A DNA stretch of 64,000 nt from Xestospongia bergquistia (lineage: Eukaryota; Porifera; Demospongiae; Haplosclerida; Petrosiidae). Within the stretch, counting starts at the first letter, position 1, and each line of letters opens with the position of its first letter. The translations under genes were made by a program, and so were the position numbers. Below, piece after piece: positions 1 through 64,000 of the stretch. The stretch covers positions 186,001 to 250,000 of the forward strand of contig OZ014416.1 in the NCBI GenBank assembly GCA_963965975.1, given 5' to 3'. The notes below the pieces were generated by a model. That model ran no database searches and was not told the DNA's origin. It saw only the letters and a list, made by a program, of their open reading frames with translations.

Positions 1-454
1 GACAGCTCGAGGTGAATTTCATCAGAAACAAGAAGAATGGCTGGAACAAAGGAGACAGAATTTAGAATCTCAGGTCAGACAGTCTCATACCTGGACTTAT
101 GTTTGGGATCCATACACTGTATATTTTATACTATTTTTTGTAGTATGTACATGAGAAACAGGAAAGAAGGAAAAAAAGAAGAGAGAGATTGAGACCAGAT
201 AAACAGGTTTATCAACCTCCAAGAGCTCGATCATTTTGTTATCGTTTTGAAATTGAAGTCCAACCTGGAGTTATATGGAAAGAATATGTTACTAAGGTAA
301 CCAATAGGATCTGTGACTCTATTAATTAATAGGTAAATAGACTGGAACATGGGAACAATTAGCTGAAAATGCTGCTATTAAATTCAAACTGGATATATCT
401 ATAAAGATGGCCATACAATCTTATCTTGAAGAATTTGAGCAATCATTAACATAA
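1..454 (+). CDS. 3' end of an unidentified coiled-coil gene (partial)
   Basis: Three exons can be joined: 1-73, 144-296 and 341-454, each bounded by GT...AG. The reading frame is open across all three and ends in TAA at 452-454. The first two exons encode a strongly charged helical stretch rich in Glu, Lys, Arg and Gln (pieces such as QKQEEWLEQRRQ and KQERRKKRRERLRP), typical of a coiled coil. After it comes a more globular tail of about 75 residues containing FEIEVQPGVIWKEYV and a final SYLEEFEQSLT. I do not recognise the family, and the N-terminal part lies outside the window. It is convergent with ELYS, whose stop is only 47 bp away, so the two 3' UTRs probably overlap. Confidence 0.6.
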
Positions 455-501
455 GTAGGTATGTTTAATTGATATTAATTAATTGATTAATTAGGGCTTT
501 G

Positions 502-3500
502 TCATTTTTTAGTTCCTCCTAAAAGACGCTGACTACGTCGTTGAGGTCCTTTAACTGAACGAACTCTCTTCTCATGAAGAGTTGGTGTGATTTTTGACGA
601 ACTGGTCCTAAATTTAGAAATGATCACAATGACCTCTTTATTATTTGTTACTAAATATAGTACATATCATTGATGTCATAATGACACTGACCTTGGTGGA
701 GTATCTTCTTCAATTCCAGTCCGTGAGAATTCTTTTAGTTTTCTTTGCTTGCTGGCTGACCTTAAAAGGGGAGGGGAAAATACAAAGGGTTGAATTGGTT
801 CAGATGAAGGTTCTATAGGTTGAAGGGGGGTTGTTTGAGGTTGAGGAGGTGGAGTCACAGTATGAGGAGATGAAAAGTGATAACTTGTACTGGATTGGTC
901 TTGAGGTAGATTCACCATGACACTTGAGTGTCGAGATATGACAGTCTTGTTAGACTGGTTTGAAGACCTTTTTATTATCTGTTTTGGTGTCTTTGATTGT
1001 CTTTCTAAACCCATAACAGGTGAAAAGAAATCTTGCTTCTTCTGAATTGCAGGAGTAGTTTTGCGACTTAAATCAGCAAGTGATTGAAGACTGTCTCTTG
1101 TTAAATTAACATTTGTGTCACTAGATTTCTTAACAATAGTACTATTAAAATAACGATCTTATTAATAGAACTATATATATATATTATTAACCTGAGTTGA
1201 GTTGAGGGTATTAATTGTTCCTCTTCTTCTGCTGATGCTATGAAGGAATCTTCCTTTTCATCTTGACCACTCATCTCTCTCTCCTCTTCCATCTCCTCTG
1301 TTGTTATGACAACATCAGCTGCAAGGTGGTCCAGATTGATTCCACCAACCAACTTATCAGTATGTGATGGCTTGACTCCACCCAACTCTAAACTATCTTC
1401 TAATGGGGATGCCCCTGGAGAATAATATAAATCAGAGTCATCAGATTGTGGTAGTGGTGTTGTAGATGTTATAATAGTTGATGTATTCTGTTTAGACTTT
1501 TCCAATGAGTCTTCTAAAACAAATCTATACAAATGATATCTCAATAAATAAATATGAGTAGTTAAACCTGATTTTCCTGTTTGCAGGAGTAAAACCCACG
1601 GCAGGAGATTCATCAACATTTAATTGACCATGATCCAGTTTGGGTTTTAAAATTGAAGTGGGTGGAGCAGGAGTAGCTCCTAGTTTATAAGGGATTGGAG
1701 TCCGAATGACACTGTCAACATCATTATGAGTCATTGTACTATAAAAGGTGAAGCTTAATAATTAATTGACCAACCACACCCACCTCAAAATTGCCATTCT
1801 TGTTTGAAATCCTTGCATGTGTGCCAAAAATTGTCCCATTTCTGTTTTTCCCTTTGAACTAGTTTTTGATGAGGACTTTGTTGACACTTGTGCAATAGTA
1901 GGTAGTTTCCTATAGTAAAGTTAGTGAAGAAGAGGTTAAAATTCATTTACTTGGTGCGTGGAGTGTGACGAGATATTGATTGAGGGGATGAGACAAAGGG
2001 TAAGGATGATAATGTACGACGAGGAACAGTGGTCTTACTAAAAACATCAAAAGAAATTATATAATTGTTATATTTAAAACTAACGGAGTATGGTGTCTAA
2101 ATGGAGTAACAGGATCATTGAGAACATCTCTAAATAGTAAGTGAAGCTCCTCCTCCATTATGATATAGTACTTACCTCACTTCAGATATTTTGTTAGTAA
2201 TTTCTACTATCAAATCTGCTTGAGTTGTGAATTTATAATCTACTTTCTTTGATAACACAGCTGACAAAGGTTTAGGTACATCAACTATAAAAATAGTAAC
2301 AAATACAACGACATTATAATGACATCATACTTGGGATGTGGTGGGTCCCCTGGAGTTTCTTTAATAAGTCCATTGAACACATACCTTGTTTTGATGGAGG
2401 CAAGAGAGCTGAGCCTCTAGAGAGGCATAAACCTAAAATACCGCCTTCTCTCTCACGTTCTTGAGCTAAAGCAATGGCTTCTACATAACAACGATGCTGT
2501 AGGAGTAAAGTAAGAGAAAGGTGGATTGCTCTCTCTCCGCCATGTTGTGTCAAAACTCTACACATTTCTTCCTGTAATAAGACCACATAGCAACATAACC
2601 ACACCCCTTAACAACACATACCAACTGTTCTCGGTTAAGTTGAAGTTGTATCATTTGATCACAATATGGAGCTATCATAATATACAATAGAGATGACTTA
2701 CTATAACATACTTACATGTTAAACATTGCTTGACAAATTGCTCTAGTAACATTAAGTAATCCTCAGTGCCTTCACACTCTTCCTATAGTAATGTGACTCC
2801 ACCTACTGACACACCCCTAACATACTGACCAATGCATGAAATGCTTTTCCTATGTGTCCAGCTGCTATTAGTGCTTGAATATGGAGTTGTGTACAGTGAG
2901 CCACACCCATAGACAAAGAGTATATTGCCTCACATGGATTATCTAAGGAAAAATTAGTGGGAGTGGTTATTGATGGGTGTGGTTTTACCTTCTCTAATTA
3001 GACGTTGTATGGCAAGTTCATAGATTTTTGGGAAAAGTGACTTTAATTCCTAATAAAGTATTTATCCATTTCATGTCATGTGTCCATTTACCTTTGCCTG
3101 ATCTAAATTGGGTGTGGCATGATCAATATTCCATATTGTCTGTGCTATATTCAGTACATCTAGTAACTCAAAATGAATAGCATAACTTCTAGCAAGACAA
3201 GGATTTCCAGGAGGTGTGGCTATGTCGTATAATATATATAAAATCTACAAAAGAAAAAATTCATCCATTCATCCATCCATCCATTCATTCATTCATCCAT
3301 CCATCCATCCATTCTTACCAGACATTGTTGTGACAAAGTAGTGGGATATGCTCTAGCACACATAATACACTGAAGATAAAAGATACATAAAGTATGACAT
3401 CATTATTACACATACGGTAATATCATTAGGAGGATAATTAAAAGGGACATCCTCAGTAAGGGGGAGGTCTTTAATAAGCAGATCAATAGCCAAACCATTA

Positions 3501-6289
3501 CTAAAAAAATTATTCTTTTTAACACACACACATATTGACTCATACTTAATACGATGTTGTTCCAATATGTCATATCTATTAGTTAGACCAGCTACTGGAA
3601 ATACAAATGTTCCTTCTTCAGATGGTAAAGTATCTGTGTCTATTAAATGTGGGTGTGGTTTAATTTGAGCCTATTAGAGATATTTTATTTACCTAAAGAA
3701 CAAGGTAGTAGTTTGTTCAGCATACACCAATGTACGACTTGTAAAACCTGTTTAAAAATGGATGCATTGATGATAAAATGGACACCTTACTTCTTTGTGT
3801 ATTTCAGCAGTATCATATTGAGTTTGGAGTTCTTCATTATCCAAAGATGAGGACGCATTGAGAAGAGAGATCAAATGTGATAACACTGAGAGATGTTGTA
3901 CAATCTGTTCTGATCGAGTCACAACATTTTTATCCACAGAAGTAGAACGACCTATCAATTGATTAACTAGAAAAATAACATCTAACACTTTTGTCACACT
4001 CATAAAGACACACCCACTTATCATACTCTTTTCTTCTACCAATTCTTCAAGAAGTTTCTTTATCCACAAATAAATACAAACTGAACTTGTATGATATCCA
4101 GGAGTCAGACTTGATTTTGTGATGTCAGCAAGAAGTGATTTTAAATTATAATTTAGACACACTGATAAAAGGAGCTGTTGTTGATCTTCTCTTGTTATTG
4201 TATTAGTCGTCTCTGAGGATGGAAGTAAATCAACTTGACGACATAGAGATATGAAATGTTCAGGATTTGTCATAATGTCTGTCTGGTATGTCATCAAATC
4301 ACTGATAACCTAATAAAAATGTGGTCGCCATAGCAACATATTATAACACTCACCTGACTCTGCACTCCTTGATAAACACACTCTGATATACCAACAGTAG
4401 TTAATAAATTGAGTCCTAATTAGTGGGCGGAGCAGGCTATGAATATAATTACATGATGAACCTACGTATTGTTAATGTTTCCGGCCAAACATGTGACTCC
4501 ATTACAGGAGGTGGAGAGGAAAAGGGAGCAAAAGAATATGTGTATGCACCCTGTAATTAATTAATAATTATTAAGTATATAATAATTAACATTATGCTAA
4601 CCAAGACACACCCCTCATCACCTGACAACTCATACACTGATAAAAATGGACAGTTTTGGCGTCTAAAATGGTACAATTACAATCAATAGTATGTAATATA
4701 GGTACCATACCCTGGTTTGTCAGCTGGACTCCAACAAGGATGAAGTGGCATTTGACAATGATACCAACAGTTAAGATCAAACACAACCATTATACCACGT
4801 CCAGACTCATTACCTAACCCTCGGCAAATAAACACAGCCAATGTACGATCAAGTACTGAATAAATAGAAATAATAATATCATTATTATTATTATTATTGG
4901 AACTTACCAGTGGGTGTGGTTTTTATGAGAGAGCTATCAACATCACTAGCTGATATATATCGTTCTAGTATCCATGGCGATACAATATCAAATATTATCA
5001 ATTCTAACTTACCTACTGTATAGCAATCCAGCATTACAGCACTAGATCGATGCCATGGCCATAATAGGTATTCAAAACGTCTTAAACAACCTTCTAATTC
5101 CTAGAGGGGGTGGAGCTTATCATTATCATAGATAGAAAGATCGTTTACCTGATAATAAATAGCTCCTTGACTCTCAATTTTCTTTTTAAAAGCTAATTGA
5201 TAAAGAGTAATTGAAGGAGACGACCCAAACCTAATGTATGTAGATATAGTAATATGTATAATGATGTAAAACTGACATAGATTGAGCAGGAGGACCATTT
5301 CTAGTGATCCATATGTACACAAATGAACGTGGGTCATTCTCGGGTTCCTGAAATGTAAAATGAGTAACAGGTGGTTCCAATCGTCGTAAGATAAGAGGAC
5401 TTGAAAAGATGAGATTAGAATCAGTTAAATTATATAACTGAAATCCTCCAAAGCTATACCCAACTAATAGACCACATAATTGTGGAACATGATACAATGA
5501 TGTCACTAAAACTACACATAATTATATAGAGGTTAATTTGGGTTATTAAAAGGGTTTGTACCTCCTTCAAATGATCCAATTAGTTTATTGTTCGGCTCAC
5601 AATACTGGAAAATTTTGTTTTTTTGAATGTATTTTGCTAAAGGGTACAACATAAAGACCACACCCATAAAATTATATCTTACAATTTAGATCTAGTGTCA
5701 GATGGATTCCCTCTTCAATGGAATTATTTATATGTACTGGAATAGAGTCTGTGGTATAGGGTAAGACATGACAATGACGAGGGTATGACAGGTTAGGTCT
5801 TGGCCAAGAATGGGAGTGATCAAGAGCTAGATCAATTAAAATGACACGCCCATTACGACATCCACAGACTACAATACCACTGAATAGACTCAATGAAGAC
5901 TGAATAAATAATCCAGGAAAGGTCATGTGACTAACACCTGATATTGATGTCACATGATATGGTAGTTTTACTACTCGTACCAGCTGAGTGGTTGTCATGG
6001 AAACAACAATTAGAAGAGACTGCGTCTGATCATTTAAAACTAACAGCAGTAGGTTGGCACTTCCATAAGTCAACTGGCCATGTGTTTCTAATTGATGCCC
6101 ACCAGTTGGGACCCATCCTATGAATGTGAGCTTTGGTACACTATATAAAGAGATACCCACTTCACAATTCCATGACCACAGTACTTTTCCATCTTTGGAA
6201 TAGCCTCCTTTATCGATAGATGGTTGGTCAGGAGAAAAAGGATGGAAAATGGATGAACTCTTAGGAAGTAGTCTCCTCTCTACCTCCAT
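502..6289 (-). CDS. AHCTF1: ELYS / AHCTF1 nucleoporin
   Basis: ELYS binds chromatin and recruits the Nup107-160 complex when nuclear pores reassemble after mitosis. The first coding exon (ATG at 6289) gives a beta-propeller-like sequence with NGRVILIDLALD, which fits the vertebrate ELYS propeller. A downstream exon near 5340 carries FQEPENDPRSFVYIW, nearly identical to the vertebrate FQEPENDPR signature. The middle (about 4300-2300) is helical, including the exon near 4297-3752 and one near 2580 (EEMCRVLTQHGGERAIHLSL). The C-terminal exons (about 1700-502) are low-complexity, rich in Ser, Thr and Pro with basic patches, and the last exon ends in a basic tail (RSVKGPQRRSQR) with stop at 502-504, comparable to the AT-hook-bearing tail of the family. 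There are roughly 20 or more short introns; not every border was fixed. Its start is 54 bp from that of HECTD3 on the other strand. Confidence 0.85.
3259..3317. repeat. (CATC)n/(CATT)n tetranucleotide repeat in an ELYS intron
   Basis: About 13 imperfect tetranucleotide units CATC, with CATT variants, within an intron. Confidence 0.85.
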
Positions 6290-6343
6290 AGCTGCACCCT
6301 TTACACGTGCTCCAGGGCGGGGTCTTAATAAACAAGTTTCAAG

Positions 6344-8887
6344 ATGGCGGATCCAGCAAGGATTCGTCTTGGTCGTATTCGGTGTTTAGTTCAAGCTGTA
6401 GAGGCTATGCAGAAAGAGGAGCCTCTTCCCGAGCCTCTTTGCTATATTCCACTTCGATTGAACCTGGAATGTAAACCTGAGGAGATCGTAGAATTGTACG
6501 AGAAACCGGATCTTACAAGTACTGTCTTGAATAAGCTAGGAGCTGCCAAGACACATCAACTAGTAGTGAAAGGTAGATCTTACTTTAACAAAGAAGGAGG
6601 ATGGTTTCAAATGATCTCACCTCATGAAAATACTTGGATCCTTGTCCAACCCTCAGAGAAAACAATTAAGGTCAGTACTTCACTGTTAACAATCAAAAGT
6701 CATTTTTTCTCTCGCAGGCAAAATTCAAAATTATTAAAAGTGATGACAAAGAGCTACTGAACTGGATGGAGGCTGTAGAGCAAATCTGCTCTCTCCAAAT
6801 CTCACGTAATGCATTATCTGGTCTCAGTCATGCTGAAGACGTTCAAAAACTTCAACAACCTCTTCCTGGATGGTCGATGGAAGCCGATGAGGAACTAGCT
6901 CGTTTCTTAGTTGAACAATGTTCCAATTCGTTATCATCAGATGGTACTGCTCGAGGTAATGAGTATTTAACACGAATAGAAGCTTCGAGTGCTGATGTAA
7001 GCAATAATATAATATTATTATATTTATTTATTTTCTGTTTATATTTTATAGTCAGAAATTGTGCACTTGACTGATTCTGATCCCGATTCTTGTTGGGAAT
7101 CAGACGGAGATCAAGGAAGTCATTGGTTGAGGTTCCACATCAAACCAGGTATCATTATACAAAAATTCGCACTCATCGTTGACCCAGATGACAGTAGTTA
7201 CATCCCACGTCGTATTGTGGTCAAAGCAGGACCTCAAGACAACTTGAGTATTATCTCACAACGTTCCTTTTCATCATCAGATTACGAGAAAAGAGAACTT
7301 GATCTATTTCCTTTTCCTCTTACATCTCACTATCCTATTATAGAGGTGTATATTAAAGCCTGTTATCAAGGAGGTATTGATACCAGAGTACATGGTATTA
7401 AACTTGTTGGACAAACATCAGAAGCAGTTGTCTTAGAGAGTGAGAATATAAGAGAAGATATTTTTACTCCTGAGACTACTTCACGTTGGCCCAAACTGGA
7501 GTCGTTCTCAGCAGATCAACTTTTTTATCGCTCTCTAGTTCTAAAACGAGTAGCTATGCTAATTGACAAAGACCTGCCTTACTTACTGCCTCAGTGGAAA
7601 TACTCTACTGGAGGATTAGGAGCTGTAACATCAATGAGACAACTATGGCCTCTGTGTGTTTCAAGAAACTCTCTAATTGAACAGATGCTCCAAAAAACAT
7701 CAGATAGTCCACCTTCTGATTTGCCCGTTGTATATATTAACAGAATTGCTGCTAAACAACATAGAGAAGATCCTAGTATTGATCCAGAACAACGCAAAAC
7801 TGTCTTTAACCAGCTATTGGCTGAACTAAAGAAGAACACAAAACCCTCGTGGTATACATTCCGCTGGGCAGGAAATTGGACACAATGGTGGGAATGTAAG
7901 TTTTTACAAGAAGGGGTCATAGATCAAGGAGGGGGTTTTCGAGACTCGATATCCGATGTAGCAGAGGAACTTTGCCCTCCAGCTGCAGATGTTGATGTCC
8001 CTTTGCCACTGTTTATCAGAAGTCCTAATCAAAGTCAAGACTCCTCCAATGTTTATCGAGATGCTTACACGCCTAACCCTTCTTGTGATCAGTTCTCCAA
8101 ATATTTTTTTGTAGGGCAATTGATGGGTGCTACATTTCGTAGTCAGGAGACATTGGTTCTCTCTCTGCCACAGTTTCTATGGAAACAACTGGTAGGAGAA
8201 CCAGTAACTTGGACGAGGGATTTTGTGTCAGTTGACTCCGCTGAGGTCAAGCTCATCGACTCTATAGAAACTATGGAGAAAGAGCTTTTTGACACAACTT
8301 TTGCTGGAGCATTAAATTTTACAACAGTTTTAAGTAATGGCAAGACTGTTAATCTTGTACCAGGAGGAGACGATCGCTATGTCACATATGAAGATCGACT
8401 TGAATACTGCCAGTTAGTCAAGCAGATTCGCATGAAAGAGAGTGAAGCTCAAATAGCAGCAATCAAAGAGGGACTGTCCCAAGTGGTACCTCCCCAAGTT
8501 TTAGCTTTGCTTACTTGGCAGGAATTGGAGAAGAAGGTATGTGGTAGTCCAGAAATATCAATTGAGGCACTCAAAAAGTCTGCTAAATATGATAGTGATT
8601 TATCTGATAGTTCCCCTAATGTTGGTATAATGTGGCAGGCACTAGAGACCTTTTCAAATGAAGAGAGATCTCGATTTATCCGTTTCATCACAGGACGAAG
8701 GCGACTTCCTGTGACTATCTATATTGACTCGTCAGACACTGGACCTACCTCTCTTCCCACGTCAGCAACATGTTCCAATGCTTTGTATCTTCCAGCTTAT
8801 ACTACAGTAGAACAGGCTGCACAAAAATTACGCTATGCTGCTTATAATTGTGTAGCTATAGACACAGACATGAGTCCTTGGGAATAG
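6344..8887 (+). CDS. HECTD3: HECTD3 E3 ubiquitin ligase
   Basis: HECT-type ubiquitin ligase. Three exons: 6344-6670, 6718-6996 and 7052-8887, all phase 0, giving about 813 aa (human protein 861). Residues around 200-340 form the APC10/DOC-like domain (SDPDSCWESDGDQGSHW). The C-terminal half is the HECT domain, with QWWECKFLQEGVIDQGGGFR, PNPSCDQFSKY, a WQELEKKVCG stretch and FITGRRRLP. The catalytic cysteine sits in SATCSNALYLP, at the same place as in the human protein, and the C-terminus AAYNCVAIDTDMSPWE is almost unchanged. The start is supported by the N-terminal match (LGRIRCLVQAVEAM). Head-to-head with ELYS and tail-to-tail with USP5, whose stop is 93 bp away. Confidence 0.97.
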
Positions 8888-8980
8888 GAACCTGTCTTGT
8901 GTCCAATTTAGTAGAACTAACTATAATAATACACATATTTAGTTTTTAGAATTATAATATTAACATTTTATGTTTGTCTC

Positions 8981-11900
8981 TTATTCCTTGTCTCTCTTAT
9001 AAAAATAGAGATAGGCTAGATCTTTGGGTGGGGCTACTGATTCTGCTACTTTGTTATCATTGAATATAATCCAGCGACCTTCTTTCCAAATATGGCACAC
9101 GTAGTGACCAGTCATACTGGATGTACCCATATGACTAATAAATGCAAATAGATGATACTCTATAAGAATGGATGAACTAAAATGGACAAATAGAAAGAAA
9201 ATGGATGCATACTTCCTTGTCCATCTCTGAACTGTTCATTATCTTTTTGGTCATTATCAGCTCCACCCACTTCTTGTAGTTCATCCATGTGACTAAAAAC
9301 CCAATCAGCTGCACGCTCTACATTATTATCCTGCAAACCAGTTTTATAAACCAGTTAAACCAGTTAATTTACCGTAGATTTGAGTGCTTTAATAGCTTGT
9401 TCCCGAGAGAACCCCAATCCCATAATAATAACTATACCATCTTCACTAACAGCTGATGTAATAGAAGGAGACTTTGTATTTGGAGGAACAAAGGGAGCAC
9501 TGAAGTCTACAAGAAAAAGAAGGTGTGGTCTTTATTAATATAATTATTAATATTAATTACCAGGGTCACCCATATGCTCAAATATCCAGTTTGTTGCAGC
9601 TTCAGCACCTACAGAAAAATTTAGAAGACATTTGGAAGATATCAGACTGACCTTGATTGTTAGTATTGTAGACAGCTTTTTTACATCCCTCAATATCAAA
9701 TCCCATATCTACTAACTGTACTACAATGCGTTGATCAATTTCAAGAGCTAATAAATATATTAATCTGTTAATATCAATATGGGTCCTCTTTACCTTGTTC
9801 CTGAGATGTATCATCCACGTCAGGTAGCTCTTCCTCTCCTGATTGTAACCCATGAGCTCGTAAACTTGACAAATTTAGTATTTCTGGTACATCAACTTCA
9901 ACATCTAATGGGTGGAGTTAATTGTGACCACACCTACTGATATATCTCACCATATTTAACTGGTACCCAATTGTCATCAAAAGCGAATTTGGCTAACTGA
10001 AGTACTAAATAATCTGGAAATGTCTTAAAACGAGATGTCCTATAAGTTTGGAGAAAATAATAAGTCAATTATGTGGGTGTGGTCACTTTGTAGCTGGAGA
10101 TTTAGTTTGTAAAGCAGTAGAAAAGAAATCAGATATATTAGCAGGAGCTGAAAACTGAGCCAGACAAGCCTCAAATGGAACCTTAGCTCGGACAATTTCC
10201 TCAGGGTTACTATAGCAATACAATTATCTTATACAAAAGTACATACTTACATTTTCTTCTTCTCTGCTAATAATTGTGCTTTTTTCTGTTGCCAAGCAAC
10301 TACTTGATCTAATAAAATAATGATACTTATATACCACTGCACGAAAGCAGCTGTGGTTACCATGATTAGTAGCCATCGCCATGGGAACAGGTAACGTCAC
10401 TAGTAACTCTGGTTTGACAGAGTAGCGTACTTTCCCCGAGACTGTACATTGAATTCTCTCCTCCATCTATTACACCATTAATCAAAGTCAATGTAATACA
10501 CACACAAATACCTGATATCGGAAGTAGCTGACCACATTACTAGCTCCATTACTAACATGCTATAAAAGAACTAAGTACCTATACTATATATCTATACTTA
10601 CTTACCTCAGTTCTATCAATGATAGAAAAAAGATGTAGAAAGAATTCTTGCACATCCTATTTTTAAAATTGAAACATAGACTTGAGAGACCAGACTGACC
10701 TGTTGTCTGTTAGAACTAAATTCTCGATGACCTGTTCCAATCAAAGTTTTAAACATGGCAGGTCGGATACCATCTTGTTCTTTTTGAAGTGTTGTATCAA
10801 CCTCGGCACTAGAGGTATCTTTGACTGGAGGAGGTTGAGAATAGGTCCCAGATAACAACCCCATTGCTAATTTGCACCTACATCATATAATTGTCATAGT
10901 AACACTATATCATAGCCATACATTTGAGTGTTGAAATCTTTAGTAGGATCATTACGAACACTTTGAAATGTATTGACAGCCCTCTCATAATATCTGTGTA
11001 TGTGTGTGTGCGTGTTAGAGAGAGAGAGAGAGAGAGTGAGAGAGAGAGAGAGAGAGAGAGAAAGTAAAGAACTATCATCATTTTTAATACCTTGATTTAA
11101 ATTCCGGTAAAGTAAACAATACTTGCATAAGAGAGTTCATGTAACATGTATTGCCCATGTTTTGTAAACCAGTATAACCAGCTCCATAAACCAGTTTGAG
11201 TTCCTGACCAGATTCTTGGATCACAGACCACTCCCCAATTTTTATATTAGCATCAATTTCTAATTCTGTCATTGTTTTATCAGTCTAATAAAAATTAATA
11301 AACTGTTAATAACTTGACTCCATCCATCAATCTATCCATCCATCTACCTGTCCATCCACCTGTCTATCCGTCCATTTATACCTTGGACATAGCCATCATA
11401 TTAATACCAAAGTGAGCAAGATGTTCTGCTAATTTTGGGTCCAATACCATAGAGTCTTCATCATATGAATAGACATCAGCCCCTCCTGGTGTTATAGTGC
11501 CTAATTTAACAGCTAATGGATACTTTGCGTTATCATAATGATCAACAGCATGATTGTTACCACCAGAACCTAGTTAGAAATGGATACATGAATAAGTTAT
11601 TTTATGGATGAATAAATTATAATAAAAGGACACACCATCAAAGTATCTTCGTCCACATAGTATGCGTCCATCAGTCAAATTGGCCCACAGGTTTGTAGTG
11701 AGATCACAGAGTTCACACTTCCAACCACTAAACATTACATCATATTGATATCATTATATAGGACCATTACATCATATTGACATCATTATACAGGTCCTTC
11801 CTTACCTTGGAGGGATTTTGACGCCATTGTTTAATTGTTGAAGATTATCTGCATGTCTATAGAAAATGAGCATTATTATTAAATGTTAATTAATAATTAC

Positions 11901-12760
11901 TTTGTAATAATCAGGGGTTCCTCCCAAGCAGTAACTTGGTCCTGTCTACTAGCTGACTCAGCAGAAATGATAGCTGTAATACTGTCTTGAATCTAAAACC
12001 ATGGGTGTGGTCAACAACTAAACCACACCTCTCTGTCTTACTTTAGCTGGAAGATCTGGACAAGGTAGAGATATTTGTACTACTCCAGGACATATAACCA
12101 GCTGGAACTGTTCATCATATTCCACCTATAACATCATTATGACATATTAGTACCAGTATGTCAAGTCTAATACTCAAACAAATAATAGTTATATAATCAA
12201 CAGGTAGTTCCAGTAATTCCTATTATGGTATACATTAACATTTGATATAGACATTTCAGGAGTTGACATAATGGGAATGGACATTATGGATTGAATGTAT
12301 TATAACATCATTACATCGTTATGACATAGACCTTTTCAATTCCTCCTGAAAAGCCTCCTTCAACACCTATTGCTAAACGAGTAGGTTTCTTAACTGGTGG
12401 TTCTTCTCCTTCCATTTGAGCATCCTAGCAATGAGGAGAACCCTATATTAATCAACATTAATTAATATATACCTTAATCAGTTTTGGTTTTACAGTTCGT
12501 TTGATGTGCAGATAGAGACGTTCCCCAGTTTTACGATAATGAAGATCCAACCATTGTCTTCCTACTCCATATAAACTGTGTAGACTTATATATAAACCTT
12601 CTGGACTCTCCTAGAAACCACACCCACTATTAATGAGAACTGGGGGTGCAATACTTACAGGTGTATCAAATGAATAGATACATTCTTCTTTATAAACTCG
12701 ATCACCACCTCTGGCTATTTTAATATCACTCAAATTAATGCCTTTGATGAGGTCCTCCAT
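8981..12760 (-). CDS. USP5: USP5/USP13-type deubiquitinase (isopeptidase T)
   Basis: Cleaves unanchored polyubiquitin chains. The order of domains is complete: N-terminal [20 protein letters not shown] region with [13 protein letters not shown]; the ZnF-UBP domain near 11780-11500 with the [16 protein letters not shown] signature; the Cys box [16 protein letters not shown] near 11150 holding the nucleophile; the RQQ motif near 10700; two UBA domains ([19 protein letters not shown] near 9700 and a second near 9420); and the His box SHMGTSS...[13 protein letters not shown] near 9100. The C-terminus [16 protein letters not shown] ends in TAA at 8981-8983. About 18 exons. A GT/GA microsatellite (10995-11062) lies in the intron beside the Cys-box exon. 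The start at 12760 matches the family; upstream in-frame codons are not conserved. Divergent from SELENOK by 85 bp. Confidence 0.95.
10995..11062. repeat. GT/GA microsatellite in a USP5 intron
   Basis: A run of TG units followed by two long GA runs, in the intron next to the Cys-box exon. Confidence 0.85.
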
Positions 12761-12845
12761 ACTGCCACATGGAAAGATGAGGGTGTGGCTCAATTTCAAC
12801 ATTCCAATTAAAACCCACCAATACACGTCAGCTATAGAGAAAATC

Positions 12846-13284
12846 ATGAAAACTAGAGGGAAGACGTATTTTTCCAATGGTATGTTGTAATTTACTATAA
12901 AATTATAACACGTCATTATTATTACAAGGTCAAGCATTGGAAAGTAGACCGTGGAGTCTATCAAAAGTAACTGAACTTTTCTGGGCACTCATAAATTTTA
13001 TTGTATTATTGTAAGTCATTGTTCTCTATTGTATCTTTGTAATAATATTGTATATAGTTTCAGATCTTTGATTGATCCCACTCTGAGTAGTAAAGGATCA
13101 AGATATTCAACTGATTATAGTAACAGTGGACGACCTGCCGATAGAGGAAGGAGAATAGGTCGTGTCAGAGGAGATGGTGGATCATCAGGTTAGACTAGTA
13201 ACCATGGCAACTTATTTGAATGATTTTTCTACTCGTATAGGTAGTCCAAGTTCTCCACCTATGGGTGGAGGAGGATGAGGCTAG
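12846..13284 (+). CDS. SELENOK: Selenoprotein K, in-frame TGA = Sec
   Basis: Small ER membrane selenoprotein that in vertebrates works with p97/VCP in ER-associated degradation and with DHHC6 in palmitoylation. Exons 12846-12879, 12929-13010, 13064-13188 and 13241-13284 give about 95 residues: a short lumenal start with YFSNGQALESRPWSL, one transmembrane segment (ELFWALINFIVL), then a Gly/Arg/Ser-rich cytosolic tail (RPADRGRRIGRVRG) and SPPMGGGG. The next codon is TGA (13276-13278), followed by GGC and TAG, so the end reads GGGG-Sec-Gly-stop, matching the family's terminal GGUG(R). The human protein is 94 aa. A convincing SECIS lies 110 bp downstream. Without recoding the protein would lose only two residues, but the UxxG-type end is the diagnostic feature. 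It shares a promoter region with USP5. Confidence 0.93.
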
Positions 13285-13373
13285 GTCAGTGATGTCATAT
13301 TGTGTAATAATTTTATCCATAGTTTAGGTTCATCCCATTCCTCTTTTAAAGATGGTGGGACCGCATCTATGTT

Positions 13374-13452
13374 GACCACACCCTCTAATTACATGACGCC
13401 ACGTTAGGAAATGAACTTCAACTAATGTGGCTGATGGAAGAGGTTGTATGAA
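13374..13452 (+). promoter_or_regulatory. SECIS element of SELENOK
   Basis: In the 3' UTR, ATGA at 13393-13396 and TGAT at 13432-13435 can form the non-Watson-Crick quartet. Between them GCCACGTTAG pairs with CTAATGTGGC over ten base pairs with one G-U wobble, closing an apical loop that begins with G and AA. Below the quartet, CCTCT (13382-13386) can pair with AGAGG (13439-13443), giving the lower helix with an internal loop between. Distances match a eukaryotic SECIS. Not folded by computer. Confidence 0.88.
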
Positions 13453-13624
13453 ACATATCCATAAAGCAAACAAAACTTATTATTGTTAATTATACTTAAT
13501 TGTCCAATAATGGTTACAATTTTCCCAAACATGGCTAAAAGGAAGTCTAGTCACTCCCACTATACACGGAGATCAGTGTTATAATAATAGTTGTGGCGGA
13601 TAGAGTTTATTATTATTGTAATCG

Positions 13625-15949
13625 ATGGCAGCTCGACGTTGGTTTCATACGAATCTTACCGGTCAAAATGCCGAGACATTGTTGAAAGCACGTGGAATAG
13701 ATGGATCCTATTTAGTAAGACCTTCTCAAAATACGCCAGGAGATTTCTCACTCTCTGTCAGAAGAGGTGACGAAGTCACTCACATTAGAATACAGAACTC
13801 TGGTGATTTTTACGATCTCTATGGCGGTGAGAAATTTGCTACTTTAGCAGAACTTATTCAATATTATACTGAAAATCCTGGCCAACTTAAAGAAAAGAAT
13901 GGCGCTTTTATTGAACTCAAAATGCCATTTAACAGTGAGGATGTTACAACAGAAAGGTAACATTAATATATTGTTAATAGTGTGTCAGATTACAATTTTT
14001 TTAGATGGTATCATGGCACCATTACTGGCAAAGAAGCAGAGACACTACTCACAGACAAAGGTGTCGAGGGGAGTTATTTGGTACGTGCCTCCACTCACAA
14101 TCCTGGTAACTATGTCCTGTCGGCTCGAATTCATGGGGAAGTGGCTCATGTTATGATAGATCATAGGAATGGCAAATTTGATGTAGGAGGTGGCCCTTCA
14201 TTCCCATCTCTTAATGAAGTAATTGAGCACTATCGTTCAAATCCTATGATTGAAACAAGTGGACGTGTTATTACATTAAAAGCTCCATTTAATACAACCT
14301 CTTTCATGGCAGTTAATATTGGTCAGCGAGTAAAAGAGTTAGAGAAGGAATCCATTGACGTTGTAGGTAAAGCAGGCTTTTGGGAAGAATTTGAAGTATG
14401 TTATGATAGAATTAAGAAGCACGAGTTTATTAATTTTGTATATTAGCAACTACAACAGCAAGAATGTCGTCATCTTTTCAGTAGGAAAGAAGGAGCTCGT
14501 CCGGAAAATAAATCCAAAAATCGTTACAAAAATATTCTGCCATGTAAGTGTTTGAACATTATGATATAGTGTGTAGTTCCTAAATAAACTATGACCTTGT
14601 ATACAAACTGTTGTCTAAATATTATTATTTTATATAAACTAGACATGTTGTCTTTTCATACATTACTTATTGTGTTTATGATAATACATATTCTAAACGA
14701 TGTTTTGCTTTCCCACTTCTTGACGGAACTAAATCAACAAAGTATTTATTATTATTTTTTTGTTTATTTTATGTTTCTAGTTGATCATACTCGTGTCATA
14801 CTTCAAGGCGGTGATCCCAATGTTACCGGTAGTGATTATATTAATGCTAATTATATTAGTGGGGAAGTCCCTGGCAGTGAGAAACATTATATTGCTACTC
14901 AAGGATGTCTTCCTGGGACAGTCAACGACTTTTGGAAGATGATGTGGCAAGAGAAAACACAAGTTGTTGTTATGACAACCAATGAAGTTGAACGAGGAAG
15001 GGTGAGTTATACCATCCATCCATTAATATATGCTGATGTATCTTGTTTGTTTTTCTATTCATCCATTTTATAATTATTACTTATGGCATATTTCCTCTCA
15101 TTTGTAGAATAAATGTACCAGATATTGGCCTGCAAAAGATGATACTGCTCAATATGGTAGTCTTCATGTCTTGACAGTTAGTGAAACTGTACATCCTCAC
15201 TACATCTACAGGGAATTCCTAGTAAACAATGAAGACGATGTAAGTCTTTTATCAATAGATTTTCATATTATTTTTTTCTGTAGTCTTCTGAAGAAGGGAG
15301 GCACATATATCACTTTCATTTTAAGGCGTGGCCAGATCATGGCGTCCCTCAAGATCCTGGGACAGTATTAGGATTTTTACATGATGTTAAATTAAAGCAA
15401 GATGAATTACTACGTGATGATCTTAGTCCAGGACCTATTGTCGTCCATTGTTCTGCTGGTATTGGACGTACTGGTACTTTTATTGTTATTGATATCCTAC
15501 TAAATGTAATGGGACAGCAAGGTAATGATTAATGGGTGTGGTCAAAAGTGTAGTTATGGTTTGTATATATCATAAGGTCTGGAAGCTGATGTAGATGTTC
15601 AACGTGCTATTCAACTTGTTAGAGCTCAGCGTTCAGGAATGGTTCAGACAGAGGTGCGTGTCATGTTTTCTCTTGTGTAGCATATGTTTATCTTGTTACT
15701 ATAGCAACAATATAAGTTTGTTTATAAAGCGATATTACAACAAATAGAGACAAATCGTCAACTTCAAATGGTAAGTGATGTTGCTGTTAAAATAATCATT
15801 TTCTCTTTCACACACACACACAATAGGCTAGTACTACTACTAATGGAGACGTTGAACATGTTTACAGTAATTTACCAACAATAGCACAGGTAAATCATAC
15901 CTACTCCTACTCATTTAATTTAAACCATTTACCATAGGGGCAGTCCTAA
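13625..15949 (+). CDS. PTPN11: SHP-2 type protein tyrosine phosphatase (PTPN11/PTPN6)
   Basis: Cytosolic phosphatase acting downstream of receptor tyrosine kinases. Exon 1 (13625-13956) is the N-terminal SH2 domain with [12 protein letters not shown] and the [15 protein letters not shown] loop, which contains the Asp and Glu that hold the autoinhibited state in the vertebrate enzyme. Exon 2 (14005-14395) is the second SH2 domain ([14 protein letters not shown]-like FDVGGG). The PTP domain follows with [28 protein letters not shown] near 15330 and the catalytic [12 protein letters not shown] near 15440-15475, where the nucleophile and Arg are intact. After the Q-loop (RSGMVQTE) the tail is only about 35 residues, much shorter than in human SHP-2, and holds one tyrosine, VYSNLP, a YxN motif. 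The start at 13625 is fixed by the conserved RRWFH. Stop 15947-15949. Confidence 0.96.
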
Positions 15950-16177
15950 GTACACATTTCATGAACAATTCACAGGATATATTACATGAATCATGTTTCA
16001 ATATTAATATTGTTTAAATATGAGAGTCACTTAGTTTAATACTGTCTACTATTTTGTTATTATAATTATTAGTAGTGAAAACTTTTATTATAAGGAATAT
16101 GTCATGGACTATCAGACATATTGTGTGTGTGCTATAACTATTTATTTTTAATATTCAGTTAAATCATTAAATTATTT

Positions 16178-16986
16178 TTAATATTCAGTTAAATCATCAT
16201 TAAAATACAAATTAATAGGAGGTAAGAATTCTTCCTCATCTAGTCTTAACTTGTACATATCTTCACCTTCATCTCTGACTCCATTTTGAGATAATGTTTT
16301 GTTCATTTCTAAATTTTGACCAAAATATTTCCATGTATAACTAGTGGCATGATTGTTATAAGGTTTGTATCGAAGGAGAATCTCATTCATTGTCTCTTCA
16401 GCACAAACCTGGACAAGAAAATGGATACATGCTTAGTTAATGGACACATATTTGCATCAATAGACGCATAATTAACTGAATTACTTCAATAATTTGTTCC
16501 TGTAATGTCAATGTATTGATAACTCGAATTTTGCGTACTCTTTGAGAGAGAGTACCTACACAATAACAACTGTTTTTCCACCAAGGTATGCCAAAGTTAT
16601 TAGCCCAATCTGATCGTGGGAATGGAGGTGGTATGTGAACAAATCTACCCATAGGAGTATATGGTACTACACATCCTGTAACTGGATGTATGTATCTCTT
16701 TATCTATAAGATGAATGATAGTATAATGTTATATACTATTGAGCTTACATCTTTAGTATTTGGATCAAACCAGTGAGATATATCTTTGCCTGCATTTGCT
16801 AGGATTGGTTTTAAAAGGATGTCACCTTTAAGATGTATTTTAATTAGTAGATTTCTAACATGTAGATTTACCTGAATGCTGTTCACAGAATGACGTGAGA
16901 TTGTAGACTTTGCCTAGAAATGATACCCAACAATCTGAAGGCGTGTTATGGCAAGCTACTTCAGCAGGAGTGTAGTATTTAGACAT
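16178..16986 (-). CDS. CYB5D1: Cytochrome b5 domain-containing protein 1
   Basis: Small protein with a cytochrome b5 haem fold; the vertebrate protein is linked to ciliary function. Start ATG at 16986 gives [20 protein letters not shown], with the first haem-ligand region ([14 protein letters not shown]), then [13 protein letters not shown] with the second His, a middle part [20 protein letters not shown], and a C-terminal half resembling a ubiquitin-like fold: [18 protein letters not shown] and the family ending [12 protein letters not shown]. About five exons. The end of the coding region and the following 3' UTR contain a tandem duplication (about 25 bp, near 16147-16199), so the stop lies inside repeated sequence. 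Convergent with PTPN11 and divergent from NAA38 by 93 bp. Confidence 0.95.
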
Positions 16987-17079
16987 TCTCTTCACTACTT
17001 ATTGTTATGTAAGTCTTGTCTCTATGGCAACACTGCAATTGCCACACCTATAAAATTGTCTAAGCCGCACCTACCAATA

Positions 17080-17461
17080 ATGGATGAAAAAGGGTTTTTG
17101 AAGGAGCTACTCAATAAGAGGCTAAGAATTGGTCTACGTGATGGCAGAGTAGTAGACGGACACTTTATGTGCACTGATAGTGCATGCAATATTGTATTAA
17201 GTAACTGTGAAGAATTTCTTACTCAAGCTGATATAGGTATGTTATCATTATTATAATTGAAGTGATGTCATTTTATGATTATCTTTAATAGATGAAGTGG
17301 AGAGGAATCCCTCATCAAAGACAGCTAATATCCGCACATTAGCATTAGCTATTGTCCCCGGTCAAGAGATTATGTCAATATTAGTAGCAGATAACTTCTT
17401 ATCGACAGAAACTGTGGAATATATAAATACTAGAACTACTGACAGTGTTGAAAAAAATTAA
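17080..17461 (+). CDS. NAA38: NatC subunit Naa38 (LSMD1)
   Basis: LSm-fold auxiliary subunit of the NatC N-terminal acetyltransferase. Two exons, 17080-17236 and 17292-17461, encode 108 aa. The Sm1 part is LLNKRLRIGLRDGRVVDGHFMCTD with CNIVLSNCEEF, and the Sm2 part is RTLALAIVPGQEIMSILV. Length and motifs match the family core; the Ser-rich N-terminal extension of the human protein is missing. An in-frame ATG at 16948 would add 44 residues, but that stretch overlaps the start of CYB5D1 on the other strand and resembles nothing, so MDEKGFLKELL is preferred as start. Confidence 0.93.
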
Positions 17462-17589
17462 TTAATAGTATTTCATATGAAGTATACGGACTTTTAATGA
17501 GAACTTCCTTCCATTACTTTTGCCTACAAATTTCAGAACGTTTCCGTATCCTTTTCGGAAACGTTTATCACGTGGTGTTCATAACTATG

Positions 17590-18483
17590 ATATTCTCTTC
17601 GTATTTGACTGCTGTAAGACCTTGGACTCTATCAGCTTCTTTAACTCCAGTCTTACTTGGATCTGTATTAAGTTATAAAACCTATGGCCAGTTTTCTATA
17701 GTGATAGCTATTTTGTCGACTATTACTGTGTTAGCAGTACATGGAGCAGGAAACTTAGTGAATACATATTTTGATTATATTCAAGGTGTTGATGCAAGAG
17801 CAGAGGGAACTGAAGACAGAACATTAGTTGATAGACATTTGGAACCGGCCCAAGTTGTTAATCTTGCTGCTTATTTGTATGGGTGTGGTATGTTGGGGTT
17901 GTGGGCGTTGATGATATTTTCTCCTGCTCGTAGTGAACTGATAGCTGGCTTATTTTTTGGTGGATTATCAGGTTCATTTTTATACACAGGTGGTATTGGA
18001 TTAAAATATTACATTATGGGTGATCTCTTAGTTATTATTACATTTGGACCATTGGCTGTGTTGTTTTCATATTTCGTTCAATCAGGTCATCTCTCTCTTT
18101 CTCCTCTCCTATTGGCCATTCCTCTAGCTCTTAATACAGAGGCTATAATGCACAGTAAACATACTAGAGATATCAATGCTCACAGACAAACTGGCCTAGT
18201 ATCACTAGCAGTATTATTAGGACAACAAGGATCATATCTTCTCCTTTCTCTTCTCCTTTTCCTCCCCTACTTTATATTTCTCTATTGGATGCTCCAATAT
18301 TCATTTCCTCTTGGTCTACCTATCATTACAATCCCGTATGCTTTCAAATTGGAACGTACATTTAGAGAAAGTGATGGACGTCAGAGTATATCTCACGGAT
18401 TGGCTCAACTTAATCTCACAATTGGTCTGCTCCAAATAATAAGTTGTATCTTCTCATCAGTTATACCATTTATTACAGTCTAG
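17590..18483 (+). CDS. UBIAD1: UbiA prenyltransferase UBIAD1 (menaquinone-4 synthesis)
   Basis: Integral membrane prenyltransferase that makes menaquinone-4 in vertebrates. The core is one long exon. After MIFSSYLTAVRPWTLSASL come many hydrophobic segments and the first Asp-rich site NTYFDYIQGVD, the loop DRTLVDRHLEPAQVV, the conserved GGLSGSFLYTGGIGLKY, ITFGPLAVLF, and the second site around HSKHTRDINAHRQTG, all in place as in the human enzyme. The open frame extends upstream to an ATG at 17497, but the family-like sequence begins at the Met near 17587-17590, and a TTTCAG inside the extension could be a splice acceptor of a 5' exon. I therefore take the internal start, with moderate certainty. 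Stop 18481-18483. Confidence 0.93.
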   Translation: MFSSYLTAVRPWTLSASLTPVLLGSVLSYKTYGQFSIVIAILSTITVLAVHGAGNLVNTYFDYIQGVDARAEGTEDRTLVDRHLEPAQVVNLAAYLYGCGMLGLWALMIFSPARSELIAGLFFGGLSGSFLYTGGIGLKYYIMGDLLVIITFGPLAVLFSYFVQSGHLSLSPLLLAIPLALNTEAIMHSKHTRDINAHRQTGLVSLAVLLGQQGSYLLLSLLLFLPYFIFLYWMLQYSFPLGLPIITIPYAFKLERTFRESDGRQSISHGLAQLNLTIGLLQIISCIFSSVIPFITV

Positions 18484-18526
18484 TTTATAAAAACTTGATA
18501 TTTTCTTATTATAAAAAAAATAAATT

Positions 18527-19350
18527 TTATAAATTTCCTTGCATTATTTCACCACCAATAGCTTTACTATATAACTTTAATATCTCATAAAGCAAGTAGT
18601 AGTCAGTAGTACTGAATATTGTATCAGCAAGTGCAAATAATAATGTAGTAGGGATTAACCCACGGCCGTATTCAACCATCAGAGTACCACTGGTCCATTG
18701 TACACCAGTAACTTCACCCGATCCATGAAATATAGTATCTCCAACACTATATTCTTTGATAATCATTCCTCCTTCCTTCCATTGTCTCATTGTACCTTGA
18801 ACTATAGTATCTGATATTTCTGCCCAATATCGACCTAATTAAATGAACAAATGAATAAAACAGATAGAATAATAATTAAGATACCTGAGTGTCCAGATGT
18901 GTCAATTCCAGTCCCAAAGAACAGGACATATTCCGTCAATGATGCATGAAGGAGATACATAGCACCCATCCACCCACCACAATTAATAAAGATCCATTTT
19001 GTATCACCCTTTGCAAGGATATGGTCACCGTAATCATTACGAAGTCTGTTCTCTACTAATTTAAGAGTCGCATTTGCAGACTGACCTGAAATAATAATAA
19101 ATTCAGTTAGTATATGAAATCTACAGTGCCAACCTTTAGTCTTTTCTAATACATCTGATGTAATGGCTGCAACATAATCTCTATCGAATAGGAATTTCTT
19201 TGAATTCATCCATACTTGAAGACTACCCAGTAATACACCCAATATAACAGCTATTATCACTCCAAGCTTCAGGCAACCTCCACAACACATTGTTAATATG
19301 CCACACCCACAAAGCCAAACTAAGCTCCACCTACTAACACGTGTAGCCAT
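18527..19350 (-). CDS. SIGMAR1: Sigma-1 receptor / ERG2 homologue
   Basis: ER membrane protein of the ERG2/sigma-1 family. Three exons. An N-terminal membrane helix ([19 protein letters not shown]) is followed by [10 protein letters not shown], the cupin-like barrel with [37 protein letters not shown], then [18 protein letters not shown] and [26 protein letters not shown], both strongly conserved, and a terminal amphipathic helix. Two starts are possible. The one at 19350 overlaps the EMC1 start by two bases; the one at 19290 ([10 protein letters not shown]) gives an N-terminus of human length and is perhaps likelier. Stop at 18527-18529. Confidence 0.94.
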
Positions 19351-22300
19351 GACTTCTCTGGTAGTCGCTGTAGTTTCCTTCTTAATATTAGGTCATATTG
19401 AAGCTCTTTACGAAGATCAAGTGGGCAACTTTGACTGGTAATGTTTTAATATCATATCATATTGTGCTATAATATATATACTTTTAGGTATCAACAATAT
19501 ATAGGTCATGTGACCTGGTCCTCATTTGAACAAGTTGCAGGTGGTCGTAGAAAAGTGTTATTAGCAACTAATGAAGGGGTCATTGCTGCCATTAATGCAG
19601 GACCTGGAACAATAGGTAATTGCCTGTAATGTTAGTATTAGTTATATTATTATATCTATTACAGCATGGCGCCAAGTGGTAGCAGGAGGTATAGCTGTTG
19701 TATTACATGAACGCTCTACTCTGTGGACAGTGTCAGGTGGAAATCACATGATCCTTAGAAGCTGGGAGACTGAGACGGGGTTCCTAAAATGGGAGGCATC
19801 TATTGAATTTAAGTCTCCTCAGTACACACAGTGGTCATTAACTACCCAGTGGAGACCAGGGGGGATATTGATGTCGTTAGCTGGTAATAAGAAAGGTAAT
19901 GAAATTATAATAGAGATGATGTCATATTGATCTTACATAGATCAGCTGGTAATAATATTACCTGGACTATTAGTGGTATACTCAACTCGATCTGGTAAAG
20001 AAGTCTGGAAGATATCTCTTCCTGATAGGTATGTTATGGTACATGACATTATAATAATAATATGTATGATCTATTTATAGTACATTAGCTAATAATAATA
20101 ATATGATCTATTTATAGTACATTAGCTAATAATAATAATATGATCTATTTATAGTACATTAGCTAGTTACGTTATATCTAAAGACACTGGAATTGATGTG
20201 TGGTTCATTGAAGACCAAAAGTTGAGTATTCAAAGTTATAATACTAATGAACGCAAAATTTTAGAAAATCGGAAAATGGTAAAAATTATAATAATAGAAA
20301 TAATAATTATGTTTTCATTTTAGGTAGCTGAAAATATTAATTGGTTCACTAATAATACAAGTTGTGTAGTACAGAGTGGAAATGATAATGTCATTTGTAA
20401 AGATGATAACAATGGACAACTTTACTATAGCAATATGAATGGTTTATTCCATCCTCTTACTATTGAGGTAAGTTCTGATATTTCATTCCTATACCTCAAG
20501 TCTCATACTAGGGACACATCCCTTCACTGAGTGAAGGTCCATTAGAAGATGCTGGTAATTCTTTCATTCATATTGGTCCCCATCTTGTCTCTATCGATAC
20601 TACATCATATGTCGTCAAACTGGTTTGTACTGGTTGTAGAATGAGGACAGCAAGTGACGAGAAAGGAACTAAACTTGGTGTCAGAATTGAAGAAAGTGGG
20701 AGTGGTCTCAAGATACACATGTTATCCACTGAGACTACTGAAGAAAGCTTGGATGTTAATGTTGGTGTCATTAGAGGGGGTGTGGTCTATGTAAGTAAAA
20801 TATTTGATTTGTTTAATTTTCAATTTAAAATAGGTGGAGTTATTTTTTATAAAAAAATCTGGTAATTGGCGGGTCATTATTATAAGAGAAGATGCCAGTG
20901 TCAGTTTTATATCAAACACAGGTAACATTATAATTTGAAGCCACACCCATTATATCTACCCACTCAGGTGATTTAATATGGGTAAGAGAGGAAGGATTAG
21001 CTAGTATTGTTGCCGTGGCAATGGTTGATCTACCTTCAGCTCAATTAGCAACAGAAGAATTCCTCTCACTACTTGAGGATGAATCTAATCCAGTCCTTCT
21101 AGGAATAAAACGACTAACTCTACAATTTACTTTAGCTAAAGATATGATACAAGATATCTCAAGAAAAGGTGTGGCTTCCATTTTTAAACGTATGGGTACT
21201 GAAGAACTCCTTAGAGATGATTTTAATACTAAAAAAATGGTTATTGCAGTTACTTCACGTTGTAAAGTAGGTGTGGTTAATGAGTAGAGCTTAATGTGAT
21301 GTATACAATTTACAGGTATATGGTATAAATAGTGAAAGTGGTCAAATAATATGGCAGCTGTTTTTACCATCACTCCACCCACTTAATGAGAAATCACTAC
21401 TCTATGTTGTTCGTACTGTGTCTCATCCCCCTGACCCTCCATTAATGATTTTATTAGGAACAGATGAACAATGTTCTTCTGGGTCTAGTATTTTTGAATT
21501 TAATCCAATCACAGGAAAACTGACCAATCAGATTTGTCTCCAGTATCATGTGATTCAAGCCACTTTATTGCCATTAACTGACCACACCCACAGACGAGTA
21601 TTGTTAATGTTGGACAACGAAGGCCAGGCTCATTGTTATCCAGATGGGTGTGACTTCCATGATCAGGGTCATACAATTCCTTTATTTCTTTACACTGCTA
21701 ATATTATTAATGGAGAATTGAAAGGATTTCAAATTATAAGGACTGATAAAGGCATTGAGGAGACAACCAGAGAAGTGTGGAGAATAGCTTTGCCAAAAAA
21801 TGAGAAAATATTAAGTGTTATTAATAAAGTGCAAGACCACGCCCACTCATTAGGAAGAGTACGACCTGATCGAAGTGTTCAATACAAGTATTTAAATCCC
21901 AATCTTGTTGCTATGGTGACCCAGACAACTGATCAAGTAAAACGTATGTCATATATTATTATAATGTAAATATCATGTACATGTATTATTATAATGTAAA
22001 TATCATGTACATGTATTATTATATAGCTAACCTCAATTTGTATTTACTGGATGTCGTTAGTGGGGGTGTGATCTATCAAGTGACTCATAAACTTGCAACT
22101 GTTCCAATCAACATAGTATTATGTGAAAATTGGGTTGTTGTAAGTTACTAATTGTACTATATGTGACGTGGGTATATCCCTTTTCCTCTTATAGTATAGT
22201 TATTATAATATCAAATTTTATCGTCAGGAAATAGTAGTGATTGAACTCTATGATCCAAGAAATGAAACAGAGTAGGTATAGCAGACCACACCCATTAGTT

Positions 22301-23027
22301 ATTACTTCCTATAAATAGATCTGTCTGGTCTTCTTTGGCCACACCCACTACTCCTGTTGTAACAACCCAAAGTTATACCTTTCCCACGTCTATTGTCACC
22401 TTATCTCATACAACTACTCTAAAGGGGATTACTCATAAAAGTCTATTGTGTAAGTCTAATGGATACATATATAAGTCAAATGGATGTATATATAAGTAAA
22501 TATTATCACATATATTGGCTTACACATACATCCCCTCCTCTCGTAGTGGGACTAAACTCTGGACATATTATGATGCTAAGAAAGGATATACTGGATCCTC
22601 GTCGTAACATAACACCCACTCAAGACATGATGTAAGTCATGTGATGATCACATGATCTCATTGTATTGCAAACAGGGAAGAGGGTCTACCTATTTACATT
22701 CCTGAACTACGAGTTGAACCAAAGGTATTTATTAATTATAATCAAACAATAGCAGAGATTCAAGGTATTTTAACCACACCCACTGGATTAGAATCTACTA
22801 GTTTAGTTTTTGCCTATGGACTAGGTAAGCCCCACCTACTTTAAGATTATTTTTATAAATTTTTAGACCTTTATTTAACTAGAGTGACGCCATCTAAACA
22901 ATTTGATATGTTAGCTGAGGACTTTGATTACTTGTTGATAGCAGGCGTGGTTGGTACTCTTATCCTAGCAACAATAGTTTTCTCTCGGCTTTCCATGAGG
23001 AAGACTCTTAATTTATTATGGCAATGA
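19349..23027 (+). CDS. EMC1: ER membrane protein complex subunit 1
   Basis: Largest subunit of the EMC insertase. The first exon encodes a signal peptide ([19 protein letters not shown]) and then LYEDQVGNFDWYQQYIGHV, the family's mature start. Quinoprotein/WD-like propeller sequence follows (KVLLATNEGVIAAINAG, RSWETETGFLKWE), then the C-terminal DUF1620 region with DRSVQYKYLNPNLVAMVTQ, ENWVVY, FPTSIVTLSHT and INYNQTIAEIQG, and a last transmembrane helix (YLLIAGVVGTLILATIVF) ending in NLLWQ. Start and stop (23025-23027) are well supported. About 14 exons. One intron (20033-20159) contains a 37-bp tandem duplication that copies the 3' splice site; another short duplication lies at about 21945-22015. 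Confidence 0.95.
20066..20166 (+). repeat. 37-bp tandem duplication of an EMC1 3' splice site
   Basis: Units at 20066-20102, 20103-20139 and 20140-20166 (partial) each contain TTATAG followed by TACATTAGC. Only the last copy keeps the reading frame (D-STLASYVIS); use of either upstream copy leads quickly to TAG. Confidence 0.85.
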
Positions 23028-23069
23028 AGTGTAATCATTTTTAGAATCATTGCAAAAAAAATTATATAT

Positions 23070-25050
23070 TTAAAAATAATACAATTTATTAATAATAGCA
23101 ATAACATTGGGTAATCGATAAATTAATAATGCTATTGTTACCGTAAATATAATTATTAAATACTTGTTATTTCTCAGAGCAGGCCACACCCTCTTTGAAG
23201 ATAGTATTTTAGTTTTATTTAACAGTCGATTTGTCTTTAATAATACTGTGGGTGTGTCCACTAGTTCACCCATTAAATAATGTTTACCAGCAGACTTGAT
23301 AACTACAACAATCATTGCCCCCATTATTCCTTTAATTTGTGGGACTAATACCTAATTAATGTACAATACATGTAAAATTTACATGTAATATGTTACCTGT
23401 TCATAATATTTTGTATGTCCAACATAATATTGTCCATCATGAGAGATTTCTGTCACTAATACATTTTCTTTAACATTAACACGATTATTGTATGTCTCAT
23501 ATGAATGAAATACTTCAGTTAAATATCGTGACCTCCTCTTTACCTAGATTGGAAAGTAATAATTAGATAAAGAAGTAAGGAGCTACCTCTTGTGTTGATA
23601 ATCGTTTCATTTTTGCTGCTGGTGTACCAGGACGAGGGTAAAACTGATTAATAAACAGTGAAGGAAAGTGATACTCTTTAACAAGGGCCACTGTCTCCTC
23701 AAAGTCCTAAAAATAGACACCAACTATGGGGGTGTGGTCTGTTACATGTATTTTAACTACCTCTTCTGTTTCTGTTGGAAACCCACAGATTACATCAGTT
23801 GCTATGGTAACACCTGGAACACTACAACAATATCAATAAGTTATATTGATAGTGTCCTGCCCACTTACTTTTGACGAAGATAATCAACAACTTGTCTAAA
23901 TTGTTTCACAGTATATTCTCGTTTCATAGCAGCTAATACAGGGTCAGCCCCTGACTGAACAGGTACATGTAAAAATGCATATACTCGAGGATGTGCTAAA
24001 ATCTGAGCTATATCCTAGACCAAACAAGTCACATGATCTGTTACACAAGTCATGTGACATTTACCTCTAAATATTCCAATATATATGGCGGGTTTGTCAT
24101 TCCTATACGTAACATACAATTTTCAGGAATAACCTTCACTAGTTGCCATAGTAACTCAGGTAGAGTGACATCTATATCTCGACCATATGCTCCTGTATCC
24201 TCACTAGTTAGCCACACCTCCACAACTCCTTCAGCAAAGGCTTGTTGTGCTCTCTGAATGATTTCTTCAGGTGAATAACTAGCTAAGTTACCTCTAGAAT
24301 GCTTCGTTTTACAATATGTGCAATGATTTAGACAACTAAGGAGAGAGATGATGTTTGTGAATGAGATCAATTAACTATTATTACCCTGAATTAATAGGAA
24401 TTATCTCAATGAGTGGATTTCTGCGTATCTTGGGTAAATCTAAATTTGGTCCTGCTAATCTTTTTCCATTAGCTCTCTTTTGTCCAAATAATTTCACAGT
24501 ATTTCCTTTAATTGTTTCCTCAACTACTTCAACTACTCTATCAATTTGTTGTACACCAACTACTGAAACATCTTGGACATCAGCCAAATCTTTTTGACCC
24601 TGAGGGACACATCCTGCCACAACAAGAGTCTTTTGTAGGTCTTTCCCTCGTCTAATAGCACTTTTTAGTCCGTCTTCACTTGGACCTTTAACTGTACAAC
24701 TATTCAGCAACCAAATTTGAGCATCAATTGGCGACTCTAAATTGTTTTAGTATTAATAAATAAAGTATATATAAATGGGTGGAGTTTTTATTACCTGTAA
24801 TGGCATAACCACTAGCAGCTAGTAGTCCTGCCATATACTCTCCATCACTTGTATTGTGTGAACAACCCCATGTTTTAATATATACACTTTGACTACCTGG
24901 AATAAAACTATCGCCTTCAACTGAAGGAGGTGGGGCATGTTTACGTAATGCTCTAGGAAGGACTTGATTGATATTGGGAGAACTTCTGATATTGTCATGA
25001 GTTGTCACAATGTCTTCAATATCCTTGACTACCTCCTGTTTGCAAGACAT
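23070..25050 (-). CDS. CDKAL1: CDKAL1, tRNA ms2t6A37 methylthiotransferase
   Basis: Radical-SAM enzyme that adds the methylthio group to t6A37 of tRNA-Lys(UUU). The N-terminal UPF0004 domain shows [19 protein letters not shown] and [14 protein letters not shown] and CVPQGQ with the three cluster cysteines. The radical-SAM site [20 protein letters not shown] spans a small intron near 24345. Further matches: [29 protein letters not shown], the HIPVQS-like segment, [10 protein letters not shown] and [20 protein letters not shown]-like domain with [23 protein letters not shown] precedes a C-terminal membrane anchor ([15 protein letters not shown]), the ER anchor known in CDKAL1. Start 25050 and stop 23070 are supported by both ends. 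Confidence 0.95.
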
Positions 25051-25195
25051 CTTATTAGGTGGAGTCTTGTGAAAGGAGGAGTGGCTGGCCGGTTAGCCAT
25101 ACCCCAAAACAAATCAGCTGATGATATTCATTGATTTTACTGCGGCCTTGACCTAATCCAATCACTCTCAAGGTCAGAAACTAAAAGAAAAAGAA

Positions 25196-25612
25196 ATGGC
25201 TTCAGAAGACAAACAAGAAGATCCTGTCCTGAAAAATATTGGGCAGAATATTGCTGTTGCAGAAGGTAGTGATGATTTTATTATCATCGAATTAATAGGA
25301 GAATGTAACAATAACTCGTCTACCTCAAACATTACTCCAGACCCTCAATCACCAACTGTTAACATTGACTCTGCCTATGACGATTTTGTAGAACTCACTA
25401 TAGAAGATGTACAACAAGTATATTGTTCAATGATATTATGTATTTCTCGCATTTTTCCATGTTATAATAAATTATTATGACTACATTTTGTGTTTGTGCA
25501 GGGTCCTGAGGTACGTAGTCAGAAAGACAAGCGATCTCTTTATGGTATTAGACTATTCCAGTATAGTCCTGAGAGCGAAGGCAACATTTTTATTACTAAT
25601 GAAGAACTATAA
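25196..25612 (+). CDS. 110-aa acidic protein of unknown function
   Basis: Two exons, 25196-25417 and 25502-25612, joined in phase 0, encode 110 residues. I do not recognise the family. The protein is acidic and probably largely disordered, without a signal peptide or membrane segment. Two short motifs stand out, SDDFIIIEL and YDDFVELTI: each has an aromatic residue followed at +3 by Ile or Leu, preceded by acidic residues, which is the pattern of LC3-interacting regions. The C-terminus (RSLYGIRLFQYSPESEGNIF) looks more ordered. It is head-to-head with CDKAL1, 145 bp apart, and the start ATG is the first after a short purine-rich leader. Confidence 0.6.
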
Positions 25613-25976
25613 TATTGCAAACTGTATCTCAAATCTCTCTATTTTCTAACTTCCAACTGATGACAACAATTTTCTCATATTAACTTGGGTTTAATTTTTG
25701 TGCCTGCACAATATGTTAATATGTGTCCGTTATTTTAATTAATTTTTATCATATTTGTTTTATAATACAGACTTCAAAATGTGATCAACTTTAATAGTAA
25801 TATTGTAAAGACAATGAGAATTTATCAGTAGTTTATCTTCTAGTGTCAGCAACATATGATCATATGACACATCAATAATATATAAATGCAAAATTTGCAT
25901 AAGACAAAATACTCATTACCATATAAGGCAGGTACATGTCAACTCTGCATTGACCTTGATATCTCAAATAAAATAA
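25613..25976. other. Convergent intergenic spacer
   Basis: This 364-bp AT-rich stretch lies between the stops of the 110-aa gene and mS38. It holds presumed 3' UTR sequence of both genes. I see no open frame, repeat or RNA structure in it. Confidence 0.6.
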
Positions 25977-26372
25977 TTATTTTTTCAATTTTCGGCGAAG
26001 AAACTTCATTTTCTTACGAAGTTTTTTGTACTTGTGATGATTCATTTTCTGCCGTCTTTTCTTCAAGACACTGCTGCATTGGTGGGGGGCGTGGTTAGAC
26101 ACCCCCACAATATATTGATTGAAAATATTTATTTGCTCATGATCAATAAGATTTTGGTAACAAACTGGAGATATGTACAATTGACCCAGCATTGCGAAAT
26201 TCACTGGTTGCCATGGAAACCAAGTACTTGTAACTGCTAATTCTTTATTGATATTACAAGAATTATGTTGCCGAGTACCTAATGGGGTGGAGCTTAAGTG
26301 TTGGAGGTTAATACCTACTGGTTGCCATTTTCTAATGAGACATATACATCTAACTAATATTTGTCCTGCCAT
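25977..26372 (-). CDS. AURKAIP1: Mitochondrial small ribosomal subunit protein mS38 (AURKAIP1)
   Basis: A single exon of 131 aa. The C-terminal 30 residues, VLKKRRQKMNHHKYKKLRKK and MKFLRRKLKK, match the COX24/mS38 signature of mitoribosome proteins (human: VLKIRRRKMNHHKYRKL). The remainder is not obviously conserved, as is usual for the family; the N-terminus is Arg-poor but has no acidic residues in the first 30, consistent with mitochondrial import. The protein is shorter than the human one (199 aa) at both ends; the basic tail stops soon after the signature. Divergent from eIF5A across a region with a perfect NRF-1-like palindrome. Confidence 0.9.
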   Translation of the reverse strand: MAGQILVRCICLIRKWQPVGINLQHLSSTPLGTRQHNSCNINKELAVTSTWFPWQPVNFAMLGQLYISPVCYQNLIDHEQINIFNQYIVGVSNHAPHQCSSVLKKRRQKMNHHKYKKLRKKMKFLRRKLKK

Positions 26373-26481
26373 TAGTAGTGTCTAGTGCGAAATAAAGATA
26401 ATATTATAAAGAATAGATAGATAGACACAACTCACCACTACTACACGTGCTCATTTTATCATGCTACTTGCAGTACTGCAG

Positions 26482-26499
26482 TACTGCGCATGCGCAGTA
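26482..26499. promoter_or_regulatory. NRF-1-like palindromic promoter site
   Basis: The 18-bp palindrome TACTGCGCATGCGCAGTA contains the NRF-1 core TGCGCATGCGCA. It sits between mS38 and eIF5A, just upstream of an apparent noncoding first exon of eIF5A ending with AG|GTAAGT at about 26529. NRF-1 controls nuclear genes for mitochondrial proteins in animals. The identical 18-mer occurs beside COX6A at 57787-57804. Confidence 0.7.
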
Positions 26500-26679
26500 G
26501 CAAACCCCTTCACGTTGCCCAGACAGAGGTAAGTACCTTCCTATCTATTCATGGTTTACACAGTTACATATTCTTTATGTAATGGAATAGATCCATAATC
26601 ATACTTGTTTTAAGTTTGCATTATATGAGACATACCCTGAGTAATGATCCCTTCTGTTACAGTATTGAATTAGAATAAG

Positions 26680-27379
26680 ATGGCCGAAGCAGATGGAGAT
26701 TTTGAAGGGGGTGATGCTGGAGCCAGTAACACTTATCCAATGCAATGTTCTGCACTACGTAAAGGAGGATATGTCATTCTTAAAGGACGTCCATGTAAAA
26801 TAGTCGAAATGTCTACATCAAAAACTGGCAAACATGGTCATGCTAAGGTCTACATTCCATTCCATTCCATGTGCTTTATTTATATAAATTTATTTTACAG
26901 GTTCATTTAGTTGGTACTGACATCTTTACTAGTAAGAAATATGAAGATATTTGTCCATCCACTCATAATATGAATGTACCTCGTGTCAAACGAACTGACT
27001 ATCAAGTATGTATAACTGTGCATATATAGAGAAGTGAAAATTATTGATAATTTTTTTGTGATTGCTAATACACTTTTTCTCTTGTAGCTCATTGATATTG
27101 ATGATGGATTTCTGAGTCTTATGACAGACTCTGGTGATACTAAAGATGATGTAAAACTTCCTGACAATGAAGAAGGAAAAATTATAAAGGAGAGATTTGA
27201 AAATGGAGACACGCTGTTAGTAACTGTTCAAGTAAGTTGCTACCATTATCCATTAAGTCTGTATAATACATTTCCACGTGATGTTCTTCAATTATTCAGT
27301 TACTTTTAATCTTTCTCTTTTTTTCAAGTCTGCAATGGGAGAGGAGTCTGTGACTGGTACTAAGAATACCAAAGATTAA
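26680..27379 (+). CDS. EIF5A: Translation factor eIF5A
   Basis: Hypusinated elongation factor that relieves ribosome stalling. Exons 26680-26847, 26901-27005, 27088-27231 and 27329-27379 give 155 aa, the usual length. The hypusine loop is [20 protein letters not shown], with the modified Lys in KTGKHG. Other conserved blocks are [35 protein letters not shown] and the OB fold DDGFLSLM...[15 protein letters not shown] 5' UTR intron is likely (donor about 26530, acceptor about 26661), an arrangement common in highly expressed animal genes. Confidence 0.97.
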
Positions 27380-27655
27380 AATTGTGTACCTTTTGGATGT
27401 GTCATTCAGTTTATTGTATTCATATTAAGATCTTGCGGTGTTAACTACTATAATGTCATGTAATACTACCAATATATAATATGTACTAGTTATTAATAGT
27501 TAATGGTTTTGTTATTGCTATCAAAAATTTGTTATTCAATACAGACAATATTTTCTATTATGATCTATTAATTATTATAAGTGTTGTAGGACCATCATTT
27601 ATTTTAAAAGTTAATTAAAGGGGAGGAGTCAATCATAATTGATTCATAAAACTAT

Positions 27656-28549
<894 letters not shown>

Positions 28550-28684
28550 TCAATTAGTGAGTAGGTGGAGGTCAAATCATTACACATATTGCATAATGAT
28601 CACAATAGTATTACTCACTGTTATGTTTCATTTGATAACTACACTTCCTTGGTTACTTGTCAAAACAGGTGAGGAGTGAAAAGC

Positions 28685-29678
28685 ATGGCTACTTCTGCGG
28701 GTCCTGATAACTCTCAACTAGAGAAGATTGCAAAGAATATCATTTTAAATGTCCCCACAAACGAAGTAGGTTATAATCTGAAAAATATTTAATTTATTCA
28801 CTTGTCATTCTTTACCCTGTAGTCTATACCTGTAGAGAGTCTCTGGGCTGACAGTGATGCTGTCATTATGTTTCTTAGACGATTTGGATGACAGCTGTGT
28901 CGGCTTGGGGCTGTGAAACTCAGTCTCATACAGGTAGCCATATTACCATGCATCCATTTGTTCATGCATACATCCATGTAGCCATTGCTAGAGCAAAATG
29001 GGGTAAAGTTGGTTGCTGTGGGATTGGAACAATTAGGAGCTGAAGAGTTTGTTGAGAGAAAATTCTTCGCGGGTAAAGTTTATGTTGACGAGAAAAAACA
29101 GTGCTACCAAGACCTTGGTTTTAAAAGGTATAGTATCTATATGATATTGATGGTGTTATGATTGATATCTTTCAGATTTTCTTGGTTATCCATCTTTAAA
29201 GCATTGATAAATGTAGTATCTCGACGAGCTATAGCTGAGGTATATATACATCTTTTATATGGTGTTAAATTTATCATGCTTCTTTGATTTTATAGGCAAG
29301 ACAAAAAAAGATTGATGGCAATCTTAAAGGTGATGGCCTTCAAAATGGTGGTCTCCTTATAGTTCGAAAAGGAGGTGAATTAATTTACTTTCACAAAGAG
29401 GAGACTCCTGGTGATCATGTTGGTAATGATGAGATTTTACAAGCACTTGGAATTGATCCAGGAAAAACAGAGTATGTTTATAATAATGTCACTTTCTGTC
29501 CATTTTAGAGTTTGTTTATCCATTTATAATTTACTATCTGTCCATTTATAGTACATCACCTACTGAAGAGATCAAAGCAATGGAAGAAGAAGCTGTCAAT
29601 TGTGATACAGCTTGTGCTATAGTTGGTGAAATTCCTGATGAAATTAAACCAAAGAAATTTGAACTCAAGAAAAAGTAA
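28685..29678 (+). CDS. PRXL2B: PRXL2B/SelU-type thioredoxin-fold selenoprotein, TGA = Sec
   Basis: Peroxiredoxin-like protein of the FAM213/SelU family; human PRXL2B is prostamide/prostaglandin F synthase. Exons 28685-28765, 28823-28933, 28982-29127, 29176-29239, 29296-29471 and 29552-29678 join without frame breaks to 234 residues. In exon 2 the active-site segment is FLRRFG-TGA-QLCRLGA, with TGA at 28889-28891, exactly where human PRXL2B has Cys in LRRFGCVVC. Reading TGA as Sec gives a UxxC redox motif. Downstream matches include LLEQNGVKLVAVG, FFAGKVYVDEKKQCYQDLGF, IDGNLKGDGLQNGGLLIV and HKEETPGDHVGN. The C-terminal 40 residues are an extra charged tail. A SECIS follows the stop, and four downstream coding exons retain the frame, so this is not a pseudogene. 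Confidence 0.93.
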
Positions 29679-29760
29679 CTCCCACATAATAATATAATAA
29701 TAATTATCATAATTATATTGTAATATGTAAGTATGCTGCTTTATAACAGGTGTATCTGGG

Positions 29761-29840
29761 TACATTTACATGTGGATATGATGAAATGGGTGTGGTTAAT
29801 CTTACAAGAAGCCGCACCTATTGATGTGTACTATCCAATG
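29761..29840 (+). promoter_or_regulatory. SECIS element of the PRXL2B-type selenoprotein
   Basis: ATGA at 29781-29784 and TTGAT at 29821-29825 form the quartet. Between them AATGGGTGTGGTT pairs with AGCCGCACCTATT over 13 base pairs including G-U wobbles, with an apical loop starting AA (29798-29799). Below, TGGATA (29773-29778) pairs with TATCCA (29832-29837) across an internal loop. It begins about 100 bp after the stop. Spacing and core match a canonical animal SECIS; not folded by computer. Confidence 0.9.
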
Positions 29841-29926
29841 TGTGTATCTTGACCCACTTTGTTTGTTTAATTTGTTATTCTTCAATTTAAAACCATTATG
29901 ACACCTTTTTAAATAAATCCTATTAG

Positions 29927-32790
29927 TTACCATGTAATAGCACCATAATGTGCTGACTTAACAGAACGTCGGTACTTCCCTAATAATCCTGGAAGATCAT
30001 CTCTAGGTGGTTTCCATTGGGAACAACGTTCAGCTAATATTGACTCGTCCACATTCTTAATTAAACAGTAGTTATTATACCATACTATTTAGCTCCACCT
30101 ACCAAATTTATCAGGCGAGTTTTGGCATCAATACTTATTATATCTCCCTCTTCTACAAATGCTATTGGGCCACCTTCATAAGCTTCTGGTGTCACATGAC
30201 CCACCATAATACCTGTTTGAAAAATTTGTAAAACCAGTTTAATTGATTATAATATTTTACCATGAGATGCACCACTGAATCGACCATCAGTTATCAAAGC
30301 AACAGTTCGTCCTAGCCCCGCCCCCACTAATGCTGCTCCAGGAGATAGCATTTCTGGCATACCAGGACTACAATATACAGTACATAGCAATCACTACTGT
30401 TAGTTTTCCATATATACCTTCCTTTGGGTCCCTCGTAACGTATAATGAGGACATCCCCTGGTTTAATCTATTAAGAATAATTTGTATAATAATTATTAGG
30501 TTCATACCTTTCCAGCCATAATAGCATCATATGCAGTATATTCACCATCAAAGACACGAGCCTACAATCAACATTATTGTCATATATATTATACATAGTA
30601 AGTTATTTACTGGTCCTGTGAAAGGTTTGTCGAATACTTTACCACTTAATTTTAATAGTGCACTCTCAGGACAAAGAGAACCCTGTAATTAAAGCAATAA
30701 TTAAAATGTCTCTTATTATATTTTAATAATTTACTTTCATAACTATAATATGGTTTCCAGGAGATGATAGAGGATTATTGAGTGGACGGACAACTTCCTA
30801 ATAAGGGCATTAATTATATTGAGTGGGTGGAGTGCTAACTTGTTTGAGATCAACCATACGAGGTACAGTTACAAGGTTTTCTGCCAGAGTTTTTCCAGTT
30901 ACAGTAAGACAATCTCCATGTAATAAACCACCTTCTAACAGTTCTTTTTGAATGACCTGAGGTATGGATACATAATTAGGATAATGGATGTGGACATAAA
31001 CCAATGGACGCATATAAAACATACCGGCAGTCCACCTATAGTATGGAGATCAGACATATGATACTATAAGGATAGGGGTCAGAGTTTAAAGGTTAAAAAT
31101 CAGCAATGTACCTTGCCATGAGGTTTTAAATTAGCTAAAAGAGGTACTCGGTCACCAATGGTATTAAATTCTTCGATACTCAAATCAACTCCAGCTCTAC
31201 AATATATATGGTTAATTCATACAGTAGACAGACCACACCCCTTACTCATAAGCTAATGCCAGCAAATGTAACACTCCATTTGTAGAACCTCCAAGTGCAT
31301 ACATTATAGTAATGGCGTTTTCAAAGGCCTGCCAGTACATGAAGTAATAGGATAATGCTATTTGTTACCTTTTTAGTCATGATTTGTCTTGAAGTTATTT
31401 TTTTAGAGAGAAGTTGAAATACAATATTAACAATGTCAGAACAATGGTTGTATTTTTCTTCTGTCACTTTGTTCTCTCTCGATACAGCTGGACTAGAACA
31501 TGTCCCTTCAGATAACACAACATACAAATGATACAATAGTACACGTGTAGGTCATTTACCTGGAGGAGACATCCCTAGTGCTTCAATAGCAGAACTCATT
31601 GTGTTAGCCGTAAACATACCACCTTAAAATAAGAAAGGATCAGTTATCTATCTATTTATTCATCCATCTGGCATCTGTCCATTCATTAATCTATTTATCC
31701 ACTTACCACAAGATCCTGATCCAGGTAAGGCAAAGCATTCAATTGTATGTAATTCTTCCATATCAATTAATCCAGCACCATATGATCCAATAGCTTCCAT
31801 TATTGTTTGAGCATCCCATGCTACATCTCGGTCTTCACACTTTCCAGGAAGAATTGTCCCCCCATATAGGCTAGCACCTATAGCATTAAGACGAGCTACA
31901 GGCATTACCACACCAGGTACTAAAAATAAAACATAGTATATGATGTCATAAACTTTTATTAACCTGTTTTATCACAGCCTCCTAGAGCAATAATAGCGTC
32001 CTAGTATTGTTTATTAGTATATTGTTAGTATATCGTTAGTATATTGTTAGTATATTGATAGTATATTGTTAGTATATTGATAATATAATATGATATTATT
32101 AGATGGTAACTTGATGTACCGCAAAATAAGCTTGATGCATAATTTCTGCACAGTCAGCAATCCAATCACGTGATATTAGGGAATAACGCATACCCACTGA
32201 GCCCTGTAATTAATATGTTAATAGTGGGAGGAGTAATGTGAATGGAGCTTACATTGGTTTCTCCATCACTGACAACAGGTGTACCACAAATGAATGCTTT
32301 ACCTAAATTAATTAGTAATAGCATAATAATTAAACCACACCCTCACCTCCTAGTTTTTCAACCTCCTTCACAATAATATCAGTTAATTCACTTGAAAAAT
32401 AAAAGTTTAATTAGTAAATAATTAAGGAGGTGCTTACCGAAAATGATTATTGCATGGTAGAGCATTACTGTAAGGGCTAATGACTGTGATAATTGGTTTA
32501 GTGAAGTCCTCATCCTATGAGTGTCATGTGATAGTCACGTAATAGCATTGTATTATGCAATTAAACCTTAAATCCTGCTCCTCTAAGATGAGCTCTAGCT
32601 GCAGACTGTTCAATATATGATATAATAATATAATTATTAAACACTCACTCTTTTCACCCACAAATGATGATCTTCTTTCTTTCCAGTTAATGCATTGCTA
32701 TTTACCTGCAAATTATAATACAACAGTGAAGAACAACTTAATGGGTACCTTTAAACTAGGAGAAGCGTCTAAAGACAGGAATGTTTCCAT
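29927..32790 (-). CDS. Dihydroxy-acid dehydratase (IlvD/ILV3 family)
   Basis: Iron-sulphur enzyme of valine, leucine and isoleucine biosynthesis. Starting at 32790, about 18 small exons give a full-length protein. The N-terminal half has [21 protein letters not shown] (first cluster Cys), [26 protein letters not shown] (second Cys), [17 protein letters not shown] and [20 protein letters not shown] (third Cys). The C-terminal half has [65 protein letters not shown], the catalytic-Ser site [16 protein letters not shown] and [15 protein letters not shown], ending SAHYGAITW at 29927. All cluster and active-site residues seem present, so it should be functional. I see no clear mitochondrial presequence. 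Related sugar-acid dehydratases of the ILVD/EDD family are possible, but these motifs are DHAD-like. The enzyme is normally absent from animals; dense host-type introns rule out recent bacterial contamination. Confidence 0.9.
32000..32095. repeat. Minisatellite in a DHAD intron
   Basis: About seven copies of a 12-bp unit of the form TTAGTATATTGT with small variants lie in tandem within an intron of the dihydroxy-acid dehydratase gene. Confidence 0.75.
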
Positions 32791-32868
32791 AGGAAGGCTT
32801 CCAAAAGAATAATATATTTTTGTGTCAGATACTATTATTCATGGCATCTGTAATTGCAACACCCATTC

Positions 32869-34388
32869 ATGAATTTCTGATAAATGTCTCTCGATATCTC
32901 TAACTTCTACAATTCGTAGTTCTATTTTATTATGTATTGTTGTTCTCTATTTAGTAGTAGTTCGACTAATCTTAGCTGGCTACTAAAACATAACATTAAC
33001 TTTACTTTGGATTGACTGACATTTCTTGTAGTTTAAAATAAAGATTTATTAAAAAATAAGTTAAGATTTGTTAAAAAAAAAAAAAAAAAAACATGTTGTG
33101 TTGCCCAAACGATTCCTACTCGCTCACCCACTCAGGCTTCCACTTAGGTTCCAGGATTCCCTGCTATTGCTAGCTGGGACCGCCACCTGGCTTGGTAACC
33201 CTCGTCTTCGCGAGGTAATCCTGGCTGGAGCGTCGCCCTAACTTAAAACCAGCCGTACGGGATTCCAGCTCTTAGGGAATGTCGCATTCAGGAACCGGGA
33301 ACCACAAATACACCAGCCTCTTCTCGTTTAAAGGGAGACTACCAGCCCTATCCTAGTCGGCCTTTCGGATACTCCGTAGAGTATGCTGGTAACCATCTCA
33401 GAGGTCTGATGCATTGCAGAACGCTGGCCCACAACACAACCTATCCAAGGTGGTTTTCATTTCCTTTTATATGTACTGCAGATTTTGTCTTCAGTCTCTT
33501 GTGGGGCGGCACTGTGTACGCTTATGAATCTCATTAACGGTACACTATCATCGATGAACTAAAAAGACTGTTAGAATAATTAAAACTAAAGCTATACTTT
33601 TGATGATTAAGAGTAAAACTAGTTCTACTTAAGCAAACTAGAACAACATTACTAATTATAATAATTTTTATCATATCTTAATTTTATAGGGCTTAAAAAA
33701 ATAAAAATCATTACCTAAACACTTTTCTTCGATTCATTATCTAAATTTATAACAGCTCCTTTAGTTCTTCAAGTCCTCCAACTTTGGATAACTTTCTTCA
33801 GTTAATGGCTGTTAACTTACCTTGTCGTAGCTATAATTAGCTAATCATATAGGCTCAACCTAAGACTGTCTATATAACAGTCAATACAAAAATGGACATT
33901 CATAATTTTATGTCTCAATTTTATAAGAAGTGGTGGCATAACTTTAAGCTTTTAAAAAGTGCAATGTAAAATATAGTACATCAAGAGAAGCCAGATAGAT
34001 AATAAGTTATATTGACAAAGTTAAAAATACCAGTCAAACAGGTTTTGGATATAATAAATCTATATTATCAGTAGCAACAAGGGACAGGGGTCAACTCCCT
34101 TATGGAAGTGGAGATAAGGAAAGAGGTGAGGCTCCATTTTATCTCTCTTTAGTAGGTCTAGTCCTTCAGGTACTTCTAATATTAACTTCTCAATTGTACA
34201 CTGATCTTGTGAAGGGACAGTGTCCTGATCTTTGGTAGTTTGTTAATGCCTTTGCCATTATGATGTCTGTATACACTTGAATGACCTGAAATCATTTTCT
34301 TCAGACAGACCATATAGTATACAGATAGTATTCACCTCATCTGTTAGGTAGTCCATTGTAGTGAGACATATAATAGATGACATAGACA
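32869..34388. repeat. 1.5-kb noncoding dispersed repeat, copy 1
   Basis: This segment is repeated in the same orientation at 52927-54486. It contains an A-run near 33075-33091, then a GC-rich core (33092 to about 33535) unlike the AT-rich surroundings, then an AT-rich 3' half. Compared by eye the core differs from the other copy at one position, while the outer parts differ every 20-30 bases and by small indels. No open frame of useful length exists on either strand. Small hairpins occur in the core (CCTCG...CGAGG near 33208; ATACTC...GAGTAT near 33369). No transposase, reverse transcriptase or obvious terminal repeats were seen, so the class is unknown; a nonautonomous element or a structured RNA family is possible. 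Confidence 0.85.
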
Positions 34389-34922
34389 GTTGTTGTTTCT
34401 ATTGCCTACAGTTTACATTTTCTATATGAAAAGTGCATGTATATTTGAACCTTCATCTGATTGATAGAAAAGCATGAATGGATCTTGTTGAATGATTTTG
34501 CTGCATTAACATGAGTAACCTATGTTACTGGTGATTGACTGTACAAAATACAATTTTGCACATACATTACTGTTACTGATATAGAACTATTAAGTATTGT
34601 TTTCGGTGAATGAAGAATAGTGTCTATTCTGATATTTCACTATCCCTACAAGTTTATAAATGACACTGCCTACTTTTAATTTAGTTTTCATACATACAGT
34701 GTTAATATACAGATTTAGCTACATACATCTTATCTAATGTTTTATACCTATACTTGAACAACTGGACACTTAGTTCTATTAAACATAACAATTGATGTCA
34801 TAAATGTTATTTGTTACAATATGTTTGACTAATGATGTTGAAGTCTTTGTTATGTGAATACATAAAGGTTGGCATGCTTTGTTACATCAATAGTCTGAAG
34901 AGATTCACCACAACTTCCATAC
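34389..34922. other. Intergenic spacer without recognisable feature
   Basis: AT-rich sequence between the 1.5-kb repeat and the USP-like fragment. I see no convincing frame, repeat or RNA in it. Confidence 0.5.
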
Positions 34923-35436
34923 CTAAATATATATTATATTAAACTTAGGGACAAATCTATGACTGATCTTGTCAAATAACAGGATTATAGGTGCATACCC
35001 TTCACAGATGTAGTCTAGAATATTGTCTGAATTACCTAACTCATCAAAAATCAAGTCCTGAAGGTGAATTTTCTTGTTACCCTGTTCAACATAATATTGA
35101 ATATCACTCTTAATATCATTACTAACATGTATTTTCAATACAAGCACACATTACTAGTCTGTGGCTTATTGTTGCATACTATATAAGTTTAGTAAGTTTA
35201 GTAATACCTTCAGTAACATACTTCTGTGTGACAGCATAAGTTTGTATTAATTTGAATTTTTTAACTTCAAATATTATACCTGACTTTGTACATTCACAAC
35301 ATGCAGGTTTGCTGGTTAATTGCAGGAATTCTACAAAAATAGAATGGTTCATCAGACACTGGAGGACACCACTAACATAGCAATTGCTAGCTGTGTTGGT
35401 GATACAAGGAGGTTGTAATATTATGTAAAACAGCAT
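34923..35436 (-). pseudogene. USP (peptidase C19)-like fragment, possibly a small gene or relic
   Basis: The exon starting at 35436 encodes CITNTASNCYVSGVLQCLMN, which resembles the USP Cys box (N-x-G-N-x-C-Y-x-N-x-x-x-Q): the Asn, Cys-Tyr and Leu-Gln are kept, but the second Gly and the Asn after Tyr are altered. FVEFLQ and a CxxC-like pair (CCECTKSG) follow, then a GT donor. Further exons down to a stop at 34923 would encode HLQDLIFDELGNSDNILDYI and KISHRFVPKF. There is no recognisable His box, and the whole is much shorter than a USP catalytic domain. It may be a decaying USP copy or a divergent short gene. It is head-to-head with C1orf50 (176 bp). Confidence 0.35.
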
Positions 35437-35612
35437 GGCTATAATTTTATTTCCATGAATACACGCCTATAGTTTTGCATCTTAACGAGTCCCACCTACA
35501 ATTGAATATTGTAAATGTGCCGTATACTTCCGTTCACGCTGAACACGTGCTATTATAACTTCTGTATTACTATAAATTATACAACAATTTATAATTATTA
35601 TATAATATTATT

Positions 35613-36478
35613 ATGGCTGAGGGAAAGGATTTGTTACCGTTTGAAAACTCTCCAGAATCTTTTATTAACAGTGAGTTTTGTTAATTCTGTTGTTTATGAA
35701 ACAATTCTTGAGATAATTATACTGATTATATAAAGTAAGAATTCACATCATAAATATTTTGGTTTGTGACAGGTTCTGGCCCTTTGACTGTACCACGTGA
35801 TGAGCATGTGAGTCAGACACTAGTAGATCCAAGAAGTGTCTATAAGCATTATGATCCACATGATCTAGTGTCACTAGCTAAAGAAGTAAGACATTAACGA
35901 TAATACATGTCATCTGACCACACCCCTTCTCCTATAGGTACAACAAGCTGATCAGTTTGTTCAGGCTACAACTTCTGGCAAGTTACAAGTCATTGTTGAT
36001 CAGATACGATACTTACAAGAACAGGTACATATTATCATAGCAACACCCCTTCAATTTATGATGTAATCACACCTACTCATTAGGCACATAAGATATTAGA
36101 TTCAGCTAAACGTGATGCACAATTACATCATGCTGCTTGCAATTTTGTCAAAGTCCCCGGCAAAACTTACCATCTTTATGAAAAAAAGAATGGACAAGCT
36201 TACTTTTCTATGTTATCGCCTGAGGTAAGTCTTATATATTAACCACACCTCCAATTAATTTATTATTATTATTACAGGAGTGGGGAGGGAATCCTCCTAA
36301 TACATTCCTTGGGTCTTATCGACTTGAATATGATCGTTCTTGGACACCTGCTGAGAAAGTGAATGAAAGAGAACGAGATATCATAAATATTCAGAAAGCA
36401 ATTACAGCTGCTATCCCCGTCATTAGTGGTGATATTGAAAATGATAAATTAACAGGAAAAGATGAAACACTTAAATAA
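35613..36478 (+). CDS. C1orf50 homologue, conserved protein of unknown function
   Basis: Five short exons starting at [20 protein letters not shown] (35613) give about 195 aa. Matches to the animal C1orf50 family: [99 protein letters not shown]. The N-terminal 50 residues and the C-terminal tail are variable. The fold is helical and no enzymatic motif is visible; the function of the family is not established as far as I know. Stop at 36476-36478. Confidence 0.9.
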
Positions 36479-36699
36479 GTATTTTTATTTTTATTTTAAT
36501 AAACAATTATTATTAATAATTATTAATATAGCATTCATTATATAATATTAGTCAGTTGGTGAGTGAAACACAATATTATAAGAGAACCATCCAACAAAAT
36601 AAACTGGTTTATTCAGTAATTTATGGACATAAATATAATGATATAGTGTTGTGATTAATGAAATAAAATGGCACCTATAAATAACTGTTGCAAGATTTG

Positions 36700-39600
36700 T
36701 CACACTACAGATGTGCTGACCACCCTACCAATGGGACGTAATCGTCTCCTGTCCTGAGGTACTTGAACAGATCGCATAGCGGAATCCTAAGAAACAAAGG
36801 ATTGACAAAAGCATGGAGATATATTTACATACCCTAAGACTTCGTCGACTTTGTTGATTACGAACAAAAGTGGAAATTGGTGGCTCAGTTAAATCAGGAT
36901 TAGATGAAGTATGTGTCATCATTCTTCTAGATGGATGAGGAGAAAAATCTCCAGAGCTAGGTCGAGGAGATGTAGGACGAGATGTAGGACGAAGAAGGAG
37001 TGGAGAAGAATTTTGAGGAGTTTCCAATGGCTGTGGTAACTGTTCCTGCTCTTCTTCATCAACAATACTATATGGAGTGATAATATAGTCTCATACCTGT
37101 GTAAATGGTTTGAGTATCAGTCTGACCTGTTAATATCATCTGTAGAGAATAATTTTGCTAATTGATTTGCCAAGTGTCTTCGTAGAGGAGATTTATTTGG
37201 TAAATGTATAACATGTGATAATTGTTCACTGTTGAAATAACCTCTTTCAAGAAATAGGAGAGCACCATGTACACCACAGGCAGTCACATGATCAGCATAT
37301 TCCTATATAAATTGATTAATACATGGAGTAATGGATTAATACATGGAGTAATGGATTAATACATGGTGTAATGGATTAATATATGGTGTAATGGATTAAT
37401 ATATGGAGTAATGGATTAATACATGGAGTAATGGATTAATATATGGAGTAATGAATTAATACATGGAGTAATCAATTAATACATGGAGTAATGGATTAAT
37501 ATATGGAGTAATGGATTAATACATGGTGTAATGGATTAATACATGGTGTAATGGATTAATATATGAGTAATGGATTAATACATGGTGTAATGGATTAATA
37601 CATGGAGTAATGGATGAACAAATAAGTGAATGAATGGATGAATGAGTGAACAAATAGATGGATATTGGGTACCTCCATATTAATTTTCTTTAACCAAAGA
37701 CAAACATCAGTATTAGTCCAATATAGTGGATTGTTAGTTGTTTGACGATGAGCATGAATAGCCTCTCTACGAAACTCATGCATTCGAAGTAGTTCGACTC
37801 CTGATAGAAAACTAAGTTGTTCCAACTTCTTTGTTATCTACAAATATAATAATAATATTCATTACCTCAAAACACTATGAATATTATTAAAAGTATACCT
37901 TGAGGTATTTCTTAATGTCATCACGAGATAGAGAATTGAGGACACGCCCATCTACCATACCATTATACAGACTGGACGAGAGATGCGGCAAACCACAGTC
38001 TATAGCCCAAGTATATGCCACCCAATTATGATCAATAGTACTCGCTTCAGGAAAATGAGAACTAGAGAATAAAGTCATGTGACATATACTCCATAAAATA
38101 AATCAACACAATAACACAATAGTACATGTACAATACATGTAAATTACATGTAAAATACATGTAATTAAATTATGTCAATTACTACAAAATAATGTGTTAT
38201 ATATACAAATGTTACTGATATTATCACAGCTGGGCTACTCATCTGTCATACGACATTAATATCAATTACTATAGTTAGATGTCTTCTGGTAAAGCATATC
38301 CTGTGAAACTTCCCACATTATATCAAAAGCCACACACAATAAACACTATGTAATATAAATTGATGATAAAGTGCATTACATGTTAACAAGGTCATTGATG
38401 TTTATGCATATATTTTGTGGTAATTAAATTATTTACTTTGATGATGGCCTTCGGAGTTCTTCAATAGCTAGACGAAGTCTTCGACGATGAAGTGGGTGAC
38501 TAATACTCAGTCTCTTTTCCATGTCAGAGTTAGTGAGCGCTAGCATAGCATGTCCTGATGTCACATATTGTCTAATTGAGCTAATATATTGAGGCATTCC
38601 TAGAGAAATTATATAATTATATTAAAATCATCAGTTCTGATTTTCTAAGAGCTCATTTATAACAACATGTTGCATCAACAATTATATAATTAACAATTAA
38701 CAACCTTAAATCTAATTTTCCTGCTTAACAAGAGGGAAATGTCAACACAATAGCTGTCATTTTGGTAACCCTGGCAACCTAGCTCTATTGCTTTATTATC
38801 AAACACATAAAAAACTATAATTGTATTCATGAACATCATATTCATTTGGTCAGTACTCTCAAACTGAATAGTTAAGAAATGACGTGAATATGATAAAAAT
38901 CTATAGTATAAGATCATTGATTCTATTGTATGTAACTTACCTACAACAACTTCCATCCATGCCACTATAGCTCGTGTATTCCATTGTTGAAATTGTGTTC
39001 CTCGAAATTCTTCTAAGACAGCATGTGGGTCACTGACATCTTGGAGACTTACTGTGGAAAGGCGATAGGGATTTGGAGAGCTGGTGTTACTACGATGATG
39101 TAGTCCAGAGTGTGATGACAATGATGTTTGACTTAATTGAAGGTTATCTGTAGAAAGAAAATTGTAAAATCTAGTCCATGCTATTGTATTTATAGTAACT
39201 GCTGTAATTCATAGTTTTATTGTCATACCATTCAGTGTTAAAAAGATATAACATCTTATGAATAGACTTAAGTATATTAATGAAAGCATATTAACAATGA
39301 ATGACTCAATGGCTATAGAAAAAAGATCCCAATTGAGAAATCTTGGTAGCCATCCAAAAAATTTGGCTACTGGTCAATGTAAAAAAACATTTGCAGAGTT
39401 TGAGCTAAAGTGGAATGATAACAAAATAATTGTGTTGAAAATAACTCTAATACTTTTAGTTTTGTTCAAACTTCTCATGTTAACAAAAACATACCAACAT
39501 TACTTAGTGGACGTGACATAATCAGTTGTACTCCATTAATAGTACAACCTAAGTTTCATATTACATGGAATATGATAAGTGAAGTGTAAAATAACACTGG

Positions 39601-41370
39601 TTTACTAATTCCATCAAGTACATTATGTCATAACACTTTATTATTATTATAACAATACTTACCTAAACTTGATGTACTCCTTTGAGATAAACTAGATACA
39701 CTATGACGTTTTCCAGTACTTGAAGCCCTTCGAAATCGGTTTAAGAAGTTTCTCACACTTCGTCTTTCTCGTCTGTGTCTGTCGATATTTGTGGGTGTGG
39801 CCACACGAGCTTCACATTGCGATGATGCGATACTAACTCGTTCTCCCCAATCTTCGCATACTATCACTTCAGCCCCGCCTCCTCCGCTAGCATGACCACT
39901 ATCACTCTCTCCAATCTCTTCTTGCTGCCTTTGCATATCAGGGGGTGTTCCCATGGAAACAAGACTGGGTCGTATGTCAACTTGAATGGCAGCATCAACT
40001 ACTGGTTTGGTAGCTCGTAAATCTCTCACAAGTGCTCTCAAACTATTGTTAGCTGATTTGACTGCAGATAATTCATCATTCTTATGTTCCAATTCCACTT
40101 CAATTGATCTGAGAGATGCATCATTAATATCAAGCTTCGTTCTAAGATTAACAGATCTTTCTGCCGCCTCACGTGCTTTCTTAAGCAGATCCCATTTTTC
40201 ACGCTCCAGTCGAGCATTTTGTCGACTTAATTTCTTAATTCTATCTTCTCTTACATTCAATTCCATTAAATGCTGTGAATGAATCAATTCAATTTCTCTT
40301 TCTTTCTCTCTCAATTGAATTTGTAGTTGTTCAATTAACAAAGACAGCTGGCGATTGGATTGTGCTTTCTCCTCTTGAAGCTCTCTCATTCTTCTCAGTT
40401 GTTCCCGTTTATAAAATTGGTTTTTCTCATTTAGTGATGTCACATTGTATTCCTTTTTAACAGCAATAGATTTCATTTCAATGTCTTCATCTTCAATACT
40501 AACAGGATTGACAAACCATTCTTCCTCAACTTCTTTCTCATTATTTCCTCTCATATTGTGATTGGTATTGTCTTTGTCTCTGCTTTTTACACTGACTTCT
40601 TGCATATCTGTGGTATTTGCACTTTCATTGATCAAATGTCCTCTCTGTAGCTCTTCAGTAAGTAAATCTTCTAATGCAGATGGCATAACTTCTCTTGTCT
40701 CTTCTTTTTCTTGGACATTATCCTCTTCATCATCCTCATTTTCATATTGTAGAGACACTCCAGGATAAACTGCATGTTTGAATGGAAATGACATTTCTTT
40801 TACCATCAATGGTGTGGTATCTATTACTTGACGAGGATTGCCAGAGAGGATAGATTTGTGCTCCATATATGATGATAATGCAGTATCATCTGATGATAGT
40901 GAAAGAGGCTGTTCCCTTGGAGAAAAGGATCTAACTGGAGAGCTAAAGGAGGGAGGATCTGGTGCATACTTTGTTGAGGGTAGTCTCTGTGGAGACTTAA
41001 CACGAATTGGTTCTGGACTTGGAGAGGGTGATTTGCTGTCACTTGAACTAGTCAATGCTGGAGTAGAAGAACGACGAACTGTGTCTTGTGCACTGCTAAC
41101 ACGACAAAAGACTTCATCACTGTCTTCACCTTCCTCTTCTTTGTCCCTTTGATCCCACAATCGTCGCTTAGTGGCTGGATTACTTCGAGACATCGAATTA
41201 TATTGACGTGACTGATGTCGTTTTGGTTGATGGGGCAAACCATTTCTTTGTTTCCATTGCCTACGATCTAAATGATCTTGAACTCTCCTCAATTCTTCTT
41301 CCATTGATTCGATGAACGCCCTTCGGCTGCGAGTATCCACTGGTGTAGGTGTCCTTTGGACAGCGGCCAT
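36700..41370 (-). CDS. PPFIBP1: Liprin-beta-like scaffold (coiled coil plus SAM domains)
   Basis: Scaffold partner of liprin-alpha and LAR-type phosphatases in vertebrates. One large 5' exon (about 39663-41370) encodes an N-terminal helix, a disordered acidic and Ser-rich part, and a long coiled coil (residues about 330-470, with repeated Leu/Glu/Arg heptads). Then come three SAM modules: one from WNTRAIVAWMEV near 39000 to NPLHRRRLRLAIEELR near 38500; a second, HNWVAYTWAIDCGLPHLSSS with VDGRVLNSLSRDDIKKYLKV near 38050-37890; and a third, WTNTDVCLWLKKINM with GVHGALLFLERGY and LPNKSPLRRHLANQL. The motifs VDGR and PNKxxLRRHL favour liprin-beta over liprin-alpha. A Ser/Pro-rich tail ends at 36700-36702. 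The introns hold a 20-bp minisatellite (37310-37620). Confidence 0.85.
37310..37620. repeat. 20-bp minisatellite in a liprin-beta intron
   Basis: About fifteen tandem copies of a 20-bp unit of the form ATGGATTAATACATGGAGTA, varying at two or three positions (ACATGG/ATATGG, GGAGTA/GGTGTA). It lies directly upstream, in gene sense, of a SAM-encoding exon boundary. There are no spacers between copies, so it is not a CRISPR array. Confidence 0.9.
38079..38440. other. Longer liprin-beta intron
   Basis: One of the longer introns of the window. It contains several copies of TACATGTAA near 38115-38165 and is otherwise featureless. Confidence 0.5.
39145..39660. other. Longest liprin-beta intron
   Basis: About 500 bp without a supported gene. 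A plus-strand frame at 39258-39521 is open by chance and lacks family resemblance or splice context. Confidence 0.5.
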
Positions 41371-41642
41371 TCACCGTTACCAATTTTATTAAGTTAGAGC
41401 GATTGAGTTAGTTATCGAGCTATCACAGAATTACAAAGTCTATTGACTGCGACTTAAAAGTGTTGTTTGCATGAGTTATTACTCCTACTTGCGTTGGAAT
41501 GTACTTAATAGCTCTGTGTGTGTGAATATTCGATTAACATATAGTAGCCACATCCGCAAGTATGCGAAACTCGATTGTGGGCGTGGTCGGGATTATTAGT
41601 AGAGGCCGTGGGCGTGGTTTTTATTACGATCCATGTGATGTG

Positions 41643-42586
41643 ATGATGGAGGTGGAAGATCAGAAAAAAATAGAAGGGGATGAACGAGCGATAGAGGTAC
41701 ATAATTAAGCTCAAAGTGGTTGTGGTTACTTGTTGATATTATTAGACAAAGAACCAGAAGAAAAAACGAAGAAAGAAGAAGAGACGAGAGCAAAAACGTT
41801 TAGAACAGACAACAACAACAACTGGAGAGGATAGAAAAGACCCTTCACCTGATCCAACAATTGAGATTGAGTAAGACTCCACCCACACCACACCCACTAA
41901 TTATCATATTATTAATACTAGATATGTAACGGAACCTGTCCTAAGTCCATCAGATCCTAATTATTACCAATTCAATAAAATATTTGAAGCATTTAAGGTA
42001 ATAATTTTAATACCAATACATAAATATATCCATTGTATTTAGTTAACTGACCAAAGTGATAATGCTGAAGAAAATCCTTTTCATGTAGCTGCAAAAAATG
42101 CTCAGGTAAGCCACACCTACTTGTTAGTAATACATTATTGTTCCTTAGGGAGGTAGAAAATCTCTTGCTATGAGAGATGATGACTCTGATGATGAAGGAG
42201 TAAGTCACATGACTATCACATGATCCTATCCATAATTTTCATAGACCAAGAAGGATGATAATTCAGCTCAATTATCGAAAAAAAAGTTGCGTCGTTTGAG
42301 TAGAATGAGCGTTGCACAACTAAAGCAACTTGTAGATCGACCAGATCTTGTTGAAATGCATGACGTCTCAGCCCATAATCCTCATTTGTTGATATATTTG
42401 AAGGTATAAATATTTGAAGGAGATATATAATTAGATTATATTATTTATTAGTCTGCTCGTAACACTGTTCAAGTTCCACGACACTGGTGTTATAAACGTA
42501 AATATCTCCAAGGAAAACGAGGCATTGAAAAACCACCTTTTAATCTACCAGAATTTATTAAAGTGAGTGACTTAATTATAATTATA

Positions 42587-42621
<35 letters not shown>

Positions 42622-44286
42622 GCAACTGGTATTATGGAAATGAGGTCTGCATTGGATGAGAAAGATGATTCTAAAAGTTTAAAACAAAAGACTAGAGAAC
42701 GTGTTCGTCCAAAAATGGGAAAATTAACTATTGATTATCAAAAATTACATGATGCTTTCTTTAAATGGCAAACTAAACCTCGAATGACCATTCATGGAGA
42801 TCTCTATTATGAGGTACAATATATATATATATATATATATCCCTTTGTCTACTGTACATACTCTGTAGGGTAAAGAGTTTGAGACACGGCTGAGAGATAG
42901 GAAACCTGGAGACCTATCAGATGACATCAGAATCGCTTTAGGAATGCCAATAGGTCCAGTTAGTTGACCACACCCTTTAATGACGTAATGACCACACCCA
43001 TTAGGGAAAGCAAAAGTTTCCTCCTCCTTGGCTCATTGCTATGCAACGTTATGGACCACCTCCCTCTTATCCTAACCTCAGAATACCTGGACTAAATGGT
43101 CCTATTCCAGAGGTATTATAAATTAATAATTAAACTTTGACATTTGAATATTAGGGATGTTCGTTTGGTTACTTTGTTGGTGGGTGGGGTAAACCCCCAG
43201 TTGATGAACTTGGTCGTCCATTGTATGGTGATGTATTCGGAATGCATCGAGAAGTTAGTCACATGATAGTCATGTGACTACATTGTTATTGTTGCTCTTT
43301 AGGGTCCAGACATTGGAGATGAGGAGGAGGTAGATCAAGGCTTATGGGGAGAAATGGAATCTTCTGAAGAAGAGGAAGATGAAGATGAGGTAAGAAAACT
43401 ATTTGTTTAGTTTATTAATTTTTTTGTAGGATGAATCTGAAGATGAAAGAGAGAAACCTGCTGATGAGATACAGCCAGGAATGATAACACCAATGGAGGG
43501 GTAGTTTCCTGTTGTTTTAGCTTTGATTAATTCTTAAATTAATAACTAGGTTGGTAACTCCAAGTGGTCTCACGTCTATACCAGCTGGTATAGAAACACC
43601 AGAAATGATACAATTACGAAAGAAAAAGATTGAAGAAGCTATGGAGCAAGGGTAAGTAGTTAACAAGCTCTATAAGATATCTCTGATACCATATTATTGT
43701 AGAGGTGATACTCCAGCTTTATATACTATCTTGCCAGAGAAACAGGCAACAGTGGGCGGGGCTATGATGGGATCCTCTCATGTATACGATATTGCTGCTG
43801 TGAGTATAACTGTTCAGATTATTATAATTATTTTTTTATATTTTATATAAAGGGTGTACCTGGTTCTGCTACATTAAGAAAGGTAACCACCCCTCCCCCT
43901 GGTTAATTAGTAAGTTATTGTTATATTATTAGACAGCTGGTAGTGGGGGTGGTATCAGTGAAGGTATTGAAATATCTCTTGAACCGAGTGAATTGGAACT
44001 TGACAACTCAGCTATGACACAAAAGTAAGTCATTATAATATTTTGTAATAAAATAAACTTGTTTGCATTATAAATAATTAATAGATATGAGGATAAAATA
44101 CATGAAAAGACATTAGTAAAAGAAGACTTGAGTGATATGGTTGCGGAACATGTTGCTAGACAAAAGGTGAGAGTATATTTTTAACAAGACATTGTTATTG
44201 TTTTATTTACTCAGAACAAGCGCAAGAAAACATCTGAATCTTCATCTAGTAAATCAACAAAAAAATTAAAGGAGTTCAAGTTTTGA
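41643..44286 (+). CDS. SF3B2: Splicing factor SF3B2 (SF3b145)
   Basis: Subunit of the SF3b complex in U2 snRNP, near the branch site. About 17 exons. A basic N-terminus (KKKRRKKKRREQKR) is followed by TEPVLSPSDPNYYQFNKIFE and AFKLTDQ, the DUF382 core KKKLRRLSRMSVAQLKQLVD, VEMHDVSAHNPHLLIYLKSA and NTVQVPRHWCYKRKYLQGKR, then the PSP domain (KPGDLSDDIRIALGMPIGPG, PPPWLIAMQRYGPPPSYPNL, LYGDVFGMH) and an acidic stretch. After MEGLVTPSGLTSIPAGIETP comes the conserved C-terminal tail ending KKLKEFKF. The N-terminal SAP and proline-rich part of the human protein is missing. The intron before 42620 has a long TC microsatellite as its polypyrimidine tract; another holds a TA run near 42820. Divergent from liprin-beta by 272 bp. 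Confidence 0.95.
42588..42620 (+). repeat. (TC)n tract serving as polypyrimidine tract of an SF3B2 intron
   Basis: About 14 TC units run straight into the CAG acceptor of the exon starting at 42621. Confidence 0.85.
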
Positions 44287-44393
44287 AAAACATCAATTTT
44301 TGTTACATATCAATAACTCTTTAATTAATACACCCACGCATATAATAACATTCAAGCTCCACCCACTATAATTATTGGGAGGGCTAATTTAAG

Positions 44394-45176
44394 ATGAGGA
44401 ACACAAGTGAGCAGGAGTTAAGTGTCTGTGTAGCGCCTGTATCCCTCTACGATGTGTTACAATGGGACTACGGCCTAATACATATAATAGCTGTAATTGT
44501 CATCATTTTAACAAGTACTTGGCGCAGGAACAAACTATTCAAAACGTTTGAAAAGTAATTACAGTAATAATTACTCCAATTACTTGTTATTACAGTGTTA
44601 GGAGACAAGACGTGACGTCACAAGATGTTAATGACGTAATAAATAAACTTAGTGATCTAAATATCGGACACATACCTAGACGAGGTGATTTTACATATCA
44701 TAATTTGTACTTTGTAATAATACGAGTTAATATTATATTGAAGTATTAATATTAATAAGTGTATTTCACACCTCATCAGTGCATGAAATGTTCCTATGTA
44801 GTAATTATTATAGTCCAGTGACATAACTTGTAATGGTGTCTCTTTTCTTTTAGTGCCTTCCAATCAATCGTGGTTACATGATGTTGAGAAATTAAATAAT
44901 CTTATTAATAATTCATTAAATGTTTTAACTCCTTCATTAAACAATCAATTACTGTGGCCATCAAAATTAAGTCATCAACAGTCACTGGGTGTTACCATGA
45001 CAACTGTTTCAGCACCGACAACCAATCAAATTACAGCAGAATTTGAAAAGGATGAATTTATGGAATGGGAAGAAGAGGGTGGAACTATTCATGATATGAT
45101 GATGTCATCATTACATCATGAAAAACCAGAAACATCAAAAACATCTACATTGTCACGGTTTAGAAGGCTTTTGTAA
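44394..45176 (+). CDS. 190-aa single-pass membrane protein, unknown
   Basis: Exons 44394-44554, 44596-44684 and 44854-45176 join in frame to 190 residues. I do not recognise it. Residues 1-28 are polar, residues about 29-44 form one hydrophobic helix (LIHIIAVIVIILTS), followed at once by TWRRNKLFK, so by the positive-inside rule the long C-terminal part should be cytosolic (type III topology, no cleavable signal). The cytosolic part contains WLHDVEKLNNLINNSLNVL, probably helical, and an acidic patch EFEKDEFMEWEEEGGT. Same direction as SF3B2, 107 bp behind it, and convergent with PEX5 (gap 79 bp). Confidence 0.65.
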
Positions 45177-45255
45177 ACACTTTCCATTATATACCTTCAT
45201 TTGTAATATTATCTCTGACACAATTTTTCTTTTAGCAATTAGACAAAATAATAAA

Positions 45256-47931
<2,676 letters not shown>

Positions 47932-47997
47932 GTTACTGCAGTATGATTAAAGGAGGTGTGTCCCAAAATATATGGCCACACCCACAAACAATACACA

Positions 47998-48727
<730 letters not shown>

Positions 48728-48881
48728 ACCAGTCATGTGATCTGATAATACAGTATCACATGACTACCAGATGACCAAATATCACTTGTAGGACATTTGT
48801 TAATTCGATCATTTTATTGTTTGTATTTTTAAATAAGTTGTTTATGTATTAAATTGGTTGCCATAGTAACATTTAATATAC

Positions 48882-51124
48882 TTAATGTGCTCGACATGTA
48901 AATGTAATAGCCACACCTACTGAATTGTCTAAAGTAATAGAAGGCTGTTTTGGCCGACCAGACAGACATCTCATGTGAGCTAAATGATCTGTGACAGCTG
49001 AATAGAGCCCAGCTAACGAATTATGAAGTGATGAGTCATCCTAAAATAAAGGATAATGTCACTAAGTGTAACCATAGCAACAGTTACCTTGACAACAAAT
49101 GACTGAGGATTGGTACGCGAGACTTGTGACAAAGTTGTTGCAAATGTCCATGGCAGACAATTGGTGGGACTGTTGTCTAAGGAAGGATTATGGGCGGAAA
49201 CAGTGAGAGTGTGGCCACAAGGATACCGTATACATGTAGCTAATGGATGAAGGATCATGTCCTCCTGACACTCGTCTTGTCCAGTGGGTAAGGAAACAGT
49301 GTCTGATATCATCAGACCTTTGTCAAGACGACTTCGAGAACTGACCCTAACATCAATGGTAGTTTCAAGAGCGCAGGCCAGTACTCCCACTTTTATATAA
49401 CACTCTCTATAGTGAGAATGATGATGTCGTAATGATGTCATTGAGTGAGGAGAGAGGAAGGGAGGAGGAGGAGGAGGATGAGTACTTGGAGGAGGAGGGT
49501 TAAAGATAAACTGACCCTTATTGGAAAAAGTGGCATTGATACAGCCATCATAGGATGGATAAAAAGGGGTGGAGCTAAAACTAGTGATATCTTCTTTAGA
49601 ATTACAAAAGAACATGAGACGACCTTTACCGCCAAATAAAAGGGCGTGGTCAACTCGGGCAAGGTAAGGTACATAAGGATGACCATGATGATTGAGTATC
49701 TGAATACTACCTCCCAACTTACAAACAGCTCGTAGACATATTACATTGCCGGGGGCAACAGAAAATAGCTGACTGTGCACAGTTGGATGACCCAATGAAT
49801 GACTGGTTTGATTCATGTAGACTCGTACATGATGGGGTTGTCCTCGTGTGTTTGGTTTTGTTATATTGACTCGTATATAACAGCTGACTCTTGTAGGTTG
49901 AGCTATTGCCCATAGAGGATGAAGGCTCTTTAATTTACTATCAATGATTGTTGTATACCATCCTCTCACAAGAGGGATGCCGTTACTTGTCTTACGAAGG
50001 ACTATCTTCCCACGATCAACCCAACGATTTTTTTGATCAAAAAACGTAAAAAGATGTAGTTTTTCTACTTCTTTCATTTCTAATAGCATCTCTGTAGTAA
50101 GAGAGATGGAAAGAGTTAGGGAGACCCCTGGTTGTAATGTCAATCTAATACCATGTTCACTGAGAACTGATAATGTACCCAAGATTAAGGAAAAAATTGC
50201 AAACTCAGCACCATGTGAATCTCTATAAATTGGTTCTCTTAAAGCTGAACTAGTGAAGTCAGGTAATCCTTCATACAAAGAATGCAGTATACAACCAGCA
50301 TCAGAGTACACTGTTGACATTGGTGGAAGAATAAAAGCACATGAAGGAATATTTAGTACCGCTTGAAGCTGAGAGCCACTACCTATAAGACGTACTATAT
50401 GACTTCTGTTCAGATTAGTGACTTCAGTTACCATGGCAACATGTTCCATCCACACATTGATGTTGTTATTGTTTGAAGTGATAGGTATATGTACTTGTAA
50501 TGGTTGGTGGTTTGCTTCATGAAATAAAATGGACGTGGTCGTGTCTTTAAGTGAGGTGAAAATTTCAAAGACAAATTGTCCTTCTGCGTCAGTGAGAGTA
50601 GTGACCTCATCATGATATAGAACAGCTGCTAAAATAACAGGTTTTCCTTCAAAAGATGACAGGACTTGACCACGGACTATAGTATGTACTTTATCACAAG
50701 GCATGCATCGACATTTGGTTACTATGGTAACATTCATTGTTCGGACATGACCAGTGCAACGAAGGGTAAGATTCTTTTTCTCCCAGTCATCCAAGCAACA
50801 ACCATGAGTTCTGGAACATGGTCCAGAGAGGGTGTGGCAAGGGGTACGTGGACACAATCCATGATTATATAATCCTACCGGCAGAGAGGAGTTTGGTAAA
50901 TGACAGGACGAGGGAAGAGGGAAGGGGTGTGGTTGAGCTTGAATAATTTCTGATTGCAATGAATCTAGTACATAAATTACACACATTACACATATTCACA
51001 ATATTTTGCATCATAAATGACTTACCATCTACAGATACAGTCAGTCGTACTTGTAGATAAAATAAGAGAATTAAGAAGCTATAAAAAAGTTATTATCTAT
51101 TCATGAATATTCATTAAACGCCAT
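48882..51124 (-). CDS. CILP-like secreted matrix protein
   Basis: Resembles cartilage intermediate layer protein (CILP1/2). A very short first coding exon (ATGGC at 51124) joined to the exon at about 51082-51027 gives [19 protein letters not shown], a signal peptide. The main exon (about 50968-49089) then shows the Cys-rich block [18 protein letters not shown] with CC and KCRCMPC; a carboxypeptidase-regulatory-like beta domain ([32 protein letters not shown]); ZU5-like sequence ([12 protein letters not shown]...VYSDAG); and [16 protein letters not shown] with [11 protein letters not shown]-like and [11 protein letters not shown]. The last exon, [20 protein letters not shown] then AITFTCRAH, mirrors the CILP CFDGSSD...GTAVTFQC ending. 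The Ig and thrombospondin modules of vertebrate CILP are missing. Several N-glycosylation sites. A Pro-rich [13 protein letters not shown] stretch sits near 49490. Confidence 0.75.
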
Positions 51125-52311
51125 GCTATACCTCGTTGGTTTAGGACTTGGAGACTTTACAGACATCACTGTAAGAGGATTAGAAATTGTAAGAAGAGCT
51201 CACAGAGTCTATTTAGAAGCGTATACGTCACTATTAACTGTAGATCAGAAGCAATTGGTAAAACCTTATCACTTTATTGCTGATAAAATAAATAAACAAA
51301 TTTATGTCTCTCTCGCTGTTAGGAAGACTATTATGGACGATCATTGATGATAGCTGATAGAGAATTGGTAGAACAAAATGCTGGTTTGTTAATAGCTAAC
51401 TATTAAACACTCATATTGCCTCTTTACATAGATGAAATATTGGAGAATGCTGATACACAAGATGTTGCCTTTTTAGTGGTGGGTGATCCATTAGGGTAAG
51501 AGGACAACAGCTTGTTGCTTTGATAACGTCTTTCTGTCATTCAGTGCTACAACTCACACTGATTTGATTATACGAGCTAATGAGAGGAACATCCCCTATC
51601 AAATTGTTCATAATGCCTCCATTATAAATGCCATTGGTTGCTGTGGTTTACAGGTTCTAATAATAAGTACGGAGTATAATATTAATAGTTATTATAGTTA
51701 TATAGTTTTGGAGAGACAGTCTCTGTTCCATATTGGACTGATAGCTGGCAACCTGATAGTTTTGCTGACAAAATAGAAAAAAATTTAACCCATGGACTGC
51801 ATACTCTGTGTCTATTAGGTGAGTGTATTGACAATAAATACAATATTCCAACATAGATTTTGTATTTCTTTACATTAGATATTAAAGTAAAGGAGTTATC
51901 ACTGGAACATATGATGAAGTAATGTTTCTAGGTGAAGTAAAAATATCATTAACAGGTTGTACAGGGGTAAAAGAGTATACGAACCCCCTCAATTTATGAC
52001 AGTGGGCGTGGCTGCATCACAGCTTTTACAAGTGATCAAGAAACGTGAAGAGAGTGATCAACCTTTGCATTGTGAATATTTCATTTGTTTACTTGTATAT
52101 TGTTAATATCTTATTAGATCTTTCCGCTGAAAGATTATGTGTGGGTGTGGCTCGGATTGGTTCACCTGATCAAAAGATTGCTGTTGATTCATTAAGTAAT
52201 ATTAGTAGGTGGAGTTTAGGTGGACCCCTTCATTCTTTAGTAATAATTGGAGAAACTCATCCTTTAGAGAATACAATGTTAAATATTGTAGCTAATGCTG
52301 TAAAAGAATAA
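51123..52311 (+). CDS. DPH5: Diphthine methyl ester synthase DPH5
   Basis: SAM-dependent methyltransferase that methylates the eEF2 histidine intermediate in diphthamide synthesis. The start [20 protein letters not shown] is the family's invariant start, with the GLGLGD SAM site. Later blocks: [122 protein letters not shown] and [15 protein letters not shown]. About nine exons. The stop TAA (52309-52311) overlaps an AATAAA and abuts an inverted-repeat element. The ATG shares CATG with the CILP-like gene. Confidence 0.96.
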
Positions 52312-52466
52312 AAAATATGAATAGAGTTATCTGATTGGTCTCTTATAGCAATTTGTCCTAGGATAAAAATATTTTTATCCAAGGACCAGAAACATATCAG
52401 AAAATTTTTATCCTAGGACAAACTACTACAGCAGACCAATCTGATAACTCTATTCATATTTTTTTT
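52311..52466. mobile_element. MITE-like inverted-repeat element
   Basis: The left end AATATGAATAGAGTTATC plus GATTGGTCT is mirrored by AGACCAAT plus GATAACTCTATTCATATT at 52434-52459, with A and T runs outside. A second inner inverted pair, TTTGTCCTAGGATAAAAAT and ATTTTTATCCTAGGACAAA, lies between. There is no coding capacity. It begins at the last base of the DPH5 stop codon. No clear target duplication was found. Confidence 0.75.
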
Positions 52467-52720
52467 ATTCCTAGAACAGAAACGTATTAGCTGACAATTT
52501 TATATATTTCAAATCATTTTCTATGCTAAGACTAATGTTCAAAGTAGATGAGTAATTGTAAGTTATTAATGATAGGCAAAAACACAACAATTACAATTAG
52601 TAGTAATGATCATGTTGAATAATACAAATCTATTTTAATTTTAAATGTTCTGAACGTATTTTGTCATAAAATAGTAACACACAATTAATACAAAAATAAC
52701 TAAAAAAAACAAACTTATTT
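52466..52720. repeat. 0.25-kb direct repeat, left copy
   Basis: Matches 54535-54800 in the same orientation, with shared stretches such as TATGCTAAGACTAATGTTCA, GAGTAATTGTAAGTTATTAA and TTTTGTCATAAAATAGTAAC. The pair flanks the second 1.5-kb repeat. Copy 1 of that repeat lacks such flanks. Confidence 0.8.
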
Positions 52721-52926
52721 TGACTTGTTACTTAAATACATGTACATGTTTATATCTATTGTCTCTTATTGTAGTATATGTCATTGTAATATCATAGTAT
52801 TAAGAGATAAAATCTATAATTTTTTCTTATATCTTTTCAAACTTGACCAGCAAAAAATGAACAGCAAATACGTGTAAATGTATTTATTTCATAAATAAAA
52901 AATAACATGAAAAACAACGTTATTTC

Positions 52927-54486
52927 ATGAATTTCTGATAAAACATTCCTGCCATATCATACGTCGTCAAATGTCTCTCGATATCTCTAACTTCTCCAAT
53001 TGGTAGTTCTATTTTATTATGTATTGTTGTTCTCTATTTAGTAGTAGTTCGACTAATTTTAGCTGGCTACTAAAACTTAACATTAACTTTACTTTGGATT
53101 GACTGACATTTCTTGTAGTTTAAAATATAAAGTTAAGATTTATTAAAAATAAAAAAAAAACATGTTGTGTTGCCCAAACGATTCCTACTCGCTCACCCAC
53201 TCAGGCTTCCACTTAGGTTCCAGGATTCCCTGCTATTGCTAGCTGGGACCGCCACCTGGCTTGGTAACCCTCGTCTTCGCGAGGTAATCCTGGCTGGAGC
53301 GTCGCCCTAACTTAAAACCAGCCGTACGGGATTCCAGCTCTTAGGGAATGTCGCATTCAGGAACCGGGAACTACAAATACACCAGCCTCTTCTCGTTTAA
53401 AGGGAGACTACCAGCCCTATCCTAGTCGGCCTTTCGGATACTCCGTAGAGTATGCTGGTAACCATCTCAGAGGTCTGATGCATTGCAGAACGCTGGCCCA
53501 CAACACAACCTATCCAAGGTGGTTTTCATTTCCTTTTATATGTACTGCAGATTTTGTCTTCAGTCTCTTGTGGGGCGGCACTGTGTACGCTTATGAATCT
53601 CATTAACGAGGTACACTCATCGATGAACTAAAAAGATTGTTAGAATAATTAAAACTAAAGCTATACTTTTGATGACCAAGAATAAAACTAGTTCTACTTA
53701 AGCAAACTAGAACAACATTACTAATTATAATAATTTTTATCATATCTTAATTTTATAGGGATTAAAAAAATAAAAATCATTACCTAAACACTCTTCTTCG
53801 ATTCATTATCTAAATTTATAACAGCTCCCTTAGTTCTTCAAGTCCTCCAGCTTTGGATAACTTTCTTCAGTTAATGGCTGTTAACTTACCTTGTCGTAGC
53901 TATAATTAGCTAATCATATAGGCTCAACCTAAGACTGTTTATATAACAGTTAATACAAAAATGGACATTCATAATTTTATGTCTCAATTTTATAAGAAGT
54001 GGTGGCAATTTTATAAGAAGTGGTGGCATAAGCTTTTAAAAAGTGCAATGGTACATCAAAAGAAGACAGATAAATAATATGTTATAAGGACAAAGTTAAA
54101 AATACCAGTCAAACAGGTTTTGGATATAATAAATCTATATTATCAGTAGCAACAAGGGACAGGGGTCAACTCCCTTCTGGAAGTGGAGATAAGGAAAGAG
54201 GTGAGGCTCCATTTTATCTCATAGGTGTAAGTCCTTCAGGTACTTCTAATATTAACTTCTCAATTGTACACTGATCTTGTGAAGGGACAATGTCCTGATC
54301 TTTGGTAGTTTGTTAATGCCTTTGCCATTATGATGTCCATATACACTTGAATGGCCTGAAATCATTTTCTTCAGACAGACCATATAGTATACACATATAT
54401 GTGTATACTATATGGTTAGTCATAGTATTCACCTCATCTGTTAGGTAGTCCATTGTAGTGAGACATATAATAGATGACATAGACAA
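52927..54486. repeat. 1.5-kb noncoding dispersed repeat, copy 2
   Basis: Same-orientation copy of 32869-34388. Its GC-rich core (53161 to about 53605) differs from copy 1 at essentially one base, while the flanks have many substitutions and small indels, including an extra 28 bp near 52945 and a duplicated ATTTTATAAGAAGTGGTGGC near 53990. It contains a perfect 36-bp palindrome at 54380-54415 absent from copy 1. No open frame. Confidence 0.85.
54380..54415. repeat. Perfect 36-bp palindrome
   Basis: CCATATAGTATACACATA is followed by its exact reverse complement. In copy 1 of the repeat only the left arm (CCATATAGTATACA) exists, so the right arm was added in copy 2. Confidence 0.9.
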
Positions 54487-54534
54487 TGGTTGAAGAAAAA
54501 TATCAGAATTTTTTTATCTTACCAATAAAAAATT

Positions 54535-54800
54535 ATCCTAGAACAGAAACTTGCTGACAATTTTATCCTTGGATAAAATTTCTTAAGATAATTTTATCCT
54601 TGGATAAATATTTCAAGTCACTTTCTATGCTAAGACTAATGTTCAAAGTATATGAGTAATTGTAAGTTATTAATGTTAGACAAAACACAGCAATTACAAT
54701 TAGTAGTAATGATTTGTTCAATTATACAAATCTAATTTAATTTAAGATATTTTGAATGTATTTTGTCATAAAATAGTAACACATACAAAAATAACTAAAA
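54535..54800. repeat. 0.25-kb direct repeat, right copy
   Basis: Partner of 52466-52720, with extra copies of an ATTTTATCCTTGGATAAA palindrome near 54565-54610 that echo the TCCTAGGATAAAAAT motif of the MITE at 52311-52466. Confidence 0.8.
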
Positions 54801-54805
54801 AAACA

Positions 54806-55407
54806 AAAAGTCCACGATAACTTCTCAAAAAACAACTAGGTATATAGGACAAAAAATTAAGAGACAAAACTACTGTAATACCAACCTGTAGCTTTATTGT
54901 TACACACTACATCTAGTACATTCACACATAAATCATATGATACCACTCTTTACATGGATCACATTTGACCATTTCTACTATTTCAGAAGTAAGGTAATGA
55001 TTACCTTATGAAGGTAACCATTCACTTGTCATTTAAAACATTATTTTTGTAGATATTAATCAGTATCAAGATATATCATATTTTGATATATACCCCAATA
55101 TTTTGTGTAGGTGATTTTATTGTTGCTTGGTTTTGGCTATTTGAGTCTCAGTTAATTCATTTTGTAGCTATCATATTTACTGCTCTAATATTGACACTTT
55201 CCTGCATTTTTGAGCTAATACATTGACATTCTGCTAGGTTTGAATTAGTTATTTCGGTCTGCAGGGCAAAATTTTAAAACAGAGGACAAAAAATTTAAAA
55301 GTCAAAATTTTGAGACGGACAAATTATTTCGTGACAGACAAATTAGCTTTTAACAACTCAGCCCAACCCACTCTTTCTTGCAAACACGTGGCTGTATCAG
55401 TGGAATT
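54806..55407. other. Spacer upstream of PHB2
   Basis: AT-rich sequence between the repeats and prohibitin-2, presumably holding the PHB2 promoter in its last 100 bp. No frame or RNA supported. Confidence 0.5.
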
Positions 55408-56705
55408 ATGGCTGGTCGTTTCAAAGTTGGTAAAGGAGCTGTTACTGGCTCTACTCTGTTAGGAATAGCTGCTGCATTAGGCTACACTCTCTATAAATCA
55501 GTCTACACAGGTACTATGAATAAATAGATAGTTAATTTAATCCTTCCTCTCAGTTGAAGGTGGATATCGTGCTGTTATGTTCAGTAGAGTCAGTGGTGTA
55601 CAACAAATTGTGAGAGAGGAAGGCCTCCATTTTAGGTACTCTTATTCTTGAAATAATATTATCGCTCTCTCTCTTGTTAGAATACCTTGGTTTCAATGGC
55701 CGATATATTATGAGATACGTGCTCGACCAAAACTGATGACATCTCCCACTGGTAGCAAAGATCTACAAATGGTTAACATTGGACTTAGAGTTCTGTATCG
55801 ACCAGAAATTGGTGGCCTACCTGATTTGTATCGTCAACTTGGATTGGATTATGATGAAAGGGTCCTACCCTCCATCTGTAATGAGGTAAGTCATTATTTT
55901 GCCAGACAACAGAGACAAGGATATACTATAGGTCTTGAAATCTGTTGTTGCTCAATTCAATGCTTCTCAACTCATTACACAACGAGCTAAAGTAAGTTGC
56001 TATCATTTTCCAATTGTCATATTTCTTTCCATTAGGTTAGTATGTTGGTCAGACAAAACTTGACAGAAAGAGCTAAAGATTTCTACATAATTCTTGATGA
56101 TGTGTCCATTGTAAGTCTATATTATGATGGTTGCTATAACAACCTGATATTCTATTAGACAGATCTTAGTTTTGGACGCGAATATACTGCAGCTGTAGAA
56201 GCTAAACAAGTGGGTATGTTCCAAGTCGTTAGAGTTCATTATTATAATAATAATTTCTTGCAGCACAACAAGAGGCACAAAGAGCTCAATTTGTAGTGGA
56301 AAAGGCAAAACAAGAAAGACAAGAAAAAGTTGTAAGAGCTGAAGGAGAAGCTGAAGCTGCTAAAATGATATCCTCCTCACAAATTAATTATTAATTAATC
56401 ATTATTAGCCTTGACTCCTCCTACTTGGGGTTGGCCATGACTGAGAACCCAGGGTTTCTTAAACTGCGTAAGATCCGAGCAGCTCAACAAATTGCTTCTA
56501 CGGTATGTTCTTCTAATGTGATATGGATCATATGTATAATATAATGTACTAGATTGCTCAGTCACAAAATAGAGTATATCTTAATGCTGAAACACTTATG
56601 CTAAATTTGTCGCATCTTGGTATTGGAGAAAGGTGAGTAATGGGTGTGGTCAACTTATATTCTAACACACACTTTAGTGACTTTCGTCTGATGAAAAAGA
56701 AGTGA
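55408..56705 (+). CDS. PHB2: Prohibitin-2
   Basis: Inner mitochondrial membrane SPFH scaffold that forms rings with PHB1. The N-terminal membrane segment ([20 protein letters not shown]) precedes the SPFH domain: [118 protein letters not shown]. Then comes the coiled coil [20 protein letters not shown] and the C-terminal part [20 protein letters not shown] with [15 protein letters not shown]. The exons join cleanly only if one intron, 56368-56424, is spliced as AT-AC. Stop 56703-56705. Length about that of the human protein. Confidence 0.96.
56368..56424 (+). other. U12-type AT-AC intron in PHB2
   Basis: The exon ends in AAA ATG at 56367 and the intron begins ATATCCTCC, matching the U12 donor ATATCCTTT at its first seven bases. 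CCTTGAC near 56409-56415 is a perfect U12 branch-site core, and the intron ends in TAC about ten bases later. Splicing here gives KM-LG, the sequence seen in other prohibitin-2 proteins (KMLGEAL). No GT-AG alternative keeps the frame. Length 57 nt. Confidence 0.88.
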
Positions 56706-56838
56706 CACTAATTAGAACATTTTGATATTAGTAATCCATTGTTATTACTGTTGTGGCTATTAAAAAATCAATTCTCATAGATTTTCTCACTACACATTAT
56801 CAATTCTCATAGATCACATTTGGTCACTACACATTGTG

Positions 56839-57741
56839 TTACAATGTATTATGTATTGTATCTACTTTGTTAACTGGAGTTACTTTTTGTTCACTGATCA
56901 AGTCCAATGGTTGAATTGGTCCCTCAGGAAGATTCTTTTTAGCTAGATATTCTTCGTGTCTTTTCTGCATACTAGCCAAATGTGCTTCTCTATCTTGATC
57001 TCTCTTGTCTGGATCTTCAAAGAGATACTCCTGCCATAGTTTACTAATTAATGACTACAAATGAGAAAATAATAACTCTAATTATGAGGAGAGTTCTCTA
57101 AATCCACTGACTGTTGTTTTTATTTCAGTATCTTCTTGTTCCTCCTCGTCTGGTCCAAGATTAGTAAGTGGATTATGAAATAACGTCTTGTCACTGTCTT
57201 TCCAAGGAAATGGCTATTGTTAGGTTCGATGTCATAATGACATCATCATAATATACTGTTCTTACTTTGTTTCTAATTCGGAGGTGTGGCCATGGAATGT
57301 ACTCTCTCTTTTCGTGGTGGTCATTAACAGCTAAAAATGGGAGGAGCTTATTGTCGTGACAATGTATAATTATATACCTATGAAGTTCTTCCATGTAAGG
57401 TAAGAGACAGCAGGAATAGCAACAAATAATGACTAATTAATTGAAAACAATTACATATAATTAGTTGCTAAGGTAACGCACAATCCTTTTCCACAAAACC
57501 ATTGTTGTTTTTGCATGAGTTTCTTCAGAAACTTGTCTCTGAGAGAATGAAGAAGCTGATTTTACATTGAAAGATACTACAAGAGAAAAATTTGAGAAGA
57601 CTAATGAAATTCTATTTAATGCCCATTCACGTTTATCAGTTAACAAAATTATAGTATGAATTAAAGATATCATGATCAGTGGCCTGTCTCACCAATTTGA
57701 GCTGCTTTTCTCCATTGCTGCCACCATCTAATAGCTGCCAT
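56839..57741 (-). CDS. COX6A: Cytochrome c oxidase subunit 6A with C-terminal extension
   Basis: Nuclear-encoded subunit of complex IV. Start at 57741 (MAAIRWWQQWRKAAQIG), with a presequence rich in Ser and Arg, then HAKTTMVLWKRI, the membrane helix LFVAIPAVSYLTWKNF, and the hallmark HHEKREYIPWPHLRIRNKPF, PWKDSDKTLFHNPLTNLGPD. The usual subunit ends shortly after this. Here the frame continues through another intron (exon about 57054-56839) for about 70 highly charged residues, including LWQEYLFEDPDKRDQDREAH and MQKRHEEYLAKKNLPEGPIQ, to a stop at 56839-56841. The extension may be a lineage-specific C-terminal tail. Convergent with PHB2 and divergent from PHC across an NRF-1-like site. Confidence 0.9.
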
Positions 57742-57786
57742 AGCGAGAGACACACACAATGAAAGGAGAAGGCGTGGCTTATCACC

Positions 57787-57804
57787 TACTGCGCATGCGC
57801 AGTA
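57787..57804. promoter_or_regulatory. NRF-1-like palindromic promoter site near COX6A
   Basis: TACTGCGCATGCGCAGTA, identical to the site at 26482-26499, lies 46 bp upstream of the COX6A start and in the divergent region shared with the Polyhomeotic gene. Confidence 0.7.
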
Positions 57805-58263
57805 CAGTACGTGTAACTCATTAGTGTAGATTTTTGTAGGGACACTTTATGCAAAATAACTTATTTTCAACAAAGAACAGCACCAAGATATAAGCTGCCT
57901 GAAGCTCAAGAAGAGTAAGTGACTGCATCGGACAATAACTTTAATGCATTAAGTGCAAGAATTATCGAAAAGGATTGACTAGTTCAAGGATGTTGTCTTA
58001 TAACACTCATTATATTGAGTTAGAAAATGTTCCCTGCAATAAAAGTACCTCCTAGCTATTTATTACTATAATATGCCTTCTATTAGATGGTATTGTAAGT
58101 AGATAAAGTTAACGAAAAGTTCTGTATTAAATTTATAATGTAATTTATCACGTCACTACTTTCAAAATTATGTAAATTTATTATCTTAAAATGACAGTGT
58201 TAATTTTCATGATACAACATTTTATAATGAGTTTTCTTTTTGTGTAGTCATTGTTAGTTCTAG

Positions 58264-59881
58264 ATGGAGAATAGCGAGAGACAAGAAGAGATTACAATCA
58301 TTGATAAAGACGAAAGTGGCGACAGGGTGGTGAGCATTGTAGGCGGTTTTGTGATCGAAGAAAGTGTCAAACCGTTCCCTGTGAGGGACTAGAAAGTTTT
58401 TAGGATTAATTGCTGACGTTTAGCAGCAATTTAGAAAAGACTGCAAATAGACTCTCTTTATGGCATTGTATTTAAATGGTCATTATTATTGGTAGTGTTA
58501 TGACTGGATGATTTGAGTTAGATATTTGTGCAAACAAAACTGCCTGGATTTAATTAGGTATCCTTAACAATACATGTTAATAAAATGAAGATTTCACTAC
58601 AAATCATAATGACCTTAATTACATTGAGCTAACTGCATGAGTATGTGTAAGGAGAGGGGTATTAGCTTATAATTAATTCTATAATTATATTTTCTATAAT
58701 TACATTCAGCATCATTTTTTATTTCTAGAATGGGAAACTCTCTTTTGTACCGGAAGATTATGGCAAAAAAGATCCAACACCTCAACCAGCTCGAGCTCGT
58801 TCAAAACCTTCAAGTGAGTGTCACCATAACAACATAAGTGTTAGTGTGGATTTCTAGCTCCAGCTGTTAAAGTCGAAGACCCTTCTTTACCTCCTGGTAA
58901 AACTAAGTGTGAGTTTTGTGGACAAGTGGGAGAGATCGAGTCATTTTTGGCACCAAGTCGAAGGTATATCATTGTAGCATTTAACAGTGTGTTGACTTTT
59001 GTTCATTACATGTAGATTTTGTACAGTTACATGTTGTAAGCGATACAGTGCTGAAAAAAGATATTACCCTTATGGTAGAGATGAAGAGGGTGTGGCTATG
59101 TCTATACGTCAAGGATTAGTGAATCGACATCGTTCGTTACGACCCAATTCAAAACCAAAGAAGGTTTGTTTGTATAATTTGGTTACCATGGTTACTAGCA
59201 TCTGTTTTGCAGGCTCAGCAAAGTGCACGGGACGAACGTCGTCGACGTTTGGCTTATTATTCAAGTGGTACAGCTGCTGGTGGTGCTGCTAATGCAAGTG
59301 GAACTACTGATAGCACACCTAATGTAAATAAATTTATCTTGTTACAAATCAGTGTCTATTGTTTAATTACAGAATCGTGGAAGAAGAGGGAGGAGGGGTG
59401 GTTCCTCTAGTGCAGCTAGCACCACCAGGGTAAGTGCCATGTTAATATTTGCTTGCTTTGTCCCCACTTACATCAAATTGTTGTATGTTATAAGTCAGAA
59501 AAGACATTGTTATATCTCTTGGTTCCTCCTGTAGGTATCTACTGGAGAGAGGAGCAGTTCTAGTACTTCATATTTAGAACGTAAGTTCTGTCATTTATTT
59601 ATTATTTTTTAACTTAGTCATATTTTTCTAATTCAGCTTACACTCATCCACATGGTACTACCTTGCGTCAGTGGTCTATTGATGATGTAGCTGAGTTTCT
59701 TACTCATCTTGGCTATGAAGCATATATTGATAAATTTCAAGAACACGAAATTGATGGAACAGCATTGTCTTTAGTACGTGATCATCACTTGTTGATGACA
59801 ATGAAATTACGTCTTGGTCCAACTTTAAAAATTATTGAACACATCAATGTTTTAAAGACGATGGAGGAAGCAGACGATTGA
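58264..59881 (+). CDS. PHC: Polyhomeotic-like PRC1 subunit (HD1, FCS zinc finger, SAM)
   Basis: Subunit of Polycomb repressive complex 1. Exon 1 (58264-58380) ends with GGFVIEESVKPFP, matching the HD1 motif (GFVIQEGxxPFP) of PHC proteins, and the next exon (from 58729) continues NGKLSFVPEDYG. The FCS zinc finger is CEFCGQVGEIESF...RRFCTVTCCKRYS, with all four cysteines. A basic, Gly/Ser-rich linker (RGRRGRRGG) leads to the C-terminal SAM domain LRQWSIDDVAEFLTHLGYEA, FQEHEIDGTALSLVRDHHLL, MKLRLGPTLKIIEHINVLK. The protein is about 300 aa, far shorter than fly or vertebrate Ph, lacking the long Gln/Ser-rich N-terminus. A 5' UTR intron is probable (donor about 57914, acceptor about 58252). Stop 59879-59881. 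Confidence 0.9.
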
Positions 59882-60144
59882 AAGGGTGTTACCCACGTCC
59901 AGCTTCACTAATCATCTTTCATAACTATAGTCAAAGGCATCTTGTGTCTCAAATCACGCCCACTTCTTGTCCTCTTTCTCGTATAGCACTTGTTTGTTTA
60001 TTTGCCTCTTTTCACAAAGTGTTTTTACACTTAAAAAAATTGTGATCTATCAAATAATAAATATAAAATATTTAATTTAGAACCCAAAAAATTATTTCAA
60101 TTTTGTAAAGTGTCCAAAAAGTCCAAACAATATAATGTGTGTTA

Positions 60145-61959
60145 CTAATTTGTGTGATTGTGGTGATGGCGAAGAACTTCAAATGTTTCCGAGTTATTTG
60201 TAATAATTAAGTGGGTTAGAGGGTCAAGTATTGAAGCTCCGCCTTTACCACTCATTATAGTGACCTCATGTCCTGTATCAGGAATAGACAAAGTCCCATT
60301 CTGCAAAATGACATGAGGCTCAGACTGAGAATGATGCGAATTCCCAGACACAAATGCTTGCAAAAACTCTGTGTGGTGAAAAGGGTGAGATATGAGCTCC
60401 CTCGTGTGAAGGGTGGGTATTATAACATCGTCAGATGATATCTCTTTATTTGAGGCCACTGATATAATGGGTACATGCTCATTAAGTGACATTGCTTCAG
60501 TGACCACACCCACACTTAGTTCTTGCAAAGATACATCTTCATATATTGTAAACCCTTCCAATTGGGACTCATTGGGGGTAATGGGAGGTTCCTGTAGGCT
60601 CCCATATTCGTCATCGATGTCTTTATGAACCAAACGACAGTGATCTGCAAATCGAGTTAGATCATGAAATATTTCATTACAATGTTTACACTTGTGAACA
60701 CGGTCACGACGATGTGCATTGATATGAGCTCTAAGATAGTCTCCACGAGCATAACGTCGACTGCATATGTGACAAACAAATGGTTTTTCCCCTGTATGAA
60801 TTCGCATGTGTCGACGCAAATGGGTGGAGCGTATAAACTTGCGCCCACACACATCACAGAGATAAGGTCGTTCAATATCTGCTGATGGCCTAGTTTCCTC
60901 TCCTGAGACAGGGGGCTCAGAGCCAAGTATTTGGGAGACAACTTTAGTTGCTTCCATTTGGAGAATTTGTTCAGTAGAGAGATCTTGAGAATCTTCTGGT
61001 GTTGCAACAGCAGCTAAGAGATGAAGGTTTGTTCCGAGTACTGGACTCTCCAATTCCATTGAACTTGTTGAGGAACGAACTTTATCTAGTGGCGTTAAAG
61101 GTGGAGTTTGTGATGGCGCTTGACCAGCAGGAGGATGATTTTTACGTCGATGACGATCCAGATGCGATGCACGATCAAACTCTTCACCACAAAGAAGACA
61201 CTTATGAAGGACTTCTCCATGGAGTACAGCGTGACGATTGAGGTGATCTGCACGATTGAAACGTTTGCCGCAAATTTGGCAGAGAAACTTTTTAGTTTCA
61301 GGATCTGGATGAGTGAGAATGTGACGTTGGAATTTGTGCAAATAACTAAACATTTCTCCGCATACTTGACATGATATGACCAGCTCTTTGTTGTCAAAGC
61401 CAGGTGTTGTAACCAATGGTGTCTGCTGAGTAGAAAAATTGTGAGAAATTTGCTGAATAAAAGCTAAGCGTTCAGTTGGCAAAGCATACCCTTCCATTAG
61501 ATCATGCATAAAACTGCCTGGTAAGCTACTGAGAGCAATTTTGATGAGAGAGTGGTCGTTTCTAGCATCTATTTTCATTTCTAACTGAAAGAAATCTTCA
61601 ACTCGTGTAAAATCAACATCACTTCCTTCAATCATTTCATCATGTGCAAAAGGGTTTTCTTCAGTTGTAATAGGAAAGCTGGGTGATATAATGTCACCAA
61701 AAGGGGTCAATGACTCGGGGGGTCCTGCAATCAGCCTTATAGGACCCCCTGTACTGAGGACCGATGCCTTTACGAGTTGCAGCTTTTGATCCTGTGATCC
61801 GATAAGATCTTCGACATCTGTAATGTAATGCAATAATAACTTGTATGCTTTAAATTGAGGCTTACTAGGTCTTTCCTGGTCATAAACAAGTGCTGACCTC
61901 AAACGATCTCCCACAGCAGATTGTGGTCGATGTCTAGTAGCTAGAAACCTTCTTGGCAT
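60145..61959 (-). CDS. C2H2 zinc-finger protein (six fingers)
   Basis: Putative nuclear DNA-binding protein of 604 aa if read straight through. Six C2H2 fingers in two groups: CQVCGEMFSYLHKFQRHILTH, split as CQVCGEMF and FQRHILTH, then CQICGKRFNRADHLNRHAVL and CLLCGEEFDRASHLDRHRRK; later CDVCGRKFIRSTHLRRHMRI, with a canonical HTGEKPF linker, CHICSRRYARGDYLRAHINA and CKHCNEIFHDLTRFADHC. The rest is acidic and low-complexity and may carry regulatory regions. I cannot assign an orthologue. A 48-bp stretch, 61818-61865, has GTAAGC...TTACAG borders and is probably a frame-neutral intron, giving 588 aa when removed. It has a strong start context at 61959 and a T-rich 3' end. Confidence 0.85.
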   Translation of the reverse strand: MPRRFLATRHRPQSAVGDRLRSALVYDQERPSKPQFKAYKLLLHYITDVEDLIGSQDQKLQLVKASVLSTGGPIRLIAGPPESLTPFGDIISPSFPITTEENPFAHDEMIEGSDVDFTRVEDFFQLEMKIDARNDHSLIKIALSSLPGSFMHDLMEGYALPTERLAFIQQISHNFSTQQTPLVTTPGFDNKELVISCQVCGEMFSYLHKFQRHILTHPDPETKKFLCQICGKRFNRADHLNRHAVLHGEVLHKCLLCGEEFDRASHLDRHRRKNHPPAGQAPSQTPPLTPLDKVRSSTSSMELESPVLGTNLHLLAAVATPEDSQDLSTEQILQMEATKVVSQILGSEPPVSGEETRPSADIERPYLCDVCGRKFIRSTHLRRHMRIHTGEKPFVCHICSRRYARGDYLRAHINAHRRDRVHKCKHCNEIFHDLTRFADHCRLVHKDIDDEYGSLQEPPITPNESQLEGFTIYEDVSLQELSVGVVTEAMSLNEHVPIISVASNKEISSDDVIIPTLHTRELISHPFHHTEFLQAFVSGNSHHSQSEPHVILQNGTLSIPDTGHEVTIMSGKGGASILDPLTHLIITNNSETFEVLRHHHNHTN

Positions 61960-62459
61960 TGCTGATGATAAGTCTGTTGGAGAAATGATGCATACTTTGA
62001 ATTGTACATCAATGTTGTGAGTTTAGTTAAATAAATACTCATAGAACACTTATTTCAACTTTGGTAGCAACCAAAGGAACGCGACTGAGGGGGGCGAGTT
62101 AAAATGGCGCGAGTCTGTTTTCGGGTGCATTCGCTTTTGACTTACTGCGATATTATGAGAATGCTCCGATAGTTTGGCTATCTTCGGAGGTGGCTCCTGT
62201 TAATATGAGAAGACACAATATAGCAAAGGGTAAGCGCCGTATGAGACGGCCATTGATTGTCTTTCCACCTTACTGTAGTTAGGCGTGTCTAAATAATAAA
62301 TTGACCAATAGAATTGCGATATTTGATTGCATCACGATAACTAAAAATTTGACTATAATTTTCAAATAAATAATTTGAAGCAAATCTATCACGTGTTGAT
62401 GAAATATTTGTTATAGTTTTTTAAATATAGGTAATATAGCCAAAGTCATTTCTAAAGAA
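61960..62459. other. Spacer between the zinc-finger gene and UBE4B
   Basis: About 500 bp holding the zinc-finger promoter and the 3' end of UBE4B. It includes a GC-richer patch (62085-62260) with a hairpin, CTCCGATAG...CTATCTTCGGAG at about 62164-62189, and a possible plus-strand donor GGTAAG near 62228. No coding region is supported. Confidence 0.5.
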
Positions 62460-64000
62460 TTAACGTAAACCTCGCTCTTTTTTCCATTCATTAATCCTAG
62501 CCAATAATTCAGGAACAGGTTGTAACATGTTAACAGTTAATAGTTGTCGATTAAAAGGATCTTGAGGAGTATTTAGGAGATGTCGTACAATAATAGGCCT
62601 GTCAACAATGATGCCACTAGGCAAACAGACTGGATCAGTCATCAAAGTGTCCATTAATGGATCTAATTAAATGGATTATAAGTGGGTGTGTCTAACTGGA
62701 ATAAAGCACCTTTGAACTCGTCAGGAATATTTCCAATTTCTATCTCTTCTTTCATACTAGCTACAGCTTCTGCTTCAATTCTTTGAGCAAAGATACGGAA
62801 CTGACGAATTGATTCCTAAAGAAATATTAGTTAATAAATAACCAACCTCCAACCACGCCCACCTCAGATTTGATGCCTCTGTTGTACAATATTCTGATGC
62901 ATTGATCAAACAGTTCTTTACGATATGAACGTTCATCTGTAGCAACAGCTCGAGCTAGAGTGTCACCTGACAAATGTAGGTATATATTTGTCAGGAGGTC
63001 AAGAAGGTGCTTAGGAGAAAAGTTATATTTTTCAGGATCTTCAACCTAAAGTAAAATATGACAAACAAATTAGGAAATGGACAGATAATGACTAATGGAC
63101 AGATGTCTGTAGTGTAAATGGATGGACCTTTAATCCACTACATTTGGGACCACATAATTGCTGAAGATTGAAGTTCAACATTGAACTAACTCGAGACACC
63201 ATCTCCTGTATAAATAAAAATGTATGAGAAGTTTTACAAATAGATTTGTATTTACAGGACGCAAGAAAGGTTGCGTAATTTCTTTAGTTAAATAATGAAA
63301 TGTACTGAGAGTTTGTGAAGCTAGTGTGAGATACGAACGACACAGGTGTTCATCTTGTGACAACTGATGTAATCGAGATTGCTGTAAAGCCTAAAAGAGT
63401 ATAGACTTTCCTAACTACTACTAAACAAACACATACTTGAGGTTGACTGTTCCAGGATTCTTTGTCCTTCATTGCTTCTTGAGTTTCGTGAATAGCCTTT
63501 AAACCATCCAAAGACTCGTCCAATAAAAAGGTGATGTCATTAATTAGCATATTAATAAAACGAATGAAAGGGGCATCATCTTGAGGGTTTCTATGACAAT
63601 AAGTAGGTGAATGGAAAGATGAATTGAAGGATAACTGATTGATAAATTTACTTGCTCTCTTCAATAAAAACTTGTTTATGATGATGATTTTCCCACAGCT
63701 GCTTCAATATAATTGACAGATGGTAACGTACGCTAAATTTATCGAAGAACTCATTGGCACCACCCATATTCTCACAATCTACATAAAATATTTAAAGGTA
63801 TTATTATATGTACCAGATCACAGTACCAATATAAATCTTCATTAGCGCTGGAGCAAGATGAGGTACTGAGAGAGGATGTCCTAAAAAAATATCTAGTAGA
63901 TTATGTTGACGCTGTTGAACACCAGGTGTCATTACAAAGATCAACTTTAAGGAAATAATAGGGAAAGAGGAAAAGATGATAGAGAGAGAGAGAGAGAGAC
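62460..64000 (-). CDS. UBE4B: UBE4B U-box ubiquitin ligase, C-terminal part (partial)
   Basis: The gene continues beyond the window end, so only the C-terminal part is present. The last exon encodes the U-box: [40 protein letters not shown] and [20 protein letters not shown], closest to UBE4B (LMTDPVRLPSG) rather than UBE4A. Upstream exons carry the Ufd2 core: [68 protein letters not shown] and [15 protein letters not shown]-like sequence. At least eight exons with short introns lie in the window. UBE4B/Ufd2 elongates ubiquitin chains with p97/VCP. Stop at 62460-62462. Confidence 0.93.
63981..64000. repeat. (GA)n microsatellite at window end
   Basis: Ten GA units run into the window edge, within a UBE4B intron. 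Confidence 0.8.

Follow-up and report, generated by a model that had tools for sequence, protein, structure and literature searches.

A probable selenocysteine form of PRXL2B (SelU3) with a SECIS element in a sponge genome

The closest described relatives of the gene considered here are the SelU3 genes of the sponge Amphimedon queenslandica, for which Jiang et al. (2012, PMC3473315) list four SelU selenoproteins, with Aq.SelU3_b and Aq.SelU3_c among the selenoprotein genes. In the available parts of that paper SelU3 is equated with prostamide/PGF synthase, and the two Amphimedon genes form a cluster in which Aq.SelU3_c is incomplete and has no SECIS element. Three of the eight SelU3 proteins treated there are Cys forms, those of sea urchin, amphioxus and sea squirt, and the change from Sec to Cys in SelU3 is suggested to have possibly predated the divergence of the deuterostomes. 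According to the accessible portion of Mariotti et al. (2012, PMC3316567), every Sec-containing SelU sequence of the vertebrate set falls in SelU1, and SelU is also mentioned in the part of PMC3828610 that was available. The corresponding parts of PMC7539508 and PMC9925728 hold nothing on PRXL2B, and among the matches listed for the open-access literature nothing on a sponge Sec-type PRXL2B is more specific than Jiang et al. (2012).

The window, by which we mean the whole stretch of 64,000 nucleotides of sponge DNA that was analysed, carries what appears to be a working nuclear gene for the Sec form of PRXL2B (SelU3), in which a SECIS element recodes a UGA codon and the product is a UxxC redox enzyme; we put the probability of this reading at about 0.93. 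The gene consists of six exons between 28685 and 29678 on the forward strand, and the joined product has 234 residues followed by the stop codon (Table 1). The exon borders were picked so that the frame is kept, each of the five introns has GT/AG borders, and the resulting model reproduces both the six exons and the one in-frame TGA that had been given in the preliminary description. The TGA, at residue 50, is the only one ahead of the TAA, and the frame is open from the one through to the other.

Table 1. Features of the PRXL2B and SELENOK genes, in positions of the window
Feature	Position	Strand	Basis or remark
PRXL2B exon 1	28685..28765	+	Start codon ATG
PRXL2B exon 2	28823..28933	+	FGU-QL-C; length 111 nt; both borders in phase 0
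PRXL2B TGA, predicted selenocysteine, residue 50, first position of UxxC	28889..28891	+	Frame and alignment
PRXL2B exon 3	28982..29127	+
PRXL2B exon 4	29176..29239	+
PRXL2B exon 5	29296..29471	+
PRXL2B exon 6, with TAA stop	29552..29678	+	Stretch past residue 190 lies outside the human match
PRXL2B SECIS element, 3′ UTR (AUGA, 13-bp helix, AA, UGAU)	29781..29825	+	Fold and pattern scan
Candidate poly(A) signal AATAAA, 3′ of the SECIS element	29912..29917	+	Function inferred
SELENOK, four exons	12846-12879, 12929-13010, 13058-13188, 13241-13284	+	PF10961, E 3.3e-21
SELENOK TGA	13276-13278	+	PPMGGGGUG-stop end
SELENOK SECIS element	13393-13435	+	Scan score 24; hairpin z -5.1

The family membership of the product appears clear. 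The joined protein matches the AhpC-TSA_2 domain (PF13911) over residues 64-170 (E 3e-25, 89.2 bits against a cut-off of 27), and with the TGA read through the best PDB match found by phmmer is the prostamide/PGF synthase 9us9 (E 1.3e-45), which we take to be human PRXL2B, as the PDB record gives the synthase name alone. The two proteins are 46% identical across 178 residues, and in the alignment residue 50 falls on the first of the two Cys in the human CxxC, the second being retained, so that the redox motif reads RRFGUQLC in the sponge and RRFGCVVC in the human protein. In the entry 9usa both CxxC positions are occupied by Ser, which fits a catalytic role of these positions; 9usa is presumably a mutant built to test the catalytic cysteines. 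In a branch comparison that covered human PRXL2B and the PRXL2A of the same genome, the window protein scores 156 bits against the former and 85.5 bits against the latter, and it carries the RRFG-C/U-xx-C motif. The assignment to the PRXL2B branch and the placement of the TGA at the catalytic Cys of the family, both proposed beforehand from the sequence, are thereby upheld. The genome search yielded one copy of PRXL2B, the six matches of 84-100% identity all lying within the window gene. Four further weak matches (30-32%) are located on contig C12, and the two that were examined, L020 and L021, are kinase frames.

The 3′ UTR contains a SECIS-type hairpin that runs from AUGA through a helix of 13 bp, AA and a short second helix within the loop to UGAU, and the distance from the stop codon to the AUGA is 102 nt. 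The hairpin is stable, with folding z values of -3.5 for 111 nt and -3.8 for 71 nt, and at each length none of 200 shuffled sequences was as stable. With a score of 26 it is the first of ten hits on both strands of the window in a SECIS pattern scan, a score that is not a blind one since the scan was devised with knowledge of the PRXL2B candidate. The same score was attained in 0 of 60 and 1 of 300 simulated one-strand windows. From the latter, in which there was one such event to go by, the chance of such a hit in any given 1 kb can be put at about 5 in 100,000. The preliminary description had named a 13-bp SECIS hairpin with ATGA/AA/TGAT about 100 bp past the stop, and in this it proves accurate. 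The Rfam SECIS model (SECIS_1) finds no match in the PRXL2B element, even with the threshold at E 10; this miss weighs little, because the model likewise fails to match the SECIS element of SELENOK, and of four other candidates in the genome it gives any match to two and one above the cut-off. In a MAFFT alignment of four SECIS elements the 3′ arms fall out of register.

As the TGA is one base away from both Cys codons, it might instead be a true stop, a Cys-to-stop mutation in a decaying pseudogene, or a TGC or TGT codon misread in sequencing. Such a reading is very improbable, however, as the coding sequence is conserved on either side of the TGA, with 13 of 38 residues identical to the human protein before it and 67 of 140 in the open frame behind it, the GT/AG borders are in place at all five introns, a SECIS-type element is present at the expected place, and no other PRXL2B-like gene was found in this genome, which has both tRNA-Sec and SepSecS. 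Another way to avoid the TGA would be a main product that skips exon 2, whose length and phase permit an in-frame join; the resulting protein would be without the UxxC, the family's most characteristic part, and the SECIS element would presumably be left purposeless, which makes this outcome just as hard to credit. The Sec form of PRXL2B therefore appears to be by far the better explanation, with Sec predicted to be inserted at residue 50.

SECIS-directed recoding of UGA is well established for selenoprotein families, and several signs suggest that the genome reads TGA as Sec. A tRNA-Sec was recovered (78 bits vs a cut-off of 47), its anticodon being read as UCA by ARAGORN, and exons of SepSecS are grouped on contig C13. 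Of the Sec apparatus the search covered these two components; EFSec and a SECIS-binding protein are presumably present as well. Several other genes bear TGA codons at Sec sites, and of these SelS, SelL and PRXL2A are so labelled on the basis of their motifs. The gene that we take to be SelS (L001) ends in GGGGUG-stop, with the TGA at the expected Sec site, and the SelL-like L005 has the motif RHYGULSUL, in which a UxxU (1331-1342) contains two TGA codons, and at 1822-1868 a SECIS candidate of the GTGA type (score 23). The presumed PRXL2A in L004 (1188-2043, a five-exon model) reads RRPGUSLCRE and has a SECIS candidate at 2074-2116 (score 20); L004 lies above and L005 below the cut-off of PF13911. 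Finally, two glutathione peroxidases are found on contig C5, a Sec form (L039) with the motif SEUGL and a Cys form (L038) with SECGY. The SECIS candidates of SelS and of the Sec-type glutathione peroxidase have scan scores of 19 and 17, which are unspecific, because a second, chance hit in L005 scores 18. In folding, the SelL candidate gives a clear result (z -4.4, with none of 200 shuffles as stable), those of PRXL2A and SelS do fairly well (3 and 5 of 200, respectively), and that of the glutathione peroxidase is weak (z -1.2, 25 of 200).

Other families gave less. No match to PF08806 (Sep15/SelM) was obtained in the genome search, which is no evidence of absence, since the control was also without a match; a match to PF10262 is present at locus L028. 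A sponge AphC-like Sec family is described in the available part of Jiang et al. (PMC3473315). Nine matches to PF00578 were found here, and the sequence within 90 bases of each shows either a Cys or nothing recognisable as an active-site residue; a TGA at the active site was seen within this reach in none of the nine, and the AphC-like Sec family is thus unseen here, which is not proof of its absence. Viral contigs gave 23 pattern matches and no relatives.

Through the second hit of the pattern scan another selenoprotein gene of the window was recognised, SELENOK, which is absent from the preliminary description (Table 1). SELENOK and PRXL2B share a strand and are separated by about 15 kb, and the third-best pattern hit in the window is at 17571 on the minus strand (score 22). 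The upstream neighbour of PRXL2B, in head-to-head orientation, is a gene on the minus strand (27712-28546, extent approximate) that encodes an ICAT domain and that we take to be LZIC. Its ATG is at 28546, 139 bp from that of PRXL2B, and a promoter shared by the two genes is possible. Downstream, in convergent orientation, there are intron-containing minus-strand pieces of a dihydroxy-acid dehydratase (29927-30384 and further), two of the three scanned pieces scoring above the cut-off of the family (ILV_EDD_C). Dihydroxy-acid dehydratase belongs to branched-chain amino acid synthesis and is unusual in animals.

How the protein would work can be proposed from its family, in which the redox motif of a thioredoxin-type fold is well known. 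The SECIS element in the 3′ UTR, together with a SECIS-binding protein, EFSec and tRNA-Sec, would cause the UGA in exon 2 to be decoded as Sec50, which with Cys53 would form the UxxC redox pair of a thioredoxin-type fold. Sec50 would most likely attack a peroxide, Cys53 would resolve it with formation of a selenenylsulfide, and the enzyme would then be regenerated by a reductant of the thioredoxin or glutathione type.

Going by the name of its closest solved relative, PRXL2B, also as a Sec form, would have the activity of a prostamide/prostaglandin F synthase in the sponge. The haem peroxidases of the genome speak against this. At least four animal haem-peroxidase loci can be told apart by position, the number being a lower bound since intron-split genes can be missed in the genome search. 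Three of them, L043, L044 and L045, hold a full-length haem peroxidase domain within a single open frame, and two of these three lie on contig C2 within about 6 kb. The comparison with PDB entries took in L043, L045 and one exon of the fourth locus; lacto- and myeloperoxidase proved nearest to the two full-length domains and dual oxidase to the exon, and no cyclooxygenase was recognised among them. A synthase of this kind in the sponge is thus unlikely and a prostaglandin role of PRXL2B there doubtful, and since no cyclooxygenase was found among the haem peroxidases compared, the evidence leans towards a peroxide- or disulfide-reducing role. Such a role permits a wider and tentative suggestion, to which we give somewhat less than even odds: in a sponge without cyclooxygenase PRXL2B would be a selenoperoxidase, and its prostaglandin role in vertebrates a later use that arose with or after the replacement of Sec by Cys. 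If true, animal PRXL2B began as a Sec-containing peroxide or disulfide reductase. The sponge gene offers a test of whether or not the human prostaglandin enzyme descended from a general selenoperoxidase.

The comparison with the known systems may begin within the same genome. The PRXL2A/SelU1 gene in L004 resembles PRXL2B in having a UxxC at the matching place and a SECIS candidate downstream, and differs from it in belonging to a different branch, as the score of their comparison indicates, in its hydrophobic N-terminus and in its exon number. Taken together with this Sec-type PRXL2A and with SelL, the window gene lends support to the published view that Sec was the starting state of the SelU branches in animals. 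Human PRXL2B (9us9, 9usa) is of the same family as the sponge protein and has the CxxC at the same position, its first residue being Cys in the human and, as predicted, Sec in the sponge enzyme, and the C-terminus of the sponge protein extends beyond the match to the human one.

The mitochondrial DNA offers a further point of comparison with A. queenslandica. Contig C21 of the window's genome (18,997 bp) is mitochondrial, with 25 tRNA calls by ARAGORN on one strand and proteins readable in code 4, and it carries atp9, the gene for ATP synthase subunit c. In the accessible part of PMC2444032, atp9 is present in all 22 demosponge mtDNAs analysed except that of A. queenslandica. The mtDNA of the window's genome keeps atp9, in contrast to that of A. 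queenslandica as described there, which indicates a sponge, in all likelihood a demosponge, of another species than A. queenslandica. Oscarella, which was counted among the demosponges in that set of mtDNAs, is now placed apart.

It is the SelU3 of A. queenslandica, to the extent that the available description allows a comparison, to which the window gene is most similar: both are sponge genes of the same branch in the Sec form, and Aq.SelU3_b likewise has a SECIS element, which has GUGA as opposed to the AUGA of the window gene. By description, A. queenslandica has the cluster of Aq.SelU3_b and Aq.SelU3_c, and in the window species one copy was found. The preliminary description had held that this lineage kept the Sec form, which agrees with the available part of PMC3473315, where SelU3 is a Sec protein in Amphimedon and a Cys protein in deuterostomes; that Sec was kept and not regained follows from that paper, our own sequence comparison with other animals covering the human PDB entries. 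The claim of a Sec form is therefore right and not new, as a Sec-type SelU3 is already in print for Amphimedon, and the window gene extends the published pattern to what would be the second sponge species on record for a Sec-type PRXL2B, here with a complete gene, its SECIS element and its genome context.
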